Counted from the first letter of the stretch, positions 1 to 36,137 are shown. The stretch is DNA of 36,137 nucleotides from Anaerolineae bacterium (GCA_015486845.1 WFQU01000056.1:1-36137); one strand, 5' to 3'. The notes: generated from the sequence alone by a model not told the origin. Made by a program: numbers and translations.

Positions 1-314
1 GTTCAACACCAGCCCCCTTTCAGGGGGCTTCTTGGCGACGTAGCACGGGGATTTGACCCCCGTGCGCTCGGGAGGAGAACGCTGTTGATTAGAAGTTCAA
101 CTTCTTCAAGAAGTTGAACTTTTGAAATAGGGCATCAGTGTTAATCGACGTTCTATTTTCCGGAGGAGAGGGTAGCCGAGGGCAATGCCCTCAGCCACCC
201 TCCAGAGAAGTTTATTTTCAGGAGAGAATCTGTTACTAATTTCTTGACCATTGTTTTTTATCTGCGTGCGCAGCCTGCGTTGATCTGCGTCCCATTTTTA
301 TTTTCAGAGGAGTA
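1..314 (+). repeat. Composite intergenic repeat, copy I
   Basis: This gene-free stretch is built of repeat modules seen elsewhere in the window. They are a hairpin with arms AGCCCCC/GGGGGCT (11-29), a hairpin GCACGGGG/CCCCGTGC (43-65), a 33-bp palindrome with arm AGAAGTTCAACTTCTT and one mismatch (91-123), a TTCTATTTTCCGGAGGAG segment (151-168), an imperfect GGGTAGCCGAGGG hairpin (about 169-200), and the TCTGCGT-rich leader (246-312). The leader ends in CAGAGGAG, 8 nt before the ATG of the next gene, so it appears to supply that gene's ribosome-binding site. Module order resembles copy II (about 803-1085). No coding region is supported here, and the left edge is cut by the window. Confidence 0.85.
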
Positions 315-320
315 TTGTTG

Positions 321-740
321 ATGTATCTGCGGAAAAGCGTCTGGGCTGCTTTGCTCGTTTTCGTCGCCGCGGTGAGCGGAGCAACGACTTGGCAGCTTCT
401 TCATATTGTTCACACTAATGATGGGCTGTTAGTTTTTTTACCCTTATTGCATTTGGGCTTGTTCTTTTGGGCTTTGAGCGCACTTTTGGCAGGAGGCATA
501 CAAATACTTTTCCATCCTAAAATATTGCGGCTGGGTGCTTCGATGCGGGAGGGTTTCTTTATTGCTTTGCTTCTCGTGCTCATCATTGTATTAGCACTTT
601 CTGACTTGTTGAACTGGTTTTTTGTGTTGGGTTTTGCCCTGATATTTATTTTGGTGGATATTTTTCTTTGGTCGGGCTTGTTGGTAGCCGTGCCTAAACA
701 GCCTGTCCGCAAGAGGAAGGCCGCCGCTAAGAAAAAATAG
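321..740 (+). CDS. Small four-TM membrane protein, unknown function
   Basis: I do not recognise this 139-residue protein. It has about four hydrophobic segments (roughly residues 8-28, 38-60, 78-96 and 99-122) and a very basic C-terminal tail (KQPVRKRKAAAKKK) that is probably cytoplasmic. I chose ATG 321 because GAGGAG lies 8 nt upstream. In-frame TTG codons at 315 and 318 would crowd that ribosome-binding site. The gene stands alone between two composite repeats (copies I and II) and its leader is the recurrent repeat leader. A membrane location is well supported; no catalytic motif is visible, so no function is proposed. Confidence 0.7.
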   Translation: MYLRKSVWAALLVFVAAVSGATTWQLLHIVHTNDGLLVFLPLLHLGLFFWALSALLAGGIQILFHPKILRLGASMREGFFIALLLVLIIVLALSDLLNWFFVLGFALIFILVDIFLWSGLLVAVPKQPVRKRKAAAKKK

Positions 741-1098
741 ATGTTATAAACGCGATGTGGGTACAAGTATCCGCAAGCATCGATGATTGGAGAGAAGAAC
801 ACCGCAGCGGATGAAAATAAGATCAGCGTGCATCAGCGTTTATCAGCCCCCTTTCAGGGGGCTTCTGGCCACGTAGCACGGGGATTTGATCCCCGTGCGG
901 TCGGGCGGAGAACGTCGTCGAATAGAAGTTCAACTTCTTCAAGAAGTTGAACTTCTGAAACACAGGGGTCTTCGTATTGCCAGCGTAACATATTTTGAGA
1001 TCAGCGTTCTATTTTTCGGAGGAGAGGGTAGCCGAGGGCAATACCCTCGGCTACCCTCCAGAGAAGTTAATTTTCAGGGAAGGAAGCAGGTCTATGCT
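741..1098 (+). repeat. Composite intergenic repeat, copy II
   Basis: This 358-bp gap is mostly repeat modules. A GATCAGCGTGCATCAGCG segment (about 820-838) is shared with the nitroreductase leader. It is followed by hairpin AGCCCCC/GGGGGCT (845-863), hairpin GCACGGGGAT/ATCCCCGTGC with loop TTG (876-898), a perfect 33-bp palindrome (924-956; arms of 16 nt around one C), TTCTATTTTTCGGAGGAG (about 1007-1024), and a perfect 15-bp-arm hairpin (1024-1038 paired with 1044-1058). The last module, TTAATTTTCAGGGAAGG, sits directly before the start at 1099. A long open frame from 886 runs through the palindrome and hairpins, but this looks accidental. Confidence 0.85.
924..956. repeat. 33-bp perfect palindrome module
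   Basis: Arms AGAAGTTCAACTTCTT and AAGAAGTTGAACTTCT flank a single C. Each arm contains a smaller palindrome (AAGTTCAACTT). The same 33 bp occur perfectly at 35853-35885 and with one change at 91-123; a half copy lies near 21696. Confidence 0.9.
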
Positions 1099-1722
1099 AT
1101 GGCAGGACAACTGCACAGACGCAACGACAGACTGAGAGGCAAAAAGCGCGCCGTGGCGCAGCAAGATGATCGCGTGCCGCCGGGCCAGGTGGTTACCGAA
1201 CGGTTCCCTGTATTGCACGAAGGCGATTTACCGCACATTAAAATAGCACAATGGCGGATCCGGCTTTTTGGCCTGGTCACGGCGGAACGCGTTTTCGATT
1301 GGGCATCGTTTCGGGCTCTTCCGTCCACCAGCATTAAAGCTGATGTGCATTGCGTGACCCGCTGGAGCAAATTGGACACAGTTTGGTCTGGCGTGGCCAC
1401 GCGCGATTTAGTGCAGGCAGTGACCCCATCGCCCTCCGCCCACTATGTTTTGGTGCACGCGGCCGGCGGTTACACCGCCAACTTGGAATTGGGCGCCTTT
1501 TTAGCAGCGGACGCATTGTTCGCCTGGGCGTTCGACGGACAGCCGCTATTGCCCCAGCACGGCTGGCCGCTACGTCTGGTCGTGCCGGGACGCTATTTCT
1601 GGAAGAGCGTCAAATGGGTCGATGGCGTGGAATTCCTGGCCGAGAACCGTCCTGGCTATTGGGAGGAACGGGGCTACCACATGGTGGGCGATCCATGGCT
1701 GGAGGAACGTTTTGGCTGGTAA
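1099..1722 (+). CDS. Sulfite-oxidase-like molybdopterin-dependent oxidoreductase
   Basis: This predicted 207-residue protein resembles the short single-domain sulfite oxidase/YedY molybdopterin fold. The key sign is VHCVTRWSK, where Cys85 sits at the place of the molybdenum-ligating cysteine. Other family-like stretches are WRIRLFGLV, HYVLVHAAGGYTANLEL, GWPLRLVVPGRYFWKSVKWV and the C-terminal PGYWEERGYHMVGDPWLEERF. No Tat or Sec signal is visible, so a cytoplasmic protein is inferred. ATG 1099 is preferred, with GGAAG upstream; the frame is open back to 886 but that part is repeat DNA. Its stop overlaps the likely start of the next gene, so it probably heads the run to 7192. The substrate is unknown. 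Confidence 0.8.
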   Translation: MAGQLHRRNDRLRGKKRAVAQQDDRVPPGQVVTERFPVLHEGDLPHIKIAQWRIRLFGLVTAERVFDWASFRALPSTSIKADVHCVTRWSKLDTVWSGVATRDLVQAVTPSPSAHYVLVHAAGGYTANLELGAFLAADALFAWAFDGQPLLPQHGWPLRLVVPGRYFWKSVKWVDGVEFLAENRPGYWEERGYHMVGDPWLEERFGW

Positions 1723-2470
1723 CCGGTTGGGAGTGCCCACATGGCAATTGACGCCCATCTCGATGGCGGAACGGCAACGTCTCTGGGCGGTTCAGGAAAC
1801 GCTGGGCGTGCCGACGGCGGCGATGTTGACTCTAGCCGGCTGGCAGGGTGCTTGCTTCATCCGGCACTGGCTGGGCGGTGATCTAACCGATGTGCCGTTG
1901 TTACTTTTGGCTGGGCCGGGACGCATCGGCGCTATCGGTTTGATGGCCGGACGCCATTTACACAGTTGGGGCGCGGAACTACAGGTGATTCTGAGCATGA
2001 TGCCGGAACAATTACACGCGACGACAAAACAAGCGTTAGCATCATTATTGGCGGTTGGCGTGCCAGTGACGCCGTTGGAGAGCGGTTGGGAGCTGCCCGC
2101 CGCCGACTTGATACTGGATGCTTTGTTGGGCAGCGGAGAACAAAGCGCTCCGAGCGGCGATAGTACCCAATTAATCCGCTTAGCCAATAGCCACCCGGCC
2201 GAAATTGTTAGCTTTGATCTGCCCAGCGGCTTAGAACAAGCTGCTGGTGACGTTTTGCCGATCCAGGCTGCGGCCACGCTGACCTTTGACTGGCCGTTGG
2301 ATTTATTGACTTCTCCGGCGGGGCGCGCCGCGGCCGGGGAGTGCTATCTCGCCGATATTGGCCTGCTGCCGGAAGCGTGGGGCCAGGCTGATCTGCCAAT
2401 TACGTCACCGGCGTTCCCTTTAGCTAAGACGACGCCGGTCCGTTGGTACAGTGAAGAAACAGGATTGTAG
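1712..2470 (+). CDS. YjeF_N-domain protein, NAD(P)H-hydrate epimerase-like
   Basis: The family repairs hydrated NAD(P)H by epimerising NADHX/NADPHX. The 253-residue product has the family layout: an N-terminal helix (LTPISMAERQRLWAVQETLGVPTAAML), a VPLLLLAGPG strand-loop, LILDALLGSG, and FDLPSGLEQAAGD matching the D-x-PSG motif. The GNNGGDG motif reads GRIGAIG here, so its conserved Asn and Asp are missing. The ADP-dependent dehydratase domain that is often fused is absent. I chose TTG 1712 because GGAGG lies 6 nt upstream; GTG 1733 is possible, and ATG 1763 would remove the family-like N-terminus. It overlaps the preceding stop by 11 nt. The fold is fairly sure; the activity is doubtful. Confidence 0.72.
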   Translation: MAGNRLGVPTWQLTPISMAERQRLWAVQETLGVPTAAMLTLAGWQGACFIRHWLGGDLTDVPLLLLAGPGRIGAIGLMAGRHLHSWGAELQVILSMMPEQLHATTKQALASLLAVGVPVTPLESGWELPAADLILDALLGSGEQSAPSGDSTQLIRLANSHPAEIVSFDLPSGLEQAAGDVLPIQAAATLTFDWPLDLLTSPAGRAAAGECYLADIGLLPEAWGQADLPITSPAFPLAKTTPVRWYSEETGL

Positions 2471-2483
2471 GAAGTGTCGCAGC

Positions 2484-4361
2484 ATGAGCAAGCGCATTGA
2501 CGAAAATGTCAAAGCTAAGTTAGAGCGATTACCTAAAGAGCCGGGCGTTTATCTGATGCATGACGCCGGTGGCAAAGTCATTTACGTGGGCAAATCGGTT
2601 AATCTGCGCGCCCGGGTGCATAGCTATTTTCACGCTTCTACTCAGCACGATGCCAAGACAAGGCAGTTGGTGAGCAAGATCGCCGATATTGACTGGATCA
2701 TCGTCAGCAACGAAGTGGAAGCACTGATCCTGGAAAATTCGCTCATCAAGCGCTACCAACCTCATTACAACATCCAGCTCAAAGATGACAAACAATATCC
2801 TTATATCAAAGTGCACTGGCAAATGCCTTTTCCCAAAGTAACCATGACACGGTACGTGATTTCCGATGGTGCTCGTTATTACGGCCCTTATACTTCTGCC
2901 TGGAGCGTGCGCCAAACTTTGGAAGGCCTGCGGCGCGTGTTCCCCTATCTTTCCTGTGACCGCAAAATCACCGGGCAAGATAGCCGGGCTTGTCTCTATT
3001 ATGACATCAAACAATGTGCCGGACCGTGTATCGGTGCCATTGACCAGGCAGCGTATCGGGAAATGATCGATCAGCTTTGTCATTTTCTGGAAGGGGATAG
3101 CGAATCCGTGCTGGAACAGTTGCGCCAGAAAATGCAGACTGCCGCCGACCGCTTGCAATTTGAGCTGGCTGCTACCTATCGCGATCGCCTTGCCGCCGCG
3201 GAACGAATCGCCCAGCAGCAACAAGTCGTGGCGCAAAAAGGCACCGATATGGACGTCATTGGCTTGGCCAACGATGATGGCGATAGCTGCTTGCAGATCT
3301 TTTTCGTACGACATGGCAAATTGCTGGGCCGGGATTCTTTTACCCTCACCAATACCAGCGGCGAGATAGAAAGCAACATTGTCAGCTCTTTTTTGACGCA
3401 ATTTTACGATCAGGCCGCCCATATTCCGCCTCAGATCCTTTTGCCAGTACTGCCAGGGGATGCTGCCGTGATTGAGAAGTGGCTCTACCAACAACGACAG
3501 GCGAAAGTCCAATTGCGGGCACCCCATCACGGGCCTAAACGGGATTTGTTGGAACTGGCGCAGCGCAACGCCGCCGAGACTTTGGCGCGGCTACAGGAAC
3601 AATGGCAGCGGGAAGCGCATCGGCAAACGGAAGCTGTGGCCGCTTTGCAAGAAGTGTTGGGTATGGCTGTTCCTCCCAATCGCATCGAAGGATATGACAT
3701 CAGCACGTTGCAAGGCAGCAATAGCGTCGGCTCCATGGTGGTCTTCCAGCGCGGCGTGCCGGAGAAAAGCCATTACCGGCGCTTTCATATTCAATCAGTG
3801 CAGACCACCGGCCGGCCTGACGATTATGCATCCATGGCCGAAATGCTCAGCCGCCGTTTTCGCCGGGCCGTCGCAAGCCAGCAGGATCAACCGGGGCAGG
3901 AAAGCAACGTGCGGGAGAAAATGTGGCGCTTGTTGCCAGATCTCGTGCTCATCGACGGTGGCAAGGGACAGTTGGGCGTGGCGGTTAAAGTGTTGCGGCA
4001 ATTCGGGCTGGAAGATCAGGTGACTGTTTTGGGGCTGGCGAAACAGCGAGAGGAGATTTTCTTACCCGGTCGGGCAATACCGTTGCGCCTATCGTTGGAT
4101 TCTCCCGCCTTGCGCCTTTTACAGCGGGTGCGGGATGAAGCGCACCGTTTTGCCATCACATTTCAACGCCAGACCCGACGTAAACGAGGCTTAGCATCCA
4201 GCTTGGACGCGATTCCTGGCATTGGCCCCCGGCGCCGTCAAGCATTGTTACGCCGTTTTGGATCAGTGGCAGCAATTCGCGAAGCACCGCTGGACGCACT
4301 TTCTGCCGTGCCTGGCATGAATCGTGCTGTGGCCCAGCGTCTCAAAGAGGAACTATTATGA
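2484..4361 (+). CDS. uvrC: UvrABC excinuclease subunit C
   Basis: UvrC makes both incisions flanking DNA lesions in nucleotide excision repair, working with UvrA and UvrB. The 625-residue product has the full architecture: an N-terminal GIY-YIG nuclease (PGVYLMHDAGGKVIYVGKS, residues about 20-38), a Cys cluster (CLYYDIKQCAGPC), a UVR motif for UvrB contact (LQFELAATYRDRLAAAE), an RNase H-like endonuclease domain (IEGYDISTLQGSNSVGSMVVF and LVLIDGGKGQL), and tandem helix-hairpin-helices at the C-terminus (LDAIPGIGPRRRQALL, LSAVPGMNRAVAQRL). ATG 2484 follows AGGAAG with a 9-nt spacer; an upstream in-frame start at 2451 lies inside the previous gene. The stop overlaps the next ATG (ATGA), indicating translational coupling. 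Confidence 0.97.
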   Translation: MSKRIDENVKAKLERLPKEPGVYLMHDAGGKVIYVGKSVNLRARVHSYFHASTQHDAKTRQLVSKIADIDWIIVSNEVEALILENSLIKRYQPHYNIQLKDDKQYPYIKVHWQMPFPKVTMTRYVISDGARYYGPYTSAWSVRQTLEGLRRVFPYLSCDRKITGQDSRACLYYDIKQCAGPCIGAIDQAAYREMIDQLCHFLEGDSESVLEQLRQKMQTAADRLQFELAATYRDRLAAAERIAQQQQVVAQKGTDMDVIGLANDDGDSCLQIFFVRHGKLLGRDSFTLTNTSGEIESNIVSSFLTQFYDQAAHIPPQILLPVLPGDAAVIEKWLYQQRQAKVQLRAPHHGPKRDLLELAQRNAAETLARLQEQWQREAHRQTEAVAALQEVLGMAVPPNRIEGYDISTLQGSNSVGSMVVFQRGVPEKSHYRRFHIQSVQTTGRPDDYASMAEMLSRRFRRAVASQQDQPGQESNVREKMWRLLPDLVLIDGGKGQLGVAVKVLRQFGLEDQVTVLGLAKQREEIFLPGRAIPLRLSLDSPALRLLQRVRDEAHRFAITFQRQTRRKRGLASSLDAIPGIGPRRRQALLRRFGSVAAIREAPLDALSAVPGMNRAVAQRLKEELL

Positions 4362-7192
4362 GCATTGCAGTTGACGATCTGAAAGATTTGCCGTTATTTG
4401 CTGACTTTAGCGAGGATGTGCTGAATGAGTTGGCCCGCGTCGCTAATGAGGTGGTTATCCCTGCCGTCCAAGATGAAATGATTGTGCTGGATCCGCGCCG
4501 TCCTGTGACGTATATCTACGTGATTATTGACGGCAATGTGCGGGCTACCTGGTATCCGCCGGCCCAGAGCGACTTGCCTCAGTTGGGCTGGTCCCGCCCT
4601 TTAGCGATCGGAGATGTGCCTTGCCACAATGAAATATTGCTCAACCGTCCCTGCACCACGCGTGTTACGGCAGTTGCCAACAGCCGACTGATCACTTTCG
4701 ATCTGCGCACTTTTTCTCAACTGCTGACGAGATATCCGCTGCTGTACGAGAGACTTTTGCCCTCGAAACGCATCAGACGGCTGCGCGCTATGCCGTTACT
4801 CATGAACGTGCCTGACGCCATGTTACTCTGGGTGAACCATTTTGTCAGCGAGCGAGAATTGGCCGCTGGGGAAACGTTGGTCGGCGATGTGGAACACCCT
4901 ACGCTTTGGATGATCGACAGCGGGCAGTTGCAGGTTTTGCCGGCGCTGGCCAAACCAAAAAAAGAAATATTAGCCGGCCCTGGGTTCTATTTCCCGGATG
5001 CGCCTCTGGTTGTAGGACATTTCCGCACAGTTTATAGTGGTGAAGCTAAAGTGAAAACAAGGCTCTTTGGCCTGCCCATGGACGTGGTGGAGCCGTTACA
5101 GCGTTACCTGCCAGTGCTGTCGCATCGCCTCTACGATGTCGGCATGACGTTATCTCCGCCCCAACGTTCTCCTCAGGTACACACTATCCCGGAGGCGCCG
5201 ATGCTGCCCCCCGCAACGAAACGCGCGCCGGCAGCGCCAGCATCCTTTCAATCTGTCAATTTGCCCGACATGATTCGGCGCGCTTCTGTTTTTGCGAACT
5301 ACTCCGATGAGGCCTTGCAGTTACTGACTGGCTTCTTTGTCTGGCAATATGTGCCCCAGGATTTAGTCGTGGTGGCACAGGGCAGCCGTGATCACGCGTT
5401 GCGCATCTTGTTGGAAGGAAATGCTTTGTTGCGCTCGTTAGATGCGCTTGGGCGTGCTCGTCCGAGATCATACTTATCGCCGGGCAACGCCATCGGCCTG
5501 GAACAATGGCAAGGCGGTACGTCTTACGATGTTTCTGTGGAAGCGGTTATGCCTTCCACTTGGCTGACTATCAGCTACCAGGATTTCGAAAAAGCGGATC
5601 TGATTTGGCAGCAGCGGCACCGCCATCACTGGTGGCAGCGTAGAGCGGTCGCTAACAAAGATTTGTGGCAGATGTTAAACTTTCCGTCCGATTTTTCTTT
5701 TCTTGCTGCGCACAAGAAGAAACAGACGACAGGGAAAAAATGGTGGCATTTACGCTATAACGAGAAAATTATCTGGCAAGGGCGCGCACACATTATCTTC
5801 TTGTTGACTAAGTTGGTCGATGTATTTCTTGGCATCGCCTTTATCTTCTTGCTCATTTGGTTTATGATACGCATTAGCCAAATGTCGTTGCCATCCTGGT
5901 TTTGGGTTGGATTGATGGCCATGTCAGCGTTGCTATTTATGATTCTTCTCCTCGCCACACTTATCGACTATTACAATGATACCTCTTTACTGACTGACCA
6001 GCGTGTCTTAGGTATTAACCGTACTTTACTCAAGGCTGACCGCCGGCAAGAGATCGCCTTGAACCGGGTGCAGGATATCAACGTCGCTATCGACTTTGCC
6101 GGACAATTCTTTGATTACGGTACCGTGCGTATTGATACGGCAGCCACACAAGGCAGTGTACTGTTTCGGAATATTCCGCATCCTAATATCATTGCCGGCG
6201 AGATCCGTGCCCAAAAGGCTACGATCAGAGCACAGCAGGTCGCCGCGCGGCAAGAGGCAGTGCGAGAAGAGCTCACACAGCGCATCAAGAGAATCTTTTT
6301 GCCTTTGGCGCCGCAGCAAGTCATTCCCGATCAATGGCAGCCTTCCAATTACTATCCTTCACGGTGGCTGCAGCAGGCCTGGCGGAAAACAGTGGGCGTT
6401 ATTGCCTGGCCTTTTCGCTTTCTATCCAAAATCGGGCATGGCTTTTTCGGCTTTTTAGTGAAGCTTTGGCGGTTGTTCCTCTGGTTGCCGGCTTGGTTGA
6501 TTGCCGTGCTCAACGGAAAGAAGCCGCCACTTTTGTCTAAACAACCGACTATTCAACAGACCACTAAGAAACATGTCTCGCCGAAACCATGGCGGATCTT
6601 TGCCACCGAGTGGCAAGAGGGAGATACTTATTTTTGGCGAAAAACGTATATTAACCTGCTGGAACGCGCTGGCGTGTGGTTTCTTGTCTTCATTATCATT
6701 GTTTCGTTAGATGTCTGGACTAGAGCATTTATTTTGTCACACAAGTGGGGCTTGATCATATCGGCAATTTTTACCCTGTTATCCTTTGGTAAATTGCTGT
6801 GGGAGGTAGATGATTGGGGCAACGATCGCTATATTCTGACGAAGACTGAGATTATCGACGAGGAAAAAACGCCGTTATTGCAAAACTTGACTCGCAAAAG
6901 TGCTTCTTTGGACAAAGTGCAAAATCTTTCTTCGGAGATGGGCTCTTTATGGGAGAGAATACTCCGTTATGGCACTGTGCGCATCCAGACGGCTGCCCAA
7001 GAAGGGTCTATCACTTTTGTAAAAGTGCGCCGTCCGGGCGAAGTTCAGCAGATCATCTCCAAACGGTTAGATGAATTCCGGCGGGCCCAGGCAAAACGGG
7101 AAGCGGACGAACAGCGCCACATTATTTTGGACGGCATTCAAGTCTACGACGAAATACGTTTTGGTAAAGAAGATAAACCGAATCAGCCCTGA
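4358..7192 (+). CDS. Membrane protein with three cNMP-binding-like and two bPH2 domains
   Basis: This 944-residue protein appears multi-domain. Residues about 8-125, 145-255 and 305-415 read like cyclic-nucleotide-binding domains (LKDLPLFADFSEDVLNELA; MPLLMNVPDAMLLWVNHFV; IRRASVFANYSDEALQLL). All lack a clean phosphate-binding GE...RxA cassette. Two hydrophobic pairs follow (about 477-505 and 514-538; 771-787 and 797-815), with another hydrophobic stretch near 696-718. Each pair leads into a bPH2/YdbS-like domain carrying near-identical motifs (YGTVRIDTAATQGSVLF at 587 and YGTVRIQTAAQEGSITF at 871), so the C-terminal half is an internal duplication. It overlaps uvrC by 4 nt. The role is unknown; regulation of a membrane process by ligand sensing is only an inference. 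Confidence 0.75.
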   Translation: MSIAVDDLKDLPLFADFSEDVLNELARVANEVVIPAVQDEMIVLDPRRPVTYIYVIIDGNVRATWYPPAQSDLPQLGWSRPLAIGDVPCHNEILLNRPCTTRVTAVANSRLITFDLRTFSQLLTRYPLLYERLLPSKRIRRLRAMPLLMNVPDAMLLWVNHFVSERELAAGETLVGDVEHPTLWMIDSGQLQVLPALAKPKKEILAGPGFYFPDAPLVVGHFRTVYSGEAKVKTRLFGLPMDVVEPLQRYLPVLSHRLYDVGMTLSPPQRSPQVHTIPEAPMLPPATKRAPAAPASFQSVNLPDMIRRASVFANYSDEALQLLTGFFVWQYVPQDLVVVAQGSRDHALRILLEGNALLRSLDALGRARPRSYLSPGNAIGLEQWQGGTSYDVSVEAVMPSTWLTISYQDFEKADLIWQQRHRHHWWQRRAVANKDLWQMLNFPSDFSFLAAHKKKQTTGKKWWHLRYNEKIIWQGRAHIIFLLTKLVDVFLGIAFIFLLIWFMIRISQMSLPSWFWVGLMAMSALLFMILLLATLIDYYNDTSLLTDQRVLGINRTLLKADRRQEIALNRVQDINVAIDFAGQFFDYGTVRIDTAATQGSVLFRNIPHPNIIAGEIRAQKATIRAQQVAARQEAVREELTQRIKRIFLPLAPQQVIPDQWQPSNYYPSRWLQQAWRKTVGVIAWPFRFLSKIGHGFFGFLVKLWRLFLWLPAWLIAVLNGKKPPLLSKQPTIQQTTKKHVSPKPWRIFATEWQEGDTYFWRKTYINLLERAGVWFLVFIIIVSLDVWTRAFILSHKWGLIISAIFTLLSFGKLLWEVDDWGNDRYILTKTEIIDEEKTPLLQNLTRKSASLDKVQNLSSEMGSLWERILRYGTVRIQTAAQEGSITFVKVRRPGEVQQIISKRLDEFRRAQAKREADEQRHIILDGIQVYDEIRFGKEDKPNQP

Positions 7193-7518
7193 ATGGTTTT
7201 ACGTCGCACCATGTGCCACGTTGCCTATTGCTCGCCTGGATGAAAGTGGCGGGACATAAGATGTGATTATAGTTGTGTTCGGGTTATGTTTGTTAGCCCG
7301 CCGGTTGGGACGCAGCGTGATGATCTCCACGTGAGGTTGTTTGGTTGTTGATTGTGCCCTGTCTATCTCGACAATTTGCCATAATGTTGGCATATCCTGT
7401 TCTGCGAAGTGGGTATAGTTGGTCTTTGGCCGGGGTCTTAGTTTGTCGCCCGGATATTTACATCCGGGCGACGCGGGTCAATCTAATGGCAAGGTGATTT
7501 TGTTTGCGCTGTCTGACG
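7193..7518. other. Convergent intergenic region with strong hairpin
   Basis: No gene is supported in this 326-bp gap between two converging genes. It contains a perfect 11-bp-arm hairpin at 7445-7472 (GTCGCCCGGAT / ATCCGGGCGAC, 6-nt loop). No U-tract follows it on either strand. It could still slow or end transcription from both sides, or protect mRNA 3' ends. Confidence 0.55.
7445..7472. terminator. Possible bidirectional hairpin terminator
   Basis: Perfect inverted repeat with 11-bp arms GTCGCCCGGAT and ATCCGGGCGAC around ATTTAC. It lies 253 bp after the stop at 7192 and 47 bp after the trpB2 stop. Position between convergent genes suggests a terminator, but the missing U-tract lowers confidence in an intrinsic mechanism. 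Confidence 0.4.
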
Positions 7519-8880
7519 CTATAATTCTACTTTGGGTAAGTCATGCAATGCCTGTTGAATTTTCTCTTCGGGATAAGCGAAATCCTCCAGATTGCCGGCG
7601 AAATAGGCATCGTAAGCAGCCATATCGAAGTGTCCATGCCCGCTGAAATTGAATAGAATTGCTTTCTCCTGGCCGGTTTCTTTTGCTTTCAATGCTTCGT
7701 CGATCACCGCTTTGATCGCGTGGGCTGTCTCCGGCGCTGGAATAATGCCTTCCGACCGGGCAAATTGCACGGCGGCGGCAAACACTTCGTTCTGGTAATA
7801 TGCTCGGGGCTCGACCAATCCGGCTTTTACCAAAGAGGAAATGATGGGTGCCATGCCGTGGTAGCGTAAACCTCCAGCATGGATTCCCGGCGGAACGAAC
7901 GTATGCCCCAAAGTGTGCATCTTCATAATCGGCGTCATCTTGCCCGTGTCACCAAAGTCGAATTCGTACAGCCCTTTGGTCAAAGTGGGGCAAGACTTCG
8001 GTTCTACAGCAATAAATGATGTTTCTTTGCCGTTTTGCAGCCGTTCCCGCATGAACGGCAACATGATGCCGCCGTAGTTCGAGCCACCGCCGACACAGCC
8101 AATGACGACATCGGGATAATCCTCGAACTCTTTGAAAGCCTCGATGGCTTCTGTGCCAATGACGGTTTGGTGCAGCAAGACGTGGTTCAAAACGCTGCCT
8201 AACGCGTAGTTCGTGCCTTCGGTAAGAGCCGCTTCTTCTACCGCTTCGGAAATCGCCATGCCCAGACTACCGGTAGAATCGGGGTCAACAGCTAAAATAG
8301 CCCGGCCGGATTGCGTTTCATTGGATGGGCTGGGAATGACTGTCGCGCCCCAGGCCTGGATCATCGAACGACGATACGGCTTTTGCTGGTAGCTGACTTT
8401 CACCATGTATACTTTAACTTCCATGTTGAAAAGTTGCCCGGCCAATGCTAATGCCGAGCCCCACTGGCCGGCGCCGGTTTCCGTTGTCAGCCGGTTGATA
8501 CCAGCCTGTTTGTTGTAATACGCCTGCGCCACCGCAGTGTTTGGCTTGTGGCTGCCGGCAGGGCTGACTCCCTCGTATTTGTAGTAAATGCGCGCTGGTG
8601 TGCCTAATGCTTTTTCCAGCCTACGTGCTCGATATAATGGCGTCGGCCGCCAAAGCGAATAAATTTCCCGTACTGGTTCAGGAATAGGGATATATCGTTC
8701 TTTGCTCATTTCTTGCTCGATCAATGCCATGGGGAAAATTGGCTTCAAATCGTCCGGCGTCACCGGCTTCAGTGTTGCTGGATTGATCACTGGGGCCATG
8801 GCAACAGGCATGTCAGGCAAGATATTGTACCAGCTAACAGGAATCTTGCTTTCCGGTAAATAGATTTTTGTTGTGTCCAT
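7519..8880 (-). CDS. trpB: TrpB2-type tryptophan synthase beta chain
   Basis: This is a PLP enzyme predicted to make L-tryptophan from indole and serine. The 453-residue length, long N-terminal extension ([19 protein letters not shown]) and the motif [11 protein letters not shown] with the PLP lysine at about residue 112 mark the TrpB2 family. Other family features are [14 protein letters not shown], the phosphate-binding glycine loop VGGGSNYGG and the C-terminal [21 protein letters not shown] 8880 is preceded by GGAGAAAGG within the recurrent repeat leader. There is no trpA or other tryptophan gene in the window, which fits reports that TrpB2 can act without the alpha subunit, for example in indole salvage. 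The gene stands alone. Confidence 0.93.
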
Positions 8881-9380
8881 CGTTACCTTTCTCCTCTCTG
8901 AAAATAAAATGGGACGCAGATAAACGCAGGCTGCGCACGCAGATAAAAAACAATGGTCAAAAAATGGACTTCGTCATGTCATGGCTGATTGGAGCAAAAC
9001 TATCCCCAACGCCGACAACGTTCCACGCAACGACAACATGCGTGGTCAATTTTCATTCGCTGTGATGCGCCATAGGCCCATGCCGATTCCTCTCTGAAAA
9101 CAACTCTGAAAATAACTTTTTTAGATTAGGCCGGTCTGTGACCCGCCGTTGTCCAAGTAAAACCTGCTGCATCAATAGATGCAAGCTGTTGCCGGAGTGG
9201 CTTTCATTTGTTGTGGTGTCCCTGTCTGTGCGGGGCACGTAGACAGACCGCCGGCACAATAACAACGCATCTAACCCTTGTGATACAAACGATACTTATT
9301 GAGAATAAAACAAGGCGCAGCACATAAATCAGTGCTACACACCATTGTCACACTAACTTAACAAAAAAAACATTGCAGGC
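8881..9380. other. 500-bp intergenic region with repeat leader
   Basis: No gene is supported between trpB2 and trxA. 8892-8958 is an inverted copy of the TCTGCGT-rich leader and supplies the trpB2 ribosome-binding site. A broken second piece of the leader's 3' end (CTCTGAAAATAA) lies near 9102-9113. Small hairpins occur at 9023-9045 (CCACGCA/TGCGTGG) and 9168-9183 (TGCATC/GATGCA). A loose inverted repeat (GCCGGTCTGT near 9129; ACAGACCGCCGGC near 9243) may be a remnant element. A run of eight A on the plus strand just downstream of trxA (9361-9370) would be a U-tract in its transcript, but I see no adjacent stem. Confidence 0.6.
8892..8958 (-). repeat. Repeat leader module carrying the trpB2 RBS
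   Basis: On the minus strand this reads as the same leader as at 246-312: ACCATTGTTTTTTATCTGCG, then GTGCGCAGCCTGCG, then ATTTTATTTTCAGAGAGGAG, leading into AAAGGTAACG and the trpB2 ATG. Near-identity to the copy before an unrelated 4-TM protein shows it is a mobile or amplified unit rather than a trp-specific leader. Confidence 0.85.
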
Positions 9381-9707
9381 TCAGTCGAAATGCGCCACTA
9401 ACTTGGGTAACACGCGCTGTTTTGGCTTGAAGCCAGTAATACGCTCGACTACTTGCCCGTTCTTAATGAGTAATACTGTTGGCAACCCCATAATGCCGTA
9501 ACTGCCTACAACCATCGGGTTCTCATCCGCATTGAATTTAGCTAATACAACTTTCCCCTCATATTCGTCGGCGATAGATTCCAGGATGGGATCTAATCGT
9601 TTACAAGGCTGGCACCAATCTGCCCAAAAGTCTACCATTACTGGAATAGGGGAACGCAAGACTTTCTCTTCGAAATTAGTATCTGTGACAACAAGATGAT
9701 TATCCAT
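9381..9707 (-). CDS. trxA: Thioredoxin
   Basis: This is a cytoplasmic disulfide reductase of 108 residues, the classic thioredoxin length. The fold is evident from VMVDFWADWCQPCKRLDPILE, with the redox pair Cys32/Cys35, LAKFNADENP, and the cis-proline segment GIMGLPTVLLIKNGQ. The active site is WCQPC where most thioredoxins have WCGPC, so its redox potential may differ. I chose ATG 9707 with AAGGAG 11 nt upstream; an upstream GTG at 9716 sits only 2 nt from that site. A strong promoter lies 36-64 bp upstream. It is a single-gene unit; no thioredoxin reductase is nearby. Confidence 0.95.
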   Translation of the reverse strand: MDNHLVVTDTNFEEKVLRSPIPVMVDFWADWCQPCKRLDPILESIADEYEGKVVLAKFNADENPMVVGSYGIMGLPTVLLIKNGQVVERITGFKPKQRVLPKLVAHFD

Positions 9708-9742
9708 TTCGTTCACAACTCCTTACCCGTTGAATCGCAGCC

Positions 9743-9771
9743 ATCATAACGAGGGAGCAAGGAACTGTCAA
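9743..9771 (-). promoter_or_regulatory. Sigma-70-type promoter for trxA
   Basis: On the minus strand TTGACA (9766-9771) and TATGAT (9743-9748) are separated by exactly 17 bp. The predicted start of transcription is about 30 nt before the trxA ATG. This is the best consensus promoter I found in the window. Confidence 0.8.
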
Positions 9772-10027
9772 ATCGATTGCCGTCGTTTGCTGCGTTATGG
9801 GCTGGCACGGAATCAGGATCTTCACACTAAGCGACTCGCAATCGTCGTTATAGGTTGCTAAATTCGCCCTAATGGATTACTGGAGGGCGTCGGAGGATGG
9901 TTTAGCCCATGTAGGTGTAGTCTCCAAGCGCCCAATCCTTGAACCCGTTTCTGTAGGCAGTGTCATATTTAGATTGCTGGCAATTCTTGCTGCGATTTAC
10001 AATCGCTGGCTGGTGCGGACGTTGGTC
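9772..10027. other. Intergenic region with nothing recognisable
   Basis: Between the trxA promoter and the end of tsaB I see no gene, repeat module, tRNA fold or clear terminator. A 70-codon frame on the plus strand (9872-10084) runs into tsaB antisense and lacks a ribosome-binding site. Confidence 0.5.
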
Positions 10028-10702
10028 TTACAATTGCGCCGTCGGCCGGATGTAAATGGGGGCGATGGCGTGAGACGCCGGTAAACCGCCCCGCGTGGCA
10101 ATCTCCGCTGCCCGCTCCGCTAAGTAGCCTGGCCGACGCGCACAATCCGCCGGTGAGCCGATCCGTTCCGGCAGAATGTTGCCGGCCAGCAATGCTGTTC
10201 GGACCGCCGTATCGATCTCTCCGCAAAAGAAAGTCTCGTCCGTTTGGGGCCGGGACAGCAGGTCCGCGGGGAAGCCGATTTCCGGCGGGGCCAGCAGGTT
10301 ATCCGGGCCGCGGCGGTAAAACGCCCAAACCAGCCGTTTCCGTCCCGCTTGCAGCAACGCACAGAGCGGCCGTTCCTCCCGGCGCCAGGCATAAGCAATG
10401 ATGTCTAACGTCGGCACCGGCACGATGGAAATGTGCCGGGCCAGGGCAATCCCCTTGGCTAAACTGATCCCGATGCGCACGCCGGTGTAAGAGCCGGGGC
10501 CTTGCGCTACAGCCAGGAGACGGACCTCTTCCCAGGAAACTTGTGCCCTCTGCAACATCGCAGCCAACCGGGGCGCCATTTCTACGGTGTGACGCTGGTC
10601 ACTCTGCCAGCTGTTTTCAGCTATCAGTTCTGCCTGGCTGCTATTGTAAAGGGCCACGCCGGCCCAGCGCGTCGCGCTATCGATGGCTACAATCAAAGTC
10701 AT
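10028..10702 (-). CDS. tsaB: tRNA threonylcarbamoyladenosine biosynthesis protein TsaB
   Basis: TsaB is the partner of TsaD in forming the N6-threonylcarbamoyladenosine (t6A) modification at position 37 of ANN-decoding tRNAs. The 224-residue product has the ASKHA-type N-terminus (LIVAIDSATRWAGVALY), a conserved histidine in the SDQRHTVEMAPRLAAML stretch, and the hallmark VAQGPGSYTGVRIGISLAKGIA. It overlaps the upstream tsaE gene by 26 nt, a common bacterial arrangement that supports both calls. AAAGGAT sits very close to the ATG, so translation may depend on coupling to tsaE. It is probably the last gene of the run from 13346. TsaD and TsaC are not in the window. Confidence 0.94.
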   Translation of the reverse strand: MTLIVAIDSATRWAGVALYNSSQAELIAENSWQSDQRHTVEMAPRLAAMLQRAQVSWEEVRLLAVAQGPGSYTGVRIGISLAKGIALARHISIVPVPTLDIIAYAWRREERPLCALLQAGRKRLVWAFYRRGPDNLLAPPEIGFPADLLSRPQTDETFFCGEIDTAVRTALLAGNILPERIGSPADCARRPGYLAERAAEIATRGGLPASHAIAPIYIRPTAQL

Positions 10703-11186
10703 ATCCTTTTAACTGTCGCAATAATTCGACCGCCTGCCGGCCGTAAGCCGTAAAATGCAGCCAGCGCTTGTTCTCTCCGGCCGGTTCGATGTCCACCTGT
10801 AAATGTTCCGGTGGCAAATAGGCTTGCAGCCGCTCCGCCCACTCAATGACCACGACGCCCTCTTCCCCCATCCATTCATCTAAAGCGAGGATAAAAGTCT
10901 CAACACCGTCCGTACCCAAACGATAACAATCCACGTGGAAAAAAGGGAAGCGGGCGTGGCGATATTCGTTGAGTAAAGTGAAAGTCGGGCTGGTTACCGG
11001 CTCGGTAACGCCCAAACCGCTGGCCACGCCCTGGGCAAAGCGGGTCTTGCCGGCGCCTAACTCGCCGTACAAAGCGATGACACAGCCTGGCCGGGCTATC
11101 CGTCCTATTTGGATAGCGATGGCAACGCTCTCTGCTTCGCCGCGACAAAGGCAGCATCTTTGCAGGGTCGGTTCGGCAAAGCGCAT
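10677..11186 (-). CDS. tsaE: tRNA t6A biosynthesis ATPase TsaE
   Basis: TsaE is the small ATPase needed for turnover of the bacterial TsaB-TsaD-TsaE t6A machinery. The 169-residue protein has a Walker A motif, GELGAGKT (41-48), followed by FAQGVASGLGV, the family motif VTSPTFTLLNEY, a FHVDCYRLG segment and the Walker B-like VVVIEWAERL. The N-terminus carries an unusual cysteine cluster (RCCLC, residues 10-14). It starts 6 nt after the degV stop without a strong ribosome-binding site and overlaps tsaB, so translation is probably coupled on both sides. Confidence 0.93.
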   Translation of the reverse strand: MRFAEPTLQRCCLCRGEAESVAIAIQIGRIARPGCVIALYGELGAGKTRFAQGVASGLGVTEPVTSPTFTLLNEYRHARFPFFHVDCYRLGTDGVETFILALDEWMGEEGVVVIEWAERLQAYLPPEHLQVDIEPAGENKRWLHFTAYGRQAVELLRQLKGYDFDCSHR

Positions 11187-11192
11187 GGTGCG

Positions 11193-12038
11193 TCAGGGCT
11201 CTCTATAGGCGATAACGCCCAATGTGCCGGGGCCAACGTGCACACCCACGGCCAGGCTCAAATCTGACGTGTAGAATTCCACTGGCTGCAAAATACTCCT
11301 GGCTAATTCGGCCACGACGGTCAGCTCTTCTGGACTGTTGACAGCTTGCACGGCCACGTGCACACCGCCATCACCTTGATCCAACCGCTCCGCGACAGTT
11401 TCCACCAAGCGTCGCAGCGCACGTTTGCGCCCGCGGGCTTTTTCCAGCGCCGCAGTCAATCCGTTGTCGACATACAAAATAGGCTGTATGCGCAACAGCG
11501 TGCCTAAGAACGCCGTCGCCGTGCCAATGCGTCCGCCCCAACGCAAATAGTCCATGGTGCGCGGCACTAAATGCACTTGCATCCGCTTCTTGACCAGGTC
11601 TGCTTCTTCCACCACCGCTTCCAAATCACCCCCGGCAGCGGCTTTGCGGGCAGCGGCCAATGCGACAAAGCCTAATCCCATCGCCGTAGAAAGGGAGTCG
11701 ACGACACGTACCGGGATCTTGCTTTGCGCAGCAGCCGCCTGGGCTGCGCCCACAGTGCCGCTGAGCTTGCTGGAAATGTGTACCGAAACAATGCTGTCAT
11801 ACTTGTCGGCCAGTTCCTCGTATAATGCTGTGAATTCACCCACAGAAGGCTGGGACGTCGTAGGCAGCTCTTTGTTTTGTTCTACGCGGCGATAAAACTC
11901 TGCCGGAGTAATGTCGATACCATCCCGGTAACTCTCCTGACCAAAAATCACCTTCAGGGGGATAACATGAATGTCGTGTTGCTGCACCAGCTCCGGGGAG
12001 AGCGTAGCCGTACTATCCGTCACAATGGCTATTGTCAA
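11193..12038 (-). CDS. DegV family fatty-acid-binding protein
   Basis: DegV proteins bind fatty acids and, in Firmicutes, feed them to the FakA kinase. The 281-residue product shows IAIVTDSTATLSPELVQQHDIHVIPLKVIFG, the lipid-head-group motif TTSQPS, VSVHISSKLSGTVGAAQ, VVDSLSTAMGLGFV and a C-terminal VGVHVGPGTLGVIAY. I chose TTG 12038 because AAAGGGG lies 6 nt upstream and the protein then begins as the family usually does. ATG 12062 has no visible ribosome-binding site. No FakA partner is nearby. It lies about 100 nt after a coiled-coil gene and 6 nt before tsaE, so co-transcription is likely. Confidence 0.9.
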   Translation of the reverse strand: MTIAIVTDSTATLSPELVQQHDIHVIPLKVIFGQESYRDGIDITPAEFYRRVEQNKELPTTSQPSVGEFTALYEELADKYDSIVSVHISSKLSGTVGAAQAAAAQSKIPVRVVDSLSTAMGLGFVALAAARKAAAGGDLEAVVEEADLVKKRMQVHLVPRTMDYLRWGGRIGTATAFLGTLLRIQPILYVDNGLTAALEKARGRKRALRRLVETVAERLDQGDGGVHVAVQAVNSPEELTVVAELARSILQPVEFYTSDLSLAVGVHVGPGTLGVIAYREP

Positions 12039-12140
12039 GTCGAACCCCTTTCTGTAGCGCATAATCGGCAACGTGATGCCGATAACAGCACTACATTGGT
12101 TATCACCATTCTCTCCCAAACGCTCTGATAGGCCGGCACG

Positions 12141-13346
12141 TTAACTCTGTGCCGCCTTCTTTTCAATCTCCAACAGCATTCCCAATGCTTTATTGATCAC
12201 ATCTGTTTCGGCGCGAGCCGTGCGCATGCGTTGTTCTGCAATCGTTTCCTGCAATTTCCACAACTGCTTAAGATGCTCTTCATGCAGCGCAATGGTATCG
12301 CTCAGCACCTGGATAGATTCAGCCAATGTCGTCCGCTTGCGTTCTTGGTCGTCTTCGAACTGTTGTTGCCGCAAAGCTTGACGCTCTAATCTTTTCTCCA
12401 CTTCACTTTGCTGTTCTTCGATCATTTTCTTGTAGCGTTCTTCGGCCAGTCGCTGGAATTCGGCTACCTGATCCTGATCGCGGCGCAATCCTTCTTGCCA
12501 CCGCTTGATCTCCGCGATGGCCGTCTCGGCCCGTTGGGTCGTGATTTGCATTGCTTGATGTTGTTGGCTGTATGTCTTGAATTTAGCCATCATATCAGAG
12601 ATGGTTTCCTGCCAAACCTCCTCGACTTTCTGGCGCTGGCTCAACCGCATTTGATAATCATCGTGGAATTTAGCTATCTGCCGGCGCAGATCGGCAGCCA
12701 AAGTTTTCATGTCGTCATTAGTCGCTTCCTGCCGGGTGATCCGCAACTCGGCACCCGAGAGCTTGCCCCGCATTTCTTCTAAGCGACGGAAAATCTCCAC
12801 ATTTTCCTCTTGTAACTGCACAACGCGTTGGTGATCCTGATGTCTTTGCTCGGTTAAATAAGGAAGCGACCGAATCTTCTCGCCCATCTCTTTATTGAAT
12901 TGTTCGGAGCTTTGCTTCAACTGGGTCAACTGCTTGCCCAGCCGCTGATCCTCCGCTTTGCGCAAATTAACCTCTTCCTGCAACAGCGAAACTTTGTTCA
13001 ACTCCTTGCGCAATTCGTTGATGGCGCGACTATTATTATCCTGATAACTACGGTACAGTTGTTGTACATCTTGCAATCGCTGGTTCAATTCGGCCTCGAA
13101 GTGTTCCATTTGCAGTGCGATGTCTTTGCGTAATTGTTGCTGCGTCTCCACAAACCGATCTTGATCCACCAACTGAGAACGCAAATTGGCCAAGTTTCCC
13201 TCTAATGTCTTGATAAAATGTGCATTTTGCTCCAACTCATGGCTTTGCGCTTCGATTTTCTGCTGTAATTCCTCAATGACTTTACGGTCGCGGCGGCGTT
13301 CCTCGTCCAGCCAACTCACCATTTGCGTGATTTGATTGACATCCAT
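12141..13346 (-). CDS. Long coiled-coil protein, unknown function
   Basis: I do not recognise this 401-residue protein. Nearly the whole length is predicted coiled coil, rich in Gln, Glu, Arg and Leu with heptad-like spacing (for example EERRRDRKVIEELQQKIEAQ, QRLGKQLTQLKQSSEQFNKE, KMIEEQQSEVEKRLERQALR). It has no signal peptide or membrane segment, so a cytoplasmic rod or scaffold is inferred. ATG 13346 follows GAGAGGAACAGCGT. A TTGCGG-17-TATAAT promoter lies about 165 bp upstream. It heads the run with degV, tsaE and tsaB, but no functional link to them is obvious. SMC-like, cytoskeletal or gas-vesicle roles cannot be told apart by eye. Confidence 0.75.
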   Translation of the reverse strand: MDVNQITQMVSWLDEERRRDRKVIEELQQKIEAQSHELEQNAHFIKTLEGNLANLRSQLVDQDRFVETQQQLRKDIALQMEHFEAELNQRLQDVQQLYRSYQDNNSRAINELRKELNKVSLLQEEVNLRKAEDQRLGKQLTQLKQSSEQFNKEMGEKIRSLPYLTEQRHQDHQRVVQLQEENVEIFRRLEEMRGKLSGAELRITRQEATNDDMKTLAADLRRQIAKFHDDYQMRLSQRQKVEEVWQETISDMMAKFKTYSQQHQAMQITTQRAETAIAEIKRWQEGLRRDQDQVAEFQRLAEERYKKMIEEQQSEVEKRLERQALRQQQFEDDQERKRTTLAESIQVLSDTIALHEEHLKQLWKLQETIAEQRMRTARAETDVINKALGMLLEIEKKAAQS

Positions 13347-13510
13347 ACGCTGTTCCTCTCAATCCGTTTCAGATGATGCTTATTCCCCTGATTGACGTCG
13401 GAGTCTCGGCCCGATCTTGCTGCAAACAACGAGCATGCTCTCTGATGAAAGTTAAGGGTTATACCTGTCCGGCGGTAGCAAACAGGCGCCACGCGTGACA
13501 GACACCTGTT

Positions 13511-13539
13511 ATTATACTTTAGCGAAAGCTTCCCCGCAA
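13511..13539 (-). promoter_or_regulatory. Promoter upstream of the coiled-coil/degV/tsaEB run
   Basis: On the minus strand a perfect TATAAT (13511-13516) is 17 bp from TTGCGG (13534-13539). It leaves a 5' leader of about 160 nt. The same TTGCG -35 core and 17-bp spacer occur before pspA. Confidence 0.6.
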
Positions 13540-13580
13540 TTGGCCACCCGACAGGGCTGCCCGGGACAACCGGTTCAAGT

Positions 13581-14558
13581 TCAGGCGCTGGTGACCTGGG
13601 CGAAGACCCGGCGGAAATTACCGCCCAAGATCGCTTTAATGGCCGTCTCATTGTAGCCCCGGGCCATCAGTCCCGCCGTAATTCCCGGCAAACGGCTGGC
13701 ATCTTCCAACCCTTGCGGCGCCATAGTCCCCATACCGTCGAAATCGGAGCCTAACATTACATGGTCGGCACCGATTAACTTGACCATGTAATCGATATGA
13801 TCCAGCACGTCCAGCACGGAAGCATTCTCCTTATCCTGGCGCAAAAACGGAGGCACATAAGTGACCCCGACGGCGCCGCCGTTAGCGACGATGGCTTGCA
13901 ATTGTGCATCGGTGAGATTACGTTGGTGATCGTAAACGGCTGTCGCATTGCTGTGTGAAGCGATAACCGGCTGTTCGCTCAGCGCCAGCACGTCACGCAC
14001 GCCGGCCGGCGCTAAATGCGAAACATCCAGCACAATGCCTAACCGGTTGCACTCGGCCACCAAGGCGCGGCCAAAGTTCGTCAGCCCGCCGCCGCTGATA
14101 CTTTCCTTGACGCCGTCCGCTGCCTCGTTGCGGAAATTCCAGGTCAGCGTGATTAAACGGATGCCGAGGCGGTGAAACATGCGCAGTGCTGGTAGACTAC
14201 CGGCCAACGGTTCCGCCCCTTCGAAGCTGAGCATGCCGGCCACAGCGTGGTCGGCAAAGGCTACGTCCAAATCGGCGGCTGTCGTAGCCAACCGGAAATC
14301 GTCATTGGCAGCCACTTCGCGGTGAAAAGCATCAATGGCTTCCAGTGCGTAGCGGGTGGCGTCAGCATAGCGTGCTGGCGGTGTCCAGACTGCAAAGACT
14401 TGTCCGGTCACATTTCCTTCGTGTAGCCGCGGCAGGTCGATCTGCCCGCTTTCGCTTCTTTCTCCTAAACGCCTTTTGCCGGCCAGCACGTCCAGCAACG
14501 TGTCGCAATGCGCATCGCAGACCAGTGAACTCTTGTGCAGTGTCATAGCATCTATCAT
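13581..14558 (-). CDS. M19 family membrane-dipeptidase-like metallopeptidase
   Basis: M19 enzymes are binuclear zinc dipeptidases related to renal dipeptidase. The 325-residue product has the N-terminal metal site DAHCDT (His17, Asp19), the bridging glutamate in LSFEGAEPL, the LDVSHLAPAG and PVIASHSNA histidines, and GSDFDGMG near the C-terminus. All expected metal ligands are therefore present. No signal peptide is visible, so cytoplasmic cleavage of dipeptides, perhaps from cell-wall turnover, is inferred. ATG 14558 follows GGAAAGG with an 8-nt spacer; that site overlaps the stop of the upstream amidase and only 4 nt separate the genes. The frame stays open upstream to 14651 but that part lies inside the amidase gene. 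Confidence 0.93.
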   Translation of the reverse strand: MIDAMTLHKSSLVCDAHCDTLLDVLAGKRRLGERSESGQIDLPRLHEGNVTGQVFAVWTPPARYADATRYALEAIDAFHREVAANDDFRLATTAADLDVAFADHAVAGMLSFEGAEPLAGSLPALRMFHRLGIRLITLTWNFRNEAADGVKESISGGGLTNFGRALVAECNRLGIVLDVSHLAPAGVRDVLALSEQPVIASHSNATAVYDHQRNLTDAQLQAIVANGGAVGVTYVPPFLRQDKENASVLDVLDHIDYMVKLIGADHVMLGSDFDGMGTMAPQGLEDASRLPGITAGLMARGYNETAIKAILGGNFRRVFAQVTSA

Positions 14559-14562
14559 TCCG

Positions 14563-15276
14563 TCAACCTTTCCGGGCAAAAAAACAGCCAATTGATTGTA
14601 TAATACCCTGGACGACACGGCTTTGCTGGTGCAAGAGCAACGACCGGTCACCTCCCAAAAACCCCATCTCTAAAATCACAGCTGGTATTTTAGCGTTGAT
14701 ATAACGGAATGCATAATAGCGCTTCATGTCACGGCTAATAGTGTTGGCAGACCATGAGAGACCCGTGGCAGCGCTGTATTGTTCTTGCAAACAAGCCAAG
14801 AATAGGTCTTCTTCTCTTTTAGCTTGGTCGTAACTGCCGTGCCAACGAGCCGCTTTGAAACCGCTGCGCTCGATGCAGGAATCGCTGTGCAAGGAAAGGA
14901 AAAGATCCGCTTGAATTTGGTCCAAGCGCTGGTCATGCTCCTGTAATAGCTGCACGGACGCGCCATGTTCTTGCAGCGCTTGGTTGACTCGTCGGGCAAT
15001 TTGCCAGTTCACGTCCACTTCGCGCAATCCGTCGGGACAGACTGCACCGGAGTCATAGCCATGATGACCGGATAAAAGCGCTATGCTGTGGCCGGCGAGG
15101 GCGCTTTCAAACCGTCGGGCGTTGGCGGAGGCCTGGGCCCACGCAGCTGTTCCCTGCGCAGCAGGCTGTCCGCCGGCGGAGTACAGCAACACGGCACTGA
15201 CGATCAAGAAGAGTGCAAGAAACATGCCCGCTACCAACAAGGCGTCGCTGCCGCGATCACCGGCTGGATTCTCCAT
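14563..15276 (-). CDS. Amidase_3 N-acetylmuramoyl-L-alanine amidase, membrane-anchored
   Basis: The family cleaves the bond between N-acetylmuramic acid and L-alanine in peptidoglycan. The 237-residue product has one N-terminal membrane segment (about residues 12-33) and then a zinc amidase domain. The ligands can be read as His71 (SGHHGYDSGA), Glu86 (LREVDVN) and His130 (LFLSLHSDS), with catalytic Glu203 in AVILEMGFLGG. The enzyme should face outside the membrane. ATG 15276 follows GGGGGAAA; a GTG at 15279 is alternative. Tight coupling with the downstream dipeptidase suggests a wall-peptide release and recycling pair, which is an inference. It is shorter than amidases carrying SH3 or LysM wall-binding domains. 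Confidence 0.9.
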   Translation of the reverse strand: MENPAGDRGSDALLVAGMFLALFLIVSAVLLYSAGGQPAAQGTAAWAQASANARRFESALAGHSIALLSGHHGYDSGAVCPDGLREVDVNWQIARRVNQALQEHGASVQLLQEHDQRLDQIQADLFLSLHSDSCIERSGFKAARWHGSYDQAKREEDLFLACLQEQYSAATGLSWSANTISRDMKRYYAFRYINAKIPAVILEMGFLGGDRSLLLHQQSRVVQGIIQSIGCFFARKG

Positions 15277-15306
15277 CACTTTCCCCCGTTAAACGTCATG
15301 GGATCA

Positions 15307-16449
15307 TCACGGCTGGACTTGCACAAAGCGATCACTGCGCACCTGGAAGATGTAAATCATTGGGTTCCGCAAATCGCCGTTGGCGTCGTACTGCACTTCG
15401 CCCAACATGGTCTGCATTTTCAATTGGTGCAACGCGGCAATGACTTGATCTGACCGGATAGACTTCGCTTTTTCTGCCGCTGCAGCCAACACTTGCATGG
15501 CCACATAGCCGTTCACCGAGTAAGTATCCGGGTTGCGATATTCCACCGCCTGGTAGCGGGAAATCCAGGCCGTGGTTGCGACCGCTTTGGGGCTGGGGGC
15601 AAACGCGCTCAAGTAAATGCCGTCCGCTTTGCCGTCCGCATTATCGATGGTCGCAGCCAGGAAAGCGCCGTCGCTGGCTAAGAAAGGCAGTTTCACCCCG
15701 GCATCGACCAGCGCAGCCCGCAGATAGGGTGCTTCGATTTCGTAGCCGGCGTAGAAAATAGCGTCCGCTGCCGACGCTTGCACCTGTGTCACTTCGCGGT
15801 CATATTTCCCTTGACCCTCTTTTACCTGGATTTGCAGTGCGACCCGCGCTCCTAAGGGCCGTAACGCTTTGGTGATCTCCGTGGCCAAGCCGATGCCGTA
15901 AGGGGTATCATTATGCAAAATAGCCACGTTCTTGGCACCTAATTTTTGCACTAAGAAAGCCGCGTCCACTTTGGCCTGCACGCCGTCATTGGCGTTGATC
16001 CGGAAGAAGTTGCGGTAGCCCCGATGCGTGAGCGAAAGTTCTGAGGCAGTCGGCGTGATGACAACGAGGGACAAATCTTTGTAAACCGCCATGGCCGCCA
16101 AAGTTTGGCCGCTGTTGTAATGGCCGATGACGCCCAAAACCGGTTTGCCGGCCTGCACCGCCGCGGTGACCTGCTGGGCTGCTGCTACCGCCGCATCGTC
16201 ATCCGATTCGTCGTCCAAAGGAACGATTTGCACCGGCCGACCCAGAATGCCGTGGGCACGATTCAGCTCCGCCGCGGCCAACCGCGCCCCGCCGACCACC
16301 GTCTGGCCGCCGTTGGCCTGGAAGCCGCTAAGCGGTGCGGCAACATAGACGATAACCGGCTTACCTTTGGGCTTGCCAGCGCCACACCCGGCTAACGGCA
16401 GCAACAACGCAATGAACAAAAGTAAGTGTATGATGCGTTTGATGGACAA
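15307..16449 (-). CDS. LivJ-type periplasmic-binding lipoprotein
   Basis: This 380-residue extracytoplasmic substrate-binding protein is of the branched-chain amino acid/amide type (type I periplasmic-binding fold). It begins with a lipoprotein signal (IIHLLLFIALLLPLAGCG), with Cys22 as the expected lipidation site. Family stretches include IVYVAAPLSGFQANGGQTVVGG, ELNRAHGILGRPVQIVPLDD, VIGHYNSGQTLAA, NVAILHNDTPYGIGLA and the C-terminal LHQLKMQTMLGEVQYDANGDLRNP. TTG 16449 is the start, with GAGAGG 9 nt upstream. No LivHMGF permease or ATPase genes are nearby, so either transport partners lie elsewhere or the protein acts as a sensor. The ligand is unknown. Confidence 0.9.
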   Translation of the reverse strand: MSIKRIIHLLLFIALLLPLAGCGAGKPKGKPVIVYVAAPLSGFQANGGQTVVGGARLAAAELNRAHGILGRPVQIVPLDDESDDDAAVAAAQQVTAAVQAGKPVLGVIGHYNSGQTLAAMAVYKDLSLVVITPTASELSLTHRGYRNFFRINANDGVQAKVDAAFLVQKLGAKNVAILHNDTPYGIGLATEITKALRPLGARVALQIQVKEGQGKYDREVTQVQASAADAIFYAGYEIEAPYLRAALVDAGVKLPFLASDGAFLAATIDNADGKADGIYLSAFAPSPKAVATTAWISRYQAVEYRNPDTYSVNGYVAMQVLAAAAEKAKSIRSDQVIAALHQLKMQTMLGEVQYDANGDLRNPMIYIFQVRSDRFVQVQP

Positions 16450-16491
16450 AGTTCAGTGCCTCTCTTTGATAAATACGTTTATGCTGTGATG

Positions 16492-17319
16492 TCAGGCCGG
16501 CCGGTGAGCGTACATTTGCTGGATGGTGTCGCCGATATCCTGCAACGCTTTGACCTCTCCCTCGATTTCGCGGCCAATTTGCTCCGCCCGGCTTGATTCA
16601 ACCTGCCGGTTGCCGATGAGCAACATCTGCGAATAGACCGTTCCCAAGGCAGCCAACGAGTGCTCCAGTTGCAAATCGGCTCTTTCCATTAAATCATCCA
16701 GCCGTTCCAGCGTTTGCCATTGTTCTTGTAGCGATTGCAATGTTTTGCGTATCTCTATAGCTACTGATTGGTTCGTTTCCAACGCCAATCTGCTTTGCAG
16801 ATCGTGTATCTCTTCCGGCACCCGGTGACGATCCTTGCGAATGATGTCATCTCGTCGATAAGTCTGCACCCGTAACGCCAAGGTGAAAATGTGGGCGATC
16901 CAATCATCCACGCCGGCCACGGTCTGTTGCAGCCTGTCCCGTAACATGCCTTTGCGTTGACGGCTCAGGATGCGATTGATGCGCTGGTGATAGGACAAAG
17001 CTTGATCAACTTTGTCGCGCAAAGTACGATCCTTGATTTGCCCCGGGTTGAATCGTTCCTGAAAGAGCATGTTCACCACATTGGCTGTGTCCTCCTGATC
17101 CGTGAGGCTGCTGACGACAATGGCAATGATACCGATCACTGCTACAGCCCCCCATCCCCAAAGCGGCCAGATGGCAAAAGGGTGGGGATAAAAAACGGTC
17201 AGAAGCATGGCCATTGCGAGTAAAGCGGCGTTTTCCCAGCGCAAAAATGCGTGCTGTATGATGGCGGAACGCGCTTCTTTTTCAATTTGAGCCCGAATTG
17301 CGTATTGTTGATCTTTCAA
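16492..17319 (-). CDS. Two-TM coiled-coil protein, unknown function
   Basis: I do not recognise this 275-residue protein. It has an amphipathic N-terminus, two close membrane segments (about residues 30-46 and 54-72), then a long, mainly helical charged region with coiled-coil character to the C-terminus (for example LRDKVDQALSYHQRINRIL and EIRKTLQSLQEQWQTLERLDDLMERADLQLEHSLAAL). The start is TTG 17319 with AGGAAA close upstream. It lies 127 bp after the SBP-VWA gene and 42 bp before the lipoprotein gene on the same strand. The layout, a short TM hairpin with a long cytoplasmic helical arm, would suit a partner of PspA or of the SBP-VWA protein, but that is inference. Confidence 0.75.
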   Translation of the reverse strand: MKDQQYAIRAQIEKEARSAIIQHAFLRWENAALLAMAMLLTVFYPHPFAIWPLWGWGAVAVIGIIAIVVSSLTDQEDTANVVNMLFQERFNPGQIKDRTLRDKVDQALSYHQRINRILSRQRKGMLRDRLQQTVAGVDDWIAHIFTLALRVQTYRRDDIIRKDRHRVPEEIHDLQSRLALETNQSVAIEIRKTLQSLQEQWQTLERLDDLMERADLQLEHSLAALGTVYSQMLLIGNRQVESSRAEQIGREIEGEVKALQDIGDTIQQMYAHRPA

Positions 17320-17446
17320 TTGGTTTCCTACCTGGACCAGCCAGAACTAAAAATTTGAACGCCAAGTTGCGAAGAAGCAAAGTCGCCAAGGGTTTCTCTT
17401 TGCTCTCTTCGGCGCCGCAACGGTCAGCCGTTTCACAATTGAACCA
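17320..17446. repeat. Short intergenic AACGCCAAG-type repeat remnant
   Basis: The gap contains GAACGCCAAGTTGCGAAGAA followed by GCAAAGTCGCCAAGGG. This resembles degenerate tandem units of the form CGCCAAG/GCAAAG. No gene and no terminator with a U-tract is seen. Confidence 0.4.
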
Positions 17447-19141
17447 CTAAAAATAGGTCGAAAGTATCTGATAAAGCTCCTCGATGGTTTTCGTGTTGCC
17501 TTCTCTTACTTGCCCGCCCGTTGCATCTGTAATCTGCCGCAGCGTGTCGAAATCGGCATCATCGCCGAAAGCGACAGCGAAGATAATAACTTTGTGGCCG
17601 TCTTTCTCGCCCTTACGAATGTGCGCCAGCAAAGTACGTAGAGAAGTCTGGGAATTATTTTCCTTGCCGTCGGTCATCACCACCATGGCGTTGATGCGGT
17701 CCGTATCTGTTTGGCGCTGTAAACGACCTAAGGCAACATCAACGCCGTCCAACAAAGCCGTTTTCCCGGTGGCCTCCATGGTGTCGATGTCTGTCAGAAG
17801 AACCGATTTGTTAGTCTGCAAAGGCGCCAGCGGTTCTACCGTAATAACCCGATTGGCGAATTGCACGAAGCCCACTTGTTGGCCGGGCGGCATCTGATCG
17901 AGAAAGCTGCGCAATGCCGCTTTGGTGTGCGTCATTTTCTCCCCCTTCATGCTGCCGGAGCTATCTACCACTAAGAAGATGTTGGACTGGCGCTTGGTGT
18001 AAAACCAGGCGTTACGTACTACTTCGATGACCGCCGGCGACGGAATTTGTAGCGTGGTTTGCGGTTGTCGCGCATCGACCCATTGCGCCTGGCCCCATGG
18101 CGTACCTTGCGTCGTCAACGAGATGGAAAGGTCGGCCGGCCGATAACCGGCAGCCAGTACCCGTTTTTGGTTTTCCGGCGCGATCAGGAACGCCTTGAAA
18201 GCCTGAAACGTGCGTCGTTGGTTATCGGTCAGATCCGGCTGCTCCAAAAGCGCCAAAGGATGATCCAGCCAAAGCGTGCCTTCGGCCGGGTAAACAGCCA
18301 CTAAATGCGGACCTTGGGGGCGCTGATGGTTGTAGGCAATGACCATTTGCTCGCTGGTGACGAATGCATCCAGGAAGTTGGGCCCCCGCTCCAGCGCTTG
18401 CTGCAACAGCACGTTCTCCCCTTCGCCGTAATAGGTGATGCTGTGTTCGATCTTAGCCACGTATGCCAGTGTATCTGGCGTGGTTGCCTGCGCTTTTGTC
18501 AGCCCCCGGGTGATCCCGGCGCCGGCATAGAATTCCGCCAACGTAGCTAACATGCCGCTGGCGTCCTGGCTGCTGTTGGGATGTCCCCAGCGGAAGTTGG
18601 CGTCTGTTGTGGCCCGGTGCTGGACCGTCTGCCAGCCGATAGCTTGATCCGGCCAGCCAAAGCCCCGGGCAACATCCTCCCACATAGCCAACACCACTGG
18701 CGTCACCGCATAGCGGAATGACTCACCAACGATCCGGCCCTTTTTCTTTTCCTGCCAATCGCGGTCGAATATGCCCAACCAAAGGGAAGAATCGGGGCTG
18801 ACGGCTTGCCACGAGCCCGCCAGGATACCGGCGCTCATTTTGCCGGGTGCCACGGCAACGCCACTGATTTGCAGCAGCTTACCATCATCACTGTGCAGCT
18901 TTTTCCGGTTGAAAGCGTCGATGAGCGGCTGCAACAGTGCACTTTTCTCAGGCGAATAAGCCAATGTAAAGGTTCCAGCATGCACTTTTTGTTCGATGCC
19001 TGTGGGCTGGCTGGCACCATTGTTTTGGGTCCAGCGAGCGAACCAGTACAGGCCGCCGGTTAGCACTAAGCAAAGGGCAACCAACGCCAGCAAAACGGCG
19101 GCAATTACAACACGCCAGGACGATTTATGTCGCCGGTTCAT
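17447..19141 (-). CDS. Membrane-anchored solute-binding and VWA-domain protein
   Basis: This 564-residue protein has an N-terminal signal anchor (residues about 9-36), a region resembling an extracellular solute-binding protein (about 50-350) and a C-terminal von Willebrand factor A domain (about 388-564). The VWA metal-ion-dependent adhesion site is intact: DSSGSM at 393-398, a Thr in ATGKTALLDGVD, and the Asp in VVMTDGKEN. No lipobox is present, so it should sit outside the cell, tethered by one helix. ATG 19141 follows GGAGG and overlaps the upstream stop (ATGA). Binding a ligand and displaying a metal-dependent protein-interaction domain is the likely role; ligand and partner are unknown. 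Confidence 0.88.
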   Translation of the reverse strand: MNRRHKSSWRVVIAAVLLALVALCLVLTGGLYWFARWTQNNGASQPTGIEQKVHAGTFTLAYSPEKSALLQPLIDAFNRKKLHSDDGKLLQISGVAVAPGKMSAGILAGSWQAVSPDSSLWLGIFDRDWQEKKKGRIVGESFRYAVTPVVLAMWEDVARGFGWPDQAIGWQTVQHRATTDANFRWGHPNSSQDASGMLATLAEFYAGAGITRGLTKAQATTPDTLAYVAKIEHSITYYGEGENVLLQQALERGPNFLDAFVTSEQMVIAYNHQRPQGPHLVAVYPAEGTLWLDHPLALLEQPDLTDNQRRTFQAFKAFLIAPENQKRVLAAGYRPADLSISLTTQGTPWGQAQWVDARQPQTTLQIPSPAVIEVVRNAWFYTKRQSNIFLVVDSSGSMKGEKMTHTKAALRSFLDQMPPGQQVGFVQFANRVITVEPLAPLQTNKSVLLTDIDTMEATGKTALLDGVDVALGRLQRQTDTDRINAMVVMTDGKENNSQTSLRTLLAHIRKGEKDGHKVIIFAVAFGDDADFDTLRQITDATGGQVREGNTKTIEELYQILSTYF

Positions 19142-20388
19142 TGCCCCTCCACATTTAACTGGAACCAGCGCAACAGCGATTGTAAGATGTCTCGGTTGGG
19201 AAAACGCATGGCATCCGCCCGTTTGACGATAGGTAGCACCCCCTGCGCCTGCCAACGGGTGAACAGCGTATTGCCATCGGTGACGGAGATTTTTGGATTT
19301 ATCGGGCGCAAGCCCTGTGCCACGGCTAATTTTTGTACCGGCTCACTGAGTAGATATTGTTCGAAGAGCAACGCCGCATTTTTCTCTTGGGCGGTGGTTT
19401 CCGGCCCCATCCAGACGGTGAATGGAAAATCGAACCAGGTTACGTAGGGCGGGTAGATGAAACGCAGCGGTTCTCCCCAGCGGCTTTTGATGCCGTCCAT
19501 GTTTTGCAGCAGGTCGCTTTCCAAAAGTTGGCCGCCATCGCCGATGGAATAGCCAAAAAGGGCGAAGTCCTCGGCGGTGTAACTACTGCCGCCCCCCAAA
19601 TCGGTCACCGAATGCATGATATCAGAAAGCCATTTCTGGAAAGCGGGCTTCGTCACGTCGGCCACGGAGATGTTGGGCCGGTTATAGTATTCCCCGGCAG
19701 CAGCGACCATTGCCGCCAACCCGCCCACATTGCGCAACGGGTTAGGCACCACTAGCTTGAAGTAGCCCCAAGCCGCCTCGCCGCCTAATTCCGGCCAGCC
19801 GCCTTTTTTCGTGGCCGCGTCGTGAATTACTTGCCAGTCTAATTTGCCGTAATGCGCCAGAAGCACTTTGGCCCGGCTTTCGTAAATGCCCCAAACGAAC
19901 AGCGAAAGGGCGATGGGTCGGGCGCGATATTCGCCGTCGGTGAGGAAAACATCGCGGCCCAATCGTGTCTTGTAGGTCGCATTGGCCAATTCTACCAGGT
20001 AGCGGCTATCCGGTATCCAGACGGTGGGGAATTGCGCCAATTGTGTTTTTTCCGGCTCGGTCAGTTGGCTTCGATCTTTGTCGCCAAGGGTGCCGAAAGC
20101 ATCACGGTCCCATTTGCCCAATGCGGTGAGGCCATCCATGGCAATGACCTGGACATGGACCGGCACGCCATCTAATTTGTGGTTTTCCCGGTTGAATTGT
20201 TCGGCCGCACCGCGCACCCACGGTTCAACCGCTAAGGAGGTTAACACGCGAACGTCGATCCGGTCGCGTTTCTGCCCTGTTTGCAACGTTGTTGCCGGGG
20301 CCTTGGTCTGTCGCCAGAGCAGAGAGCCGGCAATGACAACTAAGGCAGCAAAAATGATTGCAAAAAATAGAAGGCGGGTCCGGTTCAT
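19138..20388 (-). CDS. Membrane-anchored extracellular solute-binding protein
   Basis: This 416-residue protein has an N-terminal signal anchor (residues about 6-24) without a lipobox cysteine. A type II solute-binding-like fold follows (IDVRVLTSLAVEPWVRGAAEQFNREN; TVWIPDSRYLVELAN; YPPYVTWFDFPFTVWMG; FEQYLLSEPVQKLAVAQGLRP). It is coupled by a 4-nt overlap to the SBP-VWA gene, whose N-terminal half is similar in plan, so the two may be ancient paralogues. No permease or ATPase accompanies them. The translation signal upstream of ATG 20388 is modest (AAGGATAAAAT). A MITE-like repeat ends about 84 bp upstream of the start. The ligand is unknown. Confidence 0.85.
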   Translation of the reverse strand: MNRTRLLFFAIIFAALVVIAGSLLWRQTKAPATTLQTGQKRDRIDVRVLTSLAVEPWVRGAAEQFNRENHKLDGVPVHVQVIAMDGLTALGKWDRDAFGTLGDKDRSQLTEPEKTQLAQFPTVWIPDSRYLVELANATYKTRLGRDVFLTDGEYRARPIALSLFVWGIYESRAKVLLAHYGKLDWQVIHDAATKKGGWPELGGEAAWGYFKLVVPNPLRNVGGLAAMVAAAGEYYNRPNISVADVTKPAFQKWLSDIMHSVTDLGGGSSYTAEDFALFGYSIGDGGQLLESDLLQNMDGIKSRWGEPLRFIYPPYVTWFDFPFTVWMGPETTAQEKNAALLFEQYLLSEPVQKLAVAQGLRPINPKISVTDGNTLFTRWQAQGVLPIVKRADAMRFPNRDILQSLLRWFQLNVEGQ

Positions 20389-20471
20389 ATTTTATCCTTG
20401 CTGTAAAACACGATGTGATGTCATGGCCAGCCGCGCAGCGAGATAGCTGGTATGTTTTATATGCCTTCAAT

Positions 20472-20609
20472 ATAACTGCTCAGCCCTGGTCAAGTAGAGC
20501 ACTGATTAAGCAGACAGCACGCAGATGCCCGCAGATAGATCAGAAAAGAGCAGCAAAAATCAGCGTTAGTCTGCGTCATCTGCATCTAATGGTTGGAGGG
20601 CTGAATAGT
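20472..20609 (-). repeat. MITE-like element, copy 1
   Basis: This is an about 138-bp element with imperfect terminal inverted repeats: TAACTGCTCAGCCCT at the left end and, read on the other strand, TGACTATTCAGCCCT at the right end. The minus strand aligns along its length with 24386-24507. The interior carries TCTGCG/CATCTGC motifs shared with the composite repeat leader. It has no coding capacity. Confidence 0.75.
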
Positions 20610-20679
20610 CACCATTTAGTGAGAAGAGCGCGGTCCCCGGCGCCTGCAACGCTCTCCAGGAACCGCGAGAAACAAACGA

Positions 20680-21357
20680 TTATGCGCCTAAATTCAGTTT
20701 CTTCTTGCGCTCGGCTAACTGTCGACCGAGTTTGTCTTTTTCTAGCAAATCGTCCATCTGCTGATCCAGGCGGCTGGCGTCAACTTCACCTTGCGCTGCT
20801 GCTTGGTCCAGCCGGCGCTGGATGGCGTCTTTCATATCGGCGATGCCAGCCTCTTCAGCCGTGACACCGGCAACCCCGGCAACGACTTTGTGGGTCGTCT
20901 CTTTCGATTTGGCCAATTCCAGCATGGCATTAAGTTTTTCACGTTCTTGTTTAATCTCATTGATCTTAGCTTCCAGCTTCAATCGCGCGTCGAGCAATTT
21001 CTGGAACTCTTGTGCCTGCTGCGCTGCTTGCTCTTTGTATTGTTCGGCCAATTCCTGAAACGTATTTAGCCGGCTTTGCGCTGCCATGGCCAGATCTTCT
21101 TTGCCTTCTTTGAGCAAGAAGTCGATATTATGATCCAACTCGGCGATCTTGGCGCTGTACTCTTCGTATTTTCGCTGCAGCGTCTTGGCCTCACCGCCGA
21201 CAGTGGCCGCAGTATCTTCTAACGCCTCCAGGTTATCTTCTGCCCGGCGAATGTACTCGTCGATAACCGCAATACTATTTGCTTTGAGCGCTTTGTTGAC
21301 CAACGCGTGCAAGTTTGCCGAAATGAGGGTGTTAACTTTTTCCAACAGTGACGCCAT
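20680..21357 (-). CDS. pspA: PspA/IM30 family membrane-remodelling protein
   Basis: PspA/IM30 proteins are bacterial relatives of ESCRT-III that form rings and rods and repair or protect the inner membrane. The 225-residue product is almost all helical. It has an amphipathic N-terminal helix (MASLLEKVNTLISANLHALVNKA), then the family stretch IAVIDEYIRRAEDNLEALE and long coiled coils (LDHNIDFLLKEGKEDLAMAAQSRLNTFQELAEQYKEQAA). ATG 21357 follows GGAG with a 7-nt spacer; the in-frame codons further upstream lack a site. A strong promoter with a leader hairpin precedes it. It is followed on the same strand by the two solute-binding proteins, after a 291-bp gap holding the MITE-like element. Confidence 0.92.
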   Translation of the reverse strand: MASLLEKVNTLISANLHALVNKALKANSIAVIDEYIRRAEDNLEALEDTAATVGGEAKTLQRKYEEYSAKIAELDHNIDFLLKEGKEDLAMAAQSRLNTFQELAEQYKEQAAQQAQEFQKLLDARLKLEAKINEIKQEREKLNAMLELAKSKETTHKVVAGVAGVTAEEAGIADMKDAIQRRLDQAAAQGEVDASRLDQQMDDLLEKDKLGRQLAERKKKLNLGA

Positions 21358-21426
21358 GAAGATTCTCCTTTTCTGTTCCAAAGGTCGTTATCGCAACGAC
21401 CGCCATCCAAAAAAACAACGATTTCC

Positions 21427-21455
21427 ATTATAGCGTAAAAAGTGTGCTTTCGCAA
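21427..21455 (-). promoter_or_regulatory. Sigma-70-type promoter for pspA
   Basis: On the minus strand TTGCGA (21450-21455) and a perfect TATAAT (21427-21432) are spaced by 17 bp, about 70 bp before the pspA ATG. The -35 core TTGCG matches that of the coiled-coil gene promoter. No sigma-54 -24/-12 element was seen. Confidence 0.7.
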
Positions 21456-21615
21456 GAAAAATGACATTCCCCCTTGAATATGGTTTAGCTGTTTTTGGAG
21501 TAATGCCACGTTTGTTAGGCTGCCTGGTAAACGTGGCGACGGTTTTAGCCGCGGGGCAAGGGGCGATTGCTTCTCTGCGGCCCCTATCTCGCCGGCCATC
21601 GGCCCGCATCGACGC

Positions 21616-21644
21616 TTGTTGGCATGGCGTTTTTCGGGTAAAAT
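21616..21644 (+). promoter_or_regulatory. Likely promoter for nitroreductase-recN
   Basis: TTGTTG (21616-21621) and TAAAAT (21639-21644) are separated by 17 bp. It would give an about 190-nt leader that includes the repeat-derived ribosome-binding site before the ATG at 21844. Confidence 0.5.
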
Positions 21645-21775
21645 CTGAAGGTGTATGGTACAAGCTGCCACATGTTTTGAAGTGCAATCTCTCGTAGAAG
21701 TTGAACTTCAAGAGTGAGAAAGAGATAAACGCCTTCGCAGGAGAATCAGGGAGTTATCATGAGCCTGCGGCACAC

Positions 21776-21840
21776 CACAGCGGATGAAAATTAAGATCAG
21801 CGTGCATCAGCGTTAATCTGCGTTCTATTTTCAGAGGAGG
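21776..21840 (+). repeat. Composite repeat leader before nitroreductase
   Basis: CAGCGGATGAAAATTAAGAT, CAGCGTGCATCAGCG and TTCTATTTTCAGAGGAGG follow each other and match segments at about 804-835, 1008-1024 and 300-312. The final AGAGGAGG is the ribosome-binding site of the next gene. Confidence 0.8.
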
Positions 21841-21843
21841 AAC

Positions 21844-22587
21844 ATGCCACAAACCATATTCCAGCTTTTCGCAGAACACCGTACTATCCGGCACTTTCTG
21901 AGAAAACCGTTGCCGGAAAATGACGTCGACCGTATCTTGACGGCGGCACAACGCGCTCCTACCGATGCCAGCGCCCAAATGTACAGCATCATCCGCGTTA
22001 CTGACACGGCACTGCGGGACGAGATCGCCACCTTGTCCGGCGAGCAACAGCATATTCGTGATTGCGGCGAATTCTTCGTTATTTGTTTAGATGTACATCG
22101 CCTGGACAAATTGCTAAAACGGCGGGGCACGCGTTTAGGCATGGGGCCGCGGGTAAGCATCCTTTACGGTACTACAGATGCTATTTTGGCGGCAGCCAAT
22201 TTAGCGTTAGCGGCGGAGGCGATAGGCTACGGCACCTGTTTCATCGGCGGTGTGCAAAATCGGATTGACCGGCTCAGCCAGCTTTTGGCTTTGCCCCGCG
22301 GCGTACTACCCATCGTTGGCCTGTGCGTTGGCGTGTCGGACCCAGACTGGATTCCAGCGCAGCCTCGCCCTCGCTTGCCGAAAGCATTCGTCGTGCACGA
22401 AAACGGATATCGATTGTTTCGCAACGATGATCTGGAAGCTGCTTACACGGCGATGGCACCCATCAGCCGGCGAAAGGATTGGTTTCCTACTTTAGAACGC
22501 TATTTTGCGCCCGACGGCACCATGGCCCGGCGCGAAGCGGTCATGGCTGCAGCTTGGCGGCAACAAGGGTTTGAACCGGAGGGCTAA
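21844..22587 (+). CDS. NfsA/FRP-like FMN nitroreductase family protein
   Basis: This is a predicted FMN-dependent NAD(P)H oxidoreductase of 247 residues. The N-terminal LFAEHRTIRHFLRKPLPENDVDRILTAAQRAPTDASAQMYSIIRV is typical of the FMN-binding region, followed by TDAILAAANLALAAEAIGYGTCFIGGVQNR and the substrate-side loop PIVGLCVGVSDPDW. The C-terminal SRRKDWFPTLERYF helps place it with the larger NfsA-type branch. The true substrate is unknown; nitro- or quinone reduction is a family property. Its ribosome-binding site comes from a composite repeat. recN begins 3 nt after its stop, so the two genes share a transcript. Confidence 0.9.
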   Translation: MPQTIFQLFAEHRTIRHFLRKPLPENDVDRILTAAQRAPTDASAQMYSIIRVTDTALRDEIATLSGEQQHIRDCGEFFVICLDVHRLDKLLKRRGTRLGMGPRVSILYGTTDAILAAANLALAAEAIGYGTCFIGGVQNRIDRLSQLLALPRGVLPIVGLCVGVSDPDWIPAQPRPRLPKAFVVHENGYRLFRNDDLEAAYTAMAPISRRKDWFPTLERYFAPDGTMARREAVMAAAWRQQGFEPEG

Positions 22588-22590
22588 TCA

Positions 22591-24330
22591 TTGCTGGAAG
22601 AACTGCACATCGAGCACTTTGCCATCATTGAACAACTCTCGTTGCGTTTCCAGCCGGGGTTGAACGTAGTCACCGGCGAGACCGGCGCCGGCAAGTCGAT
22701 CATCATCGATGCAGTCAGCGCAGTGCTGGGCGCCCGCGCCGCGCCGGAGTGGATTCGAGCCGGCAGCTCGCAAGCTCTGGTGGAGGCTATCTTTACCCTG
22801 CCTCCTTTTCTGGCCAAGGAAATCGACCAGGTGTTGGCTGCCGAGGGATTAGAAGGAGAAACCGGCACATTGTTGCTGAGCCGGGAATTGCGCCGAACCG
22901 GCCGGAATATCGCACGCGTCAATGGCCGGGCTGTCGCTTTAGACATCGTGCGCCAGATAGGCCAAAAACTGCTGGACATACACGGGCAAGGGGATCACGT
23001 CACCTTGTTGCGGGCCAAAGAGCAAATTAATTTGCTGGATCATTTCGCGGGGCTGGACGCGGAACGGACGCAAATGGGGCAATGGGTGCGGCAGATTGAA
23101 GCGATACGCCGGCAAAGACGCCTGTGGCAGCAACAACAACGGCAACGCGCTCAAAACATCGACTTGCTAACTTACCAGATCAACGAAATCCACTCGGCTT
23201 ATTTGCAAGAAGGCGAAGAAGGAGCGCTCCTTCTGGAGCGCCAAAGGCTGGCCCACGCCGAGCAAATCTTAAGCGGACTGCAAGCCAGTCGCACCGCCCT
23301 GACTGGAGCGGAAGAAGAATGCCCCGGGGCCAATGACCTTTTAGGCGAGGCCGCCCATCAATTGAGCCGGTTAGGTAATTTGGATCCGGAGCTGGCGGCG
23401 TTAGCCGAACAAGCGGAACTGTTGGCCGAGCAGATTCATGATCTCAATGTGTCGCTGTTAGATTATGCGGAACAAATCGAATACAATCCGGAACGCCTTG
23501 GTGAAGTGGAAGAACGGCTAAGCCTCTTATACAGTCTCAAGCGCAAATATGGCGACAGCATTGCCGAAATCATTGCTTTTGGCGAAGCAGCTACCGCTAA
23601 ATTGGAAACGCTGCAAAATGTCAATGCGGAGATTGACCACTTAAGGGAGGAAGAAGAAGCGCTGGTAGCGAAAATAGGCCAGTTGGGGCTGGCAATGTCC
23701 CAGCGCCGCCGAGAAGCGGGGAAAGCATTGGCGGCCCAAGTGGAAGCGGAGTTGGCCGCATTGCGCATGGCGGACACCTGTTTTGCCGTGCGGGTGGAGC
23801 AGCAAGAAAGGGAAAGTGGCCTGCCGGTTGGCGCCAAGCGATATGCTTTTGACGAAACAGGTTTCGACAAGGTCACTTTTATGGTCGCAGTGAATCGTGG
23901 TGAGCCACTTTACCCGCTCACTCGGGTGGCTTCTGGCGGCGAGACCGCCCGCCTGATGTTGGCGCTGAAGACGGTCCTAAGTCATGCCGATGCCATCCCA
24001 ACACTCATTTTCGATGAGATCGATGTGGGCATCGGCGGCCGGGTCGGCAGCGTCGTCGGCCAAAAATTGTGGCACATCGCTCGTGACCACCAGGTGCTGT
24101 GCGTGACGCACTTACCACAACTGGCAGTTTTTGGCGACGCACATTGGCGCGTGCAAAAAATTGAGCAGGATGGCCGGACTATTACGGCTGTTGTCCGTCT
24201 TGATGCAGAAGAACGTTTGACAGAGATTGCCGCCATGTTGGGCAGCGGCAGCCAGGCCAGCGTGCACAATGCTAGGGAAATGTTGACCGCCGCGACGGGT
24301 TGGAAAGAGCAATTCCTCGGGAGCGTGTAA
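22591..24330 (+). CDS. recN: DNA repair protein RecN
   Basis: RecN is an SMC-like ATPase acting in double-strand-break repair with RecA. The 579-residue product has an N-terminal ATPase half (LHIEHFAIIEQLSLRFQPGLNVVTGETGAGKS; Walker A at 29-36), a central coiled coil (about 150-380), a signature motif (VASGGETARLMLALK) and a Walker B with LIFDEIDVGIGG near residue 472. It ends with the H-loop region VLCVTHLPQLAVFGDAHW. The start codon is TTG, with GGAGGG 7 nt upstream. It lies 3 nt after the nitroreductase, so it is likely expressed from that gene's promoter. No LexA-like box was recognised. Confidence 0.96.
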   Translation: MLEELHIEHFAIIEQLSLRFQPGLNVVTGETGAGKSIIIDAVSAVLGARAAPEWIRAGSSQALVEAIFTLPPFLAKEIDQVLAAEGLEGETGTLLLSRELRRTGRNIARVNGRAVALDIVRQIGQKLLDIHGQGDHVTLLRAKEQINLLDHFAGLDAERTQMGQWVRQIEAIRRQRRLWQQQQRQRAQNIDLLTYQINEIHSAYLQEGEEGALLLERQRLAHAEQILSGLQASRTALTGAEEECPGANDLLGEAAHQLSRLGNLDPELAALAEQAELLAEQIHDLNVSLLDYAEQIEYNPERLGEVEERLSLLYSLKRKYGDSIAEIIAFGEAATAKLETLQNVNAEIDHLREEEEALVAKIGQLGLAMSQRRREAGKALAAQVEAELAALRMADTCFAVRVEQQERESGLPVGAKRYAFDETGFDKVTFMVAVNRGEPLYPLTRVASGGETARLMLALKTVLSHADAIPTLIFDEIDVGIGGRVGSVVGQKLWHIARDHQVLCVTHLPQLAVFGDAHWRVQKIEQDGRTITAVVRLDAEERLTEIAAMLGSGSQASVHNAREMLTAATGWKEQFLGSV

Positions 24331-24385
24331 ATGATGCTGTTATACCTCACCGAAACATGGCTTGATTTCAATAATAAAGAAAGGA

Positions 24386-24507
24386 TGACCACTCAGCCCT
24401 CCCAACAATGGGACGTAGATGATGCAGAGGAACGTTGCTGTTCATTAATTCTCGCTGATCTATCCGTGTGCAATCTGCGGTCTCTTTGACCAGGGCTGAG
24501 CAGTTAT
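24386..24507 (+). repeat. MITE-like element, copy 2
   Basis: This is an about 122-bp element with terminal inverted repeats TGACCACTCAGCCCT and, from the other strand at the right end, ATAACTGCTCAGCCCT. It aligns with the minus strand of 20472-20609, including TGATCTATC and the outer TTGACCAGGGCTGAGCAG. The right end lies 19 nt before the TTG start of the GT2 gene. No gene fits in the gap between recN and GT2. Confidence 0.75.
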
Positions 24508-24526
24508 CGGAAAGGAAACAAACAGA

Positions 24527-25213
24527 TTGAAACTCTCGATCATTATCCCTGTTTACAATGAAGAAAAGACGATCTTGCAAGTCATTCAAAGTGTCCAGCA
24601 AGCGGATATTGGCATGGAAAAACAAATTATTATCGTCGATGACGGTTCCACTGACGGAACCAAAGAATGTTTGCAGACAGTGCGCGATGGGAATATACAG
24701 TTATATTGCCACGATGTAAATCAGGGCAAAGGCGCGGCGGTGCGCACCGGCCTAAGCAAAGTGGCCGGCGATCTCGTCGTCATTCAGGACGCGGATTTAG
24801 AATACGATCCGGCCGATTATCCCATCCTCATGAAGCCAATTTTGGACGGGAAAGCCGACGTCGTTTACGGTTCCCGCTTCTTGGGGCCCCATCGTGCTTT
24901 CCTTTTCGTCCACTTTCTGGGCAATAAGTTCCTCACATTGATTACTAATACGCTTTATGACACAATTTTAACCGATATGGAAACCTGTTACAAAATGTTT
25001 CGGGCTGAAGTTTTTCGTGACATCACTATTCGCAGCAATCGATTTGATTTTGAGCCGGAAATCACTGCTAAAGTACTCAAGCGTGGTTACCGGCTTTTCG
25101 AAGTGCCCATCACTTATAGCGGACGGAATATCGATGAGGGCAAGAAAATTCGTCCTTGGCGGGATGGTTTGCGCGCGCTCTGGACGCTGATCAAGTTCCG
25201 TTTTGTGGAATAG
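24527..25213 (+). CDS. Family 2 glycosyltransferase, polyprenol-phosphate mannose synthase-like
   Basis: This 228-residue GT-A fold enzyme has LSIIIPVYNEEKTILQVI, IIVDDGSTDGT and the metal/nucleotide-sugar site VIQDADLEYDP. GSRFLG and a late DMETCYKMFRAEVF complete a DPM1-like pattern. No C-terminal membrane segments are present, so it is a soluble or peripheral enzyme. Transfer of a sugar to polyprenyl phosphate is the likely reaction. The start is TTG with AAAGGA 10 nt upstream; a MITE-like element ends 19 nt upstream, so its transcript must start within or above that element. The GT39 enzyme downstream, after a 376-bp repeat region, could use the lipid-linked sugar. Confidence 0.9.
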   Translation: MKLSIIIPVYNEEKTILQVIQSVQQADIGMEKQIIIVDDGSTDGTKECLQTVRDGNIQLYCHDVNQGKGAAVRTGLSKVAGDLVVIQDADLEYDPADYPILMKPILDGKADVVYGSRFLGPHRAFLFVHFLGNKFLTLITNTLYDTILTDMETCYKMFRAEVFRDITIRSNRFDFEPEITAKVLKRGYRLFEVPITYSGRNIDEGKKIRPWRDGLRALWTLIKFRFVE

Positions 25214-25589
25214 TCGTTGCGAGCCGCATTTGAGATCAGCATTTATCAGCGCACATCAGTGTTGTCAGCGTTCTATTTTTCGGAGGAGATGGTAGCCGAG
25301 GGCATTGCCCTTGGTTACCATCTATTCAATACCAGCCCCCTTTCAGGGGGCTTTCTGCCACGTAGCACGGGGATTTGATCTCCGTGCCGCTCGGGCGGAG
25401 AACGATTTAGCCCAGCGACTAAAAGTCACGGCAACATCTGCGAAATCGCCCTACGGCGATTAGCCTGCAACCTGCGCAGGCAGGTTTTGCAGTTATAGCA
25501 GCGATTTCTAATTGCCGGACCATTGTTTTTTATCTGCGTGCGCAGCCTGCGTTGATCTGCGTCCTATTTTATTTTCAAGGAAGAGGTTC
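25214..25589 (+). repeat. Composite intergenic repeat, copy IV
   Basis: The whole 376-bp gap is repeat modules. In order: GATCAGCATTTATCAGCG, TTCTATTTTTCGGAGGAG, a 16-bp-arm hairpin with two G-U pairs (25289-25321), AGCCCCC/GGGGGCT (about 25333-25352), GCACGGGGA with an imperfect partner (about 25365-25387), AATCGCC/GGCGATT (25444-25461), AACCTGC/GCAGGTT (25469-25486) and the TCTGCGT leader ending ATTTTATTTTCAAGGAAGAG (25518-25585). The last part gives the ribosome-binding site of the next gene. About 145 bp from 25441 is a near-identical inverted copy of 35702-35846. No gene is seen. Confidence 0.85.
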
Positions 25590-27608
25590 ATGCCAAAAAC
25601 AAAGCGCGCTTTTTACTATTTGACGATAGCCGTGTTGTGCGCGGCTGGGGCACAATTGGTCCTGACGCCGCCGGCCGCCTGGCGTTTTGGGACCATTACT
25701 AACACGTGCTTCCTGTTAGCCGCTATCATTGACTTGTTAGCTATTGCCATGGCGTTCATGGGAACACGCTATGGGCTGAAGAACAGTACTTCGCATCAGG
25801 CCACCACCCATCCCGAAGTCAGCGAACGCTACAACCCGGCCAGCAAAATCACCCTCCGGGTGCGCAGCATGCGGTCACGCTCTGCCCTCCCATTACGCTT
25901 GGCGCCGTGGCGCCGAGGACTGATAGCCGGCACGGTGGGCTTGCTCTTGGTGCAATACGCACTTTTTTGGCTGCAAGGCGAAACAGTCTTCTTGCGTTGG
26001 GTCTGGTTAGCCACGATTCTTTTGGCCATCCTCTCGTGCTGGCATCCCCATCGTCCTACCTGGCAGCAAGAGCAAGGTGTGGAGATACTTTTGCTGTTAG
26101 CTGTGCTCTTCTTGGGTTGGTTCTCGCGCAGCTGGCGCTTGACGATTTTACCGCTGGATTTTCACGGTGACATGGCTTCCATGGGCCTGACGGCGAGGGA
26201 GATGCTACATGCCGGCGATTGGGCACTTTTCCGCACTCGTTGGGCAAATTTACCCACATTTGCGTTCTTGCCGGTGGCGTTCGGCTTGCATTTCATCAGC
26301 GACTCGCTTTTTGGTCTCCGCTTACCGTCGGTGATAGAAGGAACAGCGGCATTGCTCTTTTTCTACCTGCTTAGCCGTCGCCTCTTTGACCGTTGGACCG
26401 CGTTATTGGCCACGCTTTGGTTGGCCGGGAACGTTGCTCAAATTCATTTCAGCCGTATTGCTTCTTACATCGACCCGCTGCCCTGGCTCATTTTAGCGAT
26501 GTGGGCGCTCTGGCATGGCTGGAAGCACCGCTCGGCGGCTGGCTGGCTCCTGGCTGGAATCGGTTTCGGCTTTGCCTCCGTTTCCTATTATTCCGGCCGA
26601 GCCGGATGGGTCATCGCGGCGCTTTTCTTGTTGTATTTGCTTCTCTGGCAGCACAAGTCATTAGCCGGGCAATGGTCAGGCGTCGCTCTTCTTGTTTTGG
26701 GCGCACTGTTGGCCTGGGGCCCGTTGCCCCTCTATTTCGGTCAACACTGGCCAGCCATGGTCACCCGCACACGCGAAGTATCCCTTTTCCACCCGGCCGT
26801 GATGACCCATTTACAAGGCAAATATCACATTCAAGGCTTCTTTCCTTTACTGCTGGAACAAGCTAAACACACTTTTTTTGTCTTCCAATACTTCCCCGAC
26901 AGCAGTACACAGTTTGGGTTTCGCTATCCTTTGCTCAACGAATTGTTAGTGCCATGGCTATTTGTCGGTATAGGCGCACTTCTGGCCCGTTGGCGGCGTC
27001 CCTCGGCAGCGCTTGTTCTGATCTGGCTGGTGACGATCTGGTTTTTTGGTGCTTTTATGACTAATAATCCGCCTTTCTGGCCCCGGCTTGTTTTGTTAGT
27101 ACCGGCAGCGTTGCTCGTAGCCGCGGCAGGATTGATGGCGTGGGGCCAAAGTTGGTGGGGCGCCATTAGCCGAAGCGGATGCCATTATCGCTGGCTGATT
27201 CAGGCCGGGGCTATTTTGCTGCTACTGGTCATCAGTACCGCGGCCATGCGGAGCAATTGGCTGCGCTATCGTCAATATGGTGATCATTTTGTCCATGAGC
27301 AGGCCTGGCTGGGCCGCTATTTAGCCGCGCAGCCGGTCGAGCCGCCTGTCTGCTTAGTGCGAACGCCATACTCTTTGAACGAGCGAGAGATCGCTTTCTT
27401 GGTTGATGGTCGGAAAGATGAAGAGATTGGAGCGGTGCCTGTGCCGCCAGAGGTATGTCGTCAGCCAGGGCAACAAAGCATTTTCTATGCCAACGAGCGG
27501 TTATTGTTAGCTCAATGGGAACAGGCTGTAGCGGGAAGTCGGGTCGCGGCGGTTTACGATCCGGCCGGCCAGTTCACTTTCTGGCTTTGGCGGATGCCGA
27601 AAAAGTGA
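25590..27608 (+). CDS. GT39/ArnT-like polytopic glycosyltransferase
   Basis: This 672-residue membrane protein has roughly ten to twelve hydrophobic segments and a large C-terminal extracellular part. It fits the PMT/ArnT (GT39/GT83) class, which moves sugars from polyprenyl-phosphate donors to proteins or lipids outside the membrane. The first outer loop has PLDFHGDMASMGLTAREML near residue 190, in the position of the conserved acidic motif. FYLLSRRLFDRWTALLATLWLAG and HFSRIASYIDPL are typical of the following helices. ATG 25590 follows AGGAAGAGG; in-frame upstream codons belong to the repeat leader. The acceptor is unknown. It ends convergently 35 bp from murE. Confidence 0.85.
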   Translation: MPKTKRAFYYLTIAVLCAAGAQLVLTPPAAWRFGTITNTCFLLAAIIDLLAIAMAFMGTRYGLKNSTSHQATTHPEVSERYNPASKITLRVRSMRSRSALPLRLAPWRRGLIAGTVGLLLVQYALFWLQGETVFLRWVWLATILLAILSCWHPHRPTWQQEQGVEILLLLAVLFLGWFSRSWRLTILPLDFHGDMASMGLTAREMLHAGDWALFRTRWANLPTFAFLPVAFGLHFISDSLFGLRLPSVIEGTAALLFFYLLSRRLFDRWTALLATLWLAGNVAQIHFSRIASYIDPLPWLILAMWALWHGWKHRSAAGWLLAGIGFGFASVSYYSGRAGWVIAALFLLYLLLWQHKSLAGQWSGVALLVLGALLAWGPLPLYFGQHWPAMVTRTREVSLFHPAVMTHLQGKYHIQGFFPLLLEQAKHTFFVFQYFPDSSTQFGFRYPLLNELLVPWLFVGIGALLARWRRPSAALVLIWLVTIWFFGAFMTNNPPFWPRLVLLVPAALLVAAAGLMAWGQSWWGAISRSGCHYRWLIQAGAILLLLVISTAAMRSNWLRYRQYGDHFVHEQAWLGRYLAAQPVEPPVCLVRTPYSLNEREIAFLVDGRKDEEIGAVPVPPEVCRQPGQQSIFYANERLLLAQWEQAVAGSRVAAVYDPAGQFTFWLWRMPKK

Positions 27609-27643
27609 TTACAATGCCGTTCGTGTCGCGCTACGTTGCTGTT

Positions 27644-29194
27644 TTAATGGGTGGGCAAAGCAAAGGGACGTTCACCACAGCGCTCCGGTGCCAAATGGCA
27701 GTCTAAAGCGTAGGTTAGCGCCTCTTGATCGTGCCAGGGATACTCCGTTTCGCCGAAGCAGAGCGAGCGCTCATGGCCTTTGCCGCAAACCAGCAGCACA
27801 TCGCCGGGGCGGGCTTTGGCTACAGCAGCCATCATCGCGTCCTGCCGGTCGGGGATGCGCCAAAAATCGGTCCCTTCTTGCCGGCCGCGAGTGGCTACCC
27901 CGCCGGCTATGGCCGCCAAAATATCGGCCAAGGACTCCGTGCGCGGATCTTCCGCTGTCAAGAAAATGAGATCGGCCAGTTCTCCGGCTGCTTCTCCCAT
28001 CAACTGTCGTTTGGTATGATCCCGCAAGCCGGCGCTGCCGAAAACTACCAGCAGCCGCCCTTGTTCCCCGGCTAACGCTCTCCCCGCCCGCAATACCCGC
28101 CGCAGCGAAGCCGGCGTATGCGCAAAATCCACGATGGCCAGGAAATCCTGGCCGCGATCAATCCGCTGCAGACGGCCCTCCACGCCAGAGAAAGCCGCCA
28201 CGCCTCCCACGACAGCGTTTGACGGCAGCCCCAAGCCTAATGCTACTGTCACTGCCGCCATTACATTCTCCACGTTGAAATCCGCCAGCAATTGGCTGTG
28301 CAAGGCAAGATCGCCCCACGGTGTGTGCAACCGTACGTCGGTCTGCGCCGAGCCATACTGCACGGCGAGGGGATAGACATCCGCATCATCGTGCCAGCTA
28401 TAACTCCACTGGCGGTTGGAGAAAATGCCGTCCAGATAGGGAAAAGAGCGATCATCACGGTTCAAAACGGCTACTTTGGGCCATGATTTGGCCGGGGCTG
28501 CGGCTAACAAGTGAAAGAGGCGCGCCTTGGCCGCCATGTAGGCTTCCCAACTGCCGTGATAGTCTAAATGTTCATGGGTGACATTGGTGATGACCGCGGC
28601 GTCGAAGTCGCAAGCGTCCACCCGGTGTTGGTCTAAGCCATGGGATGTGCTTTCCAGCACCACAGCTTGCACGCCGGCGGCGCGCATCTGGGAGAGGTAA
28701 TGTTGCACATCCGGGGCGTTGGGGGTCGTGACGTGGAAACCGGTATCTAATAACTGCTTCTCCAAGTGTGCGCCGGTGGTGGCTATACGACCGCTGCGGT
28801 AGCCGGCTGTGCGCAAGATGGTATCCAGCAAGGTCGCCGTGGTTGTCTTGCCGTCGGTGCCGGTAACGCCGACTATTAACAAAGAGCGAGCGGGAAAGTC
28901 GAACCAGGCCGCAGCCAGCCGGGCCAAAGCAACCCGGCCGTTCGCCACCCGCGTGTAGGGACAGGGTAGGCCGGCCAAAGGCTGTTCGCCGACGACGGCC
29001 GCCGCGCCCCGCCGAATTGCATCGGAGATAAAACGGTGGCTATCCACCATCACGCCCCGGAACGCGACGAACAACATGCCTGGCTGTACCTGCCGCGAAT
29101 CCGCCGTGATGCCTGTCACAAGCGGGTTGGCGGCCGGTAAAAGGATCGCCGGCAGCGCCTGTTGTAAAAGTCTGTGCAATCTCTTCGTTCTCAT
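27644..29194 (-). CDS. murE: UDP-MurNAc-tripeptide synthetase MurE
   Basis: MurE adds the third residue, a diamino acid, to UDP-MurNAc-L-Ala-D-Glu in peptidoglycan synthesis. The 516-residue product has the N-terminal UDP-binding part (GITADSRQVQPGMLFVAFRG), the ATP-binding GVTGTDGKTTTA (about 109-120), TTPNAPDV, TNVTHEHLDYHGSWEAY and a C-terminal domain with AEDPRTE and LLVCGKGHE. The DPR arginine is where DNPR reads meso-diaminopimelate in known enzymes, so a DAP-type wall is favoured but not proven. ATG 29194 follows a GGGGGTGG site; a TTG at 29197 is possible. It stands alone, not in an mra/dcw cluster, with its own likely promoter. Confidence 0.95.
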   Translation of the reverse strand: MRTKRLHRLLQQALPAILLPAANPLVTGITADSRQVQPGMLFVAFRGVMVDSHRFISDAIRRGAAAVVGEQPLAGLPCPYTRVANGRVALARLAAAWFDFPARSLLIVGVTGTDGKTTTATLLDTILRTAGYRSGRIATTGAHLEKQLLDTGFHVTTPNAPDVQHYLSQMRAAGVQAVVLESTSHGLDQHRVDACDFDAAVITNVTHEHLDYHGSWEAYMAAKARLFHLLAAAPAKSWPKVAVLNRDDRSFPYLDGIFSNRQWSYSWHDDADVYPLAVQYGSAQTDVRLHTPWGDLALHSQLLADFNVENVMAAVTVALGLGLPSNAVVGGVAAFSGVEGRLQRIDRGQDFLAIVDFAHTPASLRRVLRAGRALAGEQGRLLVVFGSAGLRDHTKRQLMGEAAGELADLIFLTAEDPRTESLADILAAIAGGVATRGRQEGTDFWRIPDRQDAMMAAVAKARPGDVLLVCGKGHERSLCFGETEYPWHDQEALTYALDCHLAPERCGERPFALPTH

Positions 29195-29394
29195 CAAAAT
29201 AGATCCACCCCCGATGATCGAAATTCGTGCCTACACAGCAATGCCAATAACCAGACACCAAGAAGCTGAGCGACTCAAAGTCGCCGCTCCATTTGCAAAG
29301 GCCGCCAAAGCAGACTCTTGGCAGCCGCCGAAAGGTAACTTGGCAGACATTGCGGCGGTTTCAATCGCCGCACGCTGATAAGTCACCCATCTCC

Positions 29395-29423
29395 ATTATA
29401 GTGCAAGCCGCCGAACAACAAAA
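29395..29423 (-). promoter_or_regulatory. Likely promoter for murE
   Basis: A perfect TATAAT (29395-29400, minus strand) lies about 200 bp before the murE ATG. The -35 is weak: TTGTTG at 15 bp (29416-29421) or TTTTGT at 17 bp. It overlaps the U-tract of the nuo terminator. The leader contains a GCGGCG/CGCCGC hairpin near 29351-29371. Confidence 0.5.
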
Positions 29424-29454
29424 AAGCGTCGTAAGCCACGCTGCTCACGACGCT
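29419..29454 (-). terminator. Rho-independent terminator of the nuo operon
   Basis: On the minus strand AGCGTCGT pairs with ACGACGCT across a 14-nt loop and runs directly into a TTTTTT-type tract, 23 nt after the nuoN stop. This is a standard intrinsic terminator and marks nuoN as the last gene of its operon. Confidence 0.9.
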
Positions 29455-29476
29455 CGTCGAACCGTTGAAAGGCTTT

Positions 29477-30943
29477 TTACAGGCCAACCATGGCCAATCC
29501 AGAAGTCGTGGCGATATGCAGGAACCAACTGGGGAAGATACCCAGCAAAAGGGTCATGGCCAGGGTAATCACAAGTGCGTAGCGTGTCGGTTTGGCGACA
29601 GCGATTGCTGGCCCCTCGCCGGGTACGAAGAACATCGCTTTGATAACCTTGAAGTAGTAGCCGACAGCCACCACCGAGTTGATAATTGCAATTAAAGCTA
29701 AAATGTAAAACTGTTCCGCCAGCGCGGCCCCGAAGACCATGAATTTGCCCATGAAGCCGCCCGTCGCTGGCACACCGGCCAGGCTCAGCAATAGGATCAA
29801 GAAAACGCCGGCCAGGAAAGGCGATCGTTTTACCAAACCATTGTAGTCGTCCATTTGCGTCGAGCCGGTATGCTCCTCAATGGCACCAACGACGATGAAA
29901 GCACCAGCGTTGGTGAACGCGTAGGCCAACAAGTAGAACAGCACGCCGCTTACTCCATTGAAAGCGGTGAATGGTACTTTGCCGTTGAAAGCTACCAAGC
30001 CGATAACGATATAGCCAGCCTGGGCCACGCTGGAATAAGCGAGCATCCGTTTCACACTGGTTTGGCGTAGCGCCACGAAGTTTCCCACCGTCATCGTCAA
30101 TACGGAAAGCGCATAAAGCAGCGCTACCCAATCGATTTTCACGGCCGGCAAAGCGGTCACGAAAACGCGGATCAACAGCGCGAACCCAACGCCTTTGGAT
30201 GCGGTTGCCAGGAAAGCACTCACCGGGGTCGGCGCACCATCGTAGACGTCCGGCGCCCACTGGTGGAACGGCACCAAAGAAGACTTGTACCCGAAACCGA
30301 CCGTCAAGAAAAGCAAGGCCGGAAAGAGTAACCATTGATAGCCGGAGACTAAATTACCGGCCGTTAGCTTCTGAGCAATGGCTGCCAAATTGGTCGTGCC
30401 AGTCAAGCCGTAGAGCAAAGACATGCCATAGAGCATAACAGCCGAGGCAACAGCCCCATAGAGGAAGTACTTGATAGCCGCCTCATTAGCCCGTTTATCG
30501 TTGCGCAGGAAGCCGACTAGCACGTAAGAAGTGATACTCAAAAATTCCATTCCTAAGTAGACCATAATCAGGTCTGTGGCTGAAACTGCCACCATAATAG
30601 CTATGGCTGCAAACAGGAGCAATGCGTAGAATTCACCTTGCTGATGCGTCCGGCCGGGTAAATAGTCCACCAGCGCTAACGTCACTAAAACTACGACCAT
30701 CTCCCCGATAAGCTGGAAATAATAGGCGAATGAATCAGCCGCCATGGTATCTGTCACAGTTTCTTTATGTCCCATTAGCCAAAAAGAAGCCACCATGGAT
30801 AAAAGCAACCCAGCAATTGTCCAATAGGGTAAAGCTTTTTGCCAACGTCGTTTGCCAAAGATATCGATCCCCAATACTAAAAACGCGGCAATTAGCAAGA
30901 TAAACTCTGGGGAGAGCAAATATAGTTTATCTAATGTAATCAA
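29477..30943 (-). CDS. nuoN: NADH-quinone oxidoreductase subunit N
   Basis: NuoN is one of three antiporter-like, proton-pumping subunits of respiratory complex I. The 488-residue polytopic protein has the conserved Glu133 (MVYLGMEFLSITSYVLVG) and Lys220 in GFGYKSSLVPFHQWAPDVYDGAPTPVSAFL, both needed for pumping in known homologues. About 14 membrane segments can be counted. The start is TTG with GGAGGG 5 nt upstream. It follows nuoM after 55 bp and is followed by an intrinsic terminator. Confidence 0.97.
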   Translation of the reverse strand: MITLDKLYLLSPEFILLIAAFLVLGIDIFGKRRWQKALPYWTIAGLLLSMVASFWLMGHKETVTDTMAADSFAYYFQLIGEMVVVLVTLALVDYLPGRTHQQGEFYALLLFAAIAIMVAVSATDLIMVYLGMEFLSITSYVLVGFLRNDKRANEAAIKYFLYGAVASAVMLYGMSLLYGLTGTTNLAAIAQKLTAGNLVSGYQWLLFPALLFLTVGFGYKSSLVPFHQWAPDVYDGAPTPVSAFLATASKGVGFALLIRVFVTALPAVKIDWVALLYALSVLTMTVGNFVALRQTSVKRMLAYSSVAQAGYIVIGLVAFNGKVPFTAFNGVSGVLFYLLAYAFTNAGAFIVVGAIEEHTGSTQMDDYNGLVKRSPFLAGVFLILLLSLAGVPATGGFMGKFMVFGAALAEQFYILALIAIINSVVAVGYYFKVIKAMFFVPGEGPAIAVAKPTRYALVITLAMTLLLGIFPSWFLHIATTSGLAMVGL

Positions 30944-30998
30944 GGGAGCCCTCCATTCTCATCATTATACGAAACATGCCGTAAATCCCCCCCGTCCA

Positions 30999-32534
30999 TT
31001 AAGGCAATTTAGAGAGAATATTGATCGAAGTTTGATTCAGAAAATTCACTACGATCGTTGGGTAAAGACCAACAATGACCATAATGATCACCAGCGGCCA
31101 CATGGTTACCTTTTCATAGGGTTCCACATCGGTGAGCTTGTTGCCCCAGCGTTCCTCGTCGAATTGGCCTAAGAATACACTTTGGACAATACGCCATAGG
31201 ATGTAAGCCGCCGTTAAAATGACGCCTAAGACACCAACGATGGCCCAAATACGGACGATATCAAAAGCGCCTCGGAAGACGAAGAACTCAGCCCAAAAGC
31301 CGGCTAAACCGGGCAAACCGAGGGAAGCTAGTGCTGTAACCAGGAAAAGACCGTAGTAGTACGGTGTTTTGCCGCTCAAGCCACCAAACACGCCCAAATC
31401 ACGGGTGTGTGCGCGCTCGTAAATAATACCGACTAAGAAGAACAAGCCACCTGTGATGATGCCATGGTTGAACATCTGCAATGCCGCGCCGTTCAACGCG
31501 ATGGCGGCGCTATTGGCATTGGCAACTATGGCACCAGGACGCATAGAAGCCACCGCAGCGCCTATGCCTAACAGCACATATCCCATGTGACTCACCGACG
31601 AGTAAGCGATCAGTCGTTTCAAGTCATCTTGGGCAATACAGACAAAAGCGCCATATACAATACTAATGACACCCAGTGCAACGACTAACATGGACCATTT
31701 AATGAATGCTTGCGGCAGAATGGGCAATAAAATACGCAAATATCCGAAAGCCCCCAGTTTCAACATGACGCCAGCTAACATAACTGAGCCGGCCGTGGGG
31801 GCTTCGGTGTGGGCGTCAGGCAACCAGGTGTGGAATGGCCATGCAGGCAATTTAATCGTGAAGCCTAAGAATATACCGAAGAAGACGATACTGCCTAACA
31901 CAATATCACCCTGGAAAGGGTGGAGCTTTGATAATTCGACAATGTCAAATGTGCCACTCTTTAAATAAAGAGCGATAAAAGCCAATAACATAGCCACTGA
32001 ACCGGTCAGCGTGTATAGGAAGAACTTGATCGAAGCGTAAAGTCGATTCTTGCCGCCCCAAATACCGATGAGTAAGTACATGGGCACTAAACCGACTTCC
32101 CAGAACAGGTAAAAAAGCACCAGGTCCAAAGAAAGAAAAACGCCTAACATACCCATTTCCATAAACAGGAAAAGGAAGAAATACTCTTTTACCCGTTTGT
32201 GGATGACGCCTTTGGAATACCAGAGCGAAAGGGTCGTCAACAACGTGGTCAAGAAGACCATGACTAACCCCAAGCCATCGACGCCAATATGGAAGTGCAC
32301 GTTAATTTGTGGAATCCACAATATATTGACGCTGTAGGCAAAACCGGCGGCGAGCAGGTGATTGATGCCGTAGTCCCAGAGCAAATACGAAGTGAGTAAC
32401 AATGGCAACAAGCTCGACCAAATGGCGAAATTCTTAATTTGTTGTTCTTGCTCAGAGGGCAACAACAAAATTACTAATGATGCCAACAACGGCCAGAAAA
32501 GAATGATTGTGAGCATCCAAGCATTAAAACTCAT
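30999..32534 (-). CDS. nuoM: NADH-quinone oxidoreductase subunit M
   Basis: NuoM is the second antiporter-like, proton-pumping subunit of complex I. The 511-residue protein shows Glu146 in FYLFWEVGLVPMYLLIG and Lys228 in GFTIKLPAWPFHTWLPDAHTEAPTAGSVMLAG, the two key charged residues of the family. The C-terminal SLGLPGLAGFWAEFFVF segment is typical. ATG 32534 follows GGAGGA. The 124-bp gap to nuoL contains no gene or clear terminator, so the genes are probably co-transcribed. Confidence 0.97.
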   Translation of the reverse strand: MSFNAWMLTIILFWPLLASLVILLLPSEQEQQIKNFAIWSSLLPLLLTSYLLWDYGINHLLAAGFAYSVNILWIPQINVHFHIGVDGLGLVMVFLTTLLTTLSLWYSKGVIHKRVKEYFFLFLFMEMGMLGVFLSLDLVLFYLFWEVGLVPMYLLIGIWGGKNRLYASIKFFLYTLTGSVAMLLAFIALYLKSGTFDIVELSKLHPFQGDIVLGSIVFFGIFLGFTIKLPAWPFHTWLPDAHTEAPTAGSVMLAGVMLKLGAFGYLRILLPILPQAFIKWSMLVVALGVISIVYGAFVCIAQDDLKRLIAYSSVSHMGYVLLGIGAAVASMRPGAIVANANSAAIALNGAALQMFNHGIITGGLFFLVGIIYERAHTRDLGVFGGLSGKTPYYYGLFLVTALASLGLPGLAGFWAEFFVFRGAFDIVRIWAIVGVLGVILTAAYILWRIVQSVFLGQFDEERWGNKLTDVEPYEKVTMWPLVIIMVIVGLYPTIVVNFLNQTSINILSKLP

Positions 32535-32658
32535 GGAACGTCCTCCTGGAAATAATCCTTTTCAACGGATCATGATAATAATCTTAAACGGTTGCTGCTT
32601 AGCTTTCATCTATCATTACAGATTGGCATACGCTGAAAGCGGGCCAAAGTTTCTTCAA

Positions 32659-34776
32659 TCAAATTAAGAAAAGATCCAAACCGAGCAACACAACCAACGT
32701 CAGCATGATAGCAAAGAGATAGTTTTGCACTTGGCCCGTTTGAATTTGACGTGTCCATTCACCGAACCAATTGGAGATTGTGGCCATGCCGTTGACAATC
32801 CCTTCGATGATGATCTCGTCGAAGACGTAACGTAACCAGCGAGATACCAGCCGGACCAGGTAACCTACGCCGTTGACGATCCCGTCGATGACTACTTTAT
32901 CGAATAGTGCCAGCTCTCTTGCTAACCAGATGGTTAAAGCAATTATGGTGGCGTTATAGAACTCGTCTATCCAGTATTTATTGTGCAATAATGTCCACAG
33001 TGGCCCCAATGGCTCCTCTAACGGATCGGGGGCCCCGACTTTCATGGGATGCCAACCATAAAGCAGCCAGCCGAAGAAAATACCGCTCAAGACGACTGTG
33101 AAAGAAACCAGCAACGGTCCCCAAAGGAACGGTTCCGCCTCTACGTGTAGGCCTAAGTAGGTCATGTATGGCGCAATGAAATGGTGGAATGGGTTGTGCA
33201 CTAAAAGGCCTAAGCCGGGGAAGGCCGTCGGAATACCGAACCAGCCGCCGCCGATAGCCACGAGGGCAATAATCATCAACGGCGTGGTCATGGTGCCGGG
33301 GCTTTCGCTGACGTGTTCGGCCATGGCCGTGCGCGGCTGGCCGCAAAACGACATACAAATCTGGCGGGTGGTGTAAAAGGCGGTGAAGAACGCGGCGATG
33401 GCCAACGTCCAGAAAACAACGCTATGACCTGTTAGCCAGGCAGAGCCTAAAATGGCGTCTTTAGACCAAAAACCGGAGAAAAGCAGCGGAAAACCGGAAA
33501 GGGAAAGACCACCGGCAATAAAAGTCCATGCCGTTTTGGGCATCCGGTTCAACAAGCCGCCCATGAAGCGCATGTCATTGGGATCGAAAGGCAACCACAA
33601 TTTCTCTTCGTGGCCCTCGTGCAACAAATGATGGTGTGCGTGTTCCATGCCGTGAATCACAGAACCGGAAGCGAGGAAGAGCAGCGCTTTGAAAAAAGCG
33701 TGCATGAGCAAATGGAAAATAGCCGCGTAATAAGCACCAATGCCTAACGCGGCAAACATGTAGCCGAGCTGCGAAATGGTGGAATACGCCAGCACCCGTT
33801 TGATATCAAATTGTGCCACTGCGATGGTCGCGGCAAATAGGGCCGTGAATGCGCCAATAAAAGCAACAAAATGTAACGCTGCATTATCACCGTGAGCAAC
33901 GACGTAGAATAAAGGGAAAGTGCGCACGACCAGGAACACGCCGGCCGAAACCATCGTCGCAGCGTGGATTAAAGCGGACACCGGTGTGGGGCCTTCCATG
34001 GCATCCGGCAGCCAAACATGCAGCGGAAACTGGGCCGATTTGCCGATGGCCCCCCAAAAGATTAATATCGCCAAGACAACGGCCAACGGCACCGAGCCGG
34101 CAATGGGTACCATGACGTGAATATTAGCTAAATGCTCTAAATTGGCCTGGCTGAAAATATCACGGAAAGTTAAACTGCCACTGTAGGCAAACAACATGAC
34201 CATGCCGGCCATGAGAATGACATCGCCAACACGGGTTGTCAGGAATGCTTTCAAGCCGGCCTGATAAGCTGATTTCTTTTCGAACCAGAAGCCGATGAGC
34301 AAATAAGAACAAAGTCCCATGATTTCCCAGAAAATAAAGAACATGAGCAAATTATCTGAAATCACCAGGCCCAACATGCCGGTTGCAAAGAGTGCTAAAT
34401 AAGCGAAGAAGCGGCTGTAGCGTTTATCGCCTTCCATGTATCCCAACGAATAAATGGAAATCAGGGTGATCAAGGAAGGCACCATGATGAGCATCGCTGC
34501 TGACGGGATATCTACAATTAATCCGCCCTGGAAAACGGTTGTGCCGGTGGGGAACCACGGGAACGAAAGGATCAACGGATGCTTCACAAAATAATGAGGG
34601 CTCCAAATAGCAAGGGCAACAGCCAGCCACGACACCAGCCAGGATAAGAACATAGCAGCAATTTCGATGCCAGCGCTTACCTTTTTGTCCTGGTTTGTGA
34701 ATAAAATGATGGTCACAAAGGCCAAGAAAGGCAAGAGCGGAATTAACCATAGCAGTGTACGTACAGATTCATTCAT
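32659..34776 (-). CDS. nuoL: NADH-quinone oxidoreductase subunit L
   Basis: NuoL is the distal antiporter-like pump of complex I and carries the long lateral helix. The 705-residue protein has Glu151 in FIFWEIMGLCSYLLIGFWFEKKSAYQAG and Lys246 in GAIGKSAQFPLHVWLPDAMEGPTPVSALIHAATMVSAG. A His-rich loop (HGMEHAHHHLLHEGHEE) interrupts the antiporter-like core, a feature also seen in other NuoL proteins. The extra C-terminal region (after about residue 520) contains further helices and the amphipathic arm. ATG 34776 follows CGAGG. It follows nuoK after an 89-bp gap. Confidence 0.97.
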   Translation of the reverse strand: MNESVRTLLWLIPLLPFLAFVTIILFTNQDKKVSAGIEIAAMFLSWLVSWLAVALAIWSPHYFVKHPLILSFPWFPTGTTVFQGGLIVDIPSAAMLIMVPSLITLISIYSLGYMEGDKRYSRFFAYLALFATGMLGLVISDNLLMFFIFWEIMGLCSYLLIGFWFEKKSAYQAGLKAFLTTRVGDVILMAGMVMLFAYSGSLTFRDIFSQANLEHLANIHVMVPIAGSVPLAVVLAILIFWGAIGKSAQFPLHVWLPDAMEGPTPVSALIHAATMVSAGVFLVVRTFPLFYVVAHGDNAALHFVAFIGAFTALFAATIAVAQFDIKRVLAYSTISQLGYMFAALGIGAYYAAIFHLLMHAFFKALLFLASGSVIHGMEHAHHHLLHEGHEEKLWLPFDPNDMRFMGGLLNRMPKTAWTFIAGGLSLSGFPLLFSGFWSKDAILGSAWLTGHSVVFWTLAIAAFFTAFYTTRQICMSFCGQPRTAMAEHVSESPGTMTTPLMIIALVAIGGGWFGIPTAFPGLGLLVHNPFHHFIAPYMTYLGLHVEAEPFLWGPLLVSFTVVLSGIFFGWLLYGWHPMKVGAPDPLEEPLGPLWTLLHNKYWIDEFYNATIIALTIWLARELALFDKVVIDGIVNGVGYLVRLVSRWLRYVFDEIIIEGIVNGMATISNWFGEWTRQIQTGQVQNYLFAIMLTLVVLLGLDLFLI

Positions 34777-34865
34777 GCGATAACCTCGTTAAGTGTTTTA
34801 TAGCTGTGTGCAAACACCCGAAAGGCGTTTACAGACCGAAAAAATTCCTGGCTTAGCCTACTAAA

Positions 34866-35174
34866 TCAACCTTTCAGCAAATCCACCTCATCGACACTCA
34901 CCGTATCGCGACTGCGGTAAACGGCAATAACTAAAGCCAAGCCAACGGCGGCCTCTGCGGCAGCTACAGTAATAGCAATTATAGCAAAGACTTGTCCTGC
35001 CATCTCTTTCGGAGTCAGGTAACGCCAGAAGGCCAGGAAATTGATGTTTACGGCGTTGAGCATGAGTTCAATGCTCATCAAGATAGCAATAGCATTGCGC
35101 CGAGACAAAGCACCATAAAAACCGATCACAAAAAGCAGTGCCCCAACGACTAAATACCAGGAAAGAGGAATCAT
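34866..35174 (-). CDS. nuoK: NADH-quinone oxidoreductase subunit K
   Basis: NuoK is a three-helix MrpC-like subunit at the junction of the complex I membrane arm. The 102-residue protein has Glu36 in [18 protein letters not shown] and Glu74 in [12 protein letters not shown], the two buried glutamates of the family. ATG 35174 follows AAAGGG. It lies 18 nt after nuoJ, in the usual J-K-L-M-N order. Confidence 0.97.
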
Positions 35175-35192
35175 AAGTTTACCCTTTCTTTC

Positions 35193-35693
35193 TCAGATTT
35201 CCCGTTCACGGGCGATGGCGATGGCACCGATCAAGGCCGCGAGCAACAAGACAGAAGCAATTTCAAAGGGCATAACAAACCGGCCCACCAAATCTTGTCC
35301 CAGCAACTGGATTGCGTTAGCCGGAACAGGGCCGACCGGCGTCGTTGGCCATTGCACCAAAGCAACGAGGAAATAGAGCAGAATAATAGCCAGTAGTAGC
35401 CCAGCTAATGCCACCCAACGATCCTGTTGGTTGTGGGGTGAAGTATGCTTGCCCATCATGCCTTTGCTTAACATGATGGCAAAAATAATCAGGATGGAAA
35501 TGGCTCCTATATATACCATTACCTGGACAACAGCCAAAAAGTCTGCTTCCAACAACACATACAAACTCGCTACGCCAAAAAACGACGCAACCAGATACAG
35601 CGCGCTGGAGAACAGGTTCGGATGGCGTACCACCAATAACGCTGTTACTAACGTAAACAGGCTTACGATGATAAAAATAGCTTGTGTAATCAT
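35193..35693 (-). CDS. nuoJ: NADH-quinone oxidoreductase subunit J
   Basis: NuoJ is a five-helix core subunit of the complex I membrane arm. The 166-residue protein has the key third helix VQVMVYIGAISILIIFAIML, including the region that changes between pi-bulge and alpha forms in known structures. I chose ATG 35693 because GAGGAG lies 8 nt upstream; ATG 35699 leaves only 2 nt. The upstream neighbours nuoH and nuoI are not present here; a composite repeat with its own leader precedes nuoJ, so this five-gene block seems to be separate from nuoA-I. Confidence 0.95.
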   Translation of the reverse strand: MITQAIFIIVSLFTLVTALLVVRHPNLFSSALYLVASFFGVASLYVLLEADFLAVVQVMVYIGAISILIIFAIMLSKGMMGKHTSPHNQQDRWVALAGLLLAIILLYFLVALVQWPTTPVGPVPANAIQLLGQDLVGRFVMPFEIASVLLLAALIGAIAIAREREI

Positions 35694-36137
35694 AAGCATT
35701 GCTCCTCTAGAAATAAAAATGGGACACAGATTAACGCAGACTGCGCACGCAGATAAAAAACAATAGTCCGGCGATTAGAAATCGCTGCTACAACTGCGAA
35801 ACCTGCCTGCGCAGGTTGCAGGCTAATCGCCGTAGGGCGATTTTGCTATTTTAGAAGTTCAACTTCTTCAAGAAGTTGAACTTCTAATCAAAGATAATCT
35901 CGCCTCCTTTTTCTTCTTCGAGGGCAGCGCCCTCGAGCTCCCGGCCGGGGAACCGTACGGTTCCCCGCCAACCCTTCCGAAAAGCGTTCCCCCGGCTAAG
36001 ACGGTAAAACGAATTAAATAGGTCATTGGTCGCTGCTTCGGCCAGCCGGTCGCACCGGTAATACGAATGATTTCTGTTCTCGGGCCTGGTTCACACGAGT
36101 GCATAGCATCAAACTGGTTCGAACTTGAGCCACCAAC
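35694..36137 (-). repeat. Composite intergenic repeat, copy V, upstream of nuoJ
   Basis: On the minus strand the modules run, from far to near: a perfect 20-bp palindrome GGGGAACCGTACGGTTCCCC (35947-35966), CGAGGGC/GCCCTCG hairpin (35919-35935), the perfect 33-bp palindrome (35853-35885), AATCGCC/GGCGATT (35825-35842), AACCTGC/GCAGGTT (35800-35817) and the TCTGCGT leader (35702-35768) ending in AGAGGAG before nuoJ. No nuoI or other gene is recognisable. One minus-strand frame is open from the window edge to about 35868 and could be the end of a gene, but its last part is repeat DNA. Confidence 0.8.
35853..35885. repeat. 33-bp perfect palindrome module, second exact copy
   Basis: Identical to the palindrome at 924-956 although about 35 kb away and beside a different set of modules. 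This indicates recent spread, gene conversion or selection on the sequence. Confidence 0.9.

Follow-up and report, generated by a model that had tools for sequence, protein, structure and literature searches.

In the Psp systems of Escherichia coli the anchors are PspB and PspC. In Bacillus subtilis PspA is localised by integral proteins (YdjG/H) together with an SPFH protein (PMC8581546), which may serve as a precedent for how the locus described below works, though not for its membership. The nearest reported gene arrangement is that of the operons described in the main text of Ravi et al. 2024 (PMC11237479), which combine PspA/Snf7 with an AAA+ protein, an ABC transporter and PBPB-OmpA; the same text names the recruitment and control of PspAs that have no associated AAA ATPase as an open question.

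The locus lies in a stretch of 36,137 nt from a bacterium of the class Anaerolineae (the window, by which the whole of the analysed DNA is meant). The original prediction had placed pspA, an anchored solute-binding protein (SBP), an SBP fused to a VWA domain, a two-TM protein and a LivJ-type lipoprotein on one strand, and all of these elements were found where predicted, on the minus strand. The two-TM helical protein was given the name TMCC here. The unit had been limited to 16492-21357, and this had to be revised to 15307-21357 because the LivJ gene belongs to the conserved set. The features are:

15307-21357, minus strand: the unit, transcribed in the order pspA, SBP, SBP-VWA, TMCC, LivJ-like lipoprotein
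21427..21455, minus strand: promoter-like site TTGCGA-17-TATAAT, about 70 bp 5' of the pspA ATG (consensus scan, 10/12 matches)
20680-21357, minus strand: pspA, divergent PspA/ESCRT-III-type predicted membrane-remodelling protein, 225 aa (Pfam PspA_IM30)
19138-20388, minus strand: SBP, solute-binding-like extracytoplasmic protein of 416 aa with an N-terminal anchor (TM residues 6-24)
17447-19141, minus strand: SBP-VWA, 564 aa, with an N-terminal anchor (TM residues 11-29), a solute-binding domain and, fused to it, a VWA domain
17951..17965, minus strand: MIDAS motif D-S-S-G-S, residues 393-397 of SBP-VWA
16492-17319, minus strand: TMCC, 275 aa from a TTG start, with a two-TM hairpin and a helical domain predicted to be cytoplasmic
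17101..17238, minus strand: membrane hairpin within TMCC (approximately residues 28-73, from hydropathy and modelled helices)
15307-16449, minus strand: LivJ-like lipoprotein of 380 aa, with whose gene the conserved unit ends (Pfam Peripla_BP_6, 165 bits)

As with PspB/PspC of E. coli and pspA-ydjGHI of B. subtilis, PspA is encoded together with a small integral membrane partner. The unit differs from the classical PspF-PspABC system in that none of its genes matches PspB, PspC or PspF, and from the systems of both organisms in that TMCC is in no Pfam family and an anchored SBP, SBP-VWA and LivJ are added. Unlike pspA-ydjGHI, the window's locus contains no SPFH gene, nor does it contain NfeD; both are present in some relatives, where NfeD-SPFH modules (YuaF/flotillin-type) are found directly downstream of TMCC at five loci, two of them full operons (L040, L046) and three of them PspA-TMCC loci without SBPs (L094, L095, L104). 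Compared with the operons in the main text of PMC11237479, the unit likewise contains a PspA-family gene together with a solute-binding protein, and SBP-OmpA-like proteins are found beside TMCC and SBP-VWA at two related loci (L097, L144), but the unit has no ABC ATPase or permease. Neither the VWA fusion nor TMCC is mentioned in that main text, in which 'vWA' and 'von Willebrand' do not occur, and no VWA partner of PspA is given in the main text of either of the Psp surveys PMC11237479 and PMC9239133. A search of openly accessible papers, limited to their main texts, found no literature that deals with SBP-VWA proteins or combines PspA with VWA. The same two-domain architecture is present in proteins that NCBI names 'Substrate-binding and VWA domain-containing protein' (e.g. 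on a Streptomyces plasmid), for which no described function was found; the best plasmid matches to SBP-VWA were 24-32% identical over most of the length, and no annotated pspA was near SBP-VWA in the three plasmid loci examined.

By its union of the membrane-repair protein PspA with a hitherto unnamed transmembrane partner and with extracellular binding proteins, the five-gene cluster, which is spread across the Anaerolineae, may represent a type of envelope surveillance that has not been described before. The operon is a concrete and widely conserved candidate for the recruitment and control of PspA without PspB/PspC/PspF or an AAA ATPase, made up of TMCC as membrane partner, whose presence matches that of the divergent PspA nearly one for one, and of a binding apparatus that faces outwards. 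Should this be confirmed, the operon would, to judge by the literature found, be the first in which PspA is combined with a dedicated solute-binding/VWA part on the extracytoplasmic side, and the common but unstudied SBP-VWA proteins would gain a function.

Gene layout and the encoded proteins

As predicted, the SBP gene runs 4 nt (ATGA) into that of SBP-VWA; pspA is separated from the SBP gene by 291 bp, SBP-VWA from TMCC by 127 bp, and TMCC from LivJ by 42 bp. A scan of the minus strand in these intergenic gaps gave no terminator-like site. The 291-bp gap could leave room for a second promoter. The pspA ATG is preceded by a good ribosome-binding site (AAGGAG); promoter-like sites occurred in the region at about the number expected from shuffling, so that the support for the site at 21427..21455 is weak. 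Upstream of pspA there is a divergent nitroreductase gene, and 3' of LivJ there are genes for an amidase and an M19 dipeptidase, which are outside the conserved set. The predicted lack of transport genes was also borne out, with no permease or ATPase adjoining the cluster.

The PspA protein scored 68.9 bits with Pfam PspA_IM30 (cut-off 33.9), the match covering residues 4-219 of 225 and thus the whole length, and its profile matched PspA/Vipp1 structures at about 4e-12. With the NCBIfam model phageshock_pspA it scored 44 bits against a cut-off of 243, which places it outside the canonical subgroup. In a phylogenetic tree with some long branches, 54 PspAs, 53 of which are linked to TMCC or SBPs, were set apart from five further PspAs found in this class (support 98/97), and the PspA of the window fell within the TMCC-linked clade. 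PspAs that partner SBPs were always of this divergent type (47-76 bits with the Pfam model). The higher-scoring canonical PspAs (about 95-180 bits), which some of these genomes contain in addition, never adjoin an SBP gene. Most divergent PspAs contain the motif N-S-x-A-V-x-D-x-Y; in the four canonical PspAs examined it is missing, and an EDP-type motif lies close to the N-terminus.

Assignment of the first gene of the pair as an SBP held in part. Its score with Pfam SBP_bac_11 (16.5 bits) is under the cut-off of 25, and the assignment is favoured by profile comparison, which shows homology to the solute-binding part of SBP-VWA (hhalign 99%), and by a weak fold match. The Foldseek matches were to sulfate- and sugar-binding proteins, among them the sulfate-binding protein 5um2 (E 3.5e-5); given the low confidence of the model (pLDDT 62.5), they support the fold class only and point to no ligand. 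SBP-VWA passes the same Pfam cut-off (38.9 bits) and scored 72 bits with VWA. The claim of an intact MIDAS could be extended, as all five metal-site residues (D393, S395, S397, T461 and D491) are invariant in 18 SBP-VWA orthologues. For LivJ the closest solved structures are amino-acid binding proteins.

Hydropathy placed the two hydrophobic stretches of TMCC at residues 32-50 and 55-73, and in the AlphaFold model (pLDDT 83) the protein is all helix, with the helices of the hairpin at residues 28-43 and 55-73, near the N-terminus. TMCC belongs to no Pfam family, and the families listed for 19 TMCC members included none of the XpaC/TelA type; XpaC/Halogen_Hydrol and other known helical families were rejected as identities. 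No convincing relative was found in the PDB by profile or by fold, the fold search giving chance helical matches only (best E 0.17).

Conserved gene order and separable modules

The sample comprised 199 genomes of the Anaerolineae, 103 of which contain relatives of the SBP. Among 81 strong relatives, pspA was found directly upstream within 6 kb and on the same strand in 66 (median gap 233 bp), and several of the 15 remaining ones have a neighbourhood cut by contig ends. The 66 loci span 28 family-level groups, and all five genes are present in identical order in about 30 non-redundant loci, with a LivJ orthologue in the same place at most loci. The gene order is conserved far beyond chance, and the neighbourhood check, which had been set beforehand as the main refutation test of the prediction, came out in its favour across the 28 groups. 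Mean column identity among orthologues was 71% for the SBP (18 orthologues), the most conserved member, followed by 63% for PspA, 59% for SBP-VWA and 46% for TMCC.

With the boundary between the PspA types set at 81 bits for the present analysis, TMCC and divergent PspA were present together in 98 of the 199 genomes, just one of the two was present in 6 and 8 genomes, and both were missing in 87 (exact test ignoring phylogeny, 8e-39). TMCC was found in 1 of the 12 genomes that have canonical PspA only. The pair also occurs on its own, without any SBP, at 16 loci. Conversely, SBP-VWA adjoins a TMCC-like TM-hairpin coiled-coil protein without PspA at Chloroflexota loci outside the class (L131, L134, L135, L137, L101), at two further loci (L055, L056) and on a plasmid of Miltoncostaea (Actinomycetota, L128). 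The Miltoncostaea relative of TMCC was first spotted by its position beside SBP-VWA and was then recovered at 1e-16 by a profile built without it; a single-sequence TMCC search of plasmids gave no matches, and the view of TMCC outside Chloroflexota comes from plasmid matches. With the same profile 52/59 TMCCs scored below 1e-5, the best other protein reached 0.003, and shuffled or reversed controls gave no matches. SBP pairs without PspA are present in many Chloroflexota, which indicates that the two modules can work apart. The four genes had been taken as one equal unit; what was found instead is a separable PspA-TMCC pair and a likewise separable SBP/SBP-VWA/TMCC module, joined in this clade.

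A gene for an AAA-ATPase that carries a winged-helix domain of the OmpR type (AAA-wHTH) lies directly upstream of pspA at 17 non-redundant loci, and at further loci there is a histidine kinase or a receiver-kinase protein. Neither an AAA-wHTH nor a kinase gene is near pspA in the window or in its close relative, and a search of the window's genome returned ordinary winged-helix regulators and no AAA-wHTH orthologue. A link of the locus to PspA and the envelope, as originally proposed, is thus strengthened by three things: the co-occurrence of TMCC and PspA, NfeD and SPFH at some loci, and the regulators upstream of pspA. The single upstream regulator genes at many loci, together with the splitting of the modules in several families, could also mean that the genes are grouped by joint induction in a shared stress regulon and that their products form no physical complex. 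This explanation is improbable, given the near one-to-one presence of TMCC and PspA and the three genomes with split modules (G171, G184, G196), in which one TMCC gene lies beside pspA and a second beside SBP-VWA; both observations point to protein partnership. The paired TMCC copies of these genomes, together with the PspA-free TMCC/SBP-VWA loci, are the best comparative evidence that TMCC may be the contact point of the two modules. Given that TMCC tracks and adjoins divergent PspA and also adjoins SBP-VWA where there is no PspA, it looks like a transmembrane link from PspA inside the cell to an SBP/VWA assembly outside.

A candidate envelope-surveillance apparatus and its alternatives

The preferred reading, to which we give a probability of roughly one half, is that the unit at 15307-21357 encodes a PspA-based apparatus for envelope surveillance and membrane maintenance, in which sensing, complex formation and repair are inferred. 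With its hairpin and a helical domain in the cytoplasm, TMCC would bring PspA to the inner side of the membrane, a task that falls to PspB/PspC in enterobacteria and to YdjG/YdjH in Bacillus. The anchored SBP and SBP-VWA would form a complex outside the cell that is touched by TMCC; a small molecule or an envelope fragment may be bound by the lobes of the SBPs and, separately, by the LivJ lipoprotein, and the metal site of the VWA domain may hold a partner. A change outside, either ligand or damage, would be relayed via TMCC, and PspA would then assemble on the membrane and stabilise or reshape it. In many relatives expression would be set by the AAA-wHTH protein or the histidine kinase encoded just upstream of pspA. 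Points that count against this reading are the room for a second promoter before the SBP gene, the lack of an AAA-wHTH regulator in the window and the many SBP pairs of Chloroflexota that occur apart from PspA. The sensing and repair apparatus of the original prediction thus gains from the conserved neighbourhood and the firmer link to PspA, and gives up the idea of one equal four-gene unit.

A broader and more tentative idea is that TMCC represents an unnamed superfamily of transmembrane adaptors that couple an outside SBP/SBP-VWA complex to cytoplasmic effectors, of which PspA would be one. If this were true, the locus would be a bacterial ESCRT-III system that is gated by a ligand and controlled from outside the cell, and Chloroflexia and Actinomycetota would have related versions of it that lack PspA.

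The same proteins might serve the assembly or maintenance of a surface complex, with SBP, SBP-VWA and TMCC building or holding a surface structure and PspA keeping the membrane intact at that place. The VWA domain with its intact MIDAS would suit such a role, as would the loci that have TMCC and SBP-VWA without PspA and those at which the SBP is replaced by an SBP-OmpA-like protein, which could grip the cell wall. We nevertheless consider it unlikely, since the regulators beside pspA and the presence of two or three different binding proteins suggest a signal input, and no gene for a structural or secreted substrate is constant in the neighbourhood of the relatives.

Members of the SBP_bac_11 and Peripla_BP_6 families usually serve ABC importers, and the window's genome contains many BPD_transp_2 permeases, yet transport as the main role, with the SBPs and LivJ serving permeases encoded elsewhere and pspA a mere neighbour, was rejected as very improbable, given that permease and ATPase genes are neither in the unit nor constant in its relatives (about 30 loci), that neither an SBP-VWA fusion nor a TM hairpin protein is a component of importers, that the order with pspA is kept across 28 families and that another LivJ of the same genome already has its own transporter. 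The original argument against transport stands for the SBP pair. As to LivJ, permease and ATPase genes of its own come directly after the second LivJ-like gene of the window's genome, and the LivJ of the operon is therefore not the sole candidate for branched-chain-type importers.

Genes flanking or separating pspA and TMCC

In 17 loci the gene immediately 5' of pspA encoded a fusion protein that joins an AAA/STAND-like ATPase with a winged-helix domain of the OmpR type, an uncommon kind of transcription regulator for a Psp system. PspA was separated from TMCC (the protein with a two-TM hairpin and a helical domain) by a TPR membrane protein in one family and by a Ser/Thr kinase with TPRs in another genome, and their position between PspA and TMCC suggests that they are alternative inputs. 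A strongly diverged tandem second PspA preceded the gene for the anchored solute-binding-like protein (SBP), with additional cases in L012, L015 and L020. NfeD and SPFH (Band 7) genes lay directly 3' of TMCC in five loci.

Genes near pspA and TMCC (coordinates local to each compared locus)
L042:5717-7066, equivalents in other loci: ATPase-winged-helix fusion, directly 5' of pspA
L111:5442-6683; L112:8094-9329; L115:5074-6435; L116:7671-9863: TPR membrane protein or TPR kinase
L077:8118-8900; L078:7207-7923: second PspA, between first PspA and SBP
L040:11894-13468; L046:11912-13527: NfeD and SPFH, within full operon
L094:8232-9922; L095:6073-7693; L104:9003-10667: NfeD and SPFH, 3' of PspA-TMCC pair

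NMT1-type proteins and a plasmid-borne SBP-VWA

NMT1-type solute-binding proteins, flanked by TMCC and SBP-VWA (a solute-binding domain fused to a VWA domain), were similar to the PBPB-OmpA protein reported for other PspA operons (Ravi et al. 2024, PMC11237479); those of L097 and L144 had a weak C-terminal OmpA match.

L097:3164-4795
L144:6806-8419
L145:7291-8880
L146:6123-7739

On a Streptomyces plasmid (L129:9685-11189), SBP-VWA was followed by two uncharacterised proteins, both with hydrophobic N-termini, and this arrangement is possibly a distant version of the SBP-VWA module.

Genes apart from PspA

A TMCC-like protein away from PspA (L103:4303-5250) adjoined large secreted repeat and PA14/lectin-type proteins, and partial paralogues of this kind were present in several genomes. 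The window also encodes a 944-aa protein (4358-7192, + strand) with cyclic-nucleotide-binding and bacterial PH domains, an uncommon pairing.
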